Assembly: GCF_000018285.1 (NCBI RefSeq)
Contig: NC_009901.1
Span: 4,711,001 to 4,775,000, forward strand
From: Shewanella pealeana ATCC 700345
GTDB lineage: Bacteria > Pseudomonadota > Gammaproteobacteria > Enterobacterales > Shewanellaceae
DNA length: 64,000 bases
Direction of reading: 5' to 3'
The notes below the pieces were generated by a model. It worked only from the letters and a program-made list of their open reading frames with translations. It searched no databases and had not been told where the DNA came from. Below are positions 1 to 64,000 of the stretch, piece after piece (the first letter of the stretch is position 1; every line of letters begins with the position of its first letter). The position numbers and the translations under genes were made by a program.

Positions 1-3000
1 CGATGTTATATACTGAGGTTTGTGAGGCCGTCTGAGGATTAGCATTAACGTTTTGGTAATTCACATTGGCGATAACTGACTTAACGTTTGTCCGCTCGTT
101 AGCAGCGGTATTATCCACCAAGAGTGAGAAAATTAACTGTAGCTGCTCGGTATCTGCACTATCACTGTCACTATTGGTCAGATCGCCCAGATCAAAACCA
201 AGCACACCGTTACTGATTAGCGGTGTGATTGGCGCTACAGCGGTAGGGATCGGCGATAAACCGCCCGTCAGCTTAGCACCTTGTAATGTGGTCGAATTCA
301 CGGCGTTAATTGTCGAGCTATCTACTATGTACTGCGCACCATCGGGCAGATTGATATCAATAATGGCTTGGCTAACATCTGCAATGCTTACTCCTTGAGG
401 CACATCTACCGTCAAACGGTAGGTAAGGGTTTCGCCTATCGCCGCCTCCACCCCATCGACGGCATCGCTTGTCCAAGACTCTGTTGAGTCAATTAACACC
501 AACTCACTGATCGCCAACGAGCCGATTGCAGCCGTTGGTGTAGCGCTGTCATTACTGTCACGATCTGGATTGCTAATATCGCCTTGCTGGCTATCACCGA
601 CGACCGAGACGTTATTATCATAACTAGAACCGGTCACTACGCCTTGCTTGACGTTTGCGGTATAGCTGAAAGTTAAGCTTTGCCCTGGGGCGATTGCACT
701 GCTGGTGGTATAGGTCACGGTTGGGCTGACAAAACTGTAGCTAAAGTTAGCTGGCGTAGTCGCTTCTAGTGCACTTGTCACATCAAACAAGTTAGCGTTT
801 AACACATCGGTCAACACCACATCATAAGCGGGAGCCGTGCCTGTATTGCTAAGCTCAATAGTCACTTCTACTAAATCACCGGAAGCCAAGCCGCTAGCAG
901 GCGAGAAACTCGCGCTAACTGCTAGCTTATGTTCAGTAAAGTCAATTGCAGCGCTATCTTTAATCGCCGTACCGGTTTGATCTTGATAGGTTAAACCAAC
1001 GTCTAAATTACGCGATTGTGCCGACGTCAAGGCAGTTAGCGCACTACTGTTAGTCACTAATGCATTAATGCTAAAACTAAAACTGTTGTTACTCGTAAAA
1101 TTGTCGTTATTGACTAAGGTATTCGATGGGCTGTCAAACGCCACGCTAAGAGACTGGCCGCTGTCGACTGCACCGCTAGTGTTGAGCGTTGGGCTGGTAT
1201 CCACTGTGCCAGCAAAACCTGCTGTATTAACCGCAATAGAGCTATCTACATAGGCAAAACCCGCAGGTAAGTCCATGCTCACATTGAGCGCTTCTGTCGT
1301 ACCTTCTGGCAAGGTCACTGTGGTGGTATAAGTGACCACATCACCCACTACAACATTGCCAATGTGTCCTTCAGGCGCCACAGCAGTCAGCTGCGTTGCA
1401 ACATTAGGGAACTCCATACTGATGTAACTCATATCTTCAACTGCCGGAAAAAGCGTTGCACCACTGGCTGGTGCCCAAGTCACACCCGCCTCTGGTATCA
1501 AAACTTGATTTGGCTTCACCGAATTATCGAGCAGCACCTCGTAGGTAATAAGCACAGTATCGGTTGTCAACGGCGCGCCTATCGAACCATCGTTTTTAGG
1601 TAGGGGATCTGTCAGGGTTAAACCACTGCCAAACAGGTCGCCAGCGCTATTGATTGTCTTACCTTCGCCGTCGGTCACAGACACCAGAGATGCACTTGTC
1701 ATCCCTGCAATCAGCGGCGCCGTAATAACGACATCATGGGCATTAGCGCCGCCAATATTTTCAGCGCTAATCACCAGAGTTAATTTATCCCCCGCATCAG
1801 ACTGACTGATATCGCTATCAACCGGTGTACTAGTGACAAGGGTAGCGTTGGCAACTGCGTTATCACTTGCAGCGATACCATAGGTAAGTTGAAGCTCTGG
1901 TGCACGCACCTGCATATTGACTAGACTGGAGCCCTGCGCCACTAAACTTGGACTGTTTTCGGTACTGGCAAGAAAAAGCGTTGCCAATGTTAGGCCATCG
2001 GCAAAGGGAACGGCTGTGATACTGATATCGATATCGACTGCTAGGGTTTCACTCTTCACTGACGTGAAATTCGGCCACTCGATACGCAACTTATTGGTCG
2101 CCGCATCAATGCTGATATTTGTCGGTACTAGCGTAACTGTACTACTCGCGCCCAAGCGAATATCAGTTCCAAAATTGATGTTTAAACTGCTGACATCAAA
2201 CACCGGCAGTGGCAGGTAGGTTTCAAAAACAATGTTATTGGTATCGCCAGAGGGAACCTGCAACTCTTGTCGGAAAGTCACAGTCTCATTAGGTACATAT
2301 TCCGCCTGAGGTAATAAAATGCTTAAGTCGTTAGAAACAGGGGTAATCGATACGCTGCTATTAGTGCTATCGCTACAGCTAGAGGCCCCATCCGTTAAAC
2401 TATAACTGGCTTGAGCACTAGCATTGAGCTTATCTGCAGCCAAAACAGCATCGCCAGCTTGGTACTCTTGGTTAACCTCTGCGCGATAAGTAATAGTTAT
2501 TTGGCTTCCTGACTCTAAATTCCCTGTCACTGCATGAACATCGTAGCTAACAGTCGTGACAGCATTATTGCTTGTCACCATCGGCGCAATCGCCACAGTG
2601 CTGCCGTTAACTTGCATATTAAGATGCGAATCAAAACTCACGCCATCAGGCAGAGTATTGGTGACCACTAATGAGTCTGCTGTGCCATATTCGGTCAACG
2701 AGATGACATTGCTATAGGTAATAGTGTCACCCGGCGATACTTGGTTTGGCGAAACCCCTTGGTTAATGATCAGGTGTTTAGCGGTTAAGGCTAGGTTATC
2801 TGTAATCTGTGGCAGTGGGTTATTATCTGGGTGTTCGATATCCAAACTTGAATGGGTATTGAGTCGCAGCGGTGCACACTGACTTTCATCTAATATATCG
2901 GTGACGTAGGCCGAATAGCTCACCGACGCCTCGCTATTAGCCTTAGTCCCCACCACGCTGCTGAAGCTGCTAATCAAGCTGCCACCCGGGATGATGGTCG

Positions 3001-3748
3001 ATGGCTTGGAAACCGCAGTAAAGCCACTGCCGCCATTATGGCTGCTGCCAATATATTGTAAGTTAGGATCTAAGCTATGTTGTAGGCTGACATCAAATAC
3101 ACTCTTACCATTGGCAACATCGATTGCATCAATAAACTGATTGCTAAAGCTAGGACCGGGTACACTTTTATTGTCACGTGTTTGTAGGCTCGATGAAAAA
3201 GCAACGACCGTAGTCATCAGGGTATCGCTAACCACTTCTCCCTCAATCGCGCCGTTAACTCCTGTCGTAGTATCACCGAACTCAAAAACACCTTGTGCAC
3301 TAACAGTCAAACTAGTACCGACTGCAACCGCCGTGTCGATAGTGGAACACACCTGGGTGCTTAATGCCGGACCATTCGCGACGACGGAACCTAAGGGCAA
3401 GCTGACTAGAGACAAGCTTCGGCCACTGACAGAGCTAACAGTGTCACCAGTAATAGGATCCATTAGCAGCCCAGATTCGGGGAAGACACCTACAGACGTA
3501 ATATCTACAGAGGCGCCAAAGAAACTGGCAGAATCCAGTGTCATTTCCATAGGTAAATCGAGTCGAATATAGGGACCAAAACCTGCCGAGCTTTCAGCAT
3601 TACCCATGCCAATATCGAAACACATTTGCTCGCCCGTTTTGGCGGTAGTAGGCAGTGCAGTAGAAAGCACAGGCACAGCAGCCTGTAACGAAAACGAAGA
3701 AATGATTGCTGCGAATAACACAGAAGGAAGCAGGAGTTTTTTTAACAT
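1..3748 (-). CDS. DUF11-repeat secreted surface protein (3' end outside window)
   Basis: The frame stays open from an ATG at 3748-3746 to the left edge, so at least 1249 residues are encoded and the C-terminus is missing. The product starts with a typical signal peptide (MLKKLLLPSV, hydrophobic core, cleavage near LQA-AVP). The rest is a long series of Ser/Thr/Val-rich beta-sandwich-like repeats carrying the DUF11 signature: phrases such as PGDTITYSNVISL, VVTNTLPDGVSF, LASGDLVEVTIELSNTGTAP and IGETLTYRLTVDVPQG. Families with these repeats are usually large exported or cell-surface proteins; adhesion is an inference. Few cysteines are present. Several ORF-like stretches on the opposite strand are shadows of this gene. 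No partner gene is visible in the window, and the anchoring domain would lie beyond the edge. Confidence 0.85.
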   Translation of the reverse strand, partial: MLKKLLLPSVLFAAIISSFSLQAAVPVLSTALPTTAKTGEQMCFDIGMGNAESSAGFGPYIRLDLPMEMTLDSASFFGASVDITSVGVFPESGLLMDPITGDTVSSVSGRSLSLVSLPLGSVVANGPALSTQVCSTIDTAVAVGTSLTVSAQGVFEFGDTTTGVNGAIEGEVVSDTLMTTVVAFSSSLQTRDNKSVPGPSFSNQFIDAIDVANGKSVFDVSLQHSLDPNLQYIGSSHNGGSGFTAVSKPSTIIPGGSLISSFSSVVGTKANSEASVSYSAYVTDILDESQCAPLRLNTHSSLDIEHPDNNPLPQITDNLALTAKHLIINQGVSPNQVSPGDTITYSNVISLTEYGTADSLVVTNTLPDGVSFDSHLNMQVNGSTVAIAPMVTSNNAVTTVSYDVHAVTGNLESGSQITITYRAEVNQEYQAGDAVLAADKLNASAQASYSLTDGASSCSDSTNSSVSITPVSNDLSILLPQAEYVPNETVTFRQELQVPSGDTNNIVFETYLPLPVFDVSSLNINFGTDIRLGASSTVTLVPTNISIDAATNKLRIEWPNFTSVKSETLAVDIDISITAVPFADGLTLATLFLASTENSPSLVAQGSSLVNMQVRAPELQLTYGIAASDNAVANATLVTSTPVDSDISQSDAGDKLTLVISAENIGGANAHDVVITAPLIAGMTSASLVSVTDGEGKTINSAGDLFGSGLTLTDPLPKNDGSIGAPLTTDTVLITYEVLLDNSVKPNQVLIPEAGVTWAPASGATLFPAVEDMSYISMEFPNVATQLTAVAPEGHIGNVVVGDVVTYTTTVTLPEGTTEALNVSMDLPAGFAYVDSSIAVNTAGFAGTVDTSPTLNTSGAVDSGQSLSVAFDSPSNTLVNNDNFTSNNSFSFSINALVTNSSALTALTSAQSRNLDVGLTYQDQTGTAIKDSAAIDFTEHKLAVSASFSPASGLASGDLVEVTIELSNTGTAPAYDVVLTDVLNANLFDVTSALEATTPANFSYSFVSPTVTYTTSSAIAPGQSLTFSYTANVKQGVVTGSSYDNNVSVVGDSQQGDISNPDRDSNDSATPTAAIGSLAISELVLIDSTESWTSDAVDGVEAAIGETLTYRLTVDVPQGVSIADVSQAIIDINLPDGAQYIVDSSTINAVNSTTLQGAKLTGGLSPIPTAVAPITPLISNGVLGFDLGDLTNSDSDSADTEQLQLIFSLLVDNTAANERTNVKSVIANVNYQNVNANPQTASQTSVYNI

Positions 3749-4140
3749 AGTGACTCTGATTTATAATTTTTATTTTGGCTGGGCTCTAGTTGCAGAGGTT
3801 TAGACGACACTAAACCATGACTGCAGCACTATTTGTAAGTCTTTACTACTAGTAATCAACACCAGCAATATAGAGCGCAACAAAAATACAACCATAACGA
3901 CTTTTATGCAACACAAACAAAGAGATAGCGCTTACGTGATAGAAATTGAATTTAGATATTTTTCAGGATTTTATAGCATTGACCACCAATAAAACCCAAA
4001 AATAGTAATACTTTCGACTTACCTGAACACATATTTGGTTAAATACTCTAAATGTCAGCAGATGCGATTATTTGTAGACTCACGAACATTTACATAAAAG
4101 GAGAGTTTTTCTATTGAGAATGGAAGAGTTACTTAACAGC
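3749..4140. other. AT-rich intergenic region upstream of the DUF11 gene
   Basis: About 390 bases without a convincing gene. It should contain the promoter and leader of the DUF11 protein gene (minus strand) and the tail region of the 4208-4642 gene. I found no strong sigma-70 pair, repeat or RNA-like fold other than the terminator hairpin at 4152-4172. Confidence 0.4.
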
Positions 4141-4145
4141 TAGAA

Positions 4146-4172
4146 AAAGTAAAACCGCCCTTACGGCGGTTT
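4146..4172 (-). terminator. Intrinsic terminator of the 4.2-6.1 kb operon
   Basis: An 8-bp stem AAACCGCC/GGCGGTTT (4152-4159 with 4165-4172) encloses a 5-nt loop. Read on the minus strand it is followed by TTTTACTTTTT. It lies about 35 nt downstream of the stop codon of the small membrane protein gene. Confidence 0.8.
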
Positions 4173-4207
4173 ATTCCAATGCGGCATCACTGCACTTAAG
4201 TCTCTAG

Positions 4208-4642
4208 CTATGCAACTTTAAGCATTTTAGTGTCACCTAGTGCTGCATAGACTTTTGAAACCATAAATTCTGAAATTAAGATGGTAAACACAACGGCAAA
4301 GAAAGCGACGACACCATTGAAGGGACCGCTAAATGTGACCTTTTCGCCAAACATCACATTTATCGCTTCAAGGATCATAAACTTGCTGCCCACCAAGATA
4401 ATGTAAGTGCTAATGCCTCGGTATACTTTTGCTGCCCTACCCGGTTTAGCCTTAAAAAAGGCGGCCACCTTATGCTCAGTTTTAATCGACAGCTTAAGTA
4501 GCGTCAGCAAAAGCAGTGCTGCAACAAGTGAAACGCTGAAGGACTCAATGGAAACCCAGTGCCAATACTCATTAAAGAAATTGAGCACAGTTAAATAAAC
4601 CAATACCGCTAGGCTATAACCTACAAATCGTTGCTGAGTCAT
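4208..4642 (-). CDS. Small four-helix inner-membrane protein, unknown function
   Basis: A 144-residue protein with four predicted membrane segments (around GYSLAVLVYLTVL, VSLVAALLLLTLLKL, IILVGSKFMILEAINV and VAFFAVVFTILISEFM). The start was placed at the ATG at 4642 because a strong GGAGGAAG ribosome site lies directly upstream; an ATG at 4675 in the same frame is a weaker alternative. The gene sits just downstream of the PLP decarboxylase gene on the same strand and ends at a clear terminator, so the two are probably cotranscribed. I do not recognise the family. The link to the decarboxylase suggests a membrane accessory role, but nothing in the sequence shows a substrate. Confidence 0.7.
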   Translation of the reverse strand: MTQQRFVGYSLAVLVYLTVLNFFNEYWHWVSIESFSVSLVAALLLLTLLKLSIKTEHKVAAFFKAKPGRAAKVYRGISTYIILVGSKFMILEAINVMFGEKVTFSGPFNGVVAFFAVVFTILISEFMVSKVYAALGDTKMLKVA

Positions 4643-4679
4643 ACTTCCTCCACTCTCTTTGCTCGTTGAGTTCATATCG

Positions 4680-6122
4680 TTAAGCCGGCTTAACAAATAT
4701 CGCTTTTTCAGTGTTAAAAGCTTCAATAATTTTCATCGCTGAATTATCAATATCCTCTATCGATGTGTGATAATTCAGCACTGAAAACAGCATGGTCTTT
4801 AAGCCCTTGTATCCAGATGTAGAGGGGTAAAGGTAACCCTCTTGCTGCAGTCTATGTACCACACGGGCTGTTAGCTCGTTGCGATACTCGACATCACCTG
4901 TGCCAAATTGCGCAGAGAATCGATTCGATACCACATCATTAAGAATTGTGATGCCCTCTACTTCTCTCAAAATATCCGCCATGCGTTTGGCTAAGGCGCA
5001 GCAGTTATCTAAATGGTCAACGATGCCTTGCTTACCAAGCGACTTAAACGCGGCGTATACAGGCAGGCCACGGGCACGTCTCGATGCGGCAATACCAAAG
5101 TTAATCGCGTTACGATCAGGCTTCTCCATCGCATCATTAAGGTAATCCCCCATGTTTCCGCCCCCCATTGCCGAGGTGATCTTGGCAGGATCTTTCACTA
5201 TCACCATGCCGCAGTCATAAGGCATGTTGAACCACTTATGGCCGTCGGTATCGATGGAATCCGCTCGCTCAATCCCTTTTAATAGATGCTTCTGCTTGTC
5301 GCTCGCAGCGGCCCACAGACCGATTGCGCCATCCACATGTAGCCAAGCATTACCATGATTAGCAACGGCATCTGCAATCTCATCGAAAGGATCGAATGCC
5401 CCTGAATCGATACAACCCGCTTGGGCACAAACCAGTGTTGGGCCGTTAATGTCGGCTAATACCCGCTCAAGCTCTTGTGGAATAAGGCGAAGATTATCGT
5501 CAGTCGGCACCTTAACTATGGTTTCAATCCCCAAACCTATCATCGAAAGCGCGCGCTTAATGGTTGAGTGAATTTGATCACTGACGACCACATTCACCTG
5601 TGGCGCGCCATACAGGCCTTTAGTGGCCACATCCCATCCTGCATTTTCTAGCAGTGAATTACGCGCGGTGATTAACGAGGTATAAATCGCTTCTTGAGCG
5701 CCTGAAGTAAAACCAACCGCAGAGCCCTTAGTCAAGCCAAGTAACTCTACCATCCACTCGGCTGCCGTTTCTTCGGCAACAGCCATTGCTGGGCTCGACA
5801 CGTAGTAGGGCACATTTTGATCCCACGCACTGACTAGCCAGTCTGCAGCTAATGCCGCAGGGAACGTCCCGCCGATGGCATAACCAAAAAATCTCGGTCC
5901 ACCAGAGGCGACAAGACCCGCATCGAGCGCATATGCCATTTCATCGATAACCTGCTCTGGCGCTGTAGCTTGCTGTGGCATTTCACCCGCAATTAAATCT
6001 CGTAGTTGCTGCGACGTGATCTCTTTAGCGACAGGTCGTTCATCTAGCGACTCAAGGTACGAGACAGCATGCTCTAAAGAACGCTCAAGTGAACCGCGGT
6101 AATCTTTAAAATGATGTGACAT
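4680..6122 (-). CDS. Group II pyridoxal-dependent (aromatic/glutamate-type) decarboxylase
   Basis: 480 residues, normal length for the PF00282 family. The PLP lysine is K296 in DTDGHKWFN, preceded by the cofactor-pairing aspartate D264 in HVDGA and the ring-stacking H185. The N-terminal FFGYAIGGTFPAALAADWL segment also fits this family. Members decarboxylate aromatic L-amino acids, glutamate or related substrates in the cytoplasm; the substrate cannot be read from the sequence. The ATG at 6122 is the first start in the frame. Upstream lies the palindrome AAATGGCCATTT, also found before the neighbouring amidohydrolase gene, which suggests shared control. The downstream membrane protein gene follows within 40 nt. 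Some proteins of this family are annotated as aminotransferases. Confidence 0.88.
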   Translation of the reverse strand: MSHHFKDYRGSLERSLEHAVSYLESLDERPVAKEITSQQLRDLIAGEMPQQATAPEQVIDEMAYALDAGLVASGGPRFFGYAIGGTFPAALAADWLVSAWDQNVPYYVSSPAMAVAEETAAEWMVELLGLTKGSAVGFTSGAQEAIYTSLITARNSLLENAGWDVATKGLYGAPQVNVVVSDQIHSTIKRALSMIGLGIETIVKVPTDDNLRLIPQELERVLADINGPTLVCAQAGCIDSGAFDPFDEIADAVANHGNAWLHVDGAIGLWAAASDKQKHLLKGIERADSIDTDGHKWFNMPYDCGMVIVKDPAKITSAMGGGNMGDYLNDAMEKPDRNAINFGIAASRRARGLPVYAAFKSLGKQGIVDHLDNCCALAKRMADILREVEGITILNDVVSNRFSAQFGTGDVEYRNELTARVVHRLQQEGYLYPSTSGYKGLKTMLFSVLNYHTSIEDIDNSAMKIIEAFNTEKAIFVKPA

Positions 6123-6177
6123 GTTTAATACTCTTCAAGTAGGAATGTCCGTCTAATATACCAGCAATATTTTTATA

Positions 6178-6189
6178 AAATGGCCATTT
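6178..6189. promoter_or_regulatory. Candidate operator palindrome, copy 1
   Basis: A perfect 12-bp palindrome AAATGGCCATTT, 56 nt upstream of the decarboxylase start. The right flank (GGTGAC) is nearly the same as that of copy 2 at 7654 (AGTGAC), so similarity extends beyond the palindrome. This is a candidate repressor or activator site; the regulator is unknown. Confidence 0.5.
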
Positions 6190-6244
6190 GGTGACAGCCA
6201 AAACAAAAGCGAACACCTGCAAAAGTGCGCTATATTGCAGATAC

Positions 6245-6285
6245 AAAAACGGCACTTAGTTGTGTGAACTAAGTGCCATTTTTAG
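6245..6285 (-). terminator. Intrinsic terminator after the amidohydrolase gene
   Basis: A perfect 11-bp stem GGCACTTAGTT/AACTAAGTGCC (6251-6261 with 6267-6277) with a 5-nt loop. On the minus strand it is followed by GTTTTTG, and on the plus strand by ATTTTTAG, so it could stop transcription in both directions. It separates the amidohydrolase gene from the decarboxylase gene. Confidence 0.85.
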
Positions 6286-6312
6286 GCCGTTAAGTCGCAA
6301 TGACAGTTCCTA

Positions 6313-7572
6313 TTACAGCGTGTTTTTGTAGATGACGCCGTCTTTCATAATCACTTTTTGCTTACTGGTGTCAGCGACACTGGCGACTCCCTCAAATGGA
6401 TTACCATCGATAATGAGCAGATCGGCATAGGCACCTTCAACCACTTGACCTAAACGGCCCTCCAGATACGGATGCTGATAGGTCGACATTTCAAATAATC
6501 GCCCACAGTTTGAGGTCACCATACGTAGCGCGGTAATCGTGTCAAAGGTTTGCTCAATGGCAGCAAGCTCGTTGAGCTGCGTTGCATGCACATTCGTTTC
6601 GCCTACGCAGTCGGTACCAAAGGCAATATTGTCGATCTGATACTTCTTGATTAACTCAGCTGACTTTAGCATCGCCTTACCCACACGCTCGGTTTTACGA
6701 TAGGTCTCTTCATTTGGCAGCGGGATCTTACGCTCTGCGATCAAGGACGAGGTAAAGTAAGATGGGATCACCCAAATCCCTTTATCTTTAATCGTTTTAG
6801 CAATGTCATCGTCCATAATGGTGGCATGCTCAAACGACATGACTCCCGCCTCAGCGGCTCGGCGCATTGCGTCTGCAGTATGGATATGCGCCGCAACATA
6901 AGTGCCGTAATCTGTAGCCACCTCCACAGCGGCCTTCATCTCATCTAGGGTAAACTGCAGCGTATCGAGCGGGTCGAAGGTTGATGACGCGCCGCCACCT
7001 GCCATGATCTTGATTTGCGATGCCCCCATAAACAGTTGCTCACGTACCGCTTTTAATACCTCGGCACGGCCATCGGCCACCTTCATCGCCCCCAGTTTCA
7101 TCATAGGCGAGTCTTCATGTTGGCCAATTCTTTCTTGCGCTTGGTTTTGGCGATAGTCTGAATGTCCGCTTGTTTGAGAAACGGCCGCCATAGACGGCAA
7201 GATGCGCGGGCCCTTTGCGTAACCGTTATCGATACTCTTTTTAAGACCTAAGGTATTACCCGCGACGTCACGAACGGTAGTAAAGCCGCGCATTAACATC
7301 TCTTCTGAAATTCGTGCAGAGCGAATAGCCACCTCTTCACGGGTCATGGTGTCGATAACATTGAAAGGCGCCGACAGGGTGATATGAACGTGCGCATCAA
7401 TAAGCCCTGGCATTACAGTGCCGCCTTTAGCATCGATAACTTGGTCTGCAACGGATTGATCTATCTCACCAATTTTAACGATTAAGTTATCTTCGATAAG
7501 AATTGAGACGTTCTCTATTAGCGCATTGTCTGTGCCGTTAAAAACATTCGCATTAATGATTAGCTTGTTCAT
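6313..7572 (-). CDS. Metal-dependent amidohydrolase (imidazolonepropionase/prolidase-like)
   Basis: 419 residues. It has the full metal-site set of the amidohydrolase superfamily: H61-x-H63 in DAHVHITL, a candidate carboxylated lysine K187 in IKIMAGGG, H228/H230 in AAHIHTAD, H248 in FEHATI and D320 in FGTDCVGE. The C-terminal small beta domain ends with GNPFEGV and KDGVIYKN. This subgroup hydrolyses cyclic amides, Xaa-Pro-type dipeptides or related bonds; the substrate is not evident. No signal peptide is seen, so it is cytoplasmic. It has its own terminator, but it shares an upstream 12-bp palindrome with the decarboxylase gene 190 nt downstream, suggesting that both enzymes respond to the same signal. 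Confidence 0.87.
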   Translation of the reverse strand: MNKLIINANVFNGTDNALIENVSILIEDNLIVKIGEIDQSVADQVIDAKGGTVMPGLIDAHVHITLSAPFNVIDTMTREEVAIRSARISEEMLMRGFTTVRDVAGNTLGLKKSIDNGYAKGPRILPSMAAVSQTSGHSDYRQNQAQERIGQHEDSPMMKLGAMKVADGRAEVLKAVREQLFMGASQIKIMAGGGASSTFDPLDTLQFTLDEMKAAVEVATDYGTYVAAHIHTADAMRRAAEAGVMSFEHATIMDDDIAKTIKDKGIWVIPSYFTSSLIAERKIPLPNEETYRKTERVGKAMLKSAELIKKYQIDNIAFGTDCVGETNVHATQLNELAAIEQTFDTITALRMVTSNCGRLFEMSTYQHPYLEGRLGQVVEGAYADLLIIDGNPFEGVASVADTSKQKVIMKDGVIYKNTL

Positions 7573-7653
7573 GTTTAATTCCTCGGTAGCATTGCTTCAC
7601 TAAGATGATTTCATCTAACTGATGAACAAATCTTACCAACAGCCCTCTCAAAT

Positions 7654-7665
7654 AAATGGCCATTT
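7654..7665. promoter_or_regulatory. Candidate operator palindrome, copy 2
   Basis: The second exact copy of AAATGGCCATTT, 82 nt upstream of the amidohydrolase start and 118 nt upstream of the divergent SRAP gene. It is followed by AGTGACA, matching the flank of copy 1 except for one base. Confidence 0.5.
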
Positions 7666-7782
7666 AGTGACACTAACAATTAACTATGAACCTCTACAGC
7701 TCATCCCCTTTTCAACTCACGCTATACTCAGTTCAAAATCGTTCATATACTCAATAGGGTGATTTCTTTACGGTAATGATTT

Positions 7783-8481
7783 ATGTGCGGCCGACTCAAT
7801 ATTATCGATGACATGTTTGTACAAGCGCTGATGCAAGACTTGCGAGTGAAGAACGCTGAGGAGATGCTGTTTGGACGCTTTAAAATGCCAACCAATGACA
7901 TTAGCATCGTCCGCGAAATCGATGGTGAGCGCAGATTACAAACCGCCACTTGGTGGTTACTGCTTGAGACTTGCTATGAAGGCTTCAAGCCCTGCCATTA
8001 CACCTCATTTAACACCCGCTTTGATAAACTGAACACGCCCAATAGCGCAGGCTTTAAGCCATTTAGAGAGAGTCGTTGTGTAGTTGTAGCCAGTGGCTTT
8101 GGTGAAACTGAGAAGCGTGGCAAAGAGGTGTATTATCATGATTTTATCGCCGAGAACTCAGCGATAGTATTTGGTGGTCTGTTTCGAGAATGGCAACATC
8201 CTAAGACGGGTGAAACCACCACATCCTGTTCCATCATCACCAATCCACCGCACCCAGATCTACTGCCTTATCACAGCAAGGCTAGCCCGATGATTTTGCC
8301 GCAAAATGATGAAGTGATTGATGCCTGGTTAAATCCTGCTAACCAGCAGATAGAGATGTTTGATGACTTACTCAAGCCAGCTTTGAGGCATGACTTTATG
8401 GTGCAGCAAATAAATAAGCCAAGCCAGTATCAACCTATTGGTCAAACTGCTCGGCTTATTCCTAACGACTATTATGTCTAG
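7783..8481 (+). CDS. yedK: SRAP-family abasic-site protein (YedK/HMCES-like)
   Basis: 232 residues starting MCGR, which fixes the start: the family uses Cys2, exposed after removal of Met, to form a covalent link with abasic sites in single-stranded DNA. Other active-site positions appear as N77 (FNTR), E108 (SGFGE) and H164 (YHSKASPM). The usual GWYEW and HDRMP motifs are altered here, so this is a divergent member. Its role is protection of abasic lesions in ssDNA, with possible self-reversal activity. It is divergent from the amidohydrolase gene and convergent with the phosphotransferase gene, 15 nt away. No LexA-type box was recognised upstream. Confidence 0.85.
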   Translation: MCGRLNIIDDMFVQALMQDLRVKNAEEMLFGRFKMPTNDISIVREIDGERRLQTATWWLLLETCYEGFKPCHYTSFNTRFDKLNTPNSAGFKPFRESRCVVVASGFGETEKRGKEVYYHDFIAENSAIVFGGLFREWQHPKTGETTTSCSIITNPPHPDLLPYHSKASPMILPQNDEVIDAWLNPANQQIEMFDDLLKPALRHDFMVQQINKPSQYQPIGQTARLIPNDYYV

Positions 8482-8496
8482 GCCTTAACTGAACGT

Positions 8497-9564
8497 CTAG
8501 TTAAGATAAGCACTTAAGGTGTCTTGCTGATCCAGTAAACTTTGATACAAGGTAAACTGGTTGGCGGCGCGCTCTAGGTTATGCCCAGCATGGTGAATTT
8601 GAAAATAGACATCGCCATTGAGGTGGTCGGTTAAGAATCTCACCCCTATCATCAAGCACATCACTCTAGCACCTAACCATAAACTCTTACGCTCATCATC
8701 ATTAAGCACTGCACCTAGCTCACTTAGGTATCCTTTACAGATGGCGCCAAAAATCGACTCTCTCACCTGCACCTTATCTAGCGCGATCGAGTCTTCCTCT
8801 TCAGGGCTACAGAAGGTTCGCACCATGTCGCCAAAATCATACATCAGATAGCCTTTCATGCAGGTATCTAAGTCGATAATGGCAAGGCTGGACATGTCTC
8901 GCTTATCAAACAACATGTTGTTAATTTTGGTGTCGTTATGGCAGATGCGGCGTGGAAGCTTAGCTTCGACCTCAACCAATTCTTGGAGTAACTCTGTCTG
9001 TGACATCACATACTCAAGCCACTGCTGACATTCGCCGAGTCGACCTTGAGGGTTACTGGCTGCCGCCTGAGCCAATAACTCAATGCGGCCAGGAAGATGA
9101 TGAAAGTTGGGGATAACGTCTTCAAGCTGCTCGGCATCAAGCTCTGTTAAGGCGCAGGAGAAATGCCCGAAAGCCTTAGCCGCCATCTCAGCATCGGCTT
9201 CGCAGCCAACTACATCGATACTATGGCTATGGGGAAGATAATTAATCGCGCGCCAGAACCCTTGCTCGCCTAAGTCGACAAAAAGTGTGCCGTCGGCGGT
9301 AAGCTCGGGGGAAACCACCTGCAAACGATACTCATCGGCCGCGGCTTTATGCTGTAAATGCTGGCTAACCTTGTGGGCATTGTTAACCAAGGCTGACGGC
9401 GTCTTAAATACTTCGGTATTAATCTTTTGCAGCACAAATTCACTATCGATACCACGTACCAAAAAAGTATGGTTAATATGGCCATTCCCTAATGGAGACA
9501 CTTTGGCGCTATCTGCATCAACACCAAAATGCGACAAAACATTTTGTCTTATAAAATCAATCAC
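8497..9564 (-). CDS. Phosphotransferase, N-acetylhexosamine 1-kinase (NahK)-like
   Basis: 355 residues of the aminoglycoside-phosphotransferase/choline-kinase fold. The N-terminal GNGHINHTFLV and FVLQKINTEVF phrases are typical of the NahK-like subgroup. The catalytic loop is ICHNDTKINNMLF (HxD...N) and the metal-binding site is IIDLDTCMKG. Such enzymes phosphorylate the anomeric carbon of N-acetylhexosamines. A sugar-1-phosphate nucleotidyltransferase gene lies directly upstream on the same strand (97-nt gap), so a kinase plus nucleotidyltransferase salvage route to an NDP-sugar is a reasonable inference. No transporter or glycosidase gene is nearby. A cell-wall or amino-sugar kinase of another specificity is possible. 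Confidence 0.75.
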   Translation of the reverse strand: MIDFIRQNVLSHFGVDADSAKVSPLGNGHINHTFLVRGIDSEFVLQKINTEVFKTPSALVNNAHKVSQHLQHKAAADEYRLQVVSPELTADGTLFVDLGEQGFWRAINYLPHSHSIDVVGCEADAEMAAKAFGHFSCALTELDAEQLEDVIPNFHHLPGRIELLAQAAASNPQGRLGECQQWLEYVMSQTELLQELVEVEAKLPRRICHNDTKINNMLFDKRDMSSLAIIDLDTCMKGYLMYDFGDMVRTFCSPEEEDSIALDKVQVRESIFGAICKGYLSELGAVLNDDERKSLWLGARVMCLMIGVRFLTDHLNGDVYFQIHHAGHNLERAANQFTLYQSLLDQQDTLSAYLN

Positions 9565-9661
9565 CCAACACTCCAGTTATCTCTGTATCTCTGCTATCTG
9601 GGCTTGTTTCTCCAGACCTTCCTTGCAGCTCATTGTTAAATATGAAATTAGCTTACCGCTA

Positions 9662-10567
9662 TTAATCTTTGCTAAGGGTTTGCTGCAATTTTTCTCTTAC
9701 CCAATTCACATCTTCTGGGTAGGTCACGCCGTACCAGGACTCCTTAGCAACGCTGACATTAACCACCTTGTCAGTTTGAGTCTCTGAGCGAGCATCGAGT
9801 CTAGCTTGCACCACAGTTGGCAAGTAACACTCGGCTTTCGGATGCTGACCATTATCCTTAAGGAAATGACTAAACTGCTGCTCAATCACCTCGAAAATAT
9901 CGGGCTTAAAGCCCCAGCAAGTCATCGAAACCACGGCATCATCGGCAATAGCTAGACGCTGCTCATCTAACGTACCAGTTAACCCCGATGCTTCACAGCG
10001 AATATCAAGCCATTCGGCGACATCGACCAGCTTGCCCGCCTCAACCTGACATAAACCTCGGTTGACGCCGCCATTTTCAGACAGGGTTAGACCGATTGGA
10101 TAGGCGACCATCATCCAGTCATTATCTGCTGCGGATAATCCTTCTGCGAGTAAACTAAAGGCGCTGTCACCATAAAAATCGTCGGCATTGATCACGGCCA
10201 TGGGGCCGTGAACGTGATTTCTCGCACTCCAAAGAGCATGCGCTGTGCCCCAAGGTTTCTGGCGCTGGGCGACATCGACAAATCCACGGGCTGAATTCGG
10301 TAAATCATCCAGTGATTGAATGCAATACTCGCAGCTAAAGTCATCGGCTAGCTTTCCAGCAAGCGCCTCGTCTAGCATGTCAGTCAACTCGGGACGGATC
10401 ACCAGCACTGCGCGACTGAAGCCAGCGTTATAGGCACTCTTTAACGATAGCTCCAACATGGTTTCACCATTAGGCCCAAGCTGCGCCAACTGTTTATCGC
10501 CGCCAAATCGGCTACCTAAACCCGCGGCTAGGATCACTAAGGTTAAATCCTGCTTGTTGTTACTCAT
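9662..10567 (-). CDS. Sugar-1-phosphate nucleotidyltransferase family protein
   Basis: 301 residues. The N-terminus LVILAAGLGSRFGGDKQ is the nucleotide-binding signature of the NTP_transferase superfamily, with lysine K in GGDKQ placed as in family members. INADDFYG supplies the metal-binding acidic pair. It transfers a nucleotidyl group to a sugar phosphate, giving an NDP-sugar and pyrophosphate; the sugar and nucleotide are not determined. It is cotranscribed with the NahK-like kinase gene downstream, which could provide its substrate. The start at 10567 is the first ATG of the conserved frame. There is no C-terminal acyltransferase domain of the GlmU type. Confidence 0.78.
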   Translation of the reverse strand: MSNNKQDLTLVILAAGLGSRFGGDKQLAQLGPNGETMLELSLKSAYNAGFSRAVLVIRPELTDMLDEALAGKLADDFSCEYCIQSLDDLPNSARGFVDVAQRQKPWGTAHALWSARNHVHGPMAVINADDFYGDSAFSLLAEGLSAADNDWMMVAYPIGLTLSENGGVNRGLCQVEAGKLVDVAEWLDIRCEASGLTGTLDEQRLAIADDAVVSMTCWGFKPDIFEVIEQQFSHFLKDNGQHPKAECYLPTVVQARLDARSETQTDKVVNVSVAKESWYGVTYPEDVNWVREKLQQTLSKD

Positions 10568-10694
10568 GACTCTCTCTCAAACAATGACACTCTCTCAAGT
10601 GATTAAAGTGCCCACCACGACAAGGCGAAGCAGTTTAATGAGTCTACAGACTAATATCCAGCGCTAATCGACGCAGGCAAGCTCTGCACTAAGC

Positions 10695-11822
10695 TTATAA
10701 ATAAGTGCGAAAAGCGGCTACCTTACCCAGTGCGGCTTGGCTGCCCTTCAGACTGAAGTTATAGCCGCAAAGGCTGACGTTACCGCCTCTTGCCATGTCG
10801 ACAATAATCGCTTCGGTATCCAGAGGGGAAAATCGAGCTTCGGTGCCCGTATCTGCAAGTAGTTCAACCACAAGCGGACGATATTCGGTGCCGTCATTAA
10901 AGCGCAGTCGTGAGCAAGTTTTATCGCCTTTTGCCGTAGCCAAAGACCATAGTTTGCTTGGTGAACCGCTTTCACCGAGCCAGCGCATGATCAATAGATC
11001 ATCTTCAAGCACTAAGCTAAAGCCATCTGGCATCGATGTCGAGATCCGCTCGGCCTGAGCAGTAGTATCTATACTGTTTTCAGGCAATGCCGCGGTTTCG
11101 ACTTCGGGCTCAGAGCTAGGAATAAGTGACCAGATACTAGCAATAAGCATGACACTGACTAACACACCCGCGATGCCAAATAACCACTTCTGATTAATCT
11201 GCAGTGCCTGCTGCAGCTGAGCCATATTAAATGCTGCCGGTTTAGCCCTTTTGCGCAAAGGCTGATCATCCCTGCCAGAAGCATGATCATTTTGAGCGAG
11301 CTCCTGCTCCTCGGCCTGCATAAATTCGGTGCCGCTATTTGTCGCAAAACTGGTCGTCACATTCTCATCGCCACCTAAGGTCGGCTCGACTCTGACCCGC
11401 TGACTTGTCTTATCAATCGTTACTTTGCTCGAACTCATATCGACGGGACCAGAATAGCCCTGCACATAATTGGCGCCAGATTCCCCAGGTAACAAGGCTA
11501 AATAACCAATCGCTAGGCCTGCAACGACCAATAACGTCAACAACAGCATCATGCTGTGAATATGCACTAAGGTTATTAGCACCAACCAAAATGGCACCAT
11601 TGTTAATAACATTAACTTTGGTGACTTTTCACTGTCACGTAGGCGACGCAGACTGGTCAAAGCCAATATAGGCGTGAGTAAAATGGCAACAAGATACAGG
11701 GGAGCCGAAGGGCTAAATAGCACCACGGCTAACAATAAGATGAAATAAATCAATCCACTAATGACAGAAAAACGCTGTCCATTATCGATACCATTAACAC
11801 ACAAGAATGACTTAAACTGCAT
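10695..11822 (-). CDS. Multi-pass membrane protein with a C-terminal extracytoplasmic domain
   Basis: 375 residues. Four hydrophobic segments lie in the first 110 residues (VISGLIYFILLLAVVLF, LYLVAILLTPILAL, LMLLTMVPFWLVLITLV and LLLTLLVVAGLAIGYLAL). A charged linker of about 90 residues follows, then a fifth segment (WLFGIAGVLVSVMLIASIW) and a C-terminal domain of about 140 residues with two cysteines (TCSRL and SLCGY). The topology suggests a cytoplasmic linker and a periplasmic C-terminal domain. I do not recognise the family. It is on the same strand as the nucleotidyltransferase gene but separated by 127 nt, so operon membership is uncertain. Confidence 0.65.
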   Translation of the reverse strand: MQFKSFLCVNGIDNGQRFSVISGLIYFILLLAVVLFSPSAPLYLVAILLTPILALTSLRRLRDSEKSPKLMLLTMVPFWLVLITLVHIHSMMLLLTLLVVAGLAIGYLALLPGESGANYVQGYSGPVDMSSSKVTIDKTSQRVRVEPTLGGDENVTTSFATNSGTEFMQAEEQELAQNDHASGRDDQPLRKRAKPAAFNMAQLQQALQINQKWLFGIAGVLVSVMLIASIWSLIPSSEPEVETAALPENSIDTTAQAERISTSMPDGFSLVLEDDLLIMRWLGESGSPSKLWSLATAKGDKTCSRLRFNDGTEYRPLVVELLADTGTEARFSPLDTEAIIVDMARGGNVSLCGYNFSLKGSQAALGKVAAFRTYL

Positions 11823-12159
11823 ATATTTACGACCTTAACAATGATCCACGATTCGGCAGTGCACCCTATCTAAGCAGTCACAGCACACCCAAATTTTATG
11901 CCCAGGCGAAAGCATAAAAGCAAAGAAGTAGACTACCGAATTTGCCTCTCAATGTCAGTGTTTTCGGGCAATTTTATCATTAAAGATAAATCAGACAGAG
12001 CAGAATAGGCCCAATAAAAATCCGATCTAACAAGATGATTTATCCTAACTGCGACTAGCGCAAATATCACCCTAGGCTGTATAATGGCTCGCTTAACCTT
12101 TTTACCGTCCAGTTTAGCTAACAACAGCTCTATTGGCACAAACATCGGATATGCAGCTA
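11823..12159. other. Divergent promoter region between the membrane protein gene and gmk
   Basis: 337 bases between divergent genes. It should hold promoters for both sides. The clearest element is TATAAT at 12080-12085, 75 nt before the preferred gmk start. I see no other gene; a short minus-strand reading frame here has no family-like content. Confidence 0.4.
12080..12085 (+). promoter_or_regulatory. Candidate -10 element for gmk
   Basis: An exact TATAAT lies 75 nt upstream of the preferred gmk start. No good -35 hexamer is found 16-18 nt upstream; the TG just before it may help as a partial extended -10. Assignment rests on position and the -10 match only. Confidence 0.4.
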
Positions 12160-12783
12160 ATGACCGCTCGCGGAAACCTATTTATCGTCTCGGCGCCAAG
12201 TGGCGCAGGTAAATCATCGCTTATTTCGGCCCTGTTACGAGACCAGCCTGTAGATATGCAAGTTTCAGTTTCGCACACCACAAGGCAGCCGCGTCCAGGT
12301 GAAGAGAATGGTCAGCACTATCACTTCGTTAATCAAGACGAGTTTAAGAGCTTAATTGCCGATGGCGCTTTTTTTGAGTGGGCAGAAGTATTTGGTAACT
12401 ATTATGGCACCTCTCGTGTCACGATTGAGCAAACACTCGCGCAAGGTATCGACGTCTTTCTCGATATCGACTGGCAGGGTGCGCAGCAAGTTAAAGAGCT
12501 GATGCCTGAATCGATTGGCGTTTTCATTCTCCCGCCGTCAAAAACTGAGCTAGAACGCCGCCTAACAGGCCGCGGACAAGACACCGCTGAAGTGATTGCG
12601 GGCCGCATGGCACAGGCGGTTTCAGAGATGTCACACTACAATGAATATGACTTCGTTATTGTTAACGATGATTTCGACAAAGCATTAGCCGATTTATTAG
12701 CGATCATTCGCAGCCAAAGATTAACCTCTGCTAGCCAAATTCATACGCAGAATGGTATGATTAAAGATCTGTTGGCAGGCTAA
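12160..12783 (+). CDS. gmk: Guanylate kinase
   Basis: Converts GMP (or dGMP) and ATP to GDP and ADP. With the ATG at 12160 the protein is 207 residues, the same length as the E. coli enzyme, and begins [10 protein letters not shown]. Upstream in-frame starts (TTG 12133, ATG 12151) would add a non-conserved tail. Visible features are the P-loop [10 protein letters not shown] (11-20), the GMP-binding [11 protein letters not shown], the [10 protein letters not shown] segment, and the lid region [10 protein letters not shown]. It heads the gmk-rpoZ-spoT cluster found in many gammaproteobacteria and links guanine nucleotide supply to ppGpp metabolism. Confidence 0.97.
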
Positions 12784-12844
12784 CTGTCTTCATGTACAAT
12801 TTTGCGTCATTTTTTCAATCGATAAAACACTGGAGTTTCCAAAC

Positions 12845-13129
12845 ATGGCTCGCGTAACTGTAGAAGATGCCGTAAACCAAATCGGCAACCGTTTTGATAT
12901 GATTCTGGTTGCAGCGCGTCGTGCTCGCCAAATCGCTGTTCAGGGTAAAGACCCTATGGTTGAAGAAGAGAACGACAAACCAACGGTTATCGCCCTGCGC
13001 GAAATCGAGCTAGGTTTAGTCACAGCTGATACTTTGGATGCCGATGAGCGCCAAACAGTTCGTGAACGTGAAGCAGCTGAAATCGCTGCTGTTGCTGCCA
13101 TCGCTGAAGGCCGCAACAACGTCATATAA
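12845..13129 (+). CDS. rpoZ: DNA-directed RNA polymerase omega subunit
   Basis: 94 residues, similar to the usual 91. The N-terminus [20 protein letters not shown] and the [10 protein letters not shown] helix are the core omega signature that wraps the beta-prime C-terminus. [11 protein letters not shown] follows. Omega assists polymerase assembly and forms part of one ppGpp site, which fits its position between gmk and spoT. The start is the ATG after a CTGGAG-like ribosome site. The gap to spoT is only 13 nt, so the genes are cotranscribed. Confidence 0.97.
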
Positions 13130-13142
13130 GGAGTAGAGTCAC

Positions 13143-15248
13143 TTGTATCTGTTTGAAGGTCTCAAGGAGTCTGCCTCAGGTTATTTAGAACCTGAGCAGG
13201 TAGAATTACTCAAGCAGGCCTATCAGGTGGCGCGTGATGCCCATGAAGGTCAGATGCGCACGAGTGGCGAACCTTATATTACCCACCCGGTTGCGGTTGC
13301 CCGCATCCTGGCCGATATGCGTCTCGATCATGAGACGCTTATGGCCGCTCTCTTGCACGACACTATCGAAGACACCCCAGTAACCAAAGAAGAGCTGGCT
13401 GAAATATTCAGCGAGTCTATTGCTGAATTGGTTGAAGGCGTCTCCAAGCTCGATAAACTCAAATTTCGCGATAAGAAAGAAGCTCAAGCCGAAAACTTCC
13501 GCAAAATGATGATGGCGATGACCCAAGATATTCGAGTCATCTTAATCAAGCTTGCCGATAGAACCCACAATATGCGCACCTTAGGTGCTCTACGGCCTGA
13601 TAAGCGCCGTCGCATCGCCCGAGAAACCCTCGAAATTTACGCCCCGATCGCCAACCGCCTTGGTATTCATAATATTAAGAGTGAGTTAGAGGAATTAGGT
13701 TTTCAAGCCTACTACCCAATGCGATATCGTGTGCTTAGAGAGGTGGTCAAAGCCGCTCGTGGTAATCGTAAAGAGCTTATCCTAAGCATTGAAGGCGCGA
13801 TCAATACTCGCCTTGAAGATACTGGCCTAGAGGGCACAGTAAAGGGACGCGAGAAGAACCTTTATTCCATCTACAACAAGATGCGTAATAAAGAGCTGCA
13901 GTTCCAAGAAGTCATGGATATCTATGCCTTTAGAGTCATCGTTGACTCCATCGATACCTGTTATCGCGTCATGGGCGCCATGCATGGCCTTTATAAGCCA
14001 CATCCTGGTCGCTTCAAAGATTATATCGCTATCCCTAAAGCTAACGGCTATCAGTCACTGCATACTTCGCTTTTTGGCCCTCACGGTGTACCGGTTGAGA
14101 TCCAAATTCGTACCGAAGATATGGACCAGATGGCAGATAAAGGGGTTGCGGCTCACTGGCTGTACAAAAAAGGCAGCTCAGCCGAGCAAGGCACCACCAC
14201 TCAGGTACGTGCTCGTAAGTGGATGCAAAGCTTGTTGGAACTCCAACAAAGCGCGAGTACCTCTTTCGAATTTGTTGAAAACTTTAAGACTGAGCTCTTC
14301 CCTGAAGAGATCTACGTGTTCACCCCTGAAGGCCGTATTTTAGAGCTACCAGTGGGCGCTACCCCGGTCGACTTCGCTTACGAAGTCCACACCGACGTGG
14401 GCAATACCTGCGTAGGTGCCAAGGTAAATCGTCAAGCTTACCCGCTCAGTCAACCACTGATCTCCGGTCAGACCGTAGAGATCATTACCGCAAATGGCGC
14501 CCGTCCAAATGCGGCCTGGCTCAACTTTGTAGTGACAGGTAAGGCACGAGCTAAAATCCGTCAGCTACTGAAAAGCCTGAAAGAAGATGATGCCGTACTA
14601 CTCGGTAAGCGACTGCTTAATCATGCGCTCGGTGAAACTAAGTTAGATGGCTTATCTCAAGAGCAGATTGATAAGGTCGTTCGTGATACCAAGCATGACT
14701 CACTCAACTCGCTACTTGCCGATATTGGCCTAGGCAATGCCATGAGCATTGTTATCGCACAGCGACTGCTTGGGGATCAGCTCCATACAGAAGAGCACAA
14801 AGAAGTGCCTACCATGTCTATTCGTGGCGCAGAAGGCATGCTAGTGACCTTCGCTAACTGCTGTCGTCCAATTCCAGGTGACGCGGTGATTGCCCATGTA
14901 AGCCCAGGTAAAGGCCTAGTGGTGCACATGGAAAGCTGCGCTAACATTCGTGGCTATCAGGGTGAGCCAGACAAGTACATACCTGTACAGTGGGATAGTG
15001 CTGAAGGCGTCGAGTACCAAGCTAACCTTAGGGTTGAAATTGTTAACCACCAAGGTGCATTAGCCAAGATCACCTCGATTGTAGCCTCTGCAGGTTCAAA
15101 CATTCATAACTTAACGACTGAAGAGCGTGATGGGCGAGTTTTCCTCATCAACCTACGTATTTCAGTGCGAGACCGCATTCATTTGGCTAACGTGATGCGT
15201 CGGATCAGAGTACTTCCAGAGGTACTTCGTACATCGAGAAACCGTTAA
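13143..15248 (+). CDS. spoT: Bifunctional (p)ppGpp synthetase/hydrolase SpoT
   Basis: 701 residues in RelA/SpoT order. An N-terminal HD hydrolase domain has H72-D73 in LLHDTIEDTP. A synthetase domain contains GREKNLYSIYNKM and DIYAFRVIV. A TGS domain covers about 385-450 (EEIYVFTPEGRI), followed by the helical, zinc-finger-like (NCCRPIPGD) and C-terminal ACT regions. The start is TTG at 13143, with the ATAAGGAG ribosome site upstream; it yields MYLFEGL, matching the conserved SpoT N-terminus. Intact hydrolase residues predict that it both makes and degrades the alarmone. It lies 13 nt after rpoZ and is followed by ridA 27 nt later. Confidence 0.96.
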   Translation: MYLFEGLKESASGYLEPEQVELLKQAYQVARDAHEGQMRTSGEPYITHPVAVARILADMRLDHETLMAALLHDTIEDTPVTKEELAEIFSESIAELVEGVSKLDKLKFRDKKEAQAENFRKMMMAMTQDIRVILIKLADRTHNMRTLGALRPDKRRRIARETLEIYAPIANRLGIHNIKSELEELGFQAYYPMRYRVLREVVKAARGNRKELILSIEGAINTRLEDTGLEGTVKGREKNLYSIYNKMRNKELQFQEVMDIYAFRVIVDSIDTCYRVMGAMHGLYKPHPGRFKDYIAIPKANGYQSLHTSLFGPHGVPVEIQIRTEDMDQMADKGVAAHWLYKKGSSAEQGTTTQVRARKWMQSLLELQQSASTSFEFVENFKTELFPEEIYVFTPEGRILELPVGATPVDFAYEVHTDVGNTCVGAKVNRQAYPLSQPLISGQTVEIITANGARPNAAWLNFVVTGKARAKIRQLLKSLKEDDAVLLGKRLLNHALGETKLDGLSQEQIDKVVRDTKHDSLNSLLADIGLGNAMSIVIAQRLLGDQLHTEEHKEVPTMSIRGAEGMLVTFANCCRPIPGDAVIAHVSPGKGLVVHMESCANIRGYQGEPDKYIPVQWDSAEGVEYQANLRVEIVNHQGALAKITSIVASAGSNIHNLTTEERDGRVFLINLRISVRDRIHLANVMRRIRVLPEVLRTSRNR

Positions 15249-15275
15249 TTTACTCAATAAAGACAAGGAAAGATC

Positions 15276-15659
15276 ATGGCAGAGAAAATAATCATCGCGA
15301 CCGCTAAAGCGCCACAAGCAATTGGCACTTACTCTCAAGCGGTTAAAGTGGGTAGCACAGTTTATTTATCAGGCCAAATCCCACTTGTTCCAGAGACCAT
15401 GGAAATGGTTAGCGATGAGTTTGAAGCTCAGGTTGTGCAAGTCTTTGACAACCTAACTGCCGTTTGTGAAGCCGCTGGCGGCTCATTAAGCGATATCGTA
15501 AAGCTAAATATCTTTATGACTGACTTGAGCAACTTCGCTACCGTAAATGAAATTATGGGTCGCTACTTTGAGCAACCTTACCCAGCTCGTGCTGCTATTG
15601 GTGTTAAACAACTGCCAAAAGACTCACTGGTTGAGATGGATGGAGTGATGGAGATTTAA
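15276..15659 (+). CDS. ridA: RidA family 2-iminobutanoate/2-iminopropanoate deaminase
   Basis: 127 residues, typical length. RidA hydrolyses reactive enamine/imine intermediates released by PLP enzymes such as threonine dehydratase. Conserved stretches are [31 protein letters not shown] and YPARAAIGV, the last containing the substrate-binding arginine. The AAGGAAAGATC ribosome site precedes the ATG. It is placed between spoT and trmH, 27 nt after spoT, and ends at a strong intrinsic terminator, which closes the gmk-ridA unit. Confidence 0.95.
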
Positions 15660-15677
15660 TCCTCATCAGCCAACCAT

Positions 15678-15704
15678 ATGGGCGCTACGGCGCCCATTTT
15701 TTAT
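15678..15704 (+). terminator. Intrinsic terminator after ridA
   Basis: A perfect 8-bp stem ATGGGCGC/GCGCCCAT (15678-15685 with 15690-15697), loop TACG, then TTTTTATTT. It lies 18 nt after the ridA stop. Confidence 0.93.
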
Positions 15705-15800
15705 TTAACGTTAGCTATTTAACGTTTGCCACGTTAAACCTTGTTTATCGCTCCAACAGCAACGAATAACTTAACCCAAAGTACAAAATAGAAGCCAATC

Positions 15801-16487
15801 ATGAGTCCTGAACGTTTCGCCCGCATCAACCAAATGCTTGATAACCGCCAACCCGATCTCACCGTATGCCTAGATACCGTGCACAAGGGTAATAACATTG
15901 CCGCCGTGCTACGTACCGCTGATGCGGCGGGCATACATGAAGTCCATGCGGTTTGGTCCGAACTAGAAATGCGCGTATCGGGCAACACGGCGTCAGGCAG
16001 CCAACAATGGGTTAAGACTCGCGTACACCAGAGTATGGCGCAAGCTGTAGAAGCGTTTCGCGATCAAGACATGCAGATTCTAGCAACGACCTTTTCAGAT
16101 ACCGCTGTCGATTTCAGAGCGATTGATTACACCAAACCTACAGTGGTTATTATGGGTAACGAGCGTGATGGCGTCAGCCCTGAAGGCATAGCTGCTGCGG
16201 ATCAACACATCATCATTCCAATGATAGGCATGGTTCAATCACTGAACGTATCCGTTGCTGCCGCACTGATTATGTATGAAGCTCAACGTCAACGCACTGA
16301 GGCAGGCATGTATGGCACGCGAAAATTGGATGACGCCTATTGCCAGATTAAGCTATTTGAGGAAGGGCACCCTATTTATGCTAAGGCTTGTCGCCGCAAG
16401 AAGCTGCCTTATCCAGCCATAGATGCAGAAGGCCAAATTGTAGCGGATGAAGACTGGTGGCAAAAAATGCGGGCTCCTTCTGAATAA
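15801..16487 (+). CDS. trmH: tRNA (guanosine-18-2'-O)-methyltransferase
   Basis: 228 residues of the SPOUT superfamily. It methylates the 2'-OH of G18 in the D-loop of tRNAs using SAM. The N-terminus SPERFARINQMLDNRQPDL and the motif-1 region HKGNNIAAVLRTADA carry the catalytic arginine. VVIMGNERDGVSPEG and IIPMIGMVQSLNVSVAAAL form the knot and SAM pocket. A C-terminal extension ending DEDWWQKM matches TrmH. It has its own upstream gap after the ridA terminator and is followed by another terminator, so it is probably monocistronic. Confidence 0.95.
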   Translation: MSPERFARINQMLDNRQPDLTVCLDTVHKGNNIAAVLRTADAAGIHEVHAVWSELEMRVSGNTASGSQQWVKTRVHQSMAQAVEAFRDQDMQILATTFSDTAVDFRAIDYTKPTVVIMGNERDGVSPEGIAAADQHIIIPMIGMVQSLNVSVAAALIMYEAQRQRTEAGMYGTRKLDDAYCQIKLFEEGHPIYAKACRRKKLPYPAIDAEGQIVADEDWWQKMRAPSE

Positions 16488-16569
16488 CTCCTTAGAACTA
16501 TTACTAAGAGCCATTGCAAAGACTAGGTTCTAAGAGCCAGCTTTTGGAATAAATGCAAAACCTATAATC

Positions 16570-16597
16570 AATACCAGCTTGCCGCTGGTATTTTTAT
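16570..16597 (+). terminator. Intrinsic terminator after trmH
   Basis: A 9-bp stem AATACCAGC/GCTGGTATT (16570-16578 with 16584-16592), loop of 5, followed by TTTAT, about 80 nt after the trmH stop. Confidence 0.85.
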
Positions 16598-16679
16598 ATC
16601 CCCTCCTGCTCGTTATAGTAATTTTAAGTATTCTCCTGAAAATCAATTCAACAAAATTGTAACACCCGTTTGAAAAAGT

Positions 16680-16708
16680 TTGTCTTAGATCACATTTTTC
16701 GCCATAAT
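16680..16708 (+). promoter_or_regulatory. Sigma-70 promoter candidate for the acyl-CoA synthetase
   Basis: TTGTCT, a 17-nt spacer and CATAAT. The spacer includes AGATCACATT, which resembles a CRP half-site, but no second half is present. The predicted start of transcription would give a leader of about 85 nt. Confidence 0.55.
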
Positions 16709-16799
16709 CAAGATTGCAACAGCTTGTTAAACGAACGATTAAAACAAAAGTACAGGTATAAGCTGAATTAGAACCGACAACAATCAATATGGAAATGCG

Positions 16800-18455
16800 A
16801 TGGAATCTTCTATGAAAACCCCAATTGAAATGCTCGAACATTGGGTTGAAAAACAAGGTGATCAAGTTTACCTAAAGCAACCTATTGACGGCCAATATAA
16901 GACTTTTACTTGGCGTGATGTACAAACCAAGATGCAGCAGATTGCAGGCGCATTGAGACACCTTGGCCTCAATCCTGGTGACAAAGTTGCCGTGCTTTCT
17001 AAAAACTGTGCCGAATGGTTTATTACTGATTTAGCCCTGATGCACGGCGGCTATATTAGTGTCCCCATCTACCCTACCGCTAACGCAGACACTATTCGCT
17101 ACACCCTAGAGCACAGTGAAGCTAAGGCAATTTTTATCGGTAAGCTCGATTATTGGGCCGATCAAGAAGCGGGTGTTGGCGGCGATATTCTGCGTATTGC
17201 TATGCCGTACGACACCATGCCATCTCAGTATCATTGGGATAAGATGCTCAATATGGGCCAGCCTTTAATTGATGCGCCGCTGCCAACACCTGAGCAAGTG
17301 ATGACCATCATCTATACATCAGGCTCGACTGGTAAGCCTAAAGGTGCGATTCAAAATTTTGCCAGCTATGCCTGGACTTGCACAGCGGTAGTACGCGACC
17401 TTAAAACAGACGTCGAAGACAGATTACTGTCTTACTTGCCACTGGCACATATTACCGAGCGTGTCGCGATTCAAGGTTCTTCTTTCTACTCAGGTAGTAG
17501 TGTTGCCTTCGTCGAGAGCCTAGATAGCTTCGTTGCCGACGTGCAGCGTGCAAGACCCACAGTATTCTTCTCAGTGCCACGCCTGTGGAGCCTATTCCAG
17601 AAAAATATTATCGATAAGATTGGCTATAGCAAGCTTAACTTTTTGCTTAAAGTGCCGATCATTAGCAGCATAGTAAAACGTAAAATTCATCAAGGTTTAG
17701 GTCTAGAGCACTGCCACCTGCTCGGCTCAGGTTCTGCGCCGATCCCGCCATCACTGGTTGAGTGGTATCACAAGATTGGTCTCGATATCAGTGAGGCTTG
17801 GGGCATGACCGAAAACTGCGCCTACTCAATTATTAACTACCCATTTGATGCCCGTAAAATTGGCTCCGTTGGCCGTGCGGTCGAAGGCTGTGAAGCCAAG
17901 TGTTCGGATGTTGGTGAGCTGCTAGTTAAGAGCCCAGGCCTAATGCAAGGTTATTACAAGCAAGAGGAAGAGACAGCTAAGAGCTTCGATGACGATGGCT
18001 TCTTCCACACTGGTGATCTCTGCTCTATCGATGATGAGGGCAACGTCAGCATTACTGGCCGTGTTAAGGATAACTTCAAGACTTCGAAAGGTAAGTATGT
18101 TGCTCCAGTACCGATTGAGCGCAAATTGGCACAAGATCCTCACATAGAGATGATCTGTGTTATCGGCTCAGGCCTGCCACACCCAATTGCCTTAGTGCAA
18201 TTGTCTGAAGGCGCTACACTGCAACCTAGGGAAGAAGTAAGGCTATCGCTGAAAAACACCATAGATGCGGTAAACCCACACCTAGAGTCACATGAAACAG
18301 TCGATGCTATCGTTATTGTGAATGAAGCTTGGGATGTTGAAAATGACGTACTCACTCCAACCCTTAAGATTAAACGCCATGTGCTTGAGAAGAAGTTTAG
18401 TGAGAAGGTCGACGGCATTCGTGGCGGAAAAGTTTGCTGGGAAGATGAAATCTAA
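16800..18455 (+). CDS. AMP-forming long-chain acyl-CoA synthetase
   Basis: 551 residues of the ANL superfamily, long-chain fatty acid-CoA ligase (FadD15/AcsL-like) type. Motifs include the P-loop IIYTSGSTGKPKG, YLPLAHITER, EAWGMTENCAYSI (A5) and FHTGDLCSID (A7), with the C-terminal hinge and lysine region GRVKDNFKTSKGKYVAP. It activates a fatty acid to acyl-AMP and then acyl-CoA in the cytoplasm. The start at ATG 16800 is equal in merit to ATG 16812 (MKTPIEML). It is an independent unit, with its own promoter candidate and terminator, placed between trmH and recG, which are adjacent in E. coli. Confidence 0.9.
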   Translation: MESSMKTPIEMLEHWVEKQGDQVYLKQPIDGQYKTFTWRDVQTKMQQIAGALRHLGLNPGDKVAVLSKNCAEWFITDLALMHGGYISVPIYPTANADTIRYTLEHSEAKAIFIGKLDYWADQEAGVGGDILRIAMPYDTMPSQYHWDKMLNMGQPLIDAPLPTPEQVMTIIYTSGSTGKPKGAIQNFASYAWTCTAVVRDLKTDVEDRLLSYLPLAHITERVAIQGSSFYSGSSVAFVESLDSFVADVQRARPTVFFSVPRLWSLFQKNIIDKIGYSKLNFLLKVPIISSIVKRKIHQGLGLEHCHLLGSGSAPIPPSLVEWYHKIGLDISEAWGMTENCAYSIINYPFDARKIGSVGRAVEGCEAKCSDVGELLVKSPGLMQGYYKQEEETAKSFDDDGFFHTGDLCSIDDEGNVSITGRVKDNFKTSKGKYVAPVPIERKLAQDPHIEMICVIGSGLPHPIALVQLSEGATLQPREEVRLSLKNTIDAVNPHLESHETVDAIVIVNEAWDVENDVLTPTLKIKRHVLEKKFSEKVDGIRGGKVCWEDEI

Positions 18456-18482
18456 GCTAGAGTTATTTTAATCGCCATGCAT

Positions 18483-18513
18483 ACGGCACTCTTCAGGGGT
18501 GCCGTTTTTATTT
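18483..18513 (+). terminator. Intrinsic terminator after the acyl-CoA synthetase gene
   Basis: Stem ACGGCAC/GTGCCGT (18483-18489 with 18499-18505) followed by TTTTATTT, about 28 nt after the stop codon. Confidence 0.88.
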
Positions 18514-18635
18514 GCTGGATAAAAAACCATCAATTAACTAAATTTAATGACTAAGAAGCAGTTTTCTATTGCGCAATTTTTGAAAGAAACTATTCTTGCC
18601 ATCCTTTCAGAAACATCCAATTTATAGAGTTAATC

Positions 18636-19559
18636 ATGTTTATTTTATTGTCGATACTCGGCGGCTTTTTAATTCTGACCATAGGCGCAGAAGCCTTAGT
18701 TAGAGGTGCAAGCCAAATCGCACTTAGATTGGGGCTTACGCCTCTTATCATCGGCCTAACAATCGTTGCCTTTGGTACCAGTGCTCCTGAACTTGCGGTT
18801 AGCGTAAAATCAGCAATTGCAGGCAATAGCGGCATCGCCTTAGGTAACGTGATTGGCTCAAACATCGCCAACATCGGCCTGATTTTAGGTATCACAGCGC
18901 TTATTCGCCCGATTAAGATCGAGTCACAAATGGTACGCCGTGATATTCCAATCATGATTGGTGCATCGCTACTGTTCTGGAGCCTGCTACTTGATGGCGG
19001 CTTAAGCTTCTGGGATGGCGCAATTCTATTTGCACTACTTGTGGCTTACTTAACCTTTAGCTATTTCACTGCCGAAAAGCAGACTGACGATGATGTAGAA
19101 GATACCAAGCAAAACCCTATGCTATCTGTGCTATTTATCGTTATCGGTATCAGCATGCTAGTGGGCGGCGGGATCTTATTCGTTGATGGCGCAGTGGCTA
19201 TGGCGAAATCATTCGGCATTAGCGAAGTGATTATCGGCCTAACTATCGTGGCTATCGGTACCAGCATGCCAGAACTTGTTACCTCGGTTGTGGCAGCGCT
19301 TAAAGGTCAGAGCGATATCGCGATTGGTAACGTGGTTGGCTCAAACCTGTTCAATATTCTAGGTATTTTGGGCGTTACCGCACTTATCCACCCGATTGTT
19401 GGCAGCGAAATTAGTACGCTAGACTGGATTTCAATGATTGCCTTTGCAATGATCTTACTGCCGTTTGCCTACACGGGTTTACGCATCGGTCGCCGTGAAG
19501 CAGCTCTGTTAGTACTAGGTTACCTAGTGTACATTGGCTACCTGGTTGCTCAAGTTTAA
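18636..19559 (+). CDS. Calcium/sodium antiporter, CaCA family (YrbG-like)
   Basis: 307 residues with about ten membrane helices and two inverted alpha-repeats, the mark of the CaCA family. The first repeat has TIVAFGTSAPEL and ALGNVIGSNIANIG; the second has TIVAIGTSMPEL and AIGNVVGSNLFNIL. The paired glutamates in the GTSxPE motifs are the cation ligands. Members exchange Ca2+ for Na+ or K+ across the inner membrane. Start is the ATG at 18636, in front of a hydrophobic helix. The gene lies alone between two intrinsic terminators, so it is probably transcribed by itself. Confidence 0.93.
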   Translation: MFILLSILGGFLILTIGAEALVRGASQIALRLGLTPLIIGLTIVAFGTSAPELAVSVKSAIAGNSGIALGNVIGSNIANIGLILGITALIRPIKIESQMVRRDIPIMIGASLLFWSLLLDGGLSFWDGAILFALLVAYLTFSYFTAEKQTDDDVEDTKQNPMLSVLFIVIGISMLVGGGILFVDGAVAMAKSFGISEVIIGLTIVAIGTSMPELVTSVVAALKGQSDIAIGNVVGSNLFNILGILGVTALIHPIVGSEISTLDWISMIAFAMILLPFAYTGLRIGRREAALLVLGYLVYIGYLVAQV

Positions 19560-19578
19560 TCCTGAAGTAACTCGATAG

Positions 19579-19616
19579 AAAAGGCCTAAATTGCAGTCGC
19601 AGTTTAGGCCTTTTTT
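19579..19616 (+). terminator. Intrinsic terminator after the antiporter gene
   Basis: A 12-bp stem AAAAGGCCTAAA/TTTAGGCCTTTT (19579-19590 with 19603-19614), loop of 12, ending in a T6 run. About 20 nt after the stop codon. Confidence 0.93.
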
Positions 19617-19761
19617 GTGGCAGTCTATCCCGAGTCTGCTGACATGCTTCACGACTGTCGCCACCCAGCCCACATTAATTAGCTGCTTGACTCCCAAACC
19701 AATAAACGCCAAATTTGCGTAAACCGATAACTCTGATAATATATGTATAAATTTACAGTGT

Positions 19762-21852
19762 TTGAGTGCTAACAGTTTGCAAAGACTCGATCTTGTTCCT
19801 ATCACAGATCTCAAAGGCGTCGCGAAGAAGATGGCCGAGAGACTAGCTAAGTTGAGCATAACAACAGTGCAAGATCTGTTGTTTCATCTGCCGCTGCGCT
19901 ACGAGGATCGCACTCAAGTCTATCCTATTGCCTCGCTTTATCCCGGCAGTTACGGCACCATCGAAGCCATTATTCAGTCGAGCCAAATTATTCAAGGCCG
20001 CAAGCGCATGCTCACCTGCACCGTGCGCGATGATACTGGCAGCTTAACCCTAAGGTTTTTTAACTTCTCTGTTGCCCAGCGTAACGGCTTAGAGATAGGC
20101 ATGACTATTAGAGCCTACGGTGAAATACGCCGCAGTAATCACGGCGTTGAAATTATTCATCCAGAATACAAGCTCATCTCACCGGGTGAAGACCTACAGC
20201 TAAGCGATACGCTGACCCCTGTCTACCCAACCACCGAGGGCTTAAAGCAAGCCAGTTGGATTAAGCTCACCGAGCAAGCACTCGCTATGCTAGACAATGG
20301 TGGCTTACAGGAACTGCTGCCCACTAACCTGCAGCCAAATAATTTAGATTTAAAACAAGCGCTACAGATCTTACATAGGCCCAATAATCAGGTTTCACTT
20401 TTCGAGCTGGAGCAAGGTACGCATCCGGCGCAGCAACGTCTTATCCAAGAAGAGTTACTGGCTCACAATCTGAGCATGTTACGACTGCGCCAGCGCAGCA
20501 ACCGTGATAGCGCGGTCAGTATGAATGCCACGGGTCAGCTACTGAATCCATTTTTAGCCTCTTTGCCCTTTAAGCCTACGGGCGCACAGCAGCGAGTTGT
20601 CGCCGACATCACCCAAGACTTGGCCAAGCACGAGCCAATGATGCGATTGGTACAAGGCGATGTGGGCTCAGGTAAAACCTTGGTCGCCGCCTTAGCTGCA
20701 CTGCAGGCAATAGAGAGCGGCTATCAAGTAGCAATGATGGCACCAACAGAATTACTAGCCGAGCAACACGCAATCAATTTCAAGAGCTGGTTTGAGCCTT
20801 TAGGGCTAAAAGTCGGCTGGCTTGCAGGAAAACTCAAAGGCAAGGCCAGAGCCCAGTCATTAGCCGATATAGAATCTGGCGATGCCCATATTGTGATTGG
20901 CACCCATGCTATTTTCCAAGAGCAGGTACAGTTTAATAAATTAGCGCTGATTATCATCGATGAGCAACATAGATTTGGCGTACACCAACGCTTAGGTCTG
21001 CGTGAAAAAGGCATTAGTCAGGGCTTTCATCCACACCAGTTGATTATGACGGCAACCCCGATCCCGCGTACTTTGGCGATGACCGCCTATGCCGATCTCG
21101 ACACCTCTATTATCGATGAGTTGCCGCCAGGAAGAACCCCGGTAACCACAGTGGCTATTTCCGAACAACGCCGCGAAGAGGTCCTCGAGCGTGTCCGTCA
21201 GGCAGCAATTAACGACAAACGCCAAGCCTATTGGGTTTGCACCTTAATTGAAGAGTCTGAAGCCCTCGAATGTCAGGCTGCTGAAGATACGGCAGAAGAA
21301 CTTAAACGTGCTCTGCCCGAGTTAAAAGTTGGCCTAGTGCATGGCCGTATGAAGCCCGCTGAGAAGCAGCAGATCATGGCAGATTTCAAAGCCGGAGAAC
21401 TCAACCTGCTGGTTGCTACGACCGTGATTGAGGTTGGAGTCGATGTGCCCAATGCCAGCTTGATGATCATTGAAAACCCTGAACGTTTGGGCCTAGCCCA
21501 GCTGCACCAACTTAGAGGTCGTGTGGGTCGTGGCGCGGTAGCCAGTCACTGCGTGCTGTTATACAAGGCACCATTATCGGCAACGGCAACCAAGCGGATT
21601 GGGGTACTGAGACAAAGTAATGATGGCTTTGTTATTGCCCAGCAAGATCTGGAGATCCGTGGCCCTGGCGAAGTACTAGGCACCAAGCAAACCGGTATTG
21701 CCGACATGAAAATTGCCGACTTGATGCGCGATCAGGCGCTCATTCCCCATATACAGAAACTGGCAGCTCACGTTATGCAGCAAGCACCAAATAGTGTCGA
21801 TGCCATTATTGAGCGCTGGTTAGGCGATAGAGAGCAGTTTGTACAAGCGTAA
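19762..21852 (+). CDS. recG: ATP-dependent DNA helicase RecG
   Basis: 696 residues, against 693 in E. coli. RecG remodels stalled replication forks and branch-migrates recombination junctions. An N-terminal wedge/OB region (about 50-150, including HPEYKL and LTPVYPTTEG) precedes the SF2 motor. Motor motifs are Walker A GDVGSGKT (299-306), a DEQH box in IIDEQHRFG, TATPIPRTLA and the motif VI region QLRGRVGRG. No ATG fits the conserved N-terminus; TTG at 19762 or TTG at 19777 is used, and the ribosome site is weak. It forms a separate unit after the antiporter terminator. Confidence 0.96.
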   Translation: MSANSLQRLDLVPITDLKGVAKKMAERLAKLSITTVQDLLFHLPLRYEDRTQVYPIASLYPGSYGTIEAIIQSSQIIQGRKRMLTCTVRDDTGSLTLRFFNFSVAQRNGLEIGMTIRAYGEIRRSNHGVEIIHPEYKLISPGEDLQLSDTLTPVYPTTEGLKQASWIKLTEQALAMLDNGGLQELLPTNLQPNNLDLKQALQILHRPNNQVSLFELEQGTHPAQQRLIQEELLAHNLSMLRLRQRSNRDSAVSMNATGQLLNPFLASLPFKPTGAQQRVVADITQDLAKHEPMMRLVQGDVGSGKTLVAALAALQAIESGYQVAMMAPTELLAEQHAINFKSWFEPLGLKVGWLAGKLKGKARAQSLADIESGDAHIVIGTHAIFQEQVQFNKLALIIIDEQHRFGVHQRLGLREKGISQGFHPHQLIMTATPIPRTLAMTAYADLDTSIIDELPPGRTPVTTVAISEQRREEVLERVRQAAINDKRQAYWVCTLIEESEALECQAAEDTAEELKRALPELKVGLVHGRMKPAEKQQIMADFKAGELNLLVATTVIEVGVDVPNASLMIIENPERLGLAQLHQLRGRVGRGAVASHCVLLYKAPLSATATKRIGVLRQSNDGFVIAQQDLEIRGPGEVLGTKQTGIADMKIADLMRDQALIPHIQKLAAHVMQQAPNSVDAIIERWLGDREQFVQA

Positions 21853-21993
21853 AGTGCTAATTTGAGCCGTTTTCCAAATTAAATATCCTTCATAGAGGCT
21901 TAGCCTATAGACAATCCGTTGGAATATTGCAAAATGGATTAAAGCTATACTTTATTATTCGTTGTATCACTACGCTGTCGCAGAGGAGTTAAA

Positions 21994-22857
21994 ATGCAAC
22001 TCAGTCAAGAAGATAGAATTTCCCCACAGGAAAAAAGTTCTGGCACCAACGGTCTGGCAATTCTGGCTATAGTTGCCGTTGTAGCGCTATCTGCTGGCGG
22101 CTACTACTACCTCAGTGGTAACGAAAAAATCGAAGAGCCACAAATCATTGCACCAGTGGTGATCCCCGATCCAGTTCCGGAACAGCCACTTGAAACTGAA
22201 GCCGTGCCAGAGCCCGAAATCGTCGAAGCCGTGCCTGTTCAGCTACCTGAAGTGGAGCCAGTCCCCGAAGTTGAGCCACTACCCGCGCTAGCCGATAGCG
22301 ACACCTATGTGCAGCAAAAAGTGATCGAAGTTGCCGATGGTATGGCGATTGAACCTCTGTTGATTGAAGATAATGTAGTACGTCAATTTGTGGTGTTCGT
22401 TGATAACTTAGCGCAAGGTGAGTTGGCGCGCAAAACGGCTCCTTTAAAGGCGCCTAGCAATAGCTTCACCGTATCGGAAATTGCCAATAAGACCTATATC
22501 AACCCAGACAGTTACCACAGATATGACCTGTACGCCGACTTCCTAGCAAGCTTAAATGACCAAGAGCTCGCTAAGACCTACAAAGAGATGACGCCGCTAC
22601 TCGGTGAAGCCTTTGCAGAGCTAGGCTACAGCGATATTTCGTTTGATGATCGCATGCAGCAAGCCATCGAAGTCATGTTAGATGCGCCGATTATCGAGCA
22701 GCCAATTGAGCTAGACGGTGTCAGCGTTAACTATCAGTTTGTCGACCCTAAACTAGAAGCACTGCCTAATGCGCAGAAGCTGATGATCCGCATGGGTCCT
22801 GAAAACTCACGTAAGGTAAAGTCGGCACTACGCCGCCTACAAAAACATCTTAACTAA
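21994..22857 (+). CDS. DUF3014 membrane-anchored periplasmic protein
   Basis: 287 residues. A short cytoplasmic N-terminus is followed by one membrane helix (GLAILAIVAVVALSAGGYYYL), a Pro/Glu/Val-rich linker (about 48-100) and a globular periplasmic domain. That domain carries the DUF3014 features VRQFVVFVDNLAQGELA, YHRYDLYADFLASL and LDGVSVNYQF near the end. Function is unknown for the family. The start is supported by the ribosome site GAGGAG eight bases upstream. It stands alone between recG and the pigment operon. Confidence 0.85.
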   Translation: MQLSQEDRISPQEKSSGTNGLAILAIVAVVALSAGGYYYLSGNEKIEEPQIIAPVVIPDPVPEQPLETEAVPEPEIVEAVPVQLPEVEPVPEVEPLPALADSDTYVQQKVIEVADGMAIEPLLIEDNVVRQFVVFVDNLAQGELARKTAPLKAPSNSFTVSEIANKTYINPDSYHRYDLYADFLASLNDQELAKTYKEMTPLLGEAFAELGYSDISFDDRMQQAIEVMLDAPIIEQPIELDGVSVNYQFVDPKLEALPNAQKLMIRMGPENSRKVKSALRRLQKHLN

Positions 22858-23112
22858 GCCTGCAGGCAAATTATCCGCTTTTAAGAGCCCTGAATTAACA
22901 GGGCTCACATCTTGACCTAACATTTGCCACGCTAGCCTCACCTTTTGGCGACACTTGTATCGTAAAAGACGTATTGTACTCATGATTTATGTTGTAGAAT
23001 GAGCTGTCAAAATGACGTTATATTTGAGCGACTCAGCGCTAGCGGTTTAATTCGCTCAAACATATCTTTCTACTAGTCAGGGCAATACGAAAGGATATTC
23101 GTATCTGGGGCG

Positions 23113-23838
23113 ATGCATTTGAAGTTCAGCATTCTTTCATGGGGCGCATGGTCGCCACATTACCAACAAGCCAATGAATGGTTAAATTGGCCTACCACAG
23201 CCTTAGACCAAGGTGCAGAACCATCAGCAGTGCCTAAATTGGCTCATGTGCCAGCTATGCAGCGCAGAAGACTCAGTAAGCTCACCAAAATCATACTCGA
23301 GGCGATTAACCAGTGCGCGCCAGCGGAACAATGCCGTAGTATTTTTGCCTCGCAACACGGTGAGATTAATCGCACCATCGGCTTGCTGAACGATATTGTC
23401 GATGAGTCAGCATTATCTCCCACAGGCTTTAGTCAGTCGGTGCACAATACCGCCAGTGGCATCTACAGTATCTTAAGTGGTAACCGCGCAGCGTCCACCT
23501 CCATCGCCGCTGGAAAAAACACCTTTAGCCAAGGGTTTATCGAAGCCTTTGGTCAGCTTCACGCAGATCCTGAGCCGCTATTATTAGTCTATGCCGACGA
23601 GCCTGTGCCTCAAGTTTATCGTCAATTCTCAGCGACTCCCGAGTGGCCTATCGCCACCGCCTTTATGCTCGCTCCCGCCGACGATACACAAGATGCGTTA
23701 GCGACACTGACATTGACCCCAATAAATGAACAAGCCGACAATGAGCTCAGCCTTGGTCTACTGCTATCGAGTTTGGCGGCCAAACACAATATCAGCGGAT
23801 CATTTTCCGGCTGGTATTGGGAGCTTAATTGTGACTAA
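23113..23838 (+). CDS. apeC: APE chain length factor (inactive ketosynthase-like subunit)
   Basis: 241 residues of the beta-ketoacyl-synthase-like family (Ketoacyl-synt_2). It is shorter than a true ketosynthase (over 400), and the expected nucleophile position lies in GFSQSVHNTASGIYSI (105-120), where there is no cysteine. In aryl polyene systems this subunit pairs with the ketosynthase ApeO and sets chain length. It is the first gene of an 18-gene operon. Its stop codon overlaps the next gene's GTG start by 8 nt. Start ATG 23113 follows a GGGGCG stretch; the ribosome site is poor. Confidence 0.85.
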   Translation: MHLKFSILSWGAWSPHYQQANEWLNWPTTALDQGAEPSAVPKLAHVPAMQRRRLSKLTKIILEAINQCAPAEQCRSIFASQHGEINRTIGLLNDIVDESALSPTGFSQSVHNTASGIYSILSGNRAASTSIAAGKNTFSQGFIEAFGQLHADPEPLLLVYADEPVPQVYRQFSATPEWPIATAFMLAPADDTQDALATLTLTPINEQADNELSLGLLLSSLAAKHNISGSFSGWYWELNCD

Positions 23839-24649
23839 TCCAGCAATACACAAACAACCTATCGCCCCAAGACTCTCAGGTCTCGCATATGTCCCACGTT
23901 GGTTAGGCGGCACAGCCTGCTATATGGTGTTTGGACTCGGCGGCCTACTCAGCTCATTGACGATATTACCCATCCTCAGGTTTTGGCCTGGCACTCCCCA
24001 GCAACGCATCGAGCGTGTGCAGCGCGCGGTACACATCATGTTTAAAGGCTTTGTACGCATGATGACTTGGGTAGGTCTTATCAAGGTTACCCACGATGAT
24101 TTAAGCCGCCTCAGCAATGCCAAAGGCATGATAGTCACGGCTAACCACCCAACCTTAATTGATGTGGTCATCTTAATCAGCTTAATGCCCAATGCCGGTT
24201 GCATCGTCAAGCAGAGCCTATGGCGCAACCCATTTCTACGCGGCGTGGTCTCATGTGCTGGCTACATTCCCAATCGCGGCGCCGAACTACTGCTTGATGA
24301 CTGCAAATCTGTACTCGAACGAGGCACCAACTTAATCATCTTCCCCGAGGGTACCCGCACCGTTATAGGTGAAAAAATCAATGATTTTGCCCGCGGCGCC
24401 GCTAATATCACTCTGCGTACTCGTAGCGATCTGTTGCCTGTTTTTCTGAAAACCAATACTGTTGGCTTCAGCAAGCAACAAAAGTGGTATCAGCTACCTA
24501 GGCGAACCATTGGCATTGATATCGAAATTGGCGAAACATTGCCTTATTTACGCTATGATGCTTGCGCCGGTGGTGATGCAAAAATGGCACGGCAGATGAC
24601 TCGTGACCTCGAAAACTATTATAAACAACAATTAGATAGATACTTATGA
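23831..24649 (+). CDS. Lysophospholipid-acyltransferase-like protein of the APE operon (ApeD position)
   Basis: 272 residues from the GTG at 23831, chosen because a GGGAG ribosome site lies upstream and the overlap with apeC is then only 8 nt. A hydrophobic segment is near the N-terminus (CYMVFGLGGLLSSLTIL). The PlsC-type HX4D motif is NHPTLID, and the substrate motif is FPEGTRT. It probably transfers an acyl or polyene acyl group to a glycerolipid or sugar acceptor at the membrane, helping to anchor the pigment. Substrate is inferred from context. The stop overlaps the next start as ATGA. Confidence 0.85.
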   Translation: MTNPAIHKQPIAPRLSGLAYVPRWLGGTACYMVFGLGGLLSSLTILPILRFWPGTPQQRIERVQRAVHIMFKGFVRMMTWVGLIKVTHDDLSRLSNAKGMIVTANHPTLIDVVILISLMPNAGCIVKQSLWRNPFLRGVVSCAGYIPNRGAELLLDDCKSVLERGTNLIIFPEGTRTVIGEKINDFARGAANITLRTRSDLLPVFLKTNTVGFSKQQKWYQLPRRTIGIDIEIGETLPYLRYDACAGGDAKMARQMTRDLENYYKQQLDRYL

Positions 24650-24900
24650 GCTTAGATAACGAAATTAAACAACTGATCATCGACTGTCTGGATTTAGAAG
24701 ACGTCAGTATTGATGATATCGACTCAGAAGCGGCACTATTCGGTGAGGGCCTAGGCCTAGACTCAATTGATGCGTTGGAACTTGGCTTAGCGATTAAAAA
24801 GCAATTTGATGTGAAGATTGAAGCGAATTCTGACGCAACAAAACAGCACTTCTATAGCGTTGCTAGCTTGGTCAGTTTTATTGAGTCACAACGAGCCTAG
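24646..24900 (+). CDS. apeE: Acyl carrier protein 1 of the APE operon
   Basis: 84 residues, acidic and helical. The phosphopantetheine attachment serine is S40 in GLDSIDALEL. Carries growing polyene intermediates as thioesters. Overlaps the preceding gene by 4 nt and is followed after 8 nt by a second acyl carrier gene. Confidence 0.92.
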   Translation: MSLDNEIKQLIIDCLDLEDVSIDDIDSEAALFGEGLGLDSIDALELGLAIKKQFDVKIEANSDATKQHFYSVASLVSFIESQRA

Positions 24901-24908
24901 GGGGCATT

Positions 24909-25157
24909 ATGCAAAGTCGTGAACAGATCCTTGAGATGCTGACTCAAATCTTAGTCGACGAGTTCGAGGTGGATGCCGAAGATATCACCCTAGAAGCTTC
25001 TTTATATGAAGAGCTCGATTTAGACAGCATCGACGCCGTTGACTTAGTGATCAAGTTACAGCAGATGACAGGTAAGAAAATTAAGCCTGAAGAGTTTAAA
25101 GCCGTTAGAACCGTAGATGATGTGGTATCAGCTATCGAAGGCTTAGTTAAAGAGTAA
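24909..25157 (+). CDS. apeF: Acyl carrier protein 2 of the APE operon
   Basis: 82 residues with the attachment serine S40 in DLDSIDAVDL. Only partly similar to the first carrier, so the two may serve different steps (for example starter loading and elongation); this division is inferred. A good GGGGCAT ribosome region precedes the ATG. The stop codon shares one base with the next start. Confidence 0.92.
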   Translation: MQSREQILEMLTQILVDEFEVDAEDITLEASLYEELDLDSIDAVDLVIKLQQMTGKKIKPEEFKAVRTVDDVVSAIEGLVKE

Positions 25158-25705
25158 TGCGACTCTTTCTGCAAATAGTGACGACCATAGTGGTGATAGC
25201 TTATCCACTGGCGGTGTATTTTGGTCTGCACTATTTGCCTGCAGGCAGTATCGCGCTCGCCTTATGCGCCATTTTAGTCATACGGCTATTGTTGCAGCAG
25301 CAAAAAGTGAAGGCGTTAATGTTGCCTATCCTAGTCGGAATAGGTCTCACCGCCGGAAGCTTTATCGCGAAAGAGAATAACTGGTTACTCTTCTACCCTG
25401 TGGTGATTAACCTCACCATGCTGGGGCTTTTCGGCTATTCACTAAAACGTGGCCCCAGCATGATTGAAAGGCTTGCAAGGCTAAAAGAGCCCGACCTGCC
25501 CGATGAAGCTATCGGGTACCTCAATCGCGTCACCTTAATCTGGTGTGGATTATTCATCTTTAATGGTGCCATGGCGCTTTATACCGCGCTTTACACCAGT
25601 ATCGAAACATGGACACTTTATAACGGGCTGATTGCCTACTTGCTTATCGGGTCGCTACTGGGTGGCGAATGGTTATACAGAACATTCTGGTTGAAAAAAT
25701 CATGA
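25157..25705 (+). CDS. APE operon inner-membrane protein (COG4648-like, ApeG position)
   Basis: 182 residues with five or six hydrophobic segments (for example LQIVTTIVVIAYPLAVYF, ALCAILVIRLLL, PILVGIGLTAGSF and VTLIWCGLFIFNGAMALYT). It matches the small integral membrane protein always found between the carrier proteins and the ligase in APE clusters. A role in keeping the biosynthetic proteins at the membrane or in export is possible but unproven. Coupled by 1-nt overlap upstream and 4-nt overlap downstream. Confidence 0.8.
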   Translation: MRLFLQIVTTIVVIAYPLAVYFGLHYLPAGSIALALCAILVIRLLLQQQKVKALMLPILVGIGLTAGSFIAKENNWLLFYPVVINLTMLGLFGYSLKRGPSMIERLARLKEPDLPDEAIGYLNRVTLIWCGLFIFNGAMALYTALYTSIETWTLYNGLIAYLLIGSLLGGEWLYRTFWLKKS

Positions 25706-27081
25706 CGAATCTACTGAAATCTTGGCTATGCCAGGGACCTACTGCTCAGCAGCTAATTAGCTTCAATCACCACGACATTGTGACAGGTTCGGTATTTACC
25801 GCCCAAGTCGCCCAGCTAAAGCAACAACTCAGCGAATCGGACGCCAAGCGTTGGTTACTGAGCTGCGATAGTAGCGACCTGTTTGCCGTAGGTATATGTG
25901 CAGGCTTGCTCGCGGGCAAACAGATTATCCTGCCGGCTAACGCTCAGGCTGGCACCTTAAGCGAACTCACCCATGAGTTTGATGGCGTGCTTTCCAATAT
26001 GCCAATTTGCGAAGGCAAGGCCTTCTTGCGCTTAGATAAAGATCATAATCCACCAAGCAGCAACTGGCCCGAGTCACAGGAATGGGGACAGCTAGTCCTC
26101 TTTACCTCAGGCAGCAGCGGCAAGCCTAAGCGAGTCGTTAAGACGATTGAACAGCTCGATGCCGAGGTAAGCGTACTTGAGCATACTTTTGCCCAGCACC
26201 TGCCCCACTGCAGCGTGATATCGACCGTATCCCACCAGCATATTTATGGCTTACTGTTTAAGATCCTTTGGCCGTTAGCCGCAAGCCGCCCCTTTTTAAG
26301 CGATCTGGTGGAATACCCTGAAACCCTAAGCTACTACGCCAACTTGTTCCCCAATTTATGCTTAGTGAGCAGCCCGGCTCAACTCTCTCGACTCCCTGAT
26401 GCACTCGATCATGAACGACAACTGCGTGCGCCAAGCTTAGTCTTTAGCTCGGGCGGACCATTAAGTTATGAAGCCTCTAAGGGAGTAGCCAATTGTTACG
26501 GCCAAGCCCCGATTGAGGTGTTTGGCAGTACCGAGACTGGCGGTATAGCTTATCGCCGCCAAGATACCGCCAACTCTAGCTGGCAAAGCTTTGCCCCCAT
26601 TGAGATTATGCAAGATGAGGCCGACGGTGCACTGCTGCTAAAATCCCCTTACCTGCCAGACAGTGAGTGGCTTAAGTGTGATGATAAAATTGCCCTGCAG
26701 GCCGATGGCAAGTTTACTCTTCAAGGGCGCTTAGACCGTATCATTAAAGTCGAAGAAAAACGCCTGTCATTGGTGCAGATGGAGTCTCTGCTAGAGAGTC
26801 ACCCTCATGTCGCAAAAGCTGCATTAGTCATGCTTGAACAACCTAGAGTGCAACTTGGCGCCGCCATTGAGCTTTCAGCTGAGGGATTACTGCAACTCGA
26901 AGCAAACGGCAAGCTGGCACTCAATAACCAACTCAAGAAGCACCTGTTGTCGCAGTTTGAGCGCGTCACCCTTCCTAGGCGCTGGCGCTATACAGAGCAG
27001 TTACCCGTGAACCCACAAGGTAAACGAGTGCAGGCCGACATGTTAGCCCTGTTTGATATCGATAAGTTTAAGAGCAAATGA
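25702..27081 (+). CDS. apeH: AMP-dependent aryl-ACP/CoA ligase (APE starter activation)
   Basis: 459 residues from ATG 25702 (ATGA overlap with the upstream stop). ANL-superfamily ligase with the P-loop FTSGSSGKPK (134-143), EVFGSTETGG (A5) and GRLDRIIKVEEKR (A8). It is shorter than most fatty acyl ligases, as expected for ApeH. It activates the aromatic starter acid as an adenylate and loads it onto a carrier. With the ammonia-lyase encoded three genes downstream, the starter may be a cinnamate or coumarate rather than 4-hydroxybenzoate; this is an inference. Confidence 0.87.
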   Translation: MTNLLKSWLCQGPTAQQLISFNHHDIVTGSVFTAQVAQLKQQLSESDAKRWLLSCDSSDLFAVGICAGLLAGKQIILPANAQAGTLSELTHEFDGVLSNMPICEGKAFLRLDKDHNPPSSNWPESQEWGQLVLFTSGSSGKPKRVVKTIEQLDAEVSVLEHTFAQHLPHCSVISTVSHQHIYGLLFKILWPLAASRPFLSDLVEYPETLSYYANLFPNLCLVSSPAQLSRLPDALDHERQLRAPSLVFSSGGPLSYEASKGVANCYGQAPIEVFGSTETGGIAYRRQDTANSSWQSFAPIEIMQDEADGALLLKSPYLPDSEWLKCDDKIALQADGKFTLQGRLDRIIKVEEKRLSLVQMESLLESHPHVAKAALVMLEQPRVQLGAAIELSAEGLLQLEANGKLALNNQLKKHLLSQFERVTLPRRWRYTEQLPVNPQGKRVQADMLALFDIDKFKSK

Positions 27082-27464
27082 TTAGATCTAAATTGCCCCC
27101 TATCATCGACTGTAAAGATGACCAAGATTCAGTAACTTGGACCATAGAAATTGCCGCCGACCTTGATTTTTTCTCGGGGCACTTTCCAGAGCAGCCCGTG
27201 TTACCCGGCGTGACTCAACTCGACTGGGCAATTAAACTTGGCTGCAAGCATTTCGGCTACCCCGTCAATGTCGCCACCCTTGAAGTACTCAAGTTTCAGC
27301 AACTTATGCTACCCAATAGCCGAGTCGAGCTAACCATTAGCCACAATCCGGCTAAGGCTAAACTCATGTTTGCCTATAGCGATGGTGACAAACGTTTCGC
27401 ATCGGGGCGTATCGCGCTCAATAGTGAAACAACCCAAGTTATCAACAGCGCGGATAGCAACTAA
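27078..27464 (+). CDS. apeI: 3-hydroxyacyl-ACP dehydratase subunit (FabZ-like hotdog)
   Basis: 128 residues with a hotdog fold. The active-site phrase FFSGHFPEQPVLPGVTQLD contains the catalytic histidine H35, with D49 at the spacing of the FabZ Glu. The product dehydrates the 3-hydroxyacyl intermediate to build each conjugated double bond. The later gene apeP encodes a second hotdog protein lacking this histidine, consistent with a heterodimer. Overlaps its neighbours by 4 and 1 nt. Confidence 0.87.
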   Translation: MIRSKLPPIIDCKDDQDSVTWTIEIAADLDFFSGHFPEQPVLPGVTQLDWAIKLGCKHFGYPVNVATLEVLKFQQLMLPNSRVELTISHNPAKAKLMFAYSDGDKRFASGRIALNSETTQVINSADSN

Positions 27465-29221
27465 TGCGTCTTGCCCTCGTTATCCCCAACTACAACCATG
27501 CTGGTGCCATCGAGCAGACTCTCGAACGCCTGGCAGCCTTCGAGCTTCCCTGCTACCTCATTAACGATGGCAGCGATGATGAAACTCGTTTTATACTGAT
27601 CGAGCTTGCCGAAAAGTACGACTGGGTGACCTTGCTACACCATCCGTTTAATCGTGGCAAAGGCGCTGCGGTGATGACGGGGCTACGCACCGCTTATGCC
27701 GATGGCTTTACTCATGCGCTACAGGTCGATGCCGATGGTCAGCATGACTTAGATGATATTCCGGCAATGATAGAGCGGGCAGAATTAGCGCCAGAGGCAT
27801 TAATTTCAGGTCTGCCACAGTACGATGATTCCGTACCAAAGGGCCGCCTCTATGGCCGCTATATCACCCACTTCTGGGTGTGGATAGAAACCTTAAGTTT
27901 CGATATCCAAGACTCCATGTGTGGCTTTCGCATCTACCCACTAGCCGCGACTGAGAAACTGTTTTTAAGCCATGCCTTGGGCGAGCGCATGGATTTTGAT
28001 ATCGAAGTGTTAGTGCGTCTTTACTGGCAAGGGGTAAAGGTTATCCATCTGCCGACAAGAGTCATCTACCCCGAAGATGGGGTGAGCCATTTTCAAGGCC
28101 TCAAAGATAATGTGCGCATCTCTTTGATGCACAGTAAGCTCTTCTTTGGCATGTTATTGCGCCAACCTAAAAAGTTGTTTCAAAGGCTAAAGCATTCTCT
28201 CGTAGGCTCTAACCAAAACAAACATTGGTCCAACATGCGTGAGCGTGGCAGTTATTGGGGCATAAAACTGATCGCCGAAAGCTACCGCCTAGGCGGCCAT
28301 TGGCTATGCCGCGCCATCATGTATCCGGTGATTGTTTATTTCTTCTTAACCGGTACTACCGCACGCGATGCATCGAAGCAGTTTCTAACTCATGTTAAGC
28401 ACCAGCGCCCTAACCACCCACACTTAGGTGAGCCACTCAGTTGGCGCGATAGCCTGAAGCACTTTTTCGCCTTTGGTAACGCCGCCCTCGATAGAATCGA
28501 TGCCTGGTGCGATCGCATCAAACTCGAACAGGTCGATTTCCCTAATCGTGAGATGCTCGCTAACCAATTACTAGCAGGTAATGGCGCCGTATTATTGGTC
28601 TCACACCTAGGTAACTTAGAGCTATGTAGAGCCATATCTATCCACCAGCGCCAAGTCAAAGTTAACGTCATGGTGCTGACACAAAATGCCGAGAACTTTA
28701 ACAAGGTACTCAAGCAACTCAACCCCGATAGCTCATTAAACCTGATTCAGGTGACAGAACTCGGCCCGAGTACATCAATGCTATTGCAGCAAAAGATCGA
28801 AGCCGGTGAACTGGTGGTTATTGCAGGGGATAGAACCTCTTCGCAAACCGCTGGACGAGTTATCTATCAGGAGTTTCTAGGTGAGCAGGCCGCATTCCCA
28901 CAGGGGCCATTTATTCTGGCGGGATTGCTGGACTGCCCGGTTTATACCATGTTCTGCCTACGTCAAAATGGACGCTACCATGTGCACCTAGAACATTTCG
29001 CCGAGACCTTAAAAGGCCCAAGGGCAGGACGCAGCCAACGAATTGAACAGGCCGTAAACGAATTTAGCCGGCGCTTAGAGCACTTTGCTCTGAGTGAGCC
29101 GCTGCAATGGTTTAATTTTTATGATTTCTGGCGCAAGGACGAAGAGTTCCAACGTGCAGATGTGCAAAGCAGTGAACGCTGTAGCAGTAGTAGCAATACT
29201 AAAGGACAAGCAAGTAAATGA
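27464..29221 (+). CDS. Fused GT2 glycosyltransferase and LpxL-like acyltransferase (ApeJ position)
   Basis: 585 residues in two parts. Residues 1-240 are a family 2 glycosyltransferase: VIPNYNHAG, LINDGSDDE and the metal-binding DADGQHD at 89-95. Residues about 280-560 are a lipid A lauroyl-acyltransferase-like domain with the HX4E-type motif HLGNLE at 381-386. The fusion would join a sugar and an acyl transfer in the attachment of the polyene to a membrane glycolipid anchor. A predicted membrane segment (MYPVIVYFFLTGT) lies between the parts. Coupled to both neighbours by overlaps of 1 and 4 nt. Confidence 0.87.
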   Translation: MRLALVIPNYNHAGAIEQTLERLAAFELPCYLINDGSDDETRFILIELAEKYDWVTLLHHPFNRGKGAAVMTGLRTAYADGFTHALQVDADGQHDLDDIPAMIERAELAPEALISGLPQYDDSVPKGRLYGRYITHFWVWIETLSFDIQDSMCGFRIYPLAATEKLFLSHALGERMDFDIEVLVRLYWQGVKVIHLPTRVIYPEDGVSHFQGLKDNVRISLMHSKLFFGMLLRQPKKLFQRLKHSLVGSNQNKHWSNMRERGSYWGIKLIAESYRLGGHWLCRAIMYPVIVYFFLTGTTARDASKQFLTHVKHQRPNHPHLGEPLSWRDSLKHFFAFGNAALDRIDAWCDRIKLEQVDFPNREMLANQLLAGNGAVLLVSHLGNLELCRAISIHQRQVKVNVMVLTQNAENFNKVLKQLNPDSSLNLIQVTELGPSTSMLLQQKIEAGELVVIAGDRTSSQTAGRVIYQEFLGEQAAFPQGPFILAGLLDCPVYTMFCLRQNGRYHVHLEHFAETLKGPRAGRSQRIEQAVNEFSRRLEHFALSEPLQWFNFYDFWRKDEEFQRADVQSSERCSSSSNTKGQASK

Positions 29222-30780
29222 CCCAAGATAATACCTATAACCTTAGCCAGCAAACCGTTGAATTTGGCTATAACAGCCTATCGCTTGAAGATGTGGTGGC
29301 TATCGCCAAAGGCGCAACAGCCAAGCTGAATCAAACGACCGAATACCGCAGCTATATTCAAAAAGGCGCGCTGTTTATCGATAGCCTGCTTAAAGAAGAG
29401 GGCGTGGTTTACGGCGTCACTACAGGTTATGGTGATTCTTGTACTGTCACTGTGGGTCTTGACTTGGTTCATGAGCTACCGCTGCACCTGACTCGTTTTC
29501 ATGGCTGTGGTATGGGTGAGATCCTGTCGCCGATGCAAGCTCGCGCCGTGATGGCATGCCGACTTAGCTCGCTAGCTGTCGGTAAATCTGGGGTCACTTT
29601 CGAGCTACTTGAGCGTATCGAAACCCTGCTTAATCTTAATATTACTCCGGTGATCCCCGAAGAGGGCTCAGTTGGCGCCAGTGGCGACTTAACGCCACTA
29701 TCTTATCTAGCAGCGGTATTGATCGGCGAGCGCGATGTGATTTACCAAGGTGAACGACGCCCAACTAGCCAAGTGTACCAAGAGCTTAATATCGTACCGC
29801 TAAAACTTCGTCCGAAAGAAGGCCTAGCGCTAATGAACGGCACTGCGGTCATGACGGCGCTAGCTTGTTTAGCCTATGACAGAGCCCAGTACATGGCGCG
29901 TCTTGCCAGCCGTATCACCGCCATGGCATCACTGACCCTTAAAGGTAACTCGAATCACTTCGACGACATCTTATTTGCCGCTAAGCCGCACCCGGGCCAG
30001 AACCAAATCGCTGCTTGGATCCGTGAAGACTTGAATCATCATATTCATCCACGTAACTCCGACAGACTGCAAGACAGATACTCTATCCGCTGTGCACCCC
30101 ATGTGATTGGTGTGCTACAAGACGCGCTGCCGTTTATGCGTCAGTTTATTGAAACTGAACTCAACAGCGCCAACGACAACCCAATTGTTGATGGTGAAGG
30201 CGAGCATATTCTACATGGCGGTCACTTCTATGGCGGCCACATCGCCTTTGCCATGGATGCGATGAAAAATGCGGTAGCCAATATTGCCGATCTTATCGAT
30301 CGCCAGATGGCATTAGTCATGGATCAGAAATTCAATAACGGTTTACCGGCCAACTTATCGGGCGCTCAAGGCAGACGTAAGGCGATTAACCACGGCTTTA
30401 AAGCGGTGCAGATTGGCGTATCCGCGTGGACGGCTGAAGCCCTGAAAAACACCATGCCAGCCAGCGTGTTCTCACGCTCTACCGAGTGCCATAACCAAGA
30501 TAAGGTCAGCATGGGCACCATCTCGGCTCGTGATTGTATGCGCGTATTACAACTGACCGAGCAAGTCGCTGCGGCGGCGTTACTGGCCATGTCGCAAGGT
30601 ATTCGCCTGCGCATTGCTCAAGAGGAGCTCGTCGAAAGCTCGATTACACCTTCTTTAGCCAATACCCTTGCTCAAGTTGAAGCCGACTTTGAATTATTAA
30701 CTGAAGATAGACCGCTAGAGCAGACCCTACGCTCTACCGTCGATAAGATCCAAAATGGCTACTGGGAAGTGTGCGGTTAA
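29218..30780 (+). CDS. MIO-type aromatic amino acid ammonia-lyase (HAL/PAL/TAL family)
   Basis: 520 residues. The MIO cofactor forms from Ala154-Ser155-Gly156 in SVGASGDLTPLSYL. The conserved YGVTTGYGDS loop carries the catalytic tyrosine. Further family motifs are NGTAVMTAL and NSANDNPIVDG. Members eliminate ammonia from His, Phe or Tyr. The selectivity pair aligned with Ser-His in histidase and His-Leu in tyrosine lyase appears here as Phe94-His95 (TRFHGCGMGE). Because it is embedded in the APE operon with 4- and 1-nt overlaps, it is unlikely to be the hut enzyme; no other hut genes are nearby. It probably makes a cinnamic-type starter acid for the ligase ApeH. Confidence 0.85.
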   Translation: MTQDNTYNLSQQTVEFGYNSLSLEDVVAIAKGATAKLNQTTEYRSYIQKGALFIDSLLKEEGVVYGVTTGYGDSCTVTVGLDLVHELPLHLTRFHGCGMGEILSPMQARAVMACRLSSLAVGKSGVTFELLERIETLLNLNITPVIPEEGSVGASGDLTPLSYLAAVLIGERDVIYQGERRPTSQVYQELNIVPLKLRPKEGLALMNGTAVMTALACLAYDRAQYMARLASRITAMASLTLKGNSNHFDDILFAAKPHPGQNQIAAWIREDLNHHIHPRNSDRLQDRYSIRCAPHVIGVLQDALPFMRQFIETELNSANDNPIVDGEGEHILHGGHFYGGHIAFAMDAMKNAVANIADLIDRQMALVMDQKFNNGLPANLSGAQGRRKAINHGFKAVQIGVSAWTAEALKNTMPASVFSRSTECHNQDKVSMGTISARDCMRVLQLTEQVAAAALLAMSQGIRLRIAQEELVESSITPSLANTLAQVEADFELLTEDRPLEQTLRSTVDKIQNGYWEVCG

Positions 30781-31229
30781 TGAAAGGTATCTTATTCGCA
30801 GAGATGGAAGTTGAAATTCCATTTCATGATGTCGATTCGATGGGGATCACTTGGCATGGCAATTATCTACGCTATTTTGAGCTAGTGCGCTGTAAGCTGC
30901 TGGATAAAATCGACTACGGTTACCGCGCCATGCAAGACTCAGGGTTTAGCTGGCCGATTGTCGACGTGCAGATAAAGTATGTTCAGTCGAGTACCTTCGA
31001 GCAGACCATTATCGTCAAAGCGGCACTGGTTGAGTGGGAGAACCGCATTAAAATCAATTATCAAGTGCTTGATGCTCAAACGGGTAAGCGCATTACCAAG
31101 GGGCACACTATTCAGGCCGCCGTTGACATGCAGACTCAAGAGCTGTGCTTTGTCACGCCTGAAGTGTTTCAGCAAAAAGTTGCCCACTTGCTTCCCCAAA
31201 CACATAGCAAAACAGAGCAAGTCGGATGA
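30780..31229 (+). CDS. Hotdog thioesterase (YbgC/4HBT-like, ApeK position)
   Basis: 149 residues from ATG 30780, which shares its A with the upstream TAA stop; the in-frame GTG at 30771 is unlikely. The N-terminal phrase FHDVDSMGITWHGNYLRYFE follows the YbgC-type active site, with D19 matching the catalytic aspartate. It hydrolyses an acyl thioester, here probably releasing or editing carrier-bound intermediates. Confidence 0.85.
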   Translation: MKGILFAEMEVEIPFHDVDSMGITWHGNYLRYFELVRCKLLDKIDYGYRAMQDSGFSWPIVDVQIKYVQSSTFEQTIIVKAALVEWENRIKINYQVLDAQTGKRITKGHTIQAAVDMQTQELCFVTPEVFQQKVAHLLPQTHSKTEQVG

Positions 31230-31972
31230 AGTGTTTATTAAGCCTAGCCCTTAGCCTCATGTTGCTGTGTAGCCCTAGCTATGCTGATTCGGACTACAGC
31301 GAACTGTTCAGCCAACATGCTAACAGTGCAGAACTAGCAAAGCTTAGCCAACAGCTATCACCTAGTGAGCAGGCAAAGGGGAAGTTTACTCAGAGCCGTT
31401 ACCTTAAGGTACTGAAAAAGCCTTTGCTCAGTCAGGGCGAATTTATCTTTGCTAAAGATCTTGGGGTGATTTGGCAACAAAATAGCCCCTTCGCCAGCAC
31501 GCTGATCCTAAAAGATAAGCAACTGATACAGATAGATAGTCAAGGCAATATTAGCGTCAATGATGCCGAGCAAGCAGGCAGCGGCAGTCAAATGAGTGAG
31601 GTGATGCCAAAACTGTTAAACGCCCTGTTAAGCGGTGATATTCAACAGCTAGAGCAGCATTTCAACCTCAGCCTAGTGCAAGCTCAAACTGGGGCAGGCG
31701 TTAATCACTGGCAATTAGGATTAAAACCAATAGATCCTATGATCGCCAAGGCCCTACCTAAATTAGTGCTAGTCGGCGATGCGAAGATACAAAGCTTGGT
31801 TCTGTTCAGCGCCAACGGCGATCGCAGTGAAATTGCATTTTCAACCATAGATGAACGTCCACTCAGCTCAAGCGATAAGGCACGTTTTAGCCCTTCAAAA
31901 CCGCTTGAACCAGACGCGGCAGTGACTCCAGTAAATATAGACGCTCAGCTCAGTGAGAGTAAACAGCCATAA
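31226..31972 (+). CDS. LolA-like outer-membrane carrier protein (ApeL position)
   Basis: 248 residues with a signal peptide (LLSLALSLMLLCSPSYA) and a LolA-type beta-sheet domain, including KGKFTQSRYLKVLKKPLLSQG and GVIWQQNSPFASTLIL. In APE clusters such proteins are thought to shuttle the lipid-linked pigment across the periplasm. The C-terminal tail beyond about residue 225 is polar. Overlaps neighbours by 4 and 1 nt. Confidence 0.85.
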   Translation: MKCLLSLALSLMLLCSPSYADSDYSELFSQHANSAELAKLSQQLSPSEQAKGKFTQSRYLKVLKKPLLSQGEFIFAKDLGVIWQQNSPFASTLILKDKQLIQIDSQGNISVNDAEQAGSGSQMSEVMPKLLNALLSGDIQQLEQHFNLSLVQAQTGAGVNHWQLGLKPIDPMIAKALPKLVLVGDAKIQSLVLFSANGDRSEIAFSTIDERPLSSSDKARFSPSKPLEPDAAVTPVNIDAQLSESKQP

Positions 31973-34386
31973 TGAACTCCCTTTTGAGTCGTTGCTTAAG
32001 CCAAACCAGTAGCAAATTAAGATTTGCCCTCTGGCTCGCTCTCATTGGCATCACGCTAATGACGGGCTGTATGTTGTGGCAAAACGGCGCAAAAGTGCAA
32101 AGCGACATTCTCGCCATGCTTCCCAAGGTCAACGAAAGCCCTATGACCCAGCGCGCCATGGCGCAGGTCGAGCAGCAATTAGCCAATCGTGTCTATCTAG
32201 GTTTTGTCAGTGATAGCCAACAAGCAGCAATCGATGCCGCCAAGCTGACAATGAAATCGCTGCAGCGAGATAACGCAAGCGCCTTTGTCGATATTAGTAG
32301 CGCCGATATGGCACAAGCCGAGGCGCTAAACAGTTACTATTTTAAACATAGATTTCAGCTACTCACCGAAAAGCAGCAACGCCTGCTACAGCAAGGCCAG
32401 TGGCAACAGCTCACTCAAGCGGCATTAGAAAAACTCTATAACGCCTTTAGCTATGCTAACAGCAGCCTGCTGAGCCATGATCCCCTATTGCTTTACCCAG
32501 ACTCCTTGATGGCGCTCGCACCGTCACAACAGTTAACGGTAAAACAGGGAGTGTTACTTGCCACTGTTGCGCCCTCGGCAAGTGAGCCACAGCCACGCTT
32601 TGCCGCTATCGTGATGGCAAAAGGCAGTGACAGCGCCTTTAATCCCAAGGCACAACAGAGCCAGCTCGCGGCGCTACAAACGGCTTTTCATTCGGTAAAC
32701 CAGCAAGACGCTGACATCGAAATTATCAAAGCTGGCGCGCTATTTCACGCCGCTGCTGCGACCGAGAACGCTAAACAAGAAGTCTCCAGCATAGGGCTAC
32801 TATCCCTTATCGGCGTCATCACCTTAGTCTGGCTAGCATTTCGATCGTTCATGCCGCTGACCATTGCCGTCATCACCGTCAGCACCAGCTTGCTATTTGC
32901 CGTTGTCATGACCACCCTACTCTTTGGTGAGCTGCATCTGCTAACACTGGTGTTTGGTACCAGCCTTATCGGGATCTCGATCGACTACTGTTTTCACTAT
33001 TATTGCGAGCGCTTACACCACCCTAGCGATAGCAGCGAAAAAGTCATTCAAAAAATTTTTGCAGCGATCACCTTGGCACTTGTCACCAGCGTCATCGCCT
33101 ATAGCGCAATAGGGATCGCCCCCTTCCCCGGCATGCAGCAGGTCGCCGTATTCTGTGCCTCGGGTTTAGTCGGCGCCTACTTGACCTTATTGCTAGCCTA
33201 CCCAACCCTAGCAGCGCGTCCACTCAAAGAGGCCAACACGGCACTTAACTTAGCCAGCCAATATCAAGCCTTTATGCTAAATCGAGCTCTACCGACAAAG
33301 CCTGTTACTCGATTATTGCTAGCTGTGTGCAGTATTGGATTTATCGGCATCGGCATAAGCCAACTCACGGCAAATGATGATATCCGCCAGTTGCAGCACA
33401 CACCGAGTGATATTCAAGCCGAGGAAGACCAGCTGCGCACCTTGCTGAGTGGCGGCACCGATAATCAGTTTCTGTTAGTCACGGCGACATCAGAAGAGCG
33501 GCTTTTGCAGCAACTCACAGCACTTGAACCGATATTAGAGCGCGCCGAGCAAGATAAGCTATTGGGTAATCATTTAAGTCTGAGCCGCTTCTTGCCAAGC
33601 CAGCAGACTCAAGAGCAGCACTATCAGTTACAAGCTCAGATCTATCTTGAGCACTTAGATGAGATTATTGCCACTCTAGGTCTAGATCCAGATATTAAGG
33701 CGACACTCATCGCCCAATACCGCGACGCTCACAACAAGTTTATCACTGCCGATAGTTTCTTAGGCCATCAAGCTGGCGTGAGCTTTAAACCGCTGTGGCT
33801 ATCACCACAATCAGATGAAGACCAAGGCTATGGCGCAATCGTATTACTTGGCGGCATAAAGCAGCTCGATGCCCTTGCCCAGTTATTTGCAGCTAATAGT
33901 CAGGTTCAACTCGTCGATAAAGTTGGCGATATCTCCACCGTGATGGGGCATTACCGACAGCTCACCTTAGGCTTACTCGCTTTGGCCCTGCTAGTTGCAG
34001 GCATCATTTTCACCTTTAGATTTGGCGCAAAACTCGCGGCTATCGTAGTAGCCGTACCGGCTTTATCGGCCCTGCTGACCTTGGCCTGCTTAGGCATCAC
34101 GCATAATCCACTCACTCTGTTTCATGCACTAGCACTTATCTTAGTATTTGGCATTGGTGTCGATTACAGCCTATTTTTTGCCGAGTCTAAGCAACAGACT
34201 CGCGGGGTGATGATGGCAGTATTTATGTCGGCTGTTTCGACCTTGCTCGCATTTGGCCTGCTTGCCTTTAGCCAAACTCCAGCGATTAATGCCTTTGGCT
34301 TAACCCTGTTACTGGGGATTAGTTTTACCTTTTTGCTCTCGCCCTTTATTCAAATTTTTACAAGGAAGTCCGTTAATGCCAACTGA
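31972..34386 (+). CDS. MMPL/RND-type exporter of the APE operon (ApeM position)
   Basis: 804 residues. One N-terminal membrane helix, a periplasmic loop of about 240 residues, five helices (about 270-420), a second periplasmic domain, and five more helices near the C-terminus. Motifs include GTSLIGISIDYCFHYY and GIGVDYSLFFAES, the paired proton-relay-like segments of the MMPL family. It probably moves the pigment precursor through the inner membrane and hands it to the LolA-like carrier encoded just upstream. The 3' end overlaps the next gene by 11 nt. Confidence 0.88.
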   Translation: MNSLLSRCLSQTSSKLRFALWLALIGITLMTGCMLWQNGAKVQSDILAMLPKVNESPMTQRAMAQVEQQLANRVYLGFVSDSQQAAIDAAKLTMKSLQRDNASAFVDISSADMAQAEALNSYYFKHRFQLLTEKQQRLLQQGQWQQLTQAALEKLYNAFSYANSSLLSHDPLLLYPDSLMALAPSQQLTVKQGVLLATVAPSASEPQPRFAAIVMAKGSDSAFNPKAQQSQLAALQTAFHSVNQQDADIEIIKAGALFHAAAATENAKQEVSSIGLLSLIGVITLVWLAFRSFMPLTIAVITVSTSLLFAVVMTTLLFGELHLLTLVFGTSLIGISIDYCFHYYCERLHHPSDSSEKVIQKIFAAITLALVTSVIAYSAIGIAPFPGMQQVAVFCASGLVGAYLTLLLAYPTLAARPLKEANTALNLASQYQAFMLNRALPTKPVTRLLLAVCSIGFIGIGISQLTANDDIRQLQHTPSDIQAEEDQLRTLLSGGTDNQFLLVTATSEERLLQQLTALEPILERAEQDKLLGNHLSLSRFLPSQQTQEQHYQLQAQIYLEHLDEIIATLGLDPDIKATLIAQYRDAHNKFITADSFLGHQAGVSFKPLWLSPQSDEDQGYGAIVLLGGIKQLDALAQLFAANSQVQLVDKVGDISTVMGHYRQLTLGLLALALLVAGIIFTFRFGAKLAAIVVAVPALSALLTLACLGITHNPLTLFHALALILVFGIGVDYSLFFAESKQQTRGVMMAVFMSAVSTLLAFGLLAFSQTPAINAFGLTLLLGISFTFLLSPFIQIFTRKSVNAN

Positions 34387-35665
34387 TAAAGCTGTTCAGA
34401 ATGAGTTTGAAACGGATGCCTGTGAAAGCATCGATGTCGCCATTATTGGAGCAGGCCCTTCGGGCAGCATCGCCGCCAGCTTGTTACAGGCTCAAGGAAA
34501 GAAGGTAGTCGTGCTTGAGAAACAATACTTCCCGCGCTTCTCTATTGGCGAAAGCTTATTGCCCTGCTGCATGACGGTGATCGAAGAGGCCAATATGCTG
34601 GAAGCGGTAAATCAAGCTGGGTTTCAATTTAAAAATGGCGCCGCCTTTAAATACCAAGATAGCTATACCAGCTTCGACTTTACCGATAAGTTTACAGCGG
34701 GCCCCGGCACCACTTTTCAAGTTGAGCGCGCGCAATTCGATAAACTTCTAGCCGATGAAGCGGTAAAACAGGGGGTCGATATTCGCTATGGTCATAGCGT
34801 AGAGTCGATCGATTTAGCGGCTGAGCCAATGCTTAACATCATTGATGATAAAGGCGGCTCACAAAGCTTAAAAGCCAAGTTCGTGCTCGATGCTAGCGGC
34901 TTTGGCCGCGTGCTACCTAGGTTACTCGATCTTGAGAAGCCTTCTAGCCTGCCGACCCGCAGCGCCGTGTTTAACCACGTGCGAGACAACATTAGCGATC
35001 CGAACTTCGATCGTAATAAGATCTTGATAAGCGTGCACCCAGATAACCAAGATATCTGGTACTGGTTGATCCCCTTCAGCGATGGTCGCTGCTCGGTAGG
35101 AGTTGTCGGAGAGCCGCATCAACTCGAGGGTTTACATGACGGCGTTGACTGCGATATTGACGGCGATCTAAACAGCATACTCAAGACCATGCTCAACCAA
35201 GAGCCAGGGCTGAAAAAACTGCTGGCAAACGCCGAGTTAATTAATGAGTCAGGCCTGCTAAAAGGCTACTCAGCCAACGTCACAACCTTAGCCACGGATA
35301 AGTTTGCCCTATTGGGAAATGCGGGGGAGTTTCTCGACCCGGTGTTTTCATCTGGAGTCACCATCGCCATGCAGTCGGCGTCGATGGCCGCTAAGACTCT
35401 GATAAAACAACTCGATGGCGAGAGCGTCGATTGGCAGCAAGATTACGCCGCCCCTTTGATGAGAGGGGTCGATACCTTTAGAACCTATGTCGAAGCTTGG
35501 TACGACTGTCGCTTTCAGGATGCGATCTTCTTCAAGGATCCCGATCCTAAGATCAAACAGATGATCTGCTCGATTCTGGCAGGTTATGCCTGGGATGAGA
35601 AAAACCCGTTTGTTAGCGAGTCTAAACGTCGCCTTAATATGGTAGTCGAACTATGTCGCAGTTAA
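34376..35665 (+). CDS. FAD-dependent oxidoreductase, halogenase/geranylgeranyl-reductase-like
   Basis: 429 residues. The dinucleotide-binding motif is IGAGPSGSIAASLL (24-37), followed by VVVLEKQ. The FAD phosphate site is LLGNAGEFLDPVFSSG. The architecture fits the flavin monooxygenase/tryptophan-halogenase/GGR superfamily. I do not see the WxWxIP motif of flavin halogenases: the closest phrase is IWYWLIPFSDG, so halogenation is doubtful. A hydroxylase, desaturase or redox role acting on the aryl head or polyene is possible. The ATG has an AAGGAAG ribosome site inside the exporter gene. Not all APE clusters have this gene. Confidence 0.8.
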   Translation: MPTDKAVQNEFETDACESIDVAIIGAGPSGSIAASLLQAQGKKVVVLEKQYFPRFSIGESLLPCCMTVIEEANMLEAVNQAGFQFKNGAAFKYQDSYTSFDFTDKFTAGPGTTFQVERAQFDKLLADEAVKQGVDIRYGHSVESIDLAAEPMLNIIDDKGGSQSLKAKFVLDASGFGRVLPRLLDLEKPSSLPTRSAVFNHVRDNISDPNFDRNKILISVHPDNQDIWYWLIPFSDGRCSVGVVGEPHQLEGLHDGVDCDIDGDLNSILKTMLNQEPGLKKLLANAELINESGLLKGYSANVTTLATDKFALLGNAGEFLDPVFSSGVTIAMQSASMAAKTLIKQLDGESVDWQQDYAAPLMRGVDTFRTYVEAWYDCRFQDAIFFKDPDPKIKQMICSILAGYAWDEKNPFVSESKRRLNMVVELCRS

Positions 35666-36348
35666 GCCAACGCATCATCCTCCTCGTCTTGGGCTCGGTG
35701 TTAATGACAGCCTGTAGCCAGACTCTGCAGCGGCAAACTTGTGTCGATCTAGCAGCAGATGTCAGCTATTGCTTAGCGCCTGTTTCTCAGCACCTATTGG
35801 GAGCCAAAGACTTGGTGGACAGCAAGCAAGCCATTAGCGCGACGCAAAAAGTCAGCATTCAGACCCAGGATAGCCAACATGAACTCTTGAGTCAGTTGGA
35901 GCTTAGCGGCCAAGAGCTAACCTTGGTAGGACTGGCCCCGCTTGGGCAGGCGCTATTTACTCTGACCTATGACGGTAATCAATTAATCAGCGAGCAGAGC
36001 CAGCTTCTAGGGGATCAATTTAAGGCCGAGTACCTGTTAGCAATCATGCAACTCATCTATTGGCCCGACGCAAGTGTAAACAAGCACTTACAAGGAGCGA
36101 AGATGCAAAGCTATGCCTGCGATGCCGCTTTGTGTCGAGGGCTATTTTTTGCTAACAATAAGGCTGAAAATGGCACTATTGACTCTGCAGCTGGCGACCT
36201 GCCGATAATAACAATACGCTATAACAACATAAGCGAAAACGGCTTAAATAAAAATGGCTCAAATAAGAGAGAGTTAGACAAGTGGCAAGCCGATGTTAAT
36301 CTCAACATTCCTGCGGCCAACTTCAAGTTAGCCATTAGCCCGTTATAA
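35653..36348 (+). CDS. DUF3261-type lipoprotein of the APE operon (ApeN position)
   Basis: 231 residues with a lipoprotein signal ending VLMTAC (lipid-bearing Cys21). The mature part is beta-rich, with TLVGLAPLGQALFTLTYDG matching the DUF3261 family regularly found in APE clusters. It may act in the outer membrane as the acceptor for the pigment lipid delivered by the LolA-like protein. The gene starts 13 nt before the end of the flavoprotein gene. Confidence 0.78.
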   Translation: MSQLSQRIILLVLGSVLMTACSQTLQRQTCVDLAADVSYCLAPVSQHLLGAKDLVDSKQAISATQKVSIQTQDSQHELLSQLELSGQELTLVGLAPLGQALFTLTYDGNQLISEQSQLLGDQFKAEYLLAIMQLIYWPDASVNKHLQGAKMQSYACDAALCRGLFFANNKAENGTIDSAAGDLPIITIRYNNISENGLNKNGSNKRELDKWQADVNLNIPAANFKLAISPL

Positions 36349-36370
36349 ACCTGACTGAGTGGATATTTAA

Positions 36371-37669
36371 GTGAATTCAACGACCCCAATTGCGATAACT
36401 CATTTAGGTTTATGCACTCCTTTAGGGCTGACGCCTCAAGCTGTGCTCGACAACTTAATCGCGGGCAGTATCAATGGCATGCAGTGGCGAGATGATCTAT
36501 TGTTTGAGCGTGCCGTGTTGGTTGGTCAAGTCGATGTCCAATTGCCCGCTATTCCAGCAACTTTAAAGCGGTTTGATACCCGTAATAATCAGCTGACTCT
36601 GCTCATTGCCCAGCAAATTGAACCAGCCGTCGAGCAGGCCAAGCGCCAATATGGCAACCAGCGGATTGGCCTAGTTATCGGCACCAGTACATCGGGCATT
36701 GCCACAGGTGAAGCTGCGCTTGCAGTGCAACAGCGTTCAGGGGAGTTTCCTCAGGATTACGACTATGCCAAGCAGGAGTTAGGCGACACCAGCCAGTTTC
36801 TACAGGCCTACTTTAATTTGAGCGGCCCATGCTATACCGTCTCGACCGCTTGCTCATCAAGCGCTAAAGTCTTTGCCAGTGCCAAGCGCCTTATCGATGC
36901 CGGCATCTGCGATATGGTGATTGTCGGCGGCATCGACACCCTGTGCCAGCTCACCCTTAACGGCTTCTACTCCCTCGAATCTATCTCTAGCGGGCACTGC
37001 CAACCCTTTAGCGCCAATCGTGACGGTATCAATATTGGTGAAGGCGGTGCACTCTTTACCCTAGAAAAAGCAGTCCACAAGGGTGACAAAAAGGCGATAA
37101 TTCTCAGTGGTATAGGCGAGTCGAGCGACGCCCACCATATCTCGGCGCCGCATCCTGAAGGACAAGGCGCCATCACTGCCATGCAAGCAGCACTTAATAT
37201 GGCAGGTTTACAGCCAGAGCAGATCGATTACCTTAACCTGCATGGCACAGCGACCCCAAAAAATGACGCCATGGAGAGCCGCGCAGTGCAGCAAGTGTTT
37301 AGCAATAGCTTGCCAGCATGCAGCTCAACTAAGCCACTAACAGGGCACACCTTAGGCGCTACAGGTGCAATCGAAGCGGCGTTTTGTTATCTACTACTCA
37401 GTGATTACAATAAGCAGCAATATTTACCGCCACAGATTTGGGATCAAGAGCAAGATCCTAATGACCCTAGCCTGCCGCTGGTCGCAAAAGGCCAGCAGGC
37501 CAACATTCGCCACGTGATGAGCAACTCTTTTGCCTTTGGCGGCAGCAATGCCAGCCTGATCTTGAGCCGAAGCGGATCAAATAACGAAGCGCTAAAGAAT
37601 ACAGCACTAAAAATTAAAGCCTTAAAAAATATAGTCAGTGACGCAACAGAGACAAGCCAAGATGTTTGA
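36371..37669 (+). CDS. apeO: Ketosynthase, catalytic partner of the chain length factor
   Basis: 432 residues with a full FabF-like triad: Cys161 (STACSSSAK), His291 (LHGTATPK) and His326 (PLTGHTLGA). It extends the aryl starter with malonyl units as a heterodimer with ApeC, encoded at the operon start. GTG is the start, with GTGGAT as ribosome site. There is a 22-nt gap upstream, one of only three gaps in the operon, and an 8-nt overlap with apeP. The last 25 residues are an unusual Lys/Asn/Ala-rich tail with three repeats of the ALK(N)- type. Confidence 0.9.
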   Translation: MNSTTPIAITHLGLCTPLGLTPQAVLDNLIAGSINGMQWRDDLLFERAVLVGQVDVQLPAIPATLKRFDTRNNQLTLLIAQQIEPAVEQAKRQYGNQRIGLVIGTSTSGIATGEAALAVQQRSGEFPQDYDYAKQELGDTSQFLQAYFNLSGPCYTVSTACSSSAKVFASAKRLIDAGICDMVIVGGIDTLCQLTLNGFYSLESISSGHCQPFSANRDGINIGEGGALFTLEKAVHKGDKKAIILSGIGESSDAHHISAPHPEGQGAITAMQAALNMAGLQPEQIDYLNLHGTATPKNDAMESRAVQQVFSNSLPACSSTKPLTGHTLGATGAIEAAFCYLLLSDYNKQQYLPPQIWDQEQDPNDPSLPLVAKGQQANIRHVMSNSFAFGGSNASLILSRSGSNNEALKNTALKIKALKNIVSDATETSQDV

Positions 37670-38138
37670 TATTACAAAGCTTGCAGAGCAAGAGGTGGAA
37701 AAGTTTATCCCCCATCGCCAGCCGATGATCTTAATCAGCCAGCTACTTAAGCATAGCCATGATAGCTTGCTAACCCAGACAGATATTTCAGCCTCAAGCC
37801 CCTACTTCGATGCCGATATTAACGGTGTTCCCAACTATGTTGGTATCGAGTATATGGCGCAAAGCATCGCCGCACTGGCAGGCGTTGAAGCCCATCTAAG
37901 GAATGATATTATTCGCGTGGGATTTCTATTAGGCAGCCGCAAACTTAAGATGCATATCTCACAGTTTGATGCAGGGCAAACCTACCAGACTCGCGTCACC
38001 CGCCTCTATCAGGAAGAGTCTGGATTGGCGGTATTCGATTGCCAGATATTACATAACCAAGTGGTCGTCGCCGAAGCCAATGTGAATGTGTTTCAGCCCC
38101 AAGATGCTCAGGCTTATATTGCCGGAACGACCGACTGA
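37662..38138 (+). CDS. apeP: 3-hydroxyacyl-ACP dehydratase partner subunit
   Basis: 158 residues from ATG 37662; an upstream in-frame GTG (37638) lacks a ribosome site. FabZ/FabA-like hotdog with FIPHRQPMILISQLL and GIEYMAQSIAALAG. E63 matches the catalytic acid of FabZ, but the usual His position in the GHFP motif is a Phe here. This is complementary to ApeI, which keeps the His. A shared heterodimer active site is therefore inferred, in line with the ApeI/ApeP pairing described for APE pathways. Confidence 0.85.
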   Translation: MFDITKLAEQEVEKFIPHRQPMILISQLLKHSHDSLLTQTDISASSPYFDADINGVPNYVGIEYMAQSIAALAGVEAHLRNDIIRVGFLLGSRKLKMHISQFDAGQTYQTRVTRLYQEESGLAVFDCQILHNQVVVAEANVNVFQPQDAQAYIAGTTD

Positions 38139-38216
38139 TAAATTGACAAGACACAGCCGTAGCACCAAACATAACAACGTTTTCCAGAACAAGGCGGCTA
38201 CGCAGGGAGTAACAGT

Positions 38217-38942
38217 ATGACCAAAAGAGTATTAATCACAGGCTCAAGCCGCGGCATAGGCAAGGCCATTGCTCTGAAGTTGGCCGCCTCTGGCTTTGAT
38301 ATTGCGATGCATTTTCATAGTAATCAAATCGCAGCCGATGCCACTAAGGCAGAGCTTCAACAGCTTGGTATCAAGGTCAGCTGTCTGCAGTTTGATATCG
38401 CCGCCAGAGCCGCGGTAAAGCAAGCGATTGAACAAGATATCGAGCAACACGGCGCATACTATGGCGTGGTGCTCAATGCCGGCATCAATGCCGATACAGC
38501 CTTCCCTGCGATGACCGAATCCGAATGGGACAGCGTCGTTCATACCAACTTAGATGGGTTCTATAACGTTATTCATCCGACTGTGATGCCTATGGTGCAA
38601 GGTCGTCAAGGCGGGCGGATCATTACCCTAGCGTCGGTATCTGGTATTGCCGGTAACCGTGGTCAAGTGAACTACAGCGCATCTAAAGCCGGTATTATCG
38701 GCGCAACTAAGGCGCTGTCTTTGGAGCTAGCTAAGCGAAAAATTACCGTAAACTGCATCGCACCGGGTCTTATCGAGACCGACATGGTCAGTGATATTCC
38801 CAAAGAGATGGTCAATACTATCGTACCTATGCGCCGCATGGGTAAGCCATCTGAAATTGCAGGTTTGGCCAATTACTTGATGTCAGAAGATGCCGCCTAT
38901 ATCACTCGCCAAGTGATCTCGGTTAATGGAGGCATGATATGA
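38217..38942 (+). CDS. apeQ: 3-ketoacyl-ACP reductase (FabG-like SDR)
   Basis: 241 residues of the short-chain dehydrogenase family. The NADPH-binding motif is TGSSRGIG (9-15 region), then LNAG, and the catalytic set is Ser140, Tyr153 and Lys157 (NYSASKAG). It reduces the 3-keto intermediate in every elongation cycle. A 78-nt spacer separates it from apeP, the largest gap in the operon, and a GGAGT ribosome site precedes the ATG. The end overlaps apeR by 4 nt. Confidence 0.9.
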   Translation: MTKRVLITGSSRGIGKAIALKLAASGFDIAMHFHSNQIAADATKAELQQLGIKVSCLQFDIAARAAVKQAIEQDIEQHGAYYGVVLNAGINADTAFPAMTESEWDSVVHTNLDGFYNVIHPTVMPMVQGRQGGRIITLASVSGIAGNRGQVNYSASKAGIIGATKALSLELAKRKITVNCIAPGLIETDMVSDIPKEMVNTIVPMRRMGKPSEIAGLANYLMSEDAAYITRQVISVNGGMI

Positions 38943-40186
38943 GCCAAGCGTCTTTTCCCCGTCGCGTCGTGATCACAGGTATTGGCGGTATTTCGGCTCT
39001 AGGGCATGACTGGCCAACGATTGCTGAGAGCTTAAAAGCGAAAAAGAACTGTGTAGTGCGTATGGATGAATGGGACAGATTTGAAGATCTACACACCCGT
39101 TTAGCCGCGCCCATTACCGACTTTGAAGTGCCGAGCCATTACAAACGTAAAAAGATCCGCTCCATGGGCCGCGTATCTATTATGGCCACCCGTGCCAGTG
39201 AACTGGCACTGATAGATGCTAACCTGCTTGATGATCCTGTGGTCACCTCTGGCGCCATGGGCATAGCCTACGGCTCATCGACTGGCAGCACGGATCCAAT
39301 TGTTGCCTTTGGCGACATGCTTAAAGACGGTGATATGTCGGGTGTTACCGCCACCAGCTATATCCGCATGATGGCCCATACAACGGCGGTGAACGTCGGT
39401 GTATTCTTCGGGCTCAAGGGCCGAGTGCACACCACCAGCAGCGCTTGTACCTCAGGTAGCCAAGGCATAGGTTACGCCTATGAAGCCATCAAGTATGGTC
39501 AGCAAGACCTCATGCTTGCCGGCGGCGGTGAGGAGCTTTGCCCAACAGAGGCGGTAGTCTTCGACACCCTGTTTGCTACCAGCACCAAAAATGATACGCC
39601 AGCGCAGACACCACGCCCGTTCGATAAAAACCGTGACGGTCTAGTAATAGGCGAAGGCGCTTGTACATTAGTGCTAGAGGAGCTGGAACATGCTAGAGCT
39701 CGCGGCGCCAAGATCTACGCCGAAATCGTCGGCTTTGGCACGAATGCCGACGGTCTTCATGTGACTCAGCCTAATAGCGCGACCATGGAAACTGCAATTC
39801 GTTTAGCGCTGAAAGATGCCGCCATCGACGCTGAAAAAGTAGGTTATGTGAATGCCCACGGCACCGCGACCGACCGCGGCGATATTGCCGAGACACAAGC
39901 GACCCACGCGGTATTTGGCCCTTCTCAGCCTATCTCGTCGCTCAAGAGCTACACTGGCCATACGCTGGGAGCCTGCGGCGCGTTAGAGGCCTGGGTCAGC
40001 ATTGAGATGATGAATGAAGGCTGGTTCGCACCCACGCTAAATCTCAGCGAAATCGATGAAGAATGTGGAGAACTGGATTACATCAAAGATGAAGTCCGCT
40101 TGCTTGAAACTGACTATGTGATGAGTAATAACTTCGCCTTCGGTGGCATCAATACCTCGCTGATCTTTAAGCGGTTTAAAAGATAG
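38939..40186 (+). CDS. apeR: Second ketosynthase (FabF-like)
   Basis: 415 residues with the triad Cys170 (SSACTSGSQ), His307 (NAHGTATD) and His341 (YTGHTLGA). It differs from ApeO in the flanks of the active site (IRMMAHTTAVNVGVFFG). It may perform the first condensation on the aryl starter or supply another chain; the literature on APE synthesis assigns it a separate role from the ApeO-ApeC pair. It is the last gene of the operon. Directly after its stop codon begins a CCTAGG-rich repeat. Confidence 0.9.
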   Translation: MSQASFPRRVVITGIGGISALGHDWPTIAESLKAKKNCVVRMDEWDRFEDLHTRLAAPITDFEVPSHYKRKKIRSMGRVSIMATRASELALIDANLLDDPVVTSGAMGIAYGSSTGSTDPIVAFGDMLKDGDMSGVTATSYIRMMAHTTAVNVGVFFGLKGRVHTTSSACTSGSQGIGYAYEAIKYGQQDLMLAGGGEELCPTEAVVFDTLFATSTKNDTPAQTPRPFDKNRDGLVIGEGACTLVLEELEHARARGAKIYAEIVGFGTNADGLHVTQPNSATMETAIRLALKDAAIDAEKVGYVNAHGTATDRGDIAETQATHAVFGPSQPISSLKSYTGHTLGACGALEAWVSIEMMNEGWFAPTLNLSEIDEECGELDYIKDEVRLLETDYVMSNNFAFGGINTSLIFKRFKR

Positions 40187-40500
40187 GCTCTAGGAATAGA
40201 AGGTGCTAGGTCCTAGGAAATGCTAAGAAAGGTCCTAGGGAAAGCAAAGACGAACGTGACTAGGTCACTTACGGAACGCTTCGCTTAGGGAAAAGATGGG
40301 AAAAGCAGGTCCTAGGTAAAGCCGGAAAAGCATGTTTTTTCTGTAGGTTGGGCTTTAGCCCATCAAGCTTAGATTTCATATCAGATTTGACGGCATAAAT
40401 GCCGACCTACAGAACCACTTTTTGCTGTTCCTAGCAGGGCGTAGCCCGTCCTCGAAGCGCAGCGTTCTAGGATCTAGGTTCGAGATCATAAGTTCTAGGT
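40187..40500 (+). repeat. CCTAGG-rich mosaic repeat, copy 1 (after apeR)
   Basis: Begins at the first base after the apeR stop. It has many CTAGG words (for example GGTCCTAGG, GGTGCTAGG), the hairpin GTGACTAGGTCAC (40256-40268), a core CTTACGGAACGCTTCGCTTA (40268-40287) followed by GGGAAAAGATGGGAAAAG, an inserted REP pair, and CCCGTCCTCGAAGCGCAGCG near 40446. The same blocks, in the same order, occur in copies 2 and 3. No coding frame. Confidence 0.75.
40339..40414. repeat. BIME-like pair of inverted REP units
   Basis: Outer inverted repeat TTCTGTAGGT (40339-40348) and ACCTACAGAA (40405-40414). Inside each arm is a hairpin, GGGCTTTAGCCC (40350-40361) and CGGCATAAATGCCG (40391-40404). The two units are similar and face each other, as in REP/BIME elements. 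A single related unit occurs near 47622-47640. Confidence 0.7.
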
Positions 40501-40530
40501 AACCCAGCATAAGCTGGGTTCTTTGTTTTA
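40501..40530 (+). terminator. Intrinsic terminator downstream of the APE operon
   Basis: Perfect 8-bp stem AACCCAGC/GCTGGGTT (40501-40508 with 40513-40520), loop ATAA, then CTTTGTTTTA. It is 315 nt after apeR, beyond the repeat, so the operon transcript would include the repeat. Confidence 0.75.
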
Positions 40531-40539
40531 AAGCCATAA

Positions 40540-40634
40540 ACCACGAAGCGCTCACTTCGCTCGCTACACAGAGACCTCGGAGAAGAGAAAAATCTCAAGG
40601 CTCTTTTCTTCGTGCTCTTCGCGTCCTTCGTGGT
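40540..40634. repeat. CGAAG-rich element with terminal inverted repeats
   Basis: ACCACGAAG at 40540-40548 is matched by CTTCGTGGT at 40626-40634. The right part is built of CTTCG words (TTCTTCGTGCTCTTCGCG). Such 'accacgaagg' elements recur in intergenic DNA of many bacteria; here there is a single copy. Confidence 0.5.
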
Positions 40635-40800
40635 CCACTCTTATCTTTCGAAGTCATATTGTTAACGAACACAAAACAAGCATTAGGAAAAACTTATTGA
40701 AATTAATCTAATTAAAGGTTTAAATATCCGCACAAGTTTTGTTCAGATAGCTTCAAACAAAACCCAACAAAATCCAAGAGCATAATAAATAGAGGTGGAT
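40635..40800. other. AT-rich leader upstream of the rhodanese gene
   Basis: The remainder of the 614-nt gap after apeR. It is AT-rich, presumably contains the rhodanese promoter, and ends with the AGAGGTGG ribosome site. No other element recognised. Confidence 0.35.
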
Positions 40801-41127
40801 ATGTTAAACACTCAAATTTCAAAGTTAACGACTAGACCAGCTGGTGAGCAGTGCTGGCAACTGATACAAGAAGGTGCAACGGTTATCGATGTGCGCTCGC
40901 CACAGGAGTTTGCAGGCGGTCATCTACCGCAAGCGATTAATGTACCTTTAGACACCTTAGATACTTGGCTGCACAAGCTTGAAAATCGTCAGCAAGTGTT
41001 TGTGCTTTATTGCGGAGCGGGCATTCGCGCCCAAAAGGGCTGCGATATTTTAATGGCGAATGGATTAGAGAGCGTGATTAATGGCGGTGCTTTAAAAGAT
41101 CTACTCAGCTGTCAGCCAAAGCAGTAA
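40801..41127 (+). CDS. Single-domain rhodanese (sulfurtransferase)
   Basis: 108 residues from ATG 40801, chosen for the AGAGGTGG ribosome site; an in-frame GTG six bases earlier is less likely. Rhodanese features are VIDVRSPQEFAGGHLPQAIN and the active-site loop YCGAGIRAQKG with Cys71. It moves sulfane sulfur, from thiosulfate or a protein persulfide, to an acceptor. No signal peptide, so cytoplasmic (GlpE-like rather than PspE-like). It is alone on the plus strand, convergent with the thioesterase gene 17 nt away. Confidence 0.88.
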   Translation: MLNTQISKLTTRPAGEQCWQLIQEGATVIDVRSPQEFAGGHLPQAINVPLDTLDTWLHKLENRQQVFVLYCGAGIRAQKGCDILMANGLESVINGGALKDLLSCQPKQ

Positions 41128-41144
41128 TACTAATCGAGATAAAC

Positions 41145-41594
41145 TTACTTGGCCTTGCTAACATATAGCCCAGAGAAACTGGCGCACTGCTTATCTTTGC
41201 AATAAAGCTCGACCTCTATACGCACCTTTACTCGGCGACCTAATGCGAGCTTTGATAGGTCACACTCAGGCCATTTAACCTTAGCAATTGGCTGACTGTC
41301 GATGGGGGCAATATAACGCACATTGGCGTCAGCCAAGACGATATCACCATCCAGCCCTGCCAACTTCTGTTGCAGCCATAACATGCCCCAACCTGTCAGC
41401 GTCATAAGAGTATAAATACTGCCAGCAAACATGGTGTTATGCAGATTAATGTTAGGCTCTAGCGGAGCTGAAACCTCAAAAGTATCACCATCAAATGCCA
41501 AGGGGGCTATCTGCATAAACTCACTAACAGGTATGGTTTGATGCCAAGTCTGCTGCAGTTGTTCTAGCAAGGTTTGATGGTTTAAATCTTTCAT
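41145..41594 (-). CDS. YiiD C-terminal-type hotdog thioesterase
   Basis: 149 residues. The stretch FEVSAPLEPNINLHNTMFAGSIYTLMTLTGWGMLWL is the signature of the YiiD_C (FabY) hotdog domain, which keeps the N...N-H-x-T-x-F-A-G pattern. It lacks the N-terminal acetyltransferase domain found in E. coli YiiD. In E. coli yiiD lies next to dtd and yihY, as here. Members act on acyl thioesters and have been linked to fatty acid initiation; the activity here is not known. Confidence 0.8.
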   Translation of the reverse strand: MKDLNHQTLLEQLQQTWHQTIPVSEFMQIAPLAFDGDTFEVSAPLEPNINLHNTMFAGSIYTLMTLTGWGMLWLQQKLAGLDGDIVLADANVRYIAPIDSQPIAKVKWPECDLSKLALGRRVKVRIEVELYCKDKQCASFSGLYVSKAK

Positions 41595-41643
41595 CTGCTT
41601 TCCTGTTCTAGCTCTTATAATCCCCGTAGTCCGACCTAGATAT

Positions 41644-42081
41644 CTAAACCTGCAAATTAAAAGTCACTGGGCCGTCGTTAACTAAAGACACTTTCATATC
41701 TGCGGCAAATTGACCGGTTTGGGTGTTGACCCCTTTTGATTTACAAAAATCGACAAAGGCTTCATAAAGTTCACGGGCTTGATCTGGTGTGCCGGCGCCT
41801 GAAAAGCTTGGGCGTAAGCCTCGGCCAGTATCGGCTGCCAAGGTAAATTGCGAGACCACAAGTAAGCTGCCACCCGCTTGCTCAAGGTTAAGATTCATCT
41901 TGCCATTCTCATCGGAAAACACACGGTAACTCATCACCTTAGTGGCCAACTTTTGCATCTTTTCAATGTTATCCTCGCGCTCAACACCGAGTAACACCAA
42001 CAGACCTTTATCGATCTCACCGATAGTCGCGCCATCAACGACAACTTTTGCTTCACTCACACGTTGAATAAGGGCTATCAC
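41644..42081 (-). CDS. dtd: D-aminoacyl-tRNA deacylase
   Basis: 145 residues, exactly the usual length. It removes D-amino acids from mischarged tRNA. Motifs: [17 protein letters not shown], the SQFTLAAD active-site strand, and VNDGPVTF near the C-terminus with the cross-subunit GP motif. It belongs to the yihY-pip-lipoprotein-dtd-yiiD run on the minus strand, though a 344-nt repeat-filled gap separates it from the lipoprotein gene. Confidence 0.96.
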
Positions 42082-42100
42082 CTACACACTCTCCAAAAAA

Positions 42101-42425
42101 ATTAATAACTGAAATGAAAAAGCGAAGACGAACGCTTCGCTTTAAAAGAAGGACCTAGATCCTAGGACGCTTCGCTTCGAGGACGGACTTAATAAACAAG
42201 GTACTAGGCCCTAGGGCGCTGCGCTTCGAGGACGGACTGCGTCCTACTAGGAAGAGCAAAAGCAAAAAACATCACCTTTGCCCTCTCTTAGCTTTTCCGG
42301 CTTTTCCCATCTTTTCCGTAAGCGCAGCGTTCCGTAAGGCCGAAGGCCATTCGTCTTGTACCGTCTTAGCCTTTGCTTTCCCTAGGACCTGCTTTTCCTA
42401 GGACCTTTCCTAGAACCTTCTTTCT
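42101..42425 (-). repeat. CCTAGG-rich mosaic repeat, copy 2 (after the lipoprotein gene)
   Basis: Inverted relative to copies 1 and 3. Read on the minus strand it starts right after the stop codon at 42426 with AGAAGGTTCTAGG, continues through GGTCCTAGG words, a GGCCTTCGGCC hairpin (42338-42348), the core CTTACGGAACGCTGCGCTTA, then GAAAAGATGGGAAAAG, and two copies of a CCGTCCTCGAAGCG block with CCTAGG flanks. It ends with a hairpin AAAGCGAAG/CTTCGCTTT (42119-42143) about 40 nt from dtd. It fills almost the whole gap; no gene is seen in it. Confidence 0.75.
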
Positions 42426-43007
42426 TTAAATCGACTGAATATTCTGCATCACTGGAATTGGCTTAATCACATCTTCTGCGCCTTTAGGTAGAGACTCACC
42501 AACCTGACGTAAGCCTTCATCTGTCCATAAGATAAATCGACGCAACTCTTCCATGGTGATGGTATCTACGAATGTTGCCGCACCTTGTACCTGAATAACC
42601 GCACCTTGATCACGAATAACAAACTTGGCGAAATTAAGCTTCTGGTTCAAGGTGCCAATCATCAGCAACATCTCTTTGCTGCCAACATACTTAGGATGAA
42701 TCGCATAAAAGCGGTTCATCATGATGCGGTCAATACCATCAGGGTTGATGCTAGGCTGCAGAATAAACTGGCTATTATCGAAGTTAACGGCAACGCCGTT
42801 AGGACCCGCCCGAGATGCTAAATAACTTTTACTTAGCAGTGCATCTAGCAGCTTAGTGGTCGCCTCTTCATTAGACAAACCGCCTAAATCCACACTGTCA
42901 GGCGCTTTGACTGCGACCTCTACTTCTGCTGTTTTTTCAGTAGAAGCACAAGCTGTTAGGCCCATAGTTAAGCCAATAGTTAAGCCTGTAAGAATCAGTT
43001 TTTTCAT
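42426..43007 (-). CDS. Lipoprotein of unknown function
   Basis: 193 residues from ATG 43007. The signal peptide MKKLILTGLTIGLTMGLTAC ends in a lipobox (LTAC), so the mature N-terminal Cys is lipidated. The longer frame beginning at 43055 would overlap pip and spoil the signal peptide. The mature domain is mixed alpha/beta (FILQPSINPDGIDRIMMNRFYAIHP is cut short here) with no motif I recognise. An AAGGAAA ribosome site is 10 nt upstream. It follows pip by 19 nt and is probably cotranscribed with it. Confidence 0.72.
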   Translation of the reverse strand: MKKLILTGLTIGLTMGLTACASTEKTAEVEVAVKAPDSVDLGGLSNEEATTKLLDALLSKSYLASRAGPNGVAVNFDNSQFILQPSINPDGIDRIMMNRFYAIHPKYVGSKEMLLMIGTLNQKLNFAKFVIRDQGAVIQVQGAATFVDTITMEELRRFILWTDEGLRQVGESLPKGAEDVIKPIPVMQNIQSI

Positions 43008-43026
43008 AGCGTCTATATTTCCTTGT

Positions 43027-43959
43027 TTATTGTTTGGCCATTTCCCGTATGGCATCCTTTACCGCTTTAGCCATCTTAACATCGGCCAAAGCGTGATACC
43101 CGCCTTTAATCTCTGTCACTTTAACTAACTGACTCGCCCTGCCTTTAAAGAAGTCTTGTAACACCTTAAAGGGGCAAACCCAGTCCATTTCACCTTGCAG
43201 TACGTATGTTTGACACTGAATCAAAGGCAATTTAACGATGAGTTTTTCAAATGCACCAAAGTAATCATTAGCTACATAATAAAGCTCTATGCTTGCTAGA
43301 GACTGACTGAAAGGTGTATTGGCCTCGCCGAGCATACTGCCCGGATAGGCTAAAGCCATTTCCCAACTGAGCCAGTGTGCGGTAGCATCATGCCGAATTT
43401 CTTGGCACTCATTCTCTAACTTTGATCGATAATGTGCGAGTAAAACCTCGAGCTCTTGGCATTCAACACCCTGAGTGAAAGCGCGATATTCATCTATAAA
43501 CAAACGAGCTGCACCGCTATTACCATAGAGCCATTCTATGCCTGCGGGGTTAGGGATAAACAAGCCCCACAGCACTTGTGATATCACTCGATTAGGGTAA
43601 CAGGCAGAATAAAGTAGGGCTAAGGTTGCACCAAATGAGCCACCGGCAAGCATCCATTGAGGAACATTAAGCCAACAACGAACCCGCTCTATATCATCCA
43701 GTAAAGTGTGCAAATTATTATGCTTAAGTTCACCGCGGGGACGAGAACGCCCCGCCCCCCGCTGATCGAGCAAAATAACCTGATAGACTGACAGGTCGAA
43801 TAGTTTTAAATCTTCTGTGCTACAACCCGCTCCCGGCCCACCATGCAAATACAGCAGTGGTATCCCGTTCGGATTACCGTACTGGGCTACATATATTTGG
43901 TGGTCATCTCCAACATCTAGCCAGGTTCGGCTAAGGAGTGGCGACTGCACTGCAGACAT
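43027..43959 (-). CDS. pip: Proline iminopeptidase (alpha/beta hydrolase)
   Basis: 310 residues. It removes N-terminal proline from peptides. Motifs: the oxyanion loop YLHGGPGAGCS, LLDQRGAGRSRPRGE and the nucleophile elbow GGSFGATLAL, with the C-terminal histidine in KGGYHALAD. Cytoplasmic, no signal peptide. It shares one base with the upstream yihY-like gene, so the two are translationally coupled. Confidence 0.9.
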   Translation of the reverse strand: MSAVQSPLLSRTWLDVGDDHQIYVAQYGNPNGIPLLYLHGGPGAGCSTEDLKLFDLSVYQVILLDQRGAGRSRPRGELKHNNLHTLLDDIERVRCWLNVPQWMLAGGSFGATLALLYSACYPNRVISQVLWGLFIPNPAGIEWLYGNSGAARLFIDEYRAFTQGVECQELEVLLAHYRSKLENECQEIRHDATAHWLSWEMALAYPGSMLGEANTPFSQSLASIELYYVANDYFGAFEKLIVKLPLIQCQTYVLQGEMDWVCPFKVLQDFFKGRASQLVKVTEIKGGYHALADVKMAKAVKDAIREMAKQ

Positions 43960-44981
43960 TAATCCAGCTTGTCCTGTTTATCTTGGGCTGGCTCATCAGT
44001 TTTCTCACTGCCTCTGACGTTGTCTTGACCACTATCATTGCTACTATTTGGGCCATCATTCTTTGATTCAGTCACCGGCTCTTCGGTTTTAGTTTCTGCT
44101 TGAGATTCCGCTAACGCGGTTTCACGGATCAACTTACACTCATGCAGGTACTCAGGTAGTCCTGCGGTTATTTCTGCGCCGACGAGTACGATGACCCAAG
44201 AAACATAGACCCAAACAAACAGGATAGGAATGGTCGCTAAGGCACCATAAATCGCCTCGTAACTGGGGAATTGAGTCACGTAAAAGGCAAAGCCTTTCTT
44301 GCCTAGCTCAAACAGCATGGCTGCGACTAACGCACCTAGCAAGGCATGCAGAAACTTAACCTTTTTAATCGGAACGACCATATACAGGAGCAAGAAGGCG
44401 GCCACTGAAAATAGCATAGGTAAACGCTCTATCAGTATTGGCACCACACCTGAAAGCTCGGTTTCACTAAATAACTTTAATGACACAATATAGGATGTCG
44501 CCACCAAGCTGGCGCCCACGAGTACAGGCCCTAAAGTCAGCACCATCCAATACATGGAAAAAGACACCGCAGCCTGACGCTTCTCTTTGGTGCGCCAAAT
44601 ACTGTTGAGCGCCTTATCGATAGCCGAGATCAGCATCAGTGCCACCACCATTAACGCCACGATCCCCACACTCGTGCCCTTAGATGCGTTAGCGACAAAT
44701 TCATTGATGTAGATCTGCACCGTATCGCCAGCGGCTGGCAGAAAGTTGTCGTAGACAAAACCCTCTAACTTTTCACGAATACCTGAAAATACGGGGAAAG
44801 CGGACAACATAGAAAACATCACAGCCACAATAGGCACCAAAGATAATAAGGTCACATAAGCCAAGTGCCCGGCCTTAATATTGACTTGGTCCTCTTTGAA
44901 GCGACTGAGTAGATGTAAGAAAAATGCCCAAATGCTCAGTAAAAAAGAACGAACCTGATTTATCGCTATCTTATTTTTCAC
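43959..44981 (-). CDS. yihY: YihY/BrkB-family inner-membrane protein
   Basis: 340 residues with about six membrane helices. Family phrases are [36 protein letters not shown] and [18 protein letters not shown]. The old ribonuclease BN label for this family is not supported by its membrane topology. The last 60 residues are a charged Glu/Lys/Ser/Asp-rich tail, probably disordered and cytoplasmic. The order yihY-pip-lipoprotein-dtd-yiiD-like extends the E. coli yihY-dtd-yiiD neighbourhood. Confidence 0.9.
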
Positions 44982-45114
44982 TTGTTACTCTTGATTCTGT
45001 TAAAGTTGGTCTTAATCGGTAATACCAATCAGTATAAGACGATAAATGATCTGCGAATCATTATCTTGGTACAATAAAGCTTATAACCTTCTCTTTACAA
45101 GCATAAGGATTGAA

Positions 45115-45342
45115 ATGATGTCTCAACAAGGATCTGCGGGCAATGTCATTGCCGCTATCGCGAGCTTTTTCTTCGCTGGATTAGGCCAACTCGTTCAGGG
45201 GCGTATACTCGCTGCCATTCTCTTTTGTTTAACCACCTATGCCGCATACGGTATTGCCTCTTTCACGTTAGGCATATTTTTAATTATCGCAATACCTTTA
45301 CACATTTGGTGCATTATTGACGCAGCAAGATACCGTGCGTAG
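45115..45342 (+). CDS. Small two-helix membrane protein (TM2-like)
   Basis: 75 residues from ATG 45115 (or ATG 45118), selected for the AAGGA ribosome site; the longer frame from 45046 has a polar N-terminus without support. Two hydrophobic stretches: VIAAIASFFFAGLGQLVQGR and FTLGIFLIIAIPLHIWCIID, with GLGQLVQG as in TM2-like small proteins. Function unknown. It lies 30 nt before the DUF2959 lipoprotein gene and is probably cotranscribed. Confidence 0.7.
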   Translation: MMSQQGSAGNVIAAIASFFFAGLGQLVQGRILAAILFCLTTYAAYGIASFTLGIFLIIAIPLHIWCIIDAARYRA

Positions 45343-45372
45343 TCACTCACTAAATTTTAGGGATAAAACCAG

Positions 45373-46020
45373 ATGAAAAAATTGATCACCAGCGCCATTG
45401 TTGGCACTAGCCTACTGCTTGGTGGCTGCCAGAGCGCTTATTACGGTGCGATGGAAAAAGTGGGTTATCACAAGCGCGATATCATGGTCGATCGCGTCGA
45501 AGATGCTAAAGAGTCGCAAGAAGAAGCCCAAGAGCAGTTCAGCTCTGCACTGGAAGAGATGCAGGCGCTGCTAAATCATGATGGTGGCGATTTAGAAGGA
45601 GCTTACAACAAAGCAAAAGATGAATATGAGTCGGCGCAAGATGCCGCCGATGATGTCACCAATCGCATCGACAAGGTAGAAGATGTTGCCGAGGCATTAT
45701 TTGACGAGTGGCAAACAGAGATAGGTGAGATCAGCAAAGCCAGCTTGCGTCGTAATAGTGAGTCAAAACTCAAAGAGACTCGCCGTTCATACTCTCAGCT
45801 TGTTAAAAGCATGCGCCGCGCAGAAAGTAAGATGGAACCAGTGCTAACTGCGATGAAAGATAACATGTTGTATCTAAAGCATAACCTTAACGCTCAAGCT
45901 ATTGGGGCGATTAAGGGGGAGTTCGCGAGCCTACAGACTGATATCTCAGGCTTAATCAAAGAGATGAATAAGTCTATTGATGAATCGAACAAGTTTATCG
46001 CTTCGTTAGAAAATAAATAA
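45373..46020 (+). CDS. DUF2959 lipoprotein
   Basis: 215 residues. Signal peptide ending LLLGGC (lipobox). The mature protein is nearly all helical and charged, with long coiled-coil-like segments (for example EDAKESQEEAQEQFSSALEE). The opening YYGAMEKVGYHKRDIMVDRV is the DUF2959 signature. Function unknown; probably periplasm-facing and anchored in the outer membrane (residue +2 is Gln). Confidence 0.85.
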   Translation: MKKLITSAIVGTSLLLGGCQSAYYGAMEKVGYHKRDIMVDRVEDAKESQEEAQEQFSSALEEMQALLNHDGGDLEGAYNKAKDEYESAQDAADDVTNRIDKVEDVAEALFDEWQTEIGEISKASLRRNSESKLKETRRSYSQLVKSMRRAESKMEPVLTAMKDNMLYLKHNLNAQAIGAIKGEFASLQTDISGLIKEMNKSIDESNKFIASLENK

Positions 46021-46036
46021 GCAGCATCTAAAGTGC

Positions 46037-46064
46037 GGTTCCTAAGCGTGAACGCTCAGGAACC
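46037..46064 (+). other. Hairpin after the DUF2959 gene
   Basis: GGTTCCTAAGCG pairs with CGCTCAGGAACC (46037-46048 with 46053-46064, one mismatch), loop TGAA. There is no T-run behind it, so it may be a weak terminator or an mRNA 3' stabiliser. Confidence 0.4.
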
Positions 46065-46203
46065 AAACTTGTGATCTACTGCTGCCTTTTTCCATATCAC
46101 AATTCCATTTTTTGATCTTCTCCACAAGCCGTGTAGCAACTCAGAACTTATTCCCCTTTGCAGTTTCTCAATTATATCAATCATATTTTAACTGACGCTA
46201 TTT

Positions 46204-47418
46204 ATGAGCTTTATTGAATCATTAACTCTTGCCCTAGCGCTGACCTATAGCGTTAGCCTACTTTATTGGAGCGGCAAGAAATGGGGCGCATTCGCCACTG
46301 GCGGGCTCATTACTGGAGCTATTATTTCTAGCCTATATTGGCCTCTCATCGCCGCGCTGGGTATCGCAGTTATCGGTATCGCGATAGGCCGCAAATTCCA
46401 ACCTACAGTTGCCCAAGGTGAATTGCGCGCTAATCATATGCGAGATGGCGTGCAGCACTTGCTCGCCTTATCCATGCTACTGGTTGGCGTACAGTTTACG
46501 GTCAACAGCGCGCTGCTAAAGGCTGGGATAACCCCGTGGCTGATGCGACCCGATGTTGGCGATGCCTTCCTGCCTATTGCTGGCGGTATTGAGATAAAGG
46601 CGATTATCAGCTTGGGAATATGGGACCAAAATCATCCTGCTGCTGCGGTTATGCTAACGGTTGTTTTACTCACAGGCCTACTGTGTAAACGTGCCTTTTG
46701 CGGCTGGGCCTGCCCGTTAGGCTTAGCAGGTGAATATCTGTATAAGCTCAGAAAGCGTTTTATCAAGCAAGAGCTACTCCCTCCAGCTTGGATAGACTGG
46801 CCACTGCGGATGCTCAAATACCTGTTATTGCTGGCCTTGCTATACATTGTCCTCGGTATGCCTACCATGAGTATCCCCGGCTATTTAAACAGTAATTACC
46901 ATAAGATTGCCGATCTTAAGATGGCGCTATTTTTCATCACCCCAGGCTTAGTCACACTTATCTGCTTCGGCATTATTTTGGGTCTAGCAGCCTGGCGTCG
47001 CCAAGGCTTTTGCCGCTATATCTGTCCCTACGGCGCGCTGCTTGGCCTGCTCAGTTTCTTAAGCCCACTTAAGATCCGTCGCAGTACCCAGCACTGCTTA
47101 ATCGAATCAAAAGGCATGAATTGCGACAAGTGCAGCCGCGCCTGCCCGGCTAATATCTCGGTGCATAATCAGATAAACATTCGCTCAGACGAGTGCCAAG
47201 CCTGCATGCGCTGTATATCGGCCTGCCCTAAGAAAGAGGCACTACACTTTAGCACTCGCAACGGCTGGAAACTCTCGGCTCGCGGCCTAACGATTATGTT
47301 ATTCGCCATCATGTTCCTATTGCCGCTTTTCGCTTACCTTGGTGGCTTCTGGCACAGTGAAACACCTGTTGAAGCACGCATGTATTTGATTCAACATCTG
47401 GATAGGATTGGGCATTAA
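46204..47418 (+). CDS. NapH/NosR-like 4Fe-4S membrane protein
   Basis: 404 residues with about eight membrane helices. Two cysteine clusters in the membrane part, KRAFCGWACPLGLAGE and CRYICPYGALLG, are typical of the NapH/NosR/RdxA group. Two ferredoxin-type motifs near the C-terminus (CDKCSRACP and CQACMRCISACP) hold two [4Fe-4S] clusters. Such proteins pass electrons between the quinol pool and periplasmic or maturation partners. No nap or nos genes are nearby, so the partner is not known. Starts with ATG 46204 and no strong ribosome site. A mosaic repeat starts right after the stop codon. Confidence 0.85.
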   Translation: MSFIESLTLALALTYSVSLLYWSGKKWGAFATGGLITGAIISSLYWPLIAALGIAVIGIAIGRKFQPTVAQGELRANHMRDGVQHLLALSMLLVGVQFTVNSALLKAGITPWLMRPDVGDAFLPIAGGIEIKAIISLGIWDQNHPAAAVMLTVVLLTGLLCKRAFCGWACPLGLAGEYLYKLRKRFIKQELLPPAWIDWPLRMLKYLLLLALLYIVLGMPTMSIPGYLNSNYHKIADLKMALFFITPGLVTLICFGIILGLAAWRRQGFCRYICPYGALLGLLSFLSPLKIRRSTQHCLIESKGMNCDKCSRACPANISVHNQINIRSDECQACMRCISACPKKEALHFSTRNGWKLSARGLTIMLFAIMFLLPLFAYLGGFWHSETPVEARMYLIQHLDRIGH

Positions 47419-47680
47419 TGGAAGGTTCTAGGAATAGAAGGTTCTAGGCCCTAGGAAAAGCAGGGAAAGGCTAAGACGATAATAGCCGAACGGCCTGCGG
47501 CCTAGAGAACGTGACTACGTCACTTACGGAGCGCTGCGCTTAGGAAAAAGATGGGAAAGGTAAAGAAAGGTCCTAGGTGCTAGGGAAAGCTAAGACGGGA
47601 AAGTATATTTTGCAGTAGCTTGGGCTTTAGCCCGTCCTCGAAGCGCAGCGCCCTAGGAGCTAGGTACTTCTTTTAAAGCT
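47419..47680 (+). repeat. CCTAGG-rich mosaic repeat, copy 3 (after the Fe-S protein gene)
   Basis: Starts at the base after the stop codon with GGAAGGTTCTAGG and repeats that word. It has CCCTAGG and GGTCCTAGG words, the hairpins GGCCTGCGGCC (47492-47502) and GTGACTACGTCAC (47511-47523), the core CTTACGGAGCGCTGCGCTTA, then AAAGATGGGAAAGG, and near its end AGCCCGTCCTCGAAGCGCAG. Block order matches copies 1 and 2. A REP-like GGGCTTTAGCCC hairpin lies at about 47628-47639. Confidence 0.75.
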
Positions 47681-47711
47681 AAGGAAAGGCCCGCCCATGG
47701 ATGGGCAGGCT
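47680..47711 (-). terminator. Probable terminator of pdxY
   Basis: GCC-C-GCCCAT pairs with ATGGGC-A-GGC (47689-47710) with a 2-nt loop and one mismatch. On the minus strand it is followed by CTTTCCTT, a modest T-rich tail, about 45 nt downstream of pdxY. Confidence 0.5.
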
Positions 47712-47753
47712 CATTACATTCCGCCTATTAATTTCTATACGAATAAACTTGAA

Positions 47754-48617
47754 TTAGTTAACTCGTTTAGCCTGCTGCTTAATTGTCGGTGATGCTATGG
47801 CATCTTGAGCGGCGATTAATTGCAGCTCATAAGCGCCTTGGTTAAAGGTCTCCAATAACACGGCGTCGACTGAGGCATTAGTGCGCTCAAAGGCGTCTAC
47901 CGGGCTAAAACCTGCTTGCAGGTTAGCTAACATCAAGCCACTGATTAAATCACCGACGCCCACAGGTTGTTTTTCAAATTCATATAAAGGACGCGAGACT
48001 AAGTAACTGCCTGTCTTTGTCACCAGCAGCATCTCAAACTGTTCTTGGCAAGTGGCGGCCTTAGCAAGGTGCTTCACCACTACCATCTCAAGCCCTTTTT
48101 CTAGCAAGCATTCACAAGCGTTAATCACTTCATCGAGATTATGCAGTTCTGTATCCGTTAATGTCTCAAGCTCTAACAGGTTAGGCGCTATAATGTCGGC
48201 TGCAGCCAAAGCTTGAGTTTTTAAGAACTCCTGTACACCGGGCGACACAATACAACCTTTTTCAGGGTGGCCCATTACCGGATCGCAAAAATAGATAGCA
48301 TGCGGGTTAAGCGCTTTCATCTTTTTCACGGCTGCCGTGATTTCAATGCCTTGCTCTGCGCTACCGAGATAACCACTGAGTAAAGCATCGCAGGTCTGTA
48401 GCTGACCAATATTATCTAGGCCCTGTACCAACTCAGTGATCTGACCCGCAGGCATGATCATCCCCGCCCATCCTTGTGCGTACTGAGTATGGTTAGAGAA
48501 CTGCACCGTATTAATCGGCCAAACCTCCATACCAAGACGACGCATAGGGAATACGGCACTACTGTTGCCAGCACAGCCAAATACCACATGGGATTGAATG
48601 GATAAAATCCGCTTCAT
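47754..48617 (-). CDS. pdxY: Pyridoxal kinase
   Basis: 287 residues, the same length as E. coli PdxY. It phosphorylates pyridoxal to PLP in the salvage pathway. The N-terminus [20 protein letters not shown] and [11 protein letters not shown] bind the substrate. YFCDPVMGH and the anion-hole phrase [14 protein letters not shown] (with the catalytic Asp) are ribokinase-family marks. Monocistronic, minus strand, bordered by a terminator-like hairpin. Confidence 0.95.
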
Positions 48618-48833
48618 TGGTCACTACCTTTAATTTTATTAGCGATGTTGATTGAGGGTGCTCTATTGCCGTTTATTGACAGCTAGCAGAGATTTTTAAC
48701 GATTATACCAATTAGGCTAAATTAGTATTCTCAAACTTAATCAACCTGTGAGCTATTACACTGATATTTGTACTGGGATTTACACTGAAAGTAGGCAATA
48801 GCCAACCAGAGACGCAATATGGGGTTACTTGAG

Positions 48834-48868
48834 GCATAAAAAAGCCCTTAAGAATTAATTAAGGGCTT
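48834..48868 (-). terminator. Intrinsic terminator of the DsbI-like gene
   Basis: 10-bp stem AAGCCCTTAA/TTAAGGGCTT (48842-48851 with 48859-48868). On the minus strand it is followed by a T6 run. It is 38 nt past the stop codon. Confidence 0.88.
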
Positions 48869-48906
48869 GGTATTCTCAAAGCAATTTATTGCATTGCTTT
48901 AAATGA

Positions 48907-50361
48907 TTAATGCTGAACTTGGTAGAAGTTAACTCGGTTATTACCTTCCGCCGCATCTAACACAGCAAACTTATCACCCAGTAATGTCATTGCTTGTGGG
49001 TTATTAAGCCCTACGACATCGCTTGCTGCAACAACAGTATTAGTCTCTAAATTCATGGTTAGCAGTTGCTGGCCAGAATGGCTTAACAAGTAAGCTTTAT
49101 CATCGATAACACTAATGCCAGTCACATTTGGATAAACCTGAGTATCAATGCTAATGATTGCTTCGCTGTTTAGCTCATAATCTTTACCGCTTAGACGTGA
49201 AACAACAAAGTTATTGCGCTGCTCATCTGGTAACGTGACCATTAGATACTCTTGAGTTTGAGCATCCCAACCTACGTCGGCAACATAGTTATACTTGGCA
49301 CGTACAGTGGCAAAGCGACTGCGTTTAAGCTCACGAACCCCGTCAGTTCCTTCGATGAATCGTCCGTAAGTATCATCAAACTTCACACTTGGGTCGTATT
49401 CAACACGCACAAAACTCTTATGATCGGCAGTCACTAAGACTGATGTTTGACCGTCAAAAGTCACACCTGCAAGGTTAGATATTTCAGCAGAGAATGCCGC
49501 ATCAATCTGCACCTTAGCCAAAATTTCAGTCAGCTCAGCATTCAGGAAATAAACCCAGTTATTACTGGTAACCACTGCAAATAGTTGGCTTTGAGGATTA
49601 TAGCTAATGCCTGTTGCTAGACCGAAGATATCAGCTGGCAAAGTAACACTCTCAAGCGCTGTTAACTCGCCGTTAGCCGTCACTTTAGTCGCATCATCCT
49701 TTGTCATAGCCGCAAAGTCAGGCTTCTCGATTGAGTAAGCACCACGAGCCGATAGCTTTGACAGTGTTGGCCAATTAGCCGTAGACCAGATCGTTTTATT
49801 CGAATCGAAGGTCATACGCACAGGATCGCTTTGGCCGATATATGGGAATGGACCAGTCTGGGTAAATGCCTGAACGATATTAAAACAAATAATGACCAAG
49901 AATACGTTAACCGTTACCTTGTTCAGCAAGCTCCACTCACTGCTGTCACTCTTCTCAACTAGCTTGTCGCCTTGTAGCAACATTAGTACGCCAGCGAACA
50001 GTAAGATAATCGCAAACACTACGATCACCCAAACATAGGTGTGTACGCCAAAAATGGCCGGACCAAAGCCTTGGCCAATATCACGAAGAATATGTGCAGA
50101 GCTATGACGGTAACCCGCCCACAAGCCGTACACAGCAGTAATGATTAGCGCGCCAATATACTTAGGCTTTAAACCGTAACGCATGATAAAAATCGCGATC
50201 AGCGATACTAGCACCATAGCTGTACGCTCTTGCCAACAAAGGATACATGGCGTGTCACCCATACCAAAACCTAAGATGATACAGGCGATACCGACTGGTA
50301 AGGCTATCAGCGCTAAAGCCGCTAATGATACAACTCTGTTTAACGTTAATTCATTCATCAT
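48907..50361 (-). CDS. dsbI: DsbI-type thiol oxidoreductase with C-terminal propeller-like domain
   Basis: 484 residues in two parts. The first about 170 form a five-helix DsbB-like membrane domain with the redox motif C39-ILC-42 in DTPCILCWQERTA. The second periplasmic cysteine pair of classical DsbB is absent: the only other cysteines, C27 and C159, are inside membrane helices. Residues about 175-484 are a periplasmic beta-rich domain with repeated blade-like segments (GISYNPQSQLFAVVTSNN, AGVTFDGQTSVLVT, TGISVIDDKAYLLS). This layout matches DsbI proteins of epsilonproteobacteria, where a small accessory protein is encoded upstream, as here. It would link quinones to a thiol partner; the partner is not known. 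Confidence 0.82.
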   Translation of the reverse strand: MMNELTLNRVVSLAALALIALPVGIACIILGFGMGDTPCILCWQERTAMVLVSLIAIFIMRYGLKPKYIGALIITAVYGLWAGYRHSSAHILRDIGQGFGPAIFGVHTYVWVIVVFAIILLFAGVLMLLQGDKLVEKSDSSEWSLLNKVTVNVFLVIICFNIVQAFTQTGPFPYIGQSDPVRMTFDSNKTIWSTANWPTLSKLSARGAYSIEKPDFAAMTKDDATKVTANGELTALESVTLPADIFGLATGISYNPQSQLFAVVTSNNWVYFLNAELTEILAKVQIDAAFSAEISNLAGVTFDGQTSVLVTADHKSFVRVEYDPSVKFDDTYGRFIEGTDGVRELKRSRFATVRAKYNYVADVGWDAQTQEYLMVTLPDEQRNNFVVSRLSGKDYELNSEAIISIDTQVYPNVTGISVIDDKAYLLSHSGQQLLTMNLETNTVVAASDVVGLNNPQAMTLLGDKFAVLDAAEGNNRVNFYQVQH

Positions 50362-50368
50362 CGTGTTC

Positions 50369-50536
50369 TCACAAGTTACCGGCAGGGACTAACATGCCCC
50401 AAGTGGCTATCAACCAAATACCCATGCTCATTAAAATGCTCAGAGCTAAAAAAATATGCGCCATTTTTTGTTTGTGAGGTTTAAAGGCAACCAAGAAACA
50501 AGCAATAAAAATTAGGCAAAAAAGTAGAAATTCCAC
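50369..50536 (-). CDS. 55-aa two-helix membrane protein upstream of dsbI (Dba/DUF5993-like)
   Basis: A short gene starting GTG (50536) with an excellent GGAG ribosome site six bases upstream, ending TGA at 50369, seven bases before the DsbI-like start. The product begins MEFLLFCLIFIACFLVAFKP and has two hydrophobic helices separated by KPHKQK; the second holds LALSILMSMGIWLIATW. Spacing and orientation indicate translational coupling. Small membrane proteins beside DsbI/DsbB genes are known (Dba in Campylobacter; DUF5993 families). Assignment to either is by position, length and topology only. Confidence 0.75.
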   Translation of the reverse strand: MEFLLFCLIFIACFLVAFKPHKQKMAHIFLALSILMSMGIWLIATWGMLVPAGNL

Positions 50537-51143
50537 AACTTTCTCCAATAGAGTCCACTAGAACTCAATTCAAAAATGCACTTAGCAATAAATATGTCTG
50601 CGGCAATAAGTGCCAAAAATAGCAGCGCAGAGGTGCAGGTCCACTTGCTACTAAAGCACGGACTAAATTACGGCAAATCAAATTTAAAAAATGTGTCGCA
50701 ACCGCCATACCCAAAAATGAGTATTAGTGCATTCTTATTTTTGCAAACTAGCTTCATTTATTGCTGAATTAGTGAGATTTAACGCGCTAAGCTACTGCTC
50801 TACCTAAGCAATATTCACACTCTGCAATTAGTTGTGAGCTGAAGCTGAAAGCACCGATTAATGCGATTTAAAGCCATATATTAAATGTTCTATATGATCA
50901 CTAATGGTGTGGTAAATACGGGGTTGTGTAGCAACAAAGTAGTGCTCGATAGGAAGAGGAGCCTCATGGGTTGAGGCTATTCAATTGTAGAGATTAGCGC
51001 GATTATCACAGCCTAAAAACTCTCCGTAGAGCTGACAAATGAGTGAACTATATTCAAGTCGAACCATGGCTATGTCGGCGCTTTAGCACTGATATCACAT
51101 TGAAAAATTTGGCTTTAACGAAAACACCCACAAGCTATATAAC
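50537..51143. other. Long intergenic region between typA and the dsbI operon
   Basis: About 600 nt with the promoter of the dsbI operon at its left end. It holds a hairpin AGCCTCA/TGAGGCT near 50969-50987 and little else. One 63-codon plus-strand frame (50576-50767) has no ribosome site or protein-like composition. A small RNA cannot be excluded. Confidence 0.35.
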
Positions 51144-51183
51144 AAAAAGGCCCTGAACACTTACATGTTCAGGGCCTTTTTAA
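51144..51183 (-). terminator. Intrinsic terminator of typA
   Basis: A perfect 16-bp stem, AAAAAGGCCCTGAACA (51144-51159) with TGTTCAGGGCCTTTTT (51166-51181), loop of 6. T-runs on both strands make it potentially bidirectional. It is 40 nt downstream of the typA stop. Confidence 0.95.
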
Positions 51184-51220
51184 TACTTAACCCATTAAGG
51201 GTTGAAGCTAAACGCGGTCA

Positions 51221-53032
51221 TTACTTACGGTTATGACGCTTACGCTCGTTTTCAGTCAAGAAACGCTTACGAACACGGATGTTCAGTGGCGTTACTTCTA
51301 CTAATTCGTCATCATCGATGAACTCAAGAGCTTGCTCAAGTGTCATTTCGATATGCGGAGTTAGTACTTGAGCTTCGTCAGTACCAGATGCACGCATGTT
51401 AGTTAGCTGCTTACCTTTCAAACAGTTAACTGTTAGGTCGTTAGCACGTGCGTGAAGACCAACTACTTGGCCTTCGTATACTTCTGTAGCGTGAGTAATA
51501 AACAGACGACCACGCTCTTGTAGACCGAATAGTGCGAATGTTAGTGCTTTACCAGTAGCGTTAGAGATCAATACGCCACGAGCACGTTGACCAATGTCAC
51601 CACCTTTCAATGGACCGTAATGGTCGAATGAATGGTAAATTAGACCAGTACCAGAAGTCGCTGTCATGAACTCAGTTTGGAAACCGATTAGACCACGGCT
51701 AGGGATAACGAAATCGATACGTACACGACCCTTACCGTCTAACTGCATGTCCTTCATGTCACCCTTACGGATACCAAGCTTCTCGATCACTGCACCTTGA
51801 TGTTCTTCTTGAACGTCAACAGTTAGTGTTTCGAACGGCTCACACATCTCGCCATCGATCTCTTTAACGATAACTTCTGGACGAGATACAGCTAGCTCGT
51901 AACCTTCACGACGCATGTTTTCAATCAAGATTGAAAGGTGAAGTTCACCACGGCCTGATACGCGGAAACGATCTGGGCTGTCAGTTTCTTCAACGCGCAA
52001 TGCTACGTTGTGTACTAGTTCTTGCTGTAGACGCTCAAGGATATTACGTGAAGTCACGTACTTACCTTCTTTACCAGCGAACGGAGAAGTGTTCACCTGG
52101 AAAGTCATGGTTAGTGTTGGCTCATCAACAGACAATGGAGGTAGCGCTTCTACGTTAGTAGTTGCACAAACAGTGTCAGAAATTAGCAACTGGCCAAGAC
52201 CAGTAATCGCAACGATGTCACCAGCAGTTGCATCAGAAACTTCATGACGCTCAAGGCCCATGTAACCTAATACTTGACCGATTTTACCGTTACGCTTCTT
52301 GCCGTCAGCGCCAAGAATAGTCACTTGTTGGTTAGTTTTAACACTACCACGCTTGATGCGGCCAATACCGATAACACCCACGTATGAGTTGTAGTCGATT
52401 TGCGAAATTTGCATCTGGAAATCACCTTCAGCATCAGCATCTGGTGAAGAAACTTTTTCAACGATCGTTTCGAATAGCGGCGTCATGTCAGCGCTAACTT
52501 CGTCTGGATCTAATGTAGCAAAACCGTTTAGCGCAGAAGCATAAACGATTGGGAAATCTAGTTGCTCATCGGTAGCGCCTAGGTTGTCGAACAAGTCAAA
52601 TACTTGGTCAATAACCCAATCTGGACGTGCGCCTGGACGGTCAATCTTGTTGATAACAACGATTGGCTTTAGACCTTGAGCGAAAGCTTTCTTAGTCACG
52701 AAGCGAGTCTGTGGCATTGGACCATCAACTGCGTCAACTAGTAGTAATACTGAGTCAACCATAGATAGAACACGCTCTACCTCACCACCGAAATCGGCGT
52801 GACCAGGGGTATCAACGATGTTGATACGGTAATCGTTCCACTTGATGGCAGTGTTCTTGGCCAGAATCGTGATACCACGTTCCTTTTCAAGATCATTTGA
52901 ATCCATCACCCGCTCAGTGGCTTCTCCTCGAGACTCAAGGGTTCCTGACTGCGCCAGCAACTTATCAACCAAGGTAGTCTTACCATGGTCAACGTGTGCA
53001 ATAATGGCGATGTTACGTAAATTCTCTAACAC
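51221..53032 (-). CDS. typA: Ribosome-associated GTPase TypA/BipA
   Basis: 603 residues from the GTG at 53032, which has an AGAGGT ribosome site and gives the conserved start (M)[19 protein letters not shown]. The in-frame ATG at 53080 would add 16 non-conserved residues. GTPase motifs: G1 [10 protein letters not shown]3 DTPGHADF and G4 [10 protein letters not shown], followed by EF-G-like domains II, III and V, and a TypA-specific C-terminal domain ([20 protein letters not shown]). It binds the ribosome and supports assembly and growth under stress or cold. Single gene with a strong terminator. Confidence 0.96.
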
Positions 53033-53522
53033 GGCTAAACCTCTTACCATCGGTATAAAATATAGGGGGGTTACTGACAACGACTAAAACCAATCTAGTA
53101 TAGTAGTTGCAATAAAAAGCGTGACATTCTACTCTAGCTCGGCGGTATCTCACAGGATTATTTTTAACCAATCGTTAAAAATAACTCTTTCGTATTCTTT
53201 TTTTTCGCCTTAACGCTCGCTTTTTATTCACTTTTTTATACTTTAGCTGTGTGACACTAGTTAGTATCTACTCCCTGGGTAAATTCAATTTTTCGCTAGT
53301 TTTAACCATGCTTAGCCAGATTTCATGGCCTATATTGACTGTAATTAAGTCCAATTCCACACTGTCTTTAATCTCAATAACACTTATCGAAAATCCGATG
53401 TTATTTCCTTGACTTACACCCTATAAAATTGGCCATTCCTTAGTTATTCTGTTTGCCAGTAAAAAGCGTGAGACCAAAGTGTATTCGAATAAGGTAGCTC
53501 GCTATTGCACTGATATGACGCG

Positions 53523-53561
53523 TGCACCATATAGATCCACAGAGCGCACCAAAATGGTGCG
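53523..53561 (+). promoter_or_regulatory. NtrC enhancer sites of glnA
   Basis: CGCACCAAAATGGTGCG (53545-53561) is a perfect 7-bp inverted repeat with a 3-nt centre, very near the known NtrC consensus (TGCACCA...TGGTGCA). A second half-type site TGCACCATATAGATCC starts at 53523. They lie 64 and about 90 nt upstream of the -24 element. Confidence 0.75.
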
Positions 53562-53624
53562 GCAATGATATCTCCAACAAGAGATAAAATTAACTACTCC
53601 ATATTATTCAGTAAGTTAAATTAT

Positions 53625-53640
53625 TGGCACGACTCTCGCT
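53625..53640 (+). promoter_or_regulatory. Sigma-54 promoter of glnA
   Basis: TGGCAC, five bases, then TCGCT: the -24 box is perfect and the -12 box differs from TTGCT by one base. Transcription would start about 70 nt before the glnA ATG. Position relative to the NtrC-like sites supports nitrogen control. Confidence 0.75.
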
Positions 53641-53724
53641 TTATGAAAACCAGAATCGCATTAAGCGCTAAACATTAAAGATAAAACAAAGGGACGACCC
53701 TTTACCCTACTCGGAGACTTTAGA

Positions 53725-55134
53725 ATGTCAGCAGAATCAGTTTTACAACAACTAAAAGAATTAGAAGTTAAATTTGTTGATTTGCGTTTTACCGATACGA
53801 TAGGTAAAGAGCAACACGTTACAATCCCAACTCACCAAGTAGATGCTGATTTCTTCGAAGACGGTAAAATGTTTGACGGTTCTTCAATCCAAGGTTGGAA
53901 AGGTATTAATGAATCAGACATGGTATTGATGCCTGATCCTGCAAGCTTTGTACTTGACCCTTTCACTGCAGAAACAACTGCAAACATCCGTTGTGACATT
54001 CTAAACCCAGGCACTATGACAGGTTACAACCGTGACCCACGCTCTATCGCTAAGAAAGCTGAAGATTACCTACGTTCTACAGGTATCGCTGACACAGTAT
54101 TGGTTGGTCCAGAGCCAGAATTTTTCCTATTTGACGACGTTAAGTTCGGCGCTGACATGTCTGGTTGTTTCTACAAGGTTGATGCTGAAGAAGCGGCTTG
54201 GAACTCAGGCACTAGCTACGAAGGTGGCAACAAAGGTCACCGTCCAGGCGTTAAAGGTGGTTACTTCCCAGTAGCACCAGTTGACTCTTCACAAGACATC
54301 CGTAGTGCTATGTGTTTAGTACTAGAAGAGATGGGCCAAGTTGTTGAAGCGCATCACCACGAAGTGGCGACTGCTGGTCAGAACGAAATCGCAACTCGTT
54401 TCAACACGCTAACCCTTAAGGCCGACGAAGTTCAGGTACTTAAGTATGTAGTACATAACGTTGCTCACGCTTACAACAAGACTGCGACATTTATGCCTAA
54501 GCCAATCGTTGGTGACAACGGTAGCGGTATGCACGTGCATCAGTCTCTTGCCAAAGATGGCGTAAACTTATTCGCGGGTGACAAGTACGGCGGATTGAGC
54601 GAAACAGCTCTATTCTACATCGGTGGTGTGATTAAGCATGCTCGTGCAATTAACGCATTTGCTAACCCATCGACAAACTCATACAAGCGTCTTGTACCAC
54701 ACTTTGAAGCACCAGTGATGCTTGCATACTCTGCAGCTAACCGCTCTGCTTCTATCCGTATCCCAGTGGTACCAAGTGCAAAAGGTCGTCGTATCGAAAT
54801 CCGTTTTGGTGACCCAGTAGCTAACCCATACCTAGCGTTCTCTGCAATGCTAATGGCTGGTCTTGACGGTATCCAAAACAAGATCCACCCAGGTGAAGCG
54901 ATGGATAAAGATCTATACGATCTTCCTGCTGAAGAAGCGGCTGAAATCCCAACTGTTGCCACTTCACTAGAAAACGCACTTGAGTGTCTAGACGCAGACC
55001 GTGAGTTCCTGACTCGTGGCGACGTATTCACTAACGACTTTATCGATTCTTACATCAAACTAAAGTCTGCAGACGTTGAGCGTATCAACCAAACAACTCA
55101 CCCAGTTGAATTCGAGCTTTACTACAGCTTGTAA
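53725..55134 (+). CDS. glnA: Glutamine synthetase, type I
   Basis: 469 residues, type I-beta length. It makes glutamine from glutamate, ammonia and ATP. Visible motifs: [19 protein letters not shown], the metal/ATP site [33 protein letters not shown] and the adenylylation tyrosine Y398 in [11 protein letters not shown], so the enzyme should be controlled by adenylylation. Expression is likely from the sigma-54/NtrC promoter upstream. The ribosome site is CGGAGA. glnL/glnG are not adjacent in this window; an unrelated transporter gene follows the terminator. Confidence 0.98.
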
Positions 55135-55150
55135 TCCTCTGAGATGACTC

Positions 55151-55172
55151 GCTAACCGCTAGAGCGGTTAGC
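55151..55172 (+). other. Perfect palindromic hairpin after glnA
   Basis: GCTAACCGCT/AGCGGTTAGC (55151-55160 with 55163-55172), 2-nt loop, directly before the terminator. It could aid termination or protect the glnA mRNA 3' end. Confidence 0.55.
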
Positions 55173-55175
55173 CTT

Positions 55176-55209
55176 AAAGCCCTAAACAGTAATGTTTGGG
55201 GCTTTTTTA
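55176..55209 (+). terminator. Intrinsic terminator of glnA
   Basis: 13-bp stem AAAGCCCTAAACA/TGTTTGGGGCTTT (55176-55188 with 55193-55205, one mismatch), loop GTAA, then a T-run. Confidence 0.92.
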
Positions 55210-55309
55210 TTGCCTTGTCTGCCCGCCACTCCCCTGTTGACCTATAGTTTAACTATCCCTATTCGCTTTCGTCTGCGAAATAGCTAATACCAACCGATAT
55301 AAGCCTTCT

Positions 55310-56572
55310 ATGGGTATAGCTCACAAATGGAATGACTTTATGTGGCAAAAAATTAAGCCCTATCGCTCCTCTATTATCTTACTTTCGGCCCTAATGCTGG
55401 GTGGGTTGATAGGGATCCTCTTTCCAGTGTTTGCTCTTAAGCTAAAGCCCTTGGGCCAGATATTTCTAAACTTACTCTTTATGATTATCGTCCCTTTAGT
55501 CGCCATCAGTGTTACCTCCTCTATTGCCCACATGACGGATCTAAAAAAACTCGGAGCCATCTTAGCCACTATTTTTCTCGTATCCATCATCATGGCGATT
55601 ATTCCAACCTTAGGCATCATAGGACTCGCTTCTATTTACGATCCAGCCCAAGGGGTAACCTTAGATCTGCACCAAGGAGTCAGTACAGGCTCCGGAGATA
55701 TGGATTTTGTTAACCTGCTGACCACCAATGACTTTGTTGGATTACTGTCTAAGTCCAACATTCTGGCGTTGATTATCATGTCAGTCATTTCAGGCATAGC
55801 CATAGGTCAATCAGGCAAGGAAGGCGAAAAAGTCTCGGCTATGCTCGATAGCTTAAATACCGTGATCATGAAAATCGTATCTATTTTAATGCTTGTCGCT
55901 CCGGTAGGGCTTGGCGCCTACTTTGCGTCAACCATGGCCAGCCAAGATACCGAATTATTAAGTACCTTTGCCCGCGCTATTGGCCTGTTTCTTATCGCCG
56001 CAGCACTCTACTACACCCTTGGTAGCACGCTGTATGCTTGGTTAGGCGGTGGTATTAATGGTGTGAAGCAGTTTTGGCGTAATGCCATTGAGCCCTCGGC
56101 AACCGCATTAGGCACCAGCTCCTCGCTAGCATCACTGCCGGTGAATATCCGAGCCGCTAACAAGATGGGGATAAAAGAGGAAATTGCCGACATCTGCCTA
56201 CCCTTACTGGTTAACCTAAACAAGGGTGGCGCGGCCATGACCACGGCGCTAAAAATTGTGTTTATCTACTCGATTCTCGGCTTAGATTTTACTGCCGATG
56301 TGTTTGCTCTCACTGTACTGATTTCTGTACTTTCAGCCTTTGTTATTGGTGGCGTACCAGGTGGGGCTTTCCTTGGCGAAATATTTATCGTTACCACCTT
56401 AGGCTTACCGATAGAGGTGATCCCTATCTTGGTGATTATCGGTGCAGTCACCGATGCACCAGCTACCGTAATCAACGTGATTCACGACCTCAACGCCACC
56501 CAAATTATCGAACGGATTAACGGTAAGCGTTATGCAAAATCTAAAGTTCTAGATACAAAAGCGAATACCTGA
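55310..56572 (+). CDS. Dicarboxylate/amino acid:cation symporter (DAACS family)
   Basis: 420 residues with eight membrane helices and two re-entrant loops typical of GltP/DctA-type carriers. The serine-rich loop is GTSSSLASLPVNI, and the helix VNLNKGGAAMTTALKIVFIY and GGVPGGAFLGEIFI follow. It imports glutamate, aspartate, dicarboxylates or small neutral amino acids with Na+ or H+. The start at 55310 lacks a ribosome site; ATG 55340 (MWQKIK) has a GGA eight bases upstream and may be the true one. Its location after glnA suggests, but does not show, an amino acid substrate. Confidence 0.88.
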   Translation: MGIAHKWNDFMWQKIKPYRSSIILLSALMLGGLIGILFPVFALKLKPLGQIFLNLLFMIIVPLVAISVTSSIAHMTDLKKLGAILATIFLVSIIMAIIPTLGIIGLASIYDPAQGVTLDLHQGVSTGSGDMDFVNLLTTNDFVGLLSKSNILALIIMSVISGIAIGQSGKEGEKVSAMLDSLNTVIMKIVSILMLVAPVGLGAYFASTMASQDTELLSTFARAIGLFLIAAALYYTLGSTLYAWLGGGINGVKQFWRNAIEPSATALGTSSSLASLPVNIRAANKMGIKEEIADICLPLLVNLNKGGAAMTTALKIVFIYSILGLDFTADVFALTVLISVLSAFVIGGVPGGAFLGEIFIVTTLGLPIEVIPILVIIGAVTDAPATVINVIHDLNATQIIERINGKRYAKSKVLDTKANT

Positions 56573-56717
56573 GCTCACTCGTCACCTCCTCTTCCATTGA
56601 GATGTGCAAAACAAAATAAACCTATGATTACAGCATGTTAAGCATGTGACACATTAAGTGTCATATGCCTTTTTTACGCCTGTCACATCCATGACGCCGT
56701 CACCGAACAAAATTTAT

Positions 56718-56744
56718 GTTGAACTTGCTCTCGTCAAGTTCAAC
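56718..56744. promoter_or_regulatory. Long inverted repeat upstream of the 56768 gene
   Basis: GTTGAACTTG (56718-56727) and CAAGTTCAAC (56735-56744), a perfect 10-bp inverted repeat with a 7-nt spacer, 24 nt before the ATG. Without a T-run it is not a terminator. Candidate operator, possibly for the XRE regulator encoded two genes downstream, or an mRNA leader hairpin. Confidence 0.5.
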
Positions 56745-56767
56745 TGTCAACATAGCAAGGAGCAGGT

Positions 56768-57199
56768 ATGGAGAACTCAATCACTCGACACAAAATGGAT
56801 AGTCAAATGGATAGCGTGACAATCACCAATGGATACTGGTATTACTTCAATGATCAGGATGTTCGCATCACCGCTCATGGCTCAGGATATTCAGGTAGAG
56901 AGACCATTTACGTCAATGATGAAGTTGTCAGTGATAGACGTAATTTGATAAAGATGGAGAGCTCTCATAAGTTTTGCCATCTAGGTAATGACTACCAAGT
57001 GAGATTTAAAGTCACTAGCCTAATGAAGGCCACCGTTGAATGTAGCCTCTATCGCAACGGCCAACATCTGGCGACCGAAACCAAGGCCTTTCTCAGCAAG
57101 GATAATCAATCCGTAAAAAAGCAGATATTTATGTGTTTTCTAGCGGGGCTAGTTTTTGGTGGGTTCTTTGTTTTATTTATGGAATATTTTTCAGGATAA
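56768..57199 (+). CDS. C-terminally membrane-anchored protein of unknown function
   Basis: 143 residues. The first 115 are polar and beta-rich (VTITNGYWYYFNDQDVRITA, GRETIYVNDEVVSDRRN, FKVTSLMKATVECSLYRNG). One helix at the C-terminus (IFMCFLAGLVFGGFFVLF) would anchor it with the main domain in the cytoplasm. Ribosome site AAGGAGC is at the right distance. It precedes a membrane-linked XRE regulator gene by 45 nt, and the two probably form an operon. No family recognised. Confidence 0.7.
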   Translation: MENSITRHKMDSQMDSVTITNGYWYYFNDQDVRITAHGSGYSGRETIYVNDEVVSDRRNLIKMESSHKFCHLGNDYQVRFKVTSLMKATVECSLYRNGQHLATETKAFLSKDNQSVKKQIFMCFLAGLVFGGFFVLFMEYFSG

Positions 57200-57244
57200 G
57201 CACATACGTGTCACCACTTTCTAAAGGAGCTAGCGGAGTCAAAT

Positions 57245-57559
57245 ATGGAAATTAACCCCATCACGGTCAAATCATTACGGCAAGAAAAAGGCTGGACACA
57301 ACAACACTTAGCCGATGCTTGCGCCATTAGCTTACGTACCGTGCAGCGAGTAGAAAAGGAAGGCAGCGCCTCTAACGAAACCCTATTGGGGCTTTGCGCA
57401 GTATTTGAGATAGAGCAAAAAAGCTTATTAGTCATACCTAAACCTAGCCACGCTCAGATGCAAAAAGTCTCTCTTTACGGCCAGTGGATATTATTTGCCT
57501 TAGCGACCTTGATTGGGGGCTGCGTGGGCGCCCTTATTATGTATCTTATTTTGGGGTAA
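57245..57559 (+). CDS. XRE-family HTH regulator with C-terminal membrane helix
   Basis: 104 residues. Residues about 8-60 form an XRE helix-turn-helix (VKSLRQEKGWTQQHLADACA, then ISLRTVQRVEKEG as recognition helix region). Residues about 78-102 are a membrane helix (ILFALATLIGGCVGALIMYL). Such small tethered regulators sense envelope or partner-protein states. The upstream gene, also single-helix anchored, may be its partner or target. Ribosome sites GGAGC and GCGGAG lie upstream. Confidence 0.82.
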   Translation: MEINPITVKSLRQEKGWTQQHLADACAISLRTVQRVEKEGSASNETLLGLCAVFEIEQKSLLVIPKPSHAQMQKVSLYGQWILFALATLIGGCVGALIMYLILG

Positions 57560-57582
57560 TCCTCTCCCAACATATTCATCGA

Positions 57583-57608
57583 TTAAAAGCCCAAACTTTA
57601 GTTTGGGT
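57583..57608 (-). terminator. Terminator of the Ycf48-like gene
   Basis: CCCAAACT/AGTTTGGG (57590-57597 with 57600-57607). On the minus strand it continues as CTTTTAATC. It lies 20 nt past the stop codon of the minus-strand gene and may also serve the plus-strand XRE gene. Confidence 0.65.
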
Positions 57609-57625
57609 TGCTGTAATAGACTCGA

Positions 57626-58636
57626 CTATTCAAAAGTATACACGGCGACTCGGCCATCATGCCCACCAGCCACTAAGGTGTTACCGTCAATCGCGAGCGT
57701 AAAAAAGCCCTGAGCCTGACCATTGATCAACAGTGGCTGCCAACTGTAACCATGATCGATTGAAATATCTGACGATAGCTTACCGGTCGCGATGCAAATC
57801 TCTTGGTAACACGCCATGGCTGTGCGTAGGCCTGGTGTGGTACCCGGCGCTTTATGCCATACATAGCCTTTCCTGTAGACCATATTGGCATCAAACTTAT
57901 CTCGTTGCTGATAATCTCCTCCCAGCACAAATAGATCACCTAAATGATTAAATGCTAGCGCATAGCCACCTGCGGTTTGGGTATCATCATAGAGAGCAAT
58001 TGGACGCCGGCGCCAGTGCTGCCCCGAGTCAGCGCTACTATAAGCTGAGCTACTATAGCCTCCGGTGGTAAACCAAGCCCGCCCTCTTTTGCCAACAATT
58101 AATGTATTACCACTGGCGGCAAAGGCGACCTCTTTATCGAGCATTTCAGGCAACTCACCTTGGGCAACTCGTTGCCAGCTTTTACCACCATCAGAGGTAC
58201 GTAATATCACATAGCAACCACCAACAGGATCTCCCAGCAGTAACCCGTTATTACGATCCCAAAAGGCAATTGAGTTGAAAAAGCCAAGCTCATCGGGATT
58301 ATCAAACAAGAGTTGCCAGCTTAGACCCTGGTTCTGAGTGATATACAGCTTAGATAAGCCACCTTCACCCGCTCCCATCACAATCGCCGTATTGGCATCG
58401 AACACTTCAATATCGCGAAAGTCAGTCAAAGGCAGCCCCTTTACCGATACATCTTGCCAGCTGTTACCTGAATCTTTAGAGATATAGACGCGATTATCTG
58501 TCCCAGTCACCCAAACCACGCCATCCAAAACTGCGCTACCTCGAAATGAAACACCGGGGGCTAGGCTTTGAATATTCCATTCCATCGCCACAGTAGCAAA
58601 ACTAAATAAGCTTATTAACAGCATGAATATCTTCAT
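57626..58636 (-). CDS. Exported Ycf48/BNR-type beta-propeller protein
   Basis: 336 residues with a signal peptide (MKIFMLLISLFSFATVA). It has at least four Asp-box (BNR) motifs of the form S-x-D-x-G-x-x-W: SKDSGNSW, TSDGGKSW, SADSGQHW and SIDHGYSW. The spacing indicates a seven-bladed propeller of the Ycf48 (photosystem II assembly factor-like) group, which in non-photosynthetic bacteria has no settled role. Probably periplasmic. Sialidase activity is unlikely, since the RIP motif and catalytic set are not seen. It is a single gene on the minus strand. Confidence 0.82.
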   Translation of the reverse strand: MKIFMLLISLFSFATVAMEWNIQSLAPGVSFRGSAVLDGVVWVTGTDNRVYISKDSGNSWQDVSVKGLPLTDFRDIEVFDANTAIVMGAGEGGLSKLYITQNQGLSWQLLFDNPDELGFFNSIAFWDRNNGLLLGDPVGGCYVILRTSDGGKSWQRVAQGELPEMLDKEVAFAASGNTLIVGKRGRAWFTTGGYSSSAYSSADSGQHWRRRPIALYDDTQTAGGYALAFNHLGDLFVLGGDYQQRDKFDANMVYRKGYVWHKAPGTTPGLRTAMACYQEICIATGKLSSDISIDHGYSWQPLLINGQAQGFFTLAIDGNTLVAGGHDGRVAVYTFE

Positions 58637-58882
58637 CTATTTCCTTTTTTAGAGCGTGTCCCTAACAACCACTATCGACCAATCAGCATAGATAGGCAAG
58701 CCGGAAAACCCTCCGGCTCCTGCAATCGAAAATCCGCAGAACGACCCAAGACTAAATTAGTGCAACCTAAACAAAGCAATATTAAACAACAACTTAATAA
58801 CAAATAGTTCTGGACTCTGCCTAAAATATAGCCTAAATTAAAACTGTGACAAAGATCACTATTTCATAAAAAGGAACCTACT

Positions 58883-59188
58883 ATGAGAAAAACAATTACT
58901 CATGCAGTACTGTTAGGCGCTGGATTATTATTCTCAACCGCTAGTGTTGCGGCAATGAGTCCGATTGCAGCTTGTAATGACTGCTCAAAGCAAGAAACTG
59001 AGCAAACTGCAAAAAATCTTCAAGATAGCAGCGTATACGTTGTGGATTTTGTGAATCTTACTGCACAGAAATTTGTTACCGATAAGCAGGGTGTAACCCT
59101 ACTTAGCAAGCTTTCAATTGGTGAGCTTAACCGCATCAACCAGAAGTATGATTACCGAAAAGTTCACTTAAGAGCCGTTCAGCCTTAA
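58883..59188 (+). CDS. Small exported protein with a CxxC motif, unknown function
   Basis: 101 residues. A clear signal peptide (TITHAVLLGAGLLFSTASVAA) is followed by AACNDCSKQETEQ, where CNDC could hold a metal or form a disulfide. The rest has no family I recognise (VVDFVNLTAQKFVTDKQGV). AAAAGGAACC is the ribosome site. A perfect hairpin follows the stop codon, so the gene is a single transcription unit. Confidence 0.75.
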   Translation: MRKTITHAVLLGAGLLFSTASVAAMSPIAACNDCSKQETEQTAKNLQDSSVYVVDFVNLTAQKFVTDKQGVTLLSKLSIGELNRINQKYDYRKVHLRAVQP

Positions 59189-59200
59189 GCTCTTTGATTT

Positions 59201-59233
59201 CGCTACAGGCTACCAGCCTGTAGCGGTAATTTT
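59201..59233 (+). terminator. Intrinsic terminator after the small exported protein gene
   Basis: A perfect 11-bp stem CGCTACAGGCT/AGCCTGTAGCG (59201-59211 with 59215-59225), loop ACC, then GTAATTTTTA. Confidence 0.8.
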
Positions 59234-60348
59234 TATATCCCCTTAACAGCTGTAATTAAGTTTTCAATATCAGCCATATCATTATAGATATGCGGTGACA
59301 CCCGAATACCTTCACTACGCAGATCCACACTCACATTAGCCCGCTGCAAAGCCGCCATTACCTGTTGCTGCTTAGCACCGAAATCCAAGATCATCGTGCC
59401 GCTGCGCCTTGATTCTTGCATGGGCGACACGAACGCCTCCCCCAGCTGCTCAGCCACAGCATCGATTAAGCGCTGATTATGCGAACGCAGTTTATGGGAA
59501 CCGATATCGGTAAAATAACCTATGCTATGGGCCGCTATGGCATAGGGCGCAATCGATGGTGTGCCGCCCCAAAACTTAAGCGCCGTCGGATGATAACGAA
59601 AGTGATGAATATCAAACTCGAAAGGATTTTCGTGGCTGAACCAGCCCACATCTTTAGGCTGACAGCCCTCAATATGCTTCGAGTTCACCCACAAGTAAGC
59701 AGACCCTGGCCCGCCACAAAGCCATTTTACGCTCGACCCTATCATAAAGTCTGGCTGTAGATGACCTAAGTCTAGCGGCACTATGCCAGCAGATTGCGCT
59801 ACATCGATAAGCGTTAGCGCAGCCTTAGACTTTGCAGCCTCGACGATGTCATTGACTGGTGCCAACTGCCCGGTGTTGGAATAGACATGACTGACAAATA
59901 CCAAATCCACATCAGCCTTGATATGGGACTGCCAAACGGCGGGATCGGTAATATCGAGTGACTTAGGAATAAATCGCAACACGCAGCCTTGTGGCAGCGC
60001 TTTTTTCAGCGCAAACCCCATGCTGGGAAAATCGATCTCACTCATAAGTACCACGGCATTTTTATCGCCAAGTGCATCTAGCGACATAACCAGTTTTGTC
60101 AGTGCACTGGAGAGATTCACCTGAGGACAAAACTCTTCGACCCGGCCATTAAATAATTTAGCCAGATTAAGACAGAAGAGATCGACGACCTTTAGCCACT
60201 GCTGCCAAGGCTCGACGTTAGAGTCTTGCCAAGGTGCAAAAAACTGCTGAGCAAGAACCTGTTCGGCGCTCTTCAGTGGCCTGCCAACGGAGTGATTAAG
60301 CAGATAACTGCCGCTTGCTAAGCTAAAGTCTGCTTTGAAGTCCTGCAT
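59233..60348 (-). CDS. Kynureninase-like PLP enzyme (aminotransferase class V fold)
   Basis: 371 residues from ATG 60348, supported by GGAGG nine bases upstream and a 4-nt gap to the upstream gene. The PLP lysine is K208 in GSSVKWLCGGPG, and the cofactor-pairing aspartate is D182 in LIDVAQSAG. DVGWFSHENPFEFD and the GGTPSIAPYAI loop resemble kynureninase, which cleaves kynurenine or 3-hydroxykynurenine to anthranilate and alanine. It is shorter than standard kynureninases (about 415). The gene follows the IDO-superfamily gene in the same operon, which supports action on a tryptophan-derived substrate. The exact substrate is unproven. Confidence 0.83.
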   Translation of the reverse strand: MQDFKADFSLASGSYLLNHSVGRPLKSAEQVLAQQFFAPWQDSNVEPWQQWLKVVDLFCLNLAKLFNGRVEEFCPQVNLSSALTKLVMSLDALGDKNAVVLMSEIDFPSMGFALKKALPQGCVLRFIPKSLDITDPAVWQSHIKADVDLVFVSHVYSNTGQLAPVNDIVEAAKSKAALTLIDVAQSAGIVPLDLGHLQPDFMIGSSVKWLCGGPGSAYLWVNSKHIEGCQPKDVGWFSHENPFEFDIHHFRYHPTALKFWGGTPSIAPYAIAAHSIGYFTDIGSHKLRSHNQRLIDAVAEQLGEAFVSPMQESRRSGTMILDFGAKQQQVMAALQRANVSVDLRSEGIRVSPHIYNDMADIENLITAVKGI

Positions 60349-60352
60349 ACTA

Positions 60353-61525
60353 TTACGCCTCCATACTCGCGAGCAGCGATTGAATATCTTCATAGCGAGT
60401 ACGAATATCACTGCGCTTAGCTGCGGCTCGTCTATCACGCAACTTCTCTAATGAATTAAGCAGCACATCCAAAGGTGGGCCACTCGCAGTCACCTTAGAC
60501 ATATGTTGCTGCTCCATGGTTTTCGAGGGCTGGGCGATATATTTAGCCACCAGCTCATTATGATGCTGAATGGCCGTCTCACCATGCAGGGCACACACCT
60601 CTAAAAATAGCTTCACGTTCTGCTGATACCAAGGCTCTGCACTGAAGTGGCTCAAGTTAAGTAACTCATCCATAAAACTAGTGCGGCGCATACAGTCACG
60701 TAATATGGCCTGATCTTCAGGCATCATATAGAGAAACTTATCCACCAACATCTGTGAGTAGCCTGGCTCATTTGCGCTGCATAAGCCCAGTAACATATCG
60801 ATGACGTTAATACCGGCAAAGTCACCTGCATTGGCGCCGCGATAGATCTGACTCCCCACGCGATAAGGTTTGTAATAGGGTCTGACACAATAGAAGAAGT
60901 CATCGGCATCGAGTCGTTGAAACAGCACGCGATTCGACTCTATTACATCCCGCAGCGCGCGCTTAGCGACTAGTAGCAGATCATAGGCAATCGGATGGTC
61001 TATGCCTAATGGCTGGATCTTTAATAGCGCATCGGCGGCGCGTTTATAGGCCAATATGCCTTTGGTGTTGTAGTCGACAAATAACTGCTCGGCATCTAAA
61101 TCGGTGAAGCGCTTATACAAACCTTGATGTGCACGGTTATGGGTGGTGAGGTGAGCGGTAGCAAATCTTGGGGTCACGCCAATAGACGCACCGATATGCA
61201 TCGCGAGGGCTGAGGCTTCGGTAAGCGGTGAGACTCTCTCCCTAGAGGGCTCTGTGATCTCGTGTCTGCGACAGGCCGCCATATACAGGCCCACATTACC
61301 AAGCAGATCAAACGCATGATCAAAACCTTCGTCGGTATTCCCTTCTGCAAGCAAACAGGCAATAAGCTCGCGCCCTTCAGACTCAAGCTGAAATTTTAGA
61401 TCTTCTCCCACCCCTTCAACATTCGCACGGTCAGCCTGCTGGGCGTAAAGGGATTCTAATTTACTGTTGAGCTCAACAAAGCGAGTACGGATCCAATGAT
61501 CGAACGCTTGAGTATTACCCGTCAT
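60353..61525 (-). CDS. DUF1864/PrnB-family protein, IDO superfamily heme enzyme
   Basis: 390 residues. I align two segments with indoleamine 2,3-dioxygenase. RPYYKPYRVG...IYRG...GINVIDMLLGL matches the region around IDO's GGSAGQSS and FDVLLG. IQHHNELVAKYIAQP matches IDO's YHLQIVTKYI, which puts His322 at the proximal heme ligand. The family includes PrnB, which rearranges 7-chlorotryptophan in pyrrolnitrin synthesis, but no prn genes are present here. It is co-operonic with a kynureninase-like gene and divergent from an Lrp regulator gene. The inferred job is oxidative attack on tryptophan or a related indole; product unknown. Confidence 0.85.
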   Translation of the reverse strand: MTGNTQAFDHWIRTRFVELNSKLESLYAQQADRANVEGVGEDLKFQLESEGRELIACLLAEGNTDEGFDHAFDLLGNVGLYMAACRRHEITEPSRERVSPLTEASALAMHIGASIGVTPRFATAHLTTHNRAHQGLYKRFTDLDAEQLFVDYNTKGILAYKRAADALLKIQPLGIDHPIAYDLLLVAKRALRDVIESNRVLFQRLDADDFFYCVRPYYKPYRVGSQIYRGANAGDFAGINVIDMLLGLCSANEPGYSQMLVDKFLYMMPEDQAILRDCMRRTSFMDELLNLSHFSAEPWYQQNVKLFLEVCALHGETAIQHHNELVAKYIAQPSKTMEQQHMSKVTASGPPLDVLLNSLEKLRDRRAAAKRSDIRTRYEDIQSLLASMEA

Positions 61526-61695
61526 CTGCAGGTCCTTATTGTTATTTTGAAGATGAACCGATTCTAGTTAGCCTAGCAGCATACGTTCGGTGTAAATCAT
61601 TAAATTAGCTCCGATAACTTTCAATTTAGATCGAAATCCCCTATAAAAAGCTTAGTTAATATTGATTTTCACCATAAGAATAAAAGGTTGTATCT
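61526..61695. promoter_or_regulatory. Divergent promoter region of the DUF1864 operon and the Lrp gene
   Basis: 170 nt between divergent genes, AT-rich. Lrp-family regulators commonly act on a divergent neighbour, so this is the likely binding region. I found no single strong palindrome. Confidence 0.45.
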
Positions 61696-62148
61696 ATGGA
61701 TAATAAGGATCGCAATATACTCGCCATATTGCAGCGCCAGGGCCGAATCGCAATTAGTGAGCTCGCAGCCAGACTCAACATGTCTGATACCCCCTGCCTG
61801 CGTCGGGTGAGAAAACTCGAGCAGACTGGCGTGATCAGTGGCTATGGGGCGCAAATCGATCCCAAAGAAGTAGGATTAAACGTGGTGGTTTACGCCTTCG
61901 TGCGTTTAAAAGAAAACTCAGATCAATATGCCATCCTCTTCGAAGAAAGCATGGAGAATTTAGAGCAGGTAATGGAGTGCTCCGTAGTAACAGGCGCCCA
62001 TGACTATTTATTAAAAATCGTCGCCAGCGATCTACTCAGCTATGAAAGCTTCGTTAAAAAGTCGCTTGGCAGTCTAAACTGTATCGCGGGGATCGAATCG
62101 ACCGTGGTGTTAAAGCAAAACTTCTCACGTAACACCTTACCCCTATAG
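61696..62148 (+). CDS. Lrp/AsnC-family transcriptional regulator
   Basis: 150 residues. N-terminal winged helix-turn-helix (DRNILAILQRQGRIAISELA, then LNMSDTPCLRRVRKLEQTGV). The C-terminal RAM ligand domain follows (VVYAFVRLKEN, VMECSVVTGAHDYLLKIVA). The gene is divergent from the DUF1864/kynureninase-like operon, so its ligand may be tryptophan, kynurenine or a product of that pathway. No ribosome site stronger than AAAAGG is seen. Confidence 0.92.
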   Translation: MDNKDRNILAILQRQGRIAISELAARLNMSDTPCLRRVRKLEQTGVISGYGAQIDPKEVGLNVVVYAFVRLKENSDQYAILFEESMENLEQVMECSVVTGAHDYLLKIVASDLLSYESFVKKSLGSLNCIAGIESTVVLKQNFSRNTLPL

Positions 62149-62235
62149 TCATTTAAGTCAGGTGGCTAAATACGTGCTGTTTATGAACCCACTCAAGTGA
62201 GATAATTCAATCACTAGGCCTTAAGTAACAGCACT

Positions 62236-62283
62236 ATGATCCACACAAGCATCCATACAAGAATTCACACAAGAGTCGGCTGA
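62236..62283 (+). repeat. Three 12-bp tandem repeats inside a possible 15-aa leader ORF
   Basis: ATCCACACAAGC, ATCCATACAAGA and ATTCACACAAGA (62239-62274) follow directly after an ATG. The frame reads MIHTSIHTRIHTRVG and stops at TGA, 24 nt before the yqhD-like start. No good ribosome site precedes the ATG. Translation is uncertain; the tandem repeat is directly visible. Confidence 0.4.
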
Positions 62284-62307
62284 TAGAGTCGACAGGCAGG
62301 AAAGATC

Positions 62308-63465
62308 ATGTACAGCTTCGATTATTACAACCCAACTCATATCTGTTTCGGTGAAGGCAAGATTGCCGAACTCGATAACTTAGTCCCACCGGACGCAAAA
62401 GTCTTAGTGCTTTTTGGCGGCAACAGCGCCAGAAGCACAGGCACACTCGACGAGGTAAAAGCTGCGCTTAAGCAACGTAATGTCGTGGAATTTGGTGGAA
62501 TCGAGGCGAATCCGACCTACGAAACCTTGATGCAAGCGGTCGAGGTGGTAAAACAGCAAAATATCGACTTTCTACTAGCTGTCGGTGGCGGCTCGGTTAT
62601 CGATGGCACTAAGTTTGTCGCGGCGGCTACGCTCTTTGAAGGCGAGCCATGGGATATCCTATTAAGCTGGGGTGCAAACGTCACCCAGGCGATGCCCTTC
62701 GGTACAGTATTAACCTTGCCTGCTACCGGCTCAGAGATGAACAGTGCCAGCGTCGTCACTCGTAAATCGTTACAGGCAAAACTGTCTTTTATGAGTAACC
62801 ATGTCTTTCCAAAATTCTCAGTATTGGATCCAAGCAAAACCTTCACCTTACCTGAGCGTCAAGTGGCTAACGGCGTAGTCGATGCCTTTATCCATATTAC
62901 AGAGCAATATCTAAACTACCCAGTTAATGCACCAGTGCAAGACAGATTTGCCGAAGGCCTACTGCAAACATTAATCGAGTTAGGGCCAAAAGCTTTAAGC
63001 GAGCCAAAAGATTTCGACGTGCGCGCAAACCTTATGTGGGTGGCGGCCATGGCACTGAGTGGCGTAATCGGTAAAGGAGTACCACACGACTGGGCAACGC
63101 ATATGATAGGCCATGAGATCACCGTGCTTTATGGTGTCGACCATGCCCGAACTATTGCAATGATTTTGCCTGGCATGCTCGATGTACGCCGTGAGGGTAA
63201 GCAAGAGAAGCTATTGCAATATGCCGATCGCGTCTGGGGCATTAACCAGGGTAGCAAGGATGAGATCATCGATGAAGCTATCGAAAAGACCCGTGAATTT
63301 TTCGAGGCCATGGGGATCAAGACACGCTTATCGGATTACGATTTAGATAGCAGCAGTATCAATGAGATAATTAATAAACTTGAAGCCCACGGCATGACAG
63401 CACTGGGTGAAAAGCAAGATGTCGATCTTGCCATGAGCCGTAAAATTTTAGAACGTAACCTATAA
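62308..63465 (+). CDS. yqhD: Iron-containing (YqhD-like) NADPH-dependent alcohol/aldehyde dehydrogenase
   Basis: 385 residues, near E. coli YqhD (387). The NADPH motif is AVGGGSVIDGTKFVAAA, in which the Gly-Gly-Gly-Ser turn binds the pyrophosphate. Metal ligands come from DAFIHITEQY (Asp, His) and the GHE...DHAR region (two His). It reduces toxic aldehydes such as those from lipid peroxidation to alcohols. CAGGAAAG is the ribosome site. A DJ-1/PfpI protein gene follows about 100 nt later, which fits a shared aldehyde or glyoxal detoxification role. Confidence 0.92.
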   Translation: MYSFDYYNPTHICFGEGKIAELDNLVPPDAKVLVLFGGNSARSTGTLDEVKAALKQRNVVEFGGIEANPTYETLMQAVEVVKQQNIDFLLAVGGGSVIDGTKFVAAATLFEGEPWDILLSWGANVTQAMPFGTVLTLPATGSEMNSASVVTRKSLQAKLSFMSNHVFPKFSVLDPSKTFTLPERQVANGVVDAFIHITEQYLNYPVNAPVQDRFAEGLLQTLIELGPKALSEPKDFDVRANLMWVAAMALSGVIGKGVPHDWATHMIGHEITVLYGVDHARTIAMILPGMLDVRREGKQEKLLQYADRVWGINQGSKDEIIDEAIEKTREFFEAMGIKTRLSDYDLDSSSINEIINKLEAHGMTALGEKQDVDLAMSRKILERNL

Positions 63466-63569
63466 ATCTACATTATCACCAAGATAAAAACTGTATAAGA
63501 GACCTCAGCTAGCTAACCGGTGTATCTCGCTTGTTAGCTGGCAAATCAACAGATAAAAAGGACAACAAT

Positions 63570-64000
63570 ATGAACGTATTAATGGTACTGACTTCACATG
63601 ACAAACTTGGCGACACAGGCCTAAAAACTGGCTTTTGGCTCGAAGAGTTCGCCAGTCCTTTTTATCGCTTTAAAGACTGTGGCTTTACTATCACGCTAGC
63701 CTCTCCTGCTGGCGGCCAACCACCGCTAGATCCAAGCAGTGAACAGCCGGACTTCCAAACTGCTGCCACCGAACGCTTTAATCAAGATGGACAAGCCAAG
63801 CAACAACTGGCAACAACCAAAGTCTTGGCAGAAATAAACCAAGCCGATTACGACGCTATCTTCTATCCTGGTGGTCATGGGCCGCTCTGGGATCTCACTA
63901 ATGATGTCCACTCTATCGCATTAATAGAAGCCTTCTACCAAGCACAAAAGCCTGTGGGGCTTGTTTGCCACGCACCTGGGGCGCTTAAAAATGTCAAAGC
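63570..64000 (+). CDS. DJ-1/PfpI-family protein (3' end outside window)
   Basis: 143 complete codons up to the right edge, starting ATG 63570 with AAAAGGAC as ribosome site. The nucleophile elbow LVCHAPGAL carries the conserved cysteine at about residue 133. FYPGGHGPLWDL and GFWLEEFASPFYRFK are typical of the Hsp31-like branch (type 1 glutamine amidotransferase fold). Members act as glyoxalases/deglycases or chaperones for carbonyl stress. The frame continues beyond the window. Location after the YqhD-like gene suggests a shared carbonyl stress function. Confidence 0.88.
   Translation, partial: MNVLMVLTSHDKLGDTGLKTGFWLEEFASPFYRFKDCGFTITLASPAGGQPPLDPSSEQPDFQTAATERFNQDGQAKQQLATTKVLAEINQADYDAIFYPGGHGPLWDLTNDVHSIALIEAFYQAQKPVGLVCHAPGALKNVK

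Follow-up and report, generated by a model that had tools for sequence, protein, structure and literature searches.

A 64,000-nt window of Shewanella pealeana ATCC 700345 (contig NC_009901.1, positions 4,711,001 to 4,775,000) contains three CCTAGG-rich mosaic sequences at the ends of genes, which raises the question of what these elements are and why they are found at stop codons. We found that all three are members of a modular, imperfectly palindromic repeat family with dozens of copies in its own genome. On balance, we favour the reading that this genome-wide modular palindromic family, which mostly abuts stop codons, was spread by copying between nearby gene 3' ends.

Anatomy and extent of the repeat family

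The original prediction had placed the three copies at about the right positions, and each was found to touch a stop codon or to lie within about 8 nt of one. It also had every copy begin directly at the stop, but copy 1 (40175-40499, plus strand) effectively starts inside the gene: it begins with TTTAAAAGATAGG (40175-40187) within the last codons of a beta-ketoacyl synthase gene, and the TAG stop of that gene (40184-40186, plus strand) is part of this word. The core CTTACGGAACGCTTCGCTTA follows at 40268-40287 (genome positions 4751268-4751287), and the right-arm block CCGTCCTCGAAGCGCAGCG was read in the sequence at 40446-40464, both on the plus strand. By eye, copy 1 also holds a REP-like GTAG-tagged palindrome at 40343-40364 (plus strand), of the GTAG class as in PMC3733652, and a second, inverted one at 40389-40410 (minus strand). 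A terminator-like hairpin was predicted directly 3' of the copy (40501-40520, plus strand).

Copy 2 (42141-42430, minus strand) carries TTTAAA at either end and lies at the stop of a 209-aa lipoprotein-like gene (42426-43055, minus strand). Its core is at 42319-42338 (4753319-4753338 of the genome), its right-arm block was read twice, at 42217-42235 and 42168-42186, and a terminator-like hairpin comes directly after it at 42119-42143, all on the minus strand; the empty site of the relative G032 has a hairpin matching this one. The first base of copy 3 (47419-47677, plus strand) directly follows the stop of the upstream 4Fe-4S protein gene (46204-47418). Its core (47523-47542; 4758523-4758542 of the genome), a REP-like GTAG palindrome seen by eye (47615-47636) and the right-arm block as read in the sequence (47632-47650) are on the plus strand, and for the hairpin after it (47689-47710), situated between convergent genes, only the minus strand gave a terminator-like call. 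Each window copy is thus followed by a separate terminator-like hairpin, and short CCTAGG hairpins within copies were flagged as well; in total, 18 terminator-like sites were found in the region compared with 10.4 in shuffles.

Each unit is composite and roughly 150-500 nt long. The 5' arm is purine-rich and is made of TTTAAAAGAAGG, GGTYCTAGG heptamers, and GGAAAAGC and GCTAAGACGG words, among which small hairpins occur (GGCC.GGCC, GTGAC.GTCAC and CGCT.GCGCT). The 3' arm is roughly complementary to the 5' arm and terminates in CCTAGGWYCTAGGTCCTTCTTTTAAA, and the element ends (TTTAAAAGAAGGTNCTAGG) are inverted repeats. The loop between the arms often carries a GTAG-tagged REP-like palindrome, present by eye in some form in all three window copies; it is one module among many, and pure heptamer arrays have none. 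The element is a long, imperfect fold-back palindrome, and a large part of it therefore reads much the same in either orientation. That the hairpin modules are exchangeable between copies, as originally suggested, could be read from the printed sequences.

Blast with copy 1 returned 73 matches in its own genome. The genome-wide core search that the original prediction proposed yielded 25 occurrences with up to 2 mismatches, versus 0 for a reversed-pattern control, and the end word AAAGAAGGTNCTAGG (up to 1 mismatch) occurred 77 times versus 2 for the control; the word search lists 100 of 263 matches, and these copy numbers are lower bounds. The core was present at similar copy number in 6 of the 96 other Shewanella genomes searched. 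The copies are dense in CTAG, as predicted (28.9 per kb within copies versus 3.2 outside, in the window), but CTAG as such is not scarce: the rest of the window has 200 occurrences against 220.9 expected under a Markov model, and the argument from CTAG rarity was rejected. For the genome-wide counts, stretches beyond 2.83 Mb were picked by blast, core and end-word matches, and genes were called with a codon-model script, not taken from curated annotation. Of 73 listed gaps, 56-58 were kept after removal of those that had too few CTAG or fewer than 90 vocabulary bases; the gap at 4127789, having no CTAG words, falls outside the 56 counted. The Rfam 15 covariance models gave 0 matches up to an E of 0.5 in window positions 39000-49000, the plasmid and phage collections returned nothing with copy 3 as the query, and our literature search found no account of this Shewanella repeat family, the exact strings occurring in 0 papers of open-licence PMC.

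Placement at gene ends and supply of stop codons

The family clusters at stop codons in a strongly non-random way, and divergent gaps are mostly avoided. The repeat was held by 33 of 163 tandem, 22 of 42 convergent and 1 of 40 divergent gaps, the divergent exceptions being a full copy at 4110944 and a gap at 1722431; at a looser cut-off, family words appeared in 5 of 40 divergent gaps. In 30 of 33 tandem gaps, the distance from the repeat to the upstream stop, with a median of 2 nt, was shorter than that to the next start; the repeat lay within 15 nt of the stop in 25 of the 33, and within 15 nt of the start as well in 11. Simulated uniform placement, in the 32 gaps that had free space, reached the observed value in 0 of 20000 draws. 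The stop side was also closer in 23 of 24 tandem gaps in other genomes (28 loci), and 6 of 8 copies at previously unused sites touched a stop or were at most 6 nt away. The predicted link to gene ends thus extends well beyond the window, whereas the accompanying claim, that copies are oriented like the upstream gene, applies to all three window copies but not clearly to the genome: among 25 callable tandem gaps, 16 were co-oriented and 9 were not (p = 0.23), cluster orientation being a vote that performs poorly for palindromic copies. Position relative to genes is therefore non-random, while orientation is not significant. A hand count outside 1.6-1.76 Mb, a split chosen after seeing the data, gave 13 versus 3.

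Comparison with relatives demonstrates, at the level of sequence, that the repeat supplies the C-terminal codons and the stop of some genes; frequent supply of this kind was absent from the original prediction. Of 81 stops bordering element gaps, 20 had repeat words that overlapped the coding sequence by 6 nt or more, compared with 6 of 211 control stops. The direct cases are the window ketoacyl synthase, a rhamnose-epimerase-like gene, an O-antigen-ligase-like gene and the 4131576 site in G076. With copy 1, the ketoacyl synthase ends in FKRFKR*; relatives without the copy end in FKRWQD* (G032 and G059) or FKRWKD* (G002), and further copy-less relatives have FKKW.. (G077, G021 and G019). The native tail has thus been replaced in this gene and shortened in the O-antigen-ligase-like gene, and repeat-less relatives have different, sometimes longer, C-termini. 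The suggested comparison of empty sites accordingly revealed empty sites and other C-termini in relatives, but no constant target-site duplication was seen by eye between empty and filled sites of these too diverged genomes.

Part of the stop-side placement arises because the repeat brings stop codons. On entering the repeat, the worst frame met its first stop after a median of 40 nt; the mean was 53, compared with 77 for shuffled sequences, and 43 of 56 fell below their shuffles. Over the first 150 nt, the repeat has as many stop trinucleotides as the shuffles (9.9 versus 9.6), so that only their spacing is special. The 7-nt period of TAG words, together with the TAA in the end word, would close all frames soon after entry, and such built-in stop codons would let the repeat land at gene 3' ends without harm. 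Several sites have retained the ancestral stop position, namely window copies 2 and 3, 4119013 and 4127789, and stop supply alone is therefore insufficient to explain the adjacency. A TTTAA context was found at 11 of 56 element-adjacent stops versus 16 of 234 elsewhere (p = 0.008), but since the element carries TTTAA itself, this enrichment is no proof of targeting.

Origin, turnover and possible roles

Many repeat sites are common to several species. At orthologous positions in a dozen genomes the repeat is present, missing or rearranged; where present, its modules differ strongly, with 18-20% of 10-mers shared. Among the 58 copies compared within the genome, the best pair shares 27% of 12-mers, and no pair is near-identical. 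The further apart two copies lie, the less similar they tend to be (a value as low arose in 1 of 2000 permutations). Two tandem AbgT-type genes are 77.8% identical (47 of the last 60 nt), and the elements after them are identical at 96 of their first 103 nt. Signs of slippage include a pure 7-nt array of 23.3 copies and, in G053, about 14 repeats of an 8-nt unit. As read from these comparisons, the sites are old and shared, and their modules turn over and are homogenised locally; modules may be gained, lost and exchanged through slippage and short-range recombination or conversion. The original idea of a mobile passenger fits insofar as it means ancient or local copying, but not a recent burst. 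The family is probably selfish DNA of old origin that was copied from one gene end to others nearby.

A stronger version, in which a self-stopping parasite, with stops in all frames provided by its ends and its 7-nt word period, homes to stop codons through TTTAA-like ends, rewrites C-termini and is re-copied between neighbours, the Shewanella and Vibrio word systems being related and alike in design, is tentative and as a whole rather improbable.

The original prediction also considered a 3'-UTR element. The location fits, but some copies lie between co-directional genes, and any function is putative. Since the terminator hairpin remains downstream, a copy is predicted to be transcribed, possibly as a folded 3'-UTR or intercistronic RNA, and consequences for mRNA stability or for the expression of downstream genes are likewise predictions. 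For REP sequences, blocking of 3' exonucleases and tuning of expression by folded RNA have been proposed. We regard it as unlikely that the family is, in the same manner, a functional RNA under selection whose fold blocks 3' exonucleases or tunes the next gene. The window copies do lie between a stop and a terminator-like hairpin, the same sites are occupied across species, and 34 of 47 folded copies had a z below -2 against dinucleotide shuffles (15 per copy), the other 13 not. However, arms match their own copy no better than other copies' arms (44 copies; 2481 of 5000 permutations as low), so no compensatory upkeep is seen; the low 10-mer sharing at orthologous sites, the lack of a common theme among 16 nearby proteins scanned and the retention of the gene in copy-less relatives also speak against selection on the RNA.

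It is quite doubtful that the family derives from REPs or is of MITE type and is moved in trans by an insertion-sequence transposase or a RAYT. Such mobilisation would account for the GTAG-tagged palindromes in many copies and for the inverted-repeat ends, and a Y1 transposase gene is present in 5 of 7 element-rich genomes; however, the other two (G053 and G069) have no Y1_Tnp match, and the 3.3 kb around the sole match in the S. pealeana genome contain neither clustered CTAG words nor a GTAGGTYGG palindrome. No transposase was found among the six scanned genes between or beside copies (sugar dehydrogenase, acetyltransferase, DUF2802 protein, epimerase, MAPEG protein and O-antigen-ligase-like protein), and the absence of near-identical pairs also tells against it. 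An origin from a RAYT is not supported, given the two genomes without a match and a match without an adjoining copy, and these searches linked no transposase or other enzyme for copying to the family. That each copy grew where it lies, out of the local terminator or a short seed and with no transfer between loci, through slippage and template switching primed by hairpins, is highly improbable: the slippage arrays agree with it, but identical long words occur at dozens of unrelated loci, and it is weakened by the AbgT pair, in which element identity exceeds gene identity.

A repeat that brings stop codons would explain how selfish DNA can settle at the ends of working genes. Stop supply would also be a measurable route for C-terminus and 3'-UTR change between species, and with orthologous sites empty, filled or rearranged, insertion, turnover and expression effects are directly testable. 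For annotation, C-terminal tails such as AEKVLGSRESRS should be recognised as repeat-encoded.

Comparison with known repeat systems

The BIMEs and REP sequences of enterobacteria are mosaics of short palindromes outside genes. Unlike these, the Shewanella unit, at roughly 150-500 nt, is a composite with its own arms and linkers, and unlike REPs with a RAYT, no copy lies beside the one RAYT-type gene found in the S. pealeana genome. The GTAG-tagged palindromes inside several copies resemble the GTAG/CGTC-tagged REPs described in PMC3733652. TRIP1 of E. coli, a 146-273 bp repeat, shares with the Shewanella family an intergenic location downstream of genes; genomes have between zero and five copies of it, which lie 38-96 bp away from stops, and the text consulted in PMC10888264 does not present it as a mosaic whose words can be exchanged. 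In Vibrio rhodolitus, five loci (L170, L208, L209, L212 and L224) share with the Shewanella family the exact core TTACGGAACGCTGCGCTTA and 7-nt arrays, with the words after a stop codon at four of the five and, at one, a terminator-like hairpin thereafter; the heptamer there is TTATCCG, the linkers are other ones, and the printed stretches have no CTAG heptamers.

The BOX repeats of Streptococcus pneumoniae (PMC3049150) are similarly modular, palindromic, intergenic and variable in length, with convergent gaps enriched. In both families the stop codon of the upstream gene can come from the repeat, as it does for BOX in 36 of 58 CDS overlaps. That paper reports no strong evidence for truncated proteins, whereas the Shewanella repeats replace one native tail and shorten another. 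The words are also different, the density of CTAG heptamers being, by description, peculiar to the Shewanella family. By analogy, the Shewanella family would work like pneumococcal BOX and the BIMEs of E. coli, with words and architecture of its own.

Architecture and folding of the repeat

The single Shewanella pealeana chromosome of 5,174,581 bases, to which the window belongs, indeed carries the three CCTAGG-rich copies that the original prediction described, at 40175..40499 (+), 42141..42430 (-) and 47419..47677 (+), behind a beta-ketoacyl synthase, a lipoprotein-like and a 4Fe-4S protein gene, respectively. By eye, a typical copy opens at a stop codon with the end word TTTAAAAGAAGG and at least one GGTYCTAGG heptamer, followed by the purine-rich words GGAAAAGC and GCTAAGACGG, the small hairpins ACGGCCTGCGGCCT, ACGTGACTGCGTCACT and ACGCTGCGCT, which TTACGGA or AGGGA linkers connect, a loop (frequently containing a GTAG-tagged REP-like palindrome) and, at the far end, the pyrimidine-rich arm GCTTTTCCTAGCAGGGCGTAGCCCGTCCTCGAAGCGCAGCGTCCTAGGATCTAGGTCCTTCTTTTAAA. 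Upstream of copy 1, ketoacyl synthase, dehydratase-like, FabG-like and ketoacyl synthase genes lie consecutively (36371-40186), an order that we take to be reminiscent of an aryl polyene type cluster.

The 5' and 3' arms of the copies are roughly complementary. Folded with some flank, the window copies gave z values of -5.0, -3.2 and -2.3, and z was below -2 in 34 of the 47 copies folded (median, -3.75). Since the arms of one copy paired no better with each other than with those of other copies, selection on the folding of single copies is not supported.

Directly behind each window copy stands a terminator-like hairpin. The terminator scan, which flagged 18 sites in the region versus 10.4 in shuffles, placed those after copies 1 (40501-40520) and 2 (42143-42119) on the strand of the upstream gene and that after copy 3 (47710-47689) only on the opposite strand. 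At the lipoprotein site of the relative G032, which lacks the copy, a matching hairpin is present by itself; behind the genes of copies 1 and 3, empty relatives carry hairpins unlike those of S. pealeana. Five other copies (417283, 997678, 1613243, 4838938 and 5153107) were seen by eye to begin right after the T-tract of such a hairpin.

Placement at gene ends

The repeat had been predicted to sit non-randomly at gene ends, and this was borne out. Gene calls in the examined S. pealeana stretches left 245 gaps no shorter than 20 nt. Of these, copies, scored from 4 CTAG and 90 vocabulary bases upwards, occupied 33/163 tandem, 22/42 convergent and 1/40 divergent gaps. The upstream stop was the nearer side in 30 of the 33 tandem gaps and the next start in 3, with median distances of 2 and 36 nt, respectively; uniform placement in the free space of 32 tandem gaps reached this bias in 0/20000 draws. 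The contig collection contributed 28 Shewanella loci, some of them orthologous to S. pealeana sites; here, the stop side was nearer in 23/24 tandem gaps (median, 1.5 nt) and copies lay in 1/19 divergent gaps. The further claim that copies are oriented like the upstream gene was not supported: they were co-oriented in 16 of 25 tandem gaps with callable orientation (p = 0.23), convergent gaps being uninformative.

Ten end-word matches from places outside the earlier stretches were also inspected. Six mark copies touching a stop or at most 6 nt away, one of them reversed (839810), and one is a chance match within a gene. In the gap at 4393294, a heptamer array starts in the stop codon and the copy with the match lies farther off. 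The remaining two both fall in a single short, complete copy (4110944-4111069; L231:3044-3170), which occupies a divergent gap next to AAAGTGTCCG repeats; perhaps a minimal element, it departs from the stop rule more plainly than any other copy.

Element words, defined as 10-mers present in at least 2 other copies, extended at least 6 nt into coding sequence at 20/81 stops flanking element gaps versus 6/211 other genes, and at least 12 nt at 10/81 versus 4/211. C-termini were compared by eye with those of relatives lacking the copy. At copy 1, the ketoacyl synthase ends FKRFKR*, encoded by the end word TTTAAAAGATAGG, and its counterparts end FKRWQD* (G032, G059) or FKRWKD* (G002). An O-antigen-ligase-like gene (1735201-1736448) ends within the element (..ALKEGARL*), and the protein is 17 to 21 residues longer in G077, G032 and G059. 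A rhamnose-epimerase-like gene (1725678-1726247) ends AEKVLGSRESRS, with repeat words throughout, versus KDRAAMA in G059 and G032; at the 4131576 site, the protein of G076 terminates NWGEKVLG* in element words. The ancestral stop is retained, with the copy abutting, at window copies 2 and 3, 4119013 and 4127789. At this last site, the gap between co-directional genes is 377 nt versus 14-15 nt in G032, G059 and G077, and it is built from purine words together with REPs, CTAG being absent. Reading in from the copy front, the last of the three frames meets a stop at a median distance of 40 nt (mean, 53 versus 77 in shuffles). Collectively, the words entering coding sequence, the altered C-termini and the early frame closure indicate, at the level of sequence, that stop adjacency is partly self-made; what remains requires that copies be targeted to 3' ends or tolerated there.

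Copying, turnover and distribution

Site history was followed at 14 sites in 12 relatives, with partial alignment across genomes and two sites lacking a comparable gap. Element-rich genomes were mostly filled, G077 and G059 partly, and G032 at 1/8; of the three window sites, G021 and G019 had two empty and one with a variant copy; wherever it could be read, G002 was empty; and G016 had no copy behind the ketoacyl synthase. Orthologous copies had 18-20% of 10-mers in common versus 8-10% for non-orthologous ones. Among 58 S. pealeana copies, no pair had more than 27% of 12-mers in common, and similarity dropped with chromosomal distance (rho -0.15; 1/2000 permutations as low).

The clearest copying event is that at two tandem AbgT-type genes (4929085-4933159, of which 4929085-4932858 is L234:1386-5159). 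The genes are 77.8% identical (47/60 in the last 60 nt), and the first 103 nt of the elements behind their stops match at 96/103 (93%) after a one-base shift; 64 nt of the AbgT-adjacent element recur at 92% identity in a copy ~8 kb away. Slippage acts too, as seen from a pure 7-nt array, (CTAGAAC)23, of 23.3 copies ~25 nt past a stop codon (L093:8319-8481) and from an 8-nt unit, GGCCTTAC, present ~14 times within one copy at the lipoprotein site of G053 (L131). Similar 7-nt arrays occur at 529042, 586382, 675494 and 1690692, the last beginning in the stop codon.

Copy 1 found 73 matches in its own genome; the core found 25 (reversed control, 0), GGTYCTAGG 263 (control, 56) and the end word 77 (control, 2). 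Counted by eye, only 5 of these 77, one a chance match within a gene, fall in 1.76-3.89 Mb, ~41% of the chromosome. Copies concentrate at about 0.3-1.0, 1.6-1.76, 3.9-4.13 and 4.7-5.15 Mb. With at most one mismatch, the core occurred in 30 of 97 genus genomes searched, S. pealeana included, and seven (G000, the source genome, G016, G053, G069, G072, G076 and G080) held 12 to 16 each. The exact 19-nt core was found in 3/394 genomes drawn from the order (S. pealeana, its congener G004 and Vibrio rhodolitus) and in 30 stretches of the contig collection, the only ones outside Shewanella being a V. rhodolitus stretch and a Saprospiraceae metagenome record.

In V. rhodolitus (L170:6960-7370, L208:1490-1660, L209, L212, L224), the core word is joined by another heptamer, TTATCCG; the words come after stop codons at 4/5 loci inspected, one with a terminator-like hairpin behind, which hints that word mosaics behind stop codons form a broader class. 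The Saprospiraceae metagenome-assembled contig (L195:2510-2670) carries CGTAAGCGCAGCG word arrays, core included, and may reflect convergence or a misplaced contig.

Comparison with known systems

No Rfam family matched the window region 39000-49000, and copy 3 found no relative in phage and plasmid collections. The single Y1 transposase match of S. pealeana has no copy beside it, and such a match is absent from two of the seven element-rich genomes. These mosaic palindromic repeats are a real family bound to gene ends, apparently undescribed according to literature searches that included exact strings in open-licence PMC papers. The reading we favour is that of an old selfish element with its own stop codons, copied locally; the repeat may have a function in mRNA stability. 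The nearest published behaviour is that of the pneumococcal BOX elements, which are modular, are commoner in convergent gaps and, in 36 of 58 overlaps, encode the stop codon that ends the gene before them (PMC3049150).
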